This document shows positions 1 through 7,660 of a stretch of DNA of 7,660 bases, piece by piece. Below the pieces are notes generated by a model. It was given only the letters and a program-made list of their open reading frames with translations. It was not told the origin of the DNA and made no database searches. Position numbers and translations under genes: made by a program. Position 1 is the stretch's first letter. Every line of letters starts with the position of its first letter. Source of the stretch: Bacteroidales bacterium (GTDB lineage: Bacteria; Bacteroidota; Bacteroidia; Bacteroidales; Azobacteroidaceae); contig JAJBTS010000317.1 of assembly GCA_020860885.1 (NCBI GenBank), positions 1 to 7,660 of the forward strand, written 5' to 3'.

Positions 1-1001
1 GTTTACTACTACTCAGCTTCAGCTGTCTTTGTTCCTTATCCCTGAATGCCCAGATCAAAATCAAGTCGACCGGGCGCGCACAAATTGGAAACGATCATCC
101 CTATGACTATGGAAGACTGCAGTTAGGAACAGACGGGATAACAGAAGGTATCTCCTTTTTCGACACAAGTAAAGGAGGGACATCGGCCCGCATCTTCAGG
201 ATCAACAACATCCTTTATTTCATACGCGGTGGCTTGAATGCCAAAGGACTAAGGATCAATAGCCAGGGACAGGTCGCCATTGGTGACTTAACCCGGCATA
301 ATTACGATGCAACTGCTTTCCGGCATGCATTTTCCATATTCAGCGAAAATCTGGCTATCGCAACTTATGTCCATCACGATTACGATATGGGAGATGCACA
401 AAAATCTATCGTATACAGGGACCGGACTGCCGCTTACGCGATCTGGAACGGGCCCAATACAAAAACCTGTTACATACAGGGCAATGGTGAGATCTATTCC
501 AAAGGATTATTTATCACTTCGGACGTATCTACCAAAAAAAATATCGAAACGATCCAGGATCCCCTACAGAAAATAATGCAACTCAGGGGAGTGACTTTCC
601 AGTCTGTTTACGATAAGAAGGAACCCATAAAATTAGCCGCCAACTTATCCCAATCCGCGGAGGAAAAAGCCCTGGCCGCACTCTCCCCGGCGGTTATCGC
701 ACAAATGAACAAGGAAACCGAAAGGAAACGGATAGGCGTAGTAGCACAGGAAGTGGAAGCGGTTGTCCCGGAAGCCGTACGAACCACCCACGACGGGAAA
801 AAAGCCGTTTCTTACCCCGAACTGGTCGGATTGCTTATCGAAGCCATGAAAGAGCAACAGGTACAAATAGAGGAGTTACGGGAATATGCAGGCCTGAATA
901 CCAAAGGATCTTACCCCGGCGTGCGTTCTTCCGGAACAGGGGATAATACAACGGCGACTCATCTACCAACCCTGGAATTACACGGATGCAAGCTTTACTA
1001 G
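1..1001 (+). CDS. Secreted tail-fibre-like protein with Peptidase_S74 chaperone domain, 5' partial, ended by in-frame TAG
   Basis: The frame is open from base 3, so the true start lies left of the window. The first visible residues form a signal-peptide core (LLLLSFSCLCSLSLNA|Q, cleavage probably near base 51). A TTG at 234 is in frame but internal, and using it would remove the export signal. The middle is Gly/Asn/Asp-rich and fibre-like. From about base 510 comes a Peptidase_S74 intramolecular chaperone domain, known from phage tail spikes and bacterial surface fibres: TSDVSTKKNIETI, then KRIGVVAQEVEAVVPEAV, SYPELVGLLIEAMKEQQ and a short coiled coil. The catalytic Ser (519-521) and Lys (534-536) have the S-x4-K spacing of self-cleaving members. 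Such domains help trimerise a fibre and may then cut themselves off. Translation stops at TAG 999-1001, but the frame continues into a T9SS sorting domain, so this is probably a disrupted version of a 412-residue-plus protein. The family call is strong; the adhesin or fibre role is inferred. Confidence 0.85.
   Translation, partial: LLLLSFSCLCSLSLNAQIKIKSTGRAQIGNDHPYDYGRLQLGTDGITEGISFFDTSKGGTSARIFRINNILYFIRGGLNAKGLRINSQGQVAIGDLTRHNYDATAFRHAFSIFSENLAIATYVHHDYDMGDAQKSIVYRDRTAAYAIWNGPNTKTCYIQGNGEIYSKGLFITSDVSTKKNIETIQDPLQKIMQLRGVTFQSVYDKKEPIKLAANLSQSAEEKALAALSPAVIAQMNKETERKRIGVVAQEVEAVVPEAVRTTHDGKKAVSYPELVGLLIEAMKEQQVQIEELREYAGLNTKGSYPGVRSSGTGDNTTATHLPTLELHGCKLY
999..1001 (+). other. In-frame amber codon in place of a conserved Gln
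   Basis: The codons read AAG CTT TAC TAG AAC ACT CCC AAC CCT TTT. With CAG instead of TAG this gives LYQNTPNPF, the standard opening of a T9SS type A sorting domain. One C-to-T change explains the stop. No frame change is needed and no other stop occurs from base 3 to 1239. The base after TAG is A, and I see no CARYYA-type readthrough context. Confidence 0.9.
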
Positions 1002-1241
1002 AACACTCCCAACCCTTTTGCGGAAACCACAGAGATCTGTTATGACCTGCCTGTAAACGCTAAAGAAGCATTTATCGGTATCTTTGACATGCAGGGGAAA
1101 ATGCTTAAGAAAATAAATACTTCTTCGGGGAATAACTCTGTAGTACTGCAAGGATCTACTTTGGATGCAGGCATGTACCTCTATACCCTGGTTGTCGACG
1201 GACATGAAATTGACACCAAACGAATGATATTAACCAAATAA
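1002..1241 (+). pseudogene. T9SS type A C-terminal sorting domain, separated from its gene by the amber codon
   Basis: This continues the reading frame of the S74 protein to TAA at 1239-1241. The 79 codons read NTPNPFAETTEICYDLPV..., then IGIFDMQGKMLKKI, LDAGMYLYTLVVDG and end in DTKRMILTK. That is a complete beta-sandwich sorting domain of the kind that directs proteins through the type IX system to the outer membrane surface, where the domain is normally removed by the sortase-like PorU. No convincing start codon opens the domain; its ATGs (for example within FDMQGKM) are internal to the fold, so it is unlikely to be made alone. It is expressed only if the TAG is read through or is a sequence error. 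All hallmark residues are intact, which points to a recent or artefactual stop. Confidence 0.85.
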
Positions 1242-1249
1242 AAAACATC

Positions 1250-2113
1250 ATGAAAAAAACAATTACCTTTTTAATAATAACCGCATTGTGTATGCCCGTT
1301 TTCGCTCAGCAGTTTTCTTTCCAGCTGTATTTCGAATCGGCGCAGGGAGAAAAAGACACACTGGTGTTGGGATATGATCCGTTAGCCACCCAAAGTATTG
1401 ATGAAACATTCGGGGAAGTAGACTACAAAACCCCACGCAGTCCGGATAAGTTCCAGGCATTTATTATCCATCGTTTTTATTATTCAACAAATTGGGGAGA
1501 AGAATTCTACCTGAAAAAGCAAATTGTACCCGTAACCGAGGGACATATGGAAAGCCATGCCATACCCATTATCCTGCCTTACGAGTCGTTACCCGTCAAG
1601 GTAAACTGGGAGAAATCACTTTTCGATTATCCGGAACGCGATCACAGCTTAATAACAGATTGGGCTGTAGATCTATGGTTTGATTCAGGGTATTGCACAT
1701 TTAAAGAATACCTGAAAGATTCGGATACTCTTATCATTGGAGAACCTTACGAAGGTATGTCTAAGATAGAACATACCTTTTCTGATGAAGAGGGATCCAT
1801 TACCTTCCGGACTTTCTATGTGGCTTTTGGAAAAGAAGAAAATGACGGGGTAAGTATTCATCATCCTTCTGCGGACCTTGCCATAACAACATACCCCAAT
1901 CCGGTACAGGATGTGTTTTTCATAAACAATTCTTCTGGAAAGCAAATAAAGCAAACCCGGTTGTTCTCTTACGAAGGAAAAAAAGTCAAAACAGTGGATG
2001 GGAACATAGATTCGGTGGATTGTTCGGAGCTTCCATCGGGAATTTATATATTACAAATAGAAACTACGGATGGAATTCAATACCATAAACTGATTAAAAC
2101 AAATACCTTATGA
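1250..2113 (+). CDS. Secreted protein of unknown function with T9SS type A sorting domain
   Basis: This is 287 residues, starting at ATG 1250, 8 bases after the previous frame's TAA. Residues 1-19 are a signal peptide (MKKTITFLIITALCMPVFA|QQ). Residues about 20-75 include FESAQGEKDTLVLGYDPLAT and SIDETFGEVD, which resembles a recurring module in exported Bacteroidota proteins (G-x-D-T-x-x-x-G-x-D-x-x-A-T-x-x-I-D-x-x-x-G-E) whose function I do not know. Residues about 75-205 look beta-rich with many aromatic residues and match nothing I recognise; no catalytic motif is visible. Residues about 210-287 form a T9SS type A domain: TYPNPVQDVFFI, LFSYEGKKVKTV, LPSGIYILQIETTDG and HKLIKT. The protein should be exported to the cell surface or medium. 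The ATGA overlap with the next gene suggests co-translation with the metalloprotease, so a partner or substrate relationship is possible but inferred. Confidence 0.88.
   Translation: MKKTITFLIITALCMPVFAQQFSFQLYFESAQGEKDTLVLGYDPLATQSIDETFGEVDYKTPRSPDKFQAFIIHRFYYSTNWGEEFYLKKQIVPVTEGHMESHAIPIILPYESLPVKVNWEKSLFDYPERDHSLITDWAVDLWFDSGYCTFKEYLKDSDTLIIGEPYEGMSKIEHTFSDEEGSITFRTFYVAFGKEENDGVSIHHPSADLAITTYPNPVQDVFFINNSSGKQIKQTRLFSYEGKKVKTVDGNIDSVDCSELPSGIYILQIETTDGIQYHKLIKTNTL
2110..2113 (+). promoter_or_regulatory. ATGA stop/start overlap (translational coupling site)
   Basis: The TGA stop of the upstream gene (2111-2113) shares bases with the ATG of the metalloprotease gene (2110-2112). There is no clear Shine-Dalgarno ahead of it (AAACAAATACCTT), so re-initiation by the terminating ribosome is the likely route. 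This supports one operon. Confidence 0.75.
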
Positions 2114-3843
2114 AAAACCCATATATTGTTATCTTTTGCTTATTCTTATCGTTGAAAAGCCTGGCCCAAAACCCTTATTGGGAAATTGAATGTGGGATGC
2201 ACGAATGTGAAGACTGCCAGCAGGATAGTGACACTTCAAGCATGAGGAATTCTTCAACCTGCTATGTGCTACCTCAAAGTTCAAGAATTTACGACGAAAA
2301 ATTCAAACCGCATGCCGGCCAACCCATCATTCCCATACGGGTAAATTTCATTTTTATGCAGCGCGACGATGGCTCCGGAGGATTCCAGGAAAACGATCCC
2401 GAACACCAGGAACTATTCGACCAGGTGGTCGAAGGGATGAACCGGACGTATGCCCAATTGGTACGGACAGACGATCCCAAATGCTACAAAGGAACAGACT
2501 TTATTCCTGATGTCCGGATCAAATTTATCGTTAACAGGGTATATATACGCGATACCTACGGATGGAACAACGACAGGTCCGGCCAATTATGCCCGGATCA
2601 ACCATCCTGGTACCTGAATAACATAGACAACCGGGTAGTCAATAATCCCAACATTCCCAGGGGCATTAATATTTACTTTACCGAGAATGCGACCGTTTAC
2701 AGGAACCTGGTCGAACTGCAGAATACAAGGGAACTCGGGGGAAACGCCATGGCATGTTCTCAACAGCCATCTACAGATAATTATATTCAGTCCTCTAGAG
2801 TGCATATGCCGGGGAACTATGCCGCTTACTGGTGGTTCAAATATATAAAACCCGAAGACGATGAAGAAGGAAGGACCTGGGAAAATACATTCAAATGGTA
2901 TTTCATAGATGGGGCAAGACGGGGAATTGCCCATGAGATAGGACATTCTCTCGCACTTCGTCATGAGGCAGACCCTCACCATGGTAGAAATGAATGTCAT
3001 GTCAGTATTATGTCCCAATCCGGATACTCTCCCCGCAATTATTTACCGCCCAGCGAAGTGGGCAGGATCCATGCCGCACTTTCCTTAACCAGTCTGAGGA
3101 CCTTTGTCCCGGACAGCGTATACATAGGAATAAAAGAAATCAACGGGACCGATACCTGGCACAATATGAGGTTGTACAGCAGTTTGAAAATCAACAGGAA
3201 CGCAACCCTTACTTTTCCCTGTGAAATGACGATGCCTTACCAGGGGAACATTGAGGTGCTCGGCAAATTGGTCCTCAATAATTCCACTATCCGTTCCATC
3301 AAAAACGACTGGAAAGGCATAACGGTAAAGTCCGGCGGAGTACTGGAAATAAACGCTACTTCCATCAACGATTACAATGTCGTGGTAGAAAGCGGCGGAA
3401 CCCTCCTGATCAAAGAACAATTAACTATTTCGGGAAACCACAGCATTACGGTAAAATCAGGAGGACGGATCTGCATAGAACCATCGGCAGTGATCCATCT
3501 GGCCGATAAAGAAAGCTGCCTGAACTTAATGTCGGGATACCTGGCGGGAAGCCCGCTGTCGTCTTCCTGCTCTAATTCCCTTTTCTCTTACCCGATATCC
3601 GGAAACGGAAGCATAAAAGATTACAACCGGGATGTATTTATCCAGAATGAAGAAATAAGAAGCCAGCGTACTTACTCGGGAAGGAACATCTATGTAGGAA
3701 ATTCGGTTACCACCACGGTTTCTCAAGGAGACGTGGTTATCAGCAACAATGCGAAAGTTACTTTCGATGCCGAAAAGGAGGTGGTGCTTGATAAAGGATT
3801 CGAATGCAAAATAGGATCCGAAATTACAGTGATAAAGAAGTAA
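2110..3843 (+). CDS. Secreted zinc metalloprotease (metzincin-like, pappalysin/M43-type resemblance) with beta-helix-like region and coathanger-like C-terminus
   Basis: This is 577 residues. Residues 1-19 are a signal peptide (MKNPYIVIFCLFLSLKSLA|Q). A Cys-rich stretch follows (CGMHECEDCQ), then a core resembling Bacteroidota M43-like proteases (IPIRVNFIFMQRDDGSGG; GINIYFTENATV). The zinc site is HEIGHSLALRH, with His275, Glu276, His279 and His285. A likely Met-turn, SIMSQSG, has Met301. The usual metzincin Gly of HExxHxxGxxH is Ala here. Residues about 385-470 carry short repeats (ITVKSGGVLEI, VVVESGGTLLI, ITVKSGGRICI at 404, 424 and 446), like rungs of a beta-helix. The last 50 or so residues (VSQGDVVISNNAKVTF; VVLDKGFECKIGSEI) resemble the '3-coathanger' module at the ends of exported Bacteroidota proteins, rather than a type A sorting domain. 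Metalloprotease activity is well supported; the exact family and substrate are not known. Translation is probably coupled to the upstream gene. Confidence 0.88.
   Translation: MKNPYIVIFCLFLSLKSLAQNPYWEIECGMHECEDCQQDSDTSSMRNSSTCYVLPQSSRIYDEKFKPHAGQPIIPIRVNFIFMQRDDGSGGFQENDPEHQELFDQVVEGMNRTYAQLVRTDDPKCYKGTDFIPDVRIKFIVNRVYIRDTYGWNNDRSGQLCPDQPSWYLNNIDNRVVNNPNIPRGINIYFTENATVYRNLVELQNTRELGGNAMACSQQPSTDNYIQSSRVHMPGNYAAYWWFKYIKPEDDEEGRTWENTFKWYFIDGARRGIAHEIGHSLALRHEADPHHGRNECHVSIMSQSGYSPRNYLPPSEVGRIHAALSLTSLRTFVPDSVYIGIKEINGTDTWHNMRLYSSLKINRNATLTFPCEMTMPYQGNIEVLGKLVLNNSTIRSIKNDWKGITVKSGGVLEINATSINDYNVVVESGGTLLIKEQLTISGNHSITVKSGGRICIEPSAVIHLADKESCLNLMSGYLAGSPLSSSCSNSLFSYPISGNGSIKDYNRDVFIQNEEIRSQRTYSGRNIYVGNSVTTTVSQGDVVISNNAKVTFDAEKEVVLDKGFECKIGSEITVIKK
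3319..3507 (+). repeat. Beta-helix-like 20-22 residue repeats inside the metalloprotease
   Basis: Three units begin at residues 404, 424 and 446 (bases 3319, 3379 and 3445). Each has the pattern hydrophobic-hydrophobic-V-(K/E)-S-G-G-x-hydrophobic-x-I, then a variable 10-12 residues. The period of 20-22 residues fits rungs of a right-handed parallel beta-helix. A weaker related unit (IEVLGKLVLNNSTI) precedes them. The repeats are at the protein level; DNA identity is low, so they are old. Confidence 0.65.
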
Positions 3844-3896
3844 AAAACTGTTAGCCCCCAATCATCGACCCAACGGGAAGATAATACGGGGGCTAA
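3842..3896 (-). terminator. Intrinsic terminator of the GH84-sulfatase operon, in the convergent gap
   Basis: TTAGCCCCC at 3851-3859 pairs perfectly with GGGGGCTAA at 3888-3896, with a 28-base loop. Read on the minus strand, the hairpin is followed by CAG and then six T (3847-3842), a good Rho-independent terminator 70 bases after the sulfatase stop. The T-run overlaps the TAA of the metalloprotease gene on the other strand. Read on the plus strand, the same hairpin is followed by ATAATGAAAAATTAAATTT without a T-run, so it is weaker that way. The rest of the gap (3897-3965) shows nothing else. Confidence 0.7.
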
Positions 3897-3965
3897 ATAA
3901 TGAAAAATTAAATTTCAGGGCAACCTTTCAGTAACTACCAAACTGTTCAGATAACTTTAAACAAC

Positions 3966-5483
3966 CTATTTATTTTTTTCACGTTCGAGGATATTCATCA
4001 ATTCATTCACTTTTTCGGGATATTCTTCCGCTACGTTGTTCTTTTCACCGATGTCTTCCGAAAGATTATACAACTGAGGCTGTTTGTCGTTTCCCAGTTC
4101 CGTATTTGTCCAACGGCTATAAGCAGCTCCATTGTTTGGAGCAATGTATTTCCATTCGCCTGTGGTAACGGAAATAGATCCTGCTTTTTCTATCACGTAA
4201 TCCCGGCCTTTCTTATCTTCGCCCAACAAAGCTGCCAACTGATCCTGGCTATCCACCGCAGTTCCTTCCGGAACAGGCTTATCAATCAGTTTTGCCAGGG
4301 AAGCAAACATATCGATATGAGAAACCAAAGCATCGGAAACATCCCATTTTATTTTCTTAGGCCAGTGTACAATAAAGGGAACGCGGGTACCGGCTTCAAA
4401 ATTGCTGTACTTCCCTCCCCGGAACTCACCCCACGGACGATGATCGCCCAACAATTCCACGGCCTGGTCCTGATAGCCATCGTCTACTACCGGTCCGTTA
4501 TCGCTGGTTAGTATTATCAATGTATTTTCTGTCAGTCCGTGCTTTTCCAATGCAGCCATGATCTGAGCCACACTCCAATCGAATTCCAGAATAGCATCTC
4601 CTCTCGGCCCCATACCGCTTTTACCGGCGAAGCGGGGATGCGGAACTCTCGGCACATGAATATCGTTGGTTGCAAAATACAGGAAGAAGGGTTTATCGTG
4701 ATTTCGTTCTATAAACTGTACCGCTTTATGGGTAATACTATCCGCTATATTCTCATCCATCCACAAAGCCTGTTTGCCTCCTTTCATATACCCTATCCTT
4801 GAAATACCGTTCACAATGGCCATATCGTGGCCATGACTGGGTTTCTGAATGTATAATAATTCCGGATGATTTCTACCCAAAGGTTCTCCCGGGAAAGAGT
4901 CTTTGTAGCTGACAGCAATAGGATCGTTCGTATCCAGATTTACTACCCGTTGATCTTCTACATAAACACAAGGAACCCGGTCTCCGGTAGCTGCCATGAT
5001 GTAAGAATAATCAAAACCGATGTCCGAAGGACCCGGAGTAATAAAACCATTCCAATCCTGCGATCCGGTAGTCTCCCCCAATCCCAGATGCCACTTACCG
5101 ACTGCAGCCGTAGCGTATCCGTTGTCCCTGAACAGGTCGGCAATGGTGGTTTGCTCCGGACGAATGATCATTCCGGCATCTCCTGTCGCAATACCCGTAT
5201 CGTTCCTTCTCCAGGCATAATGACCGGTCAGTAAAGAATAGCGGGAAGGAGTACTGGTCGAAGCTACTGCGTGAGCATCGGTAAAGCGGACTCCGTTTTC
5301 CGCCAGTTTGTCCACATTGGGAGTATGGATGGTTGTCTCCCCGTTGCAACTTAAATCGCCGTAACCAATATCGTCGGCAAGAATAACGATCACATTGGGC
5401 GGTGTCGCTTCCGGAGTACATGCCGCAGCAAAAGCCAGTAAAAAGGCAGGAGTGGCATGTAAAGGCTTGAATCTTTTTTTCAT
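3966..5483 (-). CDS. Ser-type sulfatase lipoprotein (sulfatase S1 family)
   Basis: This is 505 residues, hydrolysing sulfate esters, probably on glycans. Residues 1-22 are a lipoprotein signal: basic start, hydrophobic core and lipobox LAFAAAC with the lipidated Cys22 (5418-5420). The fold motifs are in order: metal ligands in ADDIGYGD (Asp37, Asp38); the active-site signature STPSR with Ser77 (5253-5255) as the residue expected to become formylglycine; RYSLLTG; GKWHLG (Lys130, His132); NDIHVPRVPH (His276); and TSDNGP (Asp328, Asn329). A Ser rather than Cys at position 77 means maturation needs an anaerobic radical-SAM enzyme (anSME), encoded elsewhere. The length is normal. The first gene of the operon is the GH84 enzyme, 79 bases upstream, so joint removal of sulfate and GlcNAc from a host glycan is likely. 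I cannot assign the S1 subfamily or sulfate position. The stop is TAG, followed two codons later by an in-frame TAA. The gap 5484-5562 is AT-rich and I see no convincing promoter in it. Confidence 0.93.
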   Translation of the reverse strand: MKKRFKPLHATPAFLLAFAAACTPEATPPNVIVILADDIGYGDLSCNGETTIHTPNVDKLAENGVRFTDAHAVASTSTPSRYSLLTGHYAWRRNDTGIATGDAGMIIRPEQTTIADLFRDNGYATAAVGKWHLGLGETTGSQDWNGFITPGPSDIGFDYSYIMAATGDRVPCVYVEDQRVVNLDTNDPIAVSYKDSFPGEPLGRNHPELLYIQKPSHGHDMAIVNGISRIGYMKGGKQALWMDENIADSITHKAVQFIERNHDKPFFLYFATNDIHVPRVPHPRFAGKSGMGPRGDAILEFDWSVAQIMAALEKHGLTENTLIILTSDNGPVVDDGYQDQAVELLGDHRPWGEFRGGKYSNFEAGTRVPFIVHWPKKIKWDVSDALVSHIDMFASLAKLIDKPVPEGTAVDSQDQLAALLGEDKKGRDYVIEKAGSISVTTGEWKYIAPNNGAAYSRWTNTELGNDKQPQLYNLSEDIGEKNNVAEEYPEKVNELMNILEREKNK

Positions 5484-5562
5484 GACAATCGATTTAACAG
5501 ATATGAATATATTAGATTTTCAATACGTATATAAGAAATTAAAACGAACCATCCGCGTTCTT
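5484..5562 (-). other. AT-rich spacer between GH84 and sulfatase genes
   Basis: This 79-base spacer is AT-rich and holds an 8-base palindrome, ATACGTAT (5524-5531). I found no good match to the Bacteroidota TAnnTTTG promoter box, no terminator-like hairpin and no Shine-Dalgarno ahead of the sulfatase ATG. This suggests readthrough from the GH84 gene, though a weak internal promoter cannot be ruled out. Confidence 0.4.
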
Positions 5563-7660
5563 TCATTTGCGGGATTCCGTTTCCAAAGTTAATTCCAATC
5601 CTTTAAAATGAATCTCCTGATCCGTTTCTTTGTTTGTAAAACGGAGATATTTAGCCTTCATAGGATTTAACATAGCTACTATTGGAGTCTGATCCATAGA
5701 AATCTTCACGGTTTTCCAGGACTTGCCATCGGGAGATATTTCAACCTTCATCCACGCATGTTGCGATACAGGTTCGACATTTATTCTTAATGTATGCAAC
5801 ACATATTCGTCATCCATCTCCAGCTGGATATATTCCTCTTTTCCCCAATGAACCACTTCATTCACCGGAGCAATAGAGATACGGTTCAATTTAGACTGGA
5901 CAGGTAGATTTTTAATTTGTGCAACTGTTCCGCTTAGCTTATAAGGATTATAAGATAAAACTTTATCCAGGGAAGTATTCCATTGCCGGTTGTAAGCCTC
6001 TACCAGATATTCAAAGAAATCATCGATAAACGGCTGTAAGACCAGAGACCCCGTTTTTACTCCCGGCTGGTAAGGATTCTGGTTGTAAGATTTATCAATG
6101 TTGTAATTGATTTTACGGAGCGCTTTTACATACTCATATTTATCCATAAAATTGCTTGTATCTTTTTTTACAAAAGCATCGTACAATTTGAGAGTATTTG
6201 TTCCTGTTTCTCCCATATTTTTAAATTGATAGATCCAGGGTTCTATTTCTTTTATCAAAATTCCATTGTCTGTACTCGCCAGTAACAGATCGGCCGACTC
6301 TATAATCTCTTCAAATTCTTTCCTTATAGATTCAAGCTCCTGTTTGTGCAGCTGAATGTTACCCGATTGTATTCCTTCGGTAACCTTTTTCACAGCAGGC
6401 GCAATATCTGCGGATTCCTCCCGGCGAAAGCCATGCCCGTTTTTTCCCAGATCCGAATTGTGTTGAGAAAACTTATACAATGCTTTGTAGGATAAAGGCA
6501 TTAAAGATCGGATACCCTTTTCCCACGATTGCTGACTATCAAAAGAACGCAGGTTCCAGGTATAATCCGCGACAGAAAAGATAGCAACCTTAGAAGCCTC
6601 TGCCCGCTCCATAGGATTAGCGACAAAACCGGAAACCAGATTCCCTATCGTCAGATCATTTCCATAGACACGTCCCATCAACAAATGATCCCGGACATAA
6701 TCCGACACGGGAAAATTCCACCAGATATAAGCCGGACGACCGATTTGCTCATTGATCCAATGAACACTCGGTTCGGTGATTTCGGCAATTACCCGGTCGC
6801 CCGTCCACATAATATGTATGGAAGAATTCAATTTACTTCCTAAGGTCTTCAGATAACCCTTCTCCGGGTTTGACCAGCTTTTGTTGTACTCTGTAGGGCA
6901 CATGATGAGAGGAGTTACATCCTTTTTCTGTGAAATAAACCGGTCATCCAGATAATTCAATAACTCCGCCTGTTTCTGAGGATCCGTTCCCACTCCCGAT
7001 ATATCGTCAAAAAATACCGCAAAAGAACGTACCCCTAATTGGTACATATATTCAAACTTATTTAGTATAGCTTCCCTATCCGCATCCGTCCATTGAATAT
7101 CCTTCCCGGGGTGAATAGCCCAGACAAAATCCACTTTGCTCTTCGCAGAGGCATCCACCAAACGCCGTATTTTATCCGCTTCATCGTCCGGATAAGGTTC
7201 CCTCCAGTGAGGAGAACTGTGGTAAGGATCATCTTTCGGACCGTATATATAAGTATTCAATTTTGTTTTCCCATAAAACTCAATTTGTCTTAAACGGTCT
7301 TCGAAACTCCAGGGAGCGCCATAAAAGCCTTCTACCACTCCTCGGAACAGAATATCCGGATAATCCCGGATCATTACTTCGGGAAGAGTCCCTGAATTTA
7401 TTAATTGCAGTAAAGTTTGAACAGCATAAAATGTTCCCCGTCCGTCCGATCCCGCCAATACGATCTGCTTAGGCGTAATCTGCAGGTAATAACCTTCCGC
7501 TTTATCGGGAATTTCTTTTGAAAAGGATTTTACAGAAGCGTCTCCTTTCTGACCTATAGTGATCTTAAAATTACTCTTATTTACAGAGGAGTCAAAAACG
7601 GTTTGCAACAGTTCCAGAGCCATCGGATCAGCCTCTTTTATTCCTTCTATGGAATAAGAC
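5563..7660 (-). CDS. GH84 beta-N-acetylglucosaminidase (O-GlcNAcase-like), 5' partial
   Basis: The frame stays open past ATG 7623 to the window edge (SYSIEGIKEADPM...), so the true start and signal peptide lie outside; by comparison with family members I estimate 40-50 residues are missing. There are 698 visible residues. The order is: an N-terminal alpha/beta domain (YYLQITPKQIVLAGSDGRG; TFYAVQTLLQLI); a catalytic barrel starting FRGVVEGFYGAPWS, with IYGPKDDPYHSSPHWR and the catalytic Asp pair in FAVFFDDISG (Asp codons 7006-7008 and 7003-7005), then MCPTEYNKSW, MWTGDRV, YIWWNFPVSDYVRDHLL and HNSDLGKNGHG; a helical region; and a C-terminal beta-sandwich (EISPDGKSWKTVKI; KYLRFTNKE). The sequence closely follows, from memory, the B. 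thetaiotaomicron GH84 enzyme used as a model of human O-GlcNAcase. It removes terminal beta-GlcNAc by substrate-assisted catalysis. It is probably periplasmic or outer-membrane associated, and shares an operon with the sulfatase. Confidence 0.96.
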   Translation of the reverse strand, partial: SYSIEGIKEADPMALELLQTVFDSSVNKSNFKITIGQKGDASVKSFSKEIPDKAEGYYLQITPKQIVLAGSDGRGTFYAVQTLLQLINSGTLPEVMIRDYPDILFRGVVEGFYGAPWSFEDRLRQIEFYGKTKLNTYIYGPKDDPYHSSPHWREPYPDDEADKIRRLVDASAKSKVDFVWAIHPGKDIQWTDADREAILNKFEYMYQLGVRSFAVFFDDISGVGTDPQKQAELLNYLDDRFISQKKDVTPLIMCPTEYNKSWSNPEKGYLKTLGSKLNSSIHIMWTGDRVIAEITEPSVHWINEQIGRPAYIWWNFPVSDYVRDHLLMGRVYGNDLTIGNLVSGFVANPMERAEASKVAIFSVADYTWNLRSFDSQQSWEKGIRSLMPLSYKALYKFSQHNSDLGKNGHGFRREESADIAPAVKKVTEGIQSGNIQLHKQELESIRKEFEEIIESADLLLASTDNGILIKEIEPWIYQFKNMGETGTNTLKLYDAFVKKDTSNFMDKYEYVKALRKINYNIDKSYNQNPYQPGVKTGSLVLQPFIDDFFEYLVEAYNRQWNTSLDKVLSYNPYKLSGTVAQIKNLPVQSKLNRISIAPVNEVVHWGKEEYIQLEMDDEYVLHTLRINVEPVSQHAWMKVEISPDGKSWKTVKISMDQTPIVAMLNPMKAKYLRFTNKETDQEIHFKGLELTLETESRK

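Follow-up and report, generated by a model that had tools for sequence, protein, structure and literature searches.

Organization of the locus

The window, that is the whole 7,660-nucleotide stretch of DNA that was analysed, is contig C398 of a draft Bacteroidales genome (GenBank assembly GCA_020860885.1) of 3.0 Mb in 438 contigs, 92% complete, and its genus, as grouped in the database, also includes a pair of smaller genomes (1.0 and 1.2 Mb) with 99% completeness. The lineage may be one of termite guts. The contig begins within the focal gene, whose start codon lies outside the window. Translation of positions 3-1300 confirmed the frame given in a preliminary description of this DNA: it is open from 3 to 1241 except for a TAG at 999-1001, and it terminates with a TAA at 1239-1241. 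The TAG sits on the Gln of LYQNxPNPF, the motif at the start of the type A sorting domain of the type IX secretion system (T9SS), and splits the S74 body and the sorting domain, which are not in one uninterrupted frame. The features of the region are the following.

3..998, + strand: open frame of 332 residues before the stop, 5' end beyond the contig edge
3-53, + strand: hydrophobic signal-peptide-like stretch, assessed by visual inspection of sequence and alignment
519..782, + strand: Peptidase_S74 (Chaperone of endosialidase) domain, PF13884, E 3.2e-12, residues 173-260
999..1001, + strand: in-frame amber codon (TAG) where the sorting-domain motif has its Gln, from translation and from the alignments of homologues and genomic relatives
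1008..1226, + strand: T9SS type A sorting domain, after the stop and in frame, PF18962 E 2e-9, TIGR04183 40.6 bits (cut-off 23)
1239..1241, + strand: TAA, frame end as in homologues, from translation and alignment
1250..2113, + strand: next gene, 287 residues, with its own T9SS sorting domain and without internal stop, from profile matches

The body upstream of the TAG had been called an S74 protein from the letters alone, and the PF13884 match (47 bits, cut-off 22) bears this out; likewise, the sorting domain described as intact beyond the stop is recovered by both profiles, the downstream piece of 79 residues matching Por_Secre_tail (PF18962). When compared to T9SS type A cargo (PF18962 / TIGR04183), the locus has the full sorting domain, the total length and the domain order of its S74-T9SS relatives, but the sorting domain is severed from the body by the stop. 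For S74 in combination with type IX secretion, no paper turned up in the library that was searched.

Further downstream, a 577-residue frame (2110-3843, + strand) carries HEIGHSLALRHE, which we take to resemble a metzincin zinc motif; the frame has no Pfam family at 0.001 and its C-terminal 3-coathanger (GCX_COOH) match is below cut-off (24.3 vs 26 bits). On the opposite strand, a sulfatase (3966-5483) with S-T-P-S-R, presumably the usual formylglycine site of the serine type, adjoins a NAGidase/GH84-type gene at 5563-7659.

The stop is private to the focal genome

A search of 5.8 billion proteins returned 935 homologues, and the best 120 of the 935, focal protein included, were compared at the stop site. 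The TAG had been placed on a conserved Gln, and this holds: among the 119 other homologues listed the residue is Gln in 115, with Pro, Asn, Asp and Gly found once each. All 119 extend at least 69 residues beyond the site, through the sorting domain, and the idea that orthologues normally end at this point is therefore rejected for the homologues listed. At the genome level, 39 genomes other than the focal one gave matches, and the loci were read as DNA in 29 of the 39. Each of the 27 relatives of the same order that could be aligned has a Gln codon at the site (19 CAA, 8 CAG) and none has a stop there, which makes the TAG private to the focal genome so far. The closest homologue among those listed is only 51% identical to the focal protein, and no other strain of the focal species was found among them. 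Judged from these alignments, the stop is abnormal for the family.

One relative (G004) aligns only from residue 334 onward. At 3257-3613 of its locus L079, a short frame has a signal-peptide-like start fused almost straight to a T9SS sorting domain, with no S74, and this sorting domain is 66% identical to the focal tail. The S74 body being absent, the short frame (L054/L079) was set aside as evidence on the stop.

Stops do occur in other members of the family, with 8 of the 93 family matches listed containing one (4 TAG, focal included, 3 TAA and 1 TGA). In a genome of the same taxonomic family, a tandem paralogue has TAG where the adjoining copy has a Gln codon; in genome G034, two copies are also frame-changed, one of these with a TAA. 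The TAG reported in the match listing for contig C123 of G034 lies in neither realigned frame and may sit at the frame change. These cases bear on the alternative that the focal TAG is an assembly or sequencing artefact, either a wrong consensus base or the minority base of a mixed population, with the gene open in most cells. Family stops in other assemblies speak against it, as do the two frame-changed copies, which show decay in relatives; in its favour are the fragmentation of the draft into 438 contigs and the capacity of base damage or low coverage to produce such a stop pattern.

Other single in-frame stops in the genome

A total of 708,534 bases of contigs from the same genome, about a quarter of it, were scanned for frames that look coding across a stop. 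The scan gave 18 candidates, focal included (TAA 9, TAG 5, TGA 4), and many of them look, judged from the sequence, like adjacent genes or non-coding stretches. Ten stops were picked for Pfam searches on the separate pieces; being picked, they are a mix and not an unbiased count. The GH88 case (L159) comes from two earlier scans, because the final scan drops frames whose first ATG lies more than 9 codons from the start. Matches to the same family on both sides of the stop were found in three of the ten, namely GH88, glycogen synthase (upstream match under cut-off) and CARDB repeats. The other seven have a match on one side or none: an AI-2E transporter, a LanC-like gene counted twice (under cut-off), a metallophosphoesterase, DUF4874, a methyltransferase, and the gene of locus L265, which has no Pfam match at all.

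At four of these stops the residue of related sequences could be read. The methyltransferase TAG corresponds to Gln in all 24 loci compared, which come from 23 genomes and include two that overlap, and the TAA of the DUF4874 gene to Gln in 6 of 6 (five from three relatives, one an own paralogue). The GH88 TAG falls on a Trp in 17 of 19 loci, with one Leu and one unaligned, and the TGA of the L265 gene corresponds to TGG in the sole own-genome sequence matching the pattern. All four, and the focal stop with them, are reachable by one C-to-T or G-to-A step. The preliminary description had suggested looking for further TAGs at conserved Gln positions; the methyltransferase provides one, but the GH88 TAG lies on a Trp.

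Three of the loci deserve a comment of their own. In another genome of the genus (G012, locus L281), the methyltransferase family has an in-frame TAG elsewhere, the Gln being kept there. The LanC-like frame (L187, 715-1693, - strand) gives a weak match, under cut-off, and contains a TGA and a TAG about 115 codons apart; it is possibly a decaying gene. The glycogen synthase frame (L251, 2-1654, + strand) has one TAA, 122 bases from the contig start, with Pfam matches at 1-26 (under cut-off) before it and at 47-340 after it.

A single transition yields TAG from CAG or TGG only, hence Gln codons are among the places where such a stop is to be expected. In frames of at least 250 codons, the opportunities for such transitions number 5832 for TAG, 3283 for TAA and 2912 for TGA. 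TAG makes up 5 of the 18 scan candidates but only 48 of the 536 terminal stops, and we explain this difference by transitions offering TAG most often. With so few cases, some amber-specific effect may still contribute. Altogether, the in-frame stops resemble everyday nonsense mutations, in the focal case within a come-and-go family of putative surface proteins, or C-to-T errors. The artefact reading gains from the fact that the four other residue-read stops also fit C-to-T or G-to-A changes that hit conserved positions of otherwise intact-looking genes, and it loses from the position of most followed-up stops away from contig ends, the glycogen synthase being the exception. On balance we regard an artefact as unlikely, though a possibility to be taken seriously.

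TAG is probably not recoded in this genome

The reassignment of TAG to Gln, known as genetic code 15 in some gut phages, had been raised for this locus together with an amber suppressor, and the focal TAG does resemble code 15 in its position at a conserved Gln. Counting the focal one, two unrelated genes of the genome have TAG at such a residue. The rest of the evidence points the other way. The RF1 gene (prfA) is intact, with 503.8 bits against a cut-off of 423.25 and no stop. No CUA anticodon was found among 32 typed tRNAs (150 of the 175 first-look candidates scored), a set that is incomplete, as it also lacks tRNAs for His, Asn, Ile and Val; its lack of a UAG-reading tRNA is therefore weak evidence. 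Stops are present in none of 84 domain matches of the focal genome (53 ABC, 10 sulfatase and 21 Plug), and TAG terminates 48 of the 536 coding-like frames whose ends were counted over the same 708,534 bases, next to 365 for TAA and 123 for TGA. Moreover, TAG also interrupts a gene at a conserved Trp, and TAA and TGA lesions are found in the same genome. The focal case thus differs from code 15 in being a host genome with RF1, in which no CUA tRNA was found, TAG falls on Trp too, and other stop codons are involved. Reassignment of TAG to Gln, or its reading by a dedicated suppressor tRNA, is in our estimate extremely improbable, and the sequence evidence indicates that TAG is likely an ordinary stop here rather than a sign of a new genetic code.

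The sequence beyond the stop is undecayed

The ratio of downstream to upstream identity is 1.341 for the focal protein, within the 1.187-1.613 observed in 23 intact homologues, which fits a recent event. By this comparison, the tail has kept the level of conservation seen in intact relatives. The change would then be recent, or an error, or one that truncates only part of the product; tail conservation does not separate recent mutation, error and readthrough.

The last of these could take the form of a leaky amber, in which a near-cognate tRNA such as tRNA-Gln(CUG) reads TAG at a low rate, so that some of the protein would still be sorted to the surface and its display would be lowered or varied. 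A tRNA-Gln with anticodon CUG is present in the focal genome, the tail is undecayed, and bacterial in-frame CAG/TAG alternation with dN/dS below 1 is reported in published work on in-frame stops (PMC7918605). However, recency accounts for the tail equally well, and similar-looking TAA and TGA lesions exist in the genome. Conservation of the stop among orthologues, a mark of readthrough, was not seen in any of the 27 alignable relatives; with the stop in one sequence only, conservation lends no functional support. We therefore consider a leaky amber improbable. Still less probable is that the amber, being leaky or polymorphic, acts at the first motif of the sorting domain as a dimmer in the population, by which most of the S74 protein would be periplasmic and only a fraction, through readthrough or in sister cells, would be displayed.

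A probable recent nonsense mutation and its predicted consequence

We propose that the in-frame TAG is probably a recent single-base nonsense mutation, the product of which is predicted to lack the sorting domain and to be periplasmic. Among the options listed in the preliminary description, a nonsense mutation leaving the protein unsorted is thus the best supported, and recoding or suppression is not supported, given an intact RF1 and stops of mixed kinds. A C-to-T step would have turned the Gln codon into TAG at 999-1001. Termination there, taken as efficient, would yield the S74 body without the T9SS sorting domain; the signal peptide, assumed to work, would export this truncated protein, which would fold and stay in the periplasm, and surface display would be lost for one of several paralogues. 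Four points in this sequence of events are inferred: a real base, efficient termination, a functional signal peptide, and the folding and retention of the truncated S74 protein.

The genomic context agrees with this prediction. According to two papers, a Sec signal peptide takes T9SS cargo across the inner membrane, whereas passage through the outer membrane depends on the C-terminal domain (PMC10202324, PMC4560394). The gene for the SprA translocon, the sole T9SS component sought, is present as an open frame of 2502 residues without a stop (SprA_N, 667.8 bits). Since the sorting domain is needed for the outer membrane and SprA is present, a body without the domain is predicted to be periplasmic. 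The genome has 58 TIGR04183 matches at E 0.01 or better, three of which contain a stop (2 TAA, 1 TAG), two of the three scoring under the cut-off of the family. The focal tail is counted as open among the 58, its match beginning past the TAG. Two paralogues are open through the sorting domain (contig C213, 416 residues; contig C274, 354 residues), and loss of the focal copy may cost little.

Several points weigh against a recent nonsense mutation. A C-to-T error in assembly or sequencing predicts an identical picture, lone lesions at conserved residues included; the methyltransferase that carries a stop is not obviously dispensable, its family being kept in 23 of 57 other genomes; and the undecayed tail is equally expected under readthrough.

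The proposed mutation has precedents. Belinky et al. 2021 (PMC7918605) report in-frame stops as widespread within bacterial genes, a CAG/TAG example included, and as tending to last no longer than polymorphisms of a population; recurrence in at least two genomes was required there to reduce errors. As in those cases, the focal gene has a lone TAG at a Gln codon of its relatives and is otherwise intact, but the focal TAG is known from a single assembly whereas theirs are found in at least two genomes. The finding is real as sequence and ordinary as biology, and its base is unproven.

The locus carries a caution: a stop on a conserved Gln mimics recoding, yet transitions make TAG exactly at Gln and Trp codons. 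The focal genome is in this respect a counter-example to claims of amber recoding that are built on a single site. A C/T mixture at the site, if true, would make the locus a minor natural example of surface display switched on and off via a T9SS tag.
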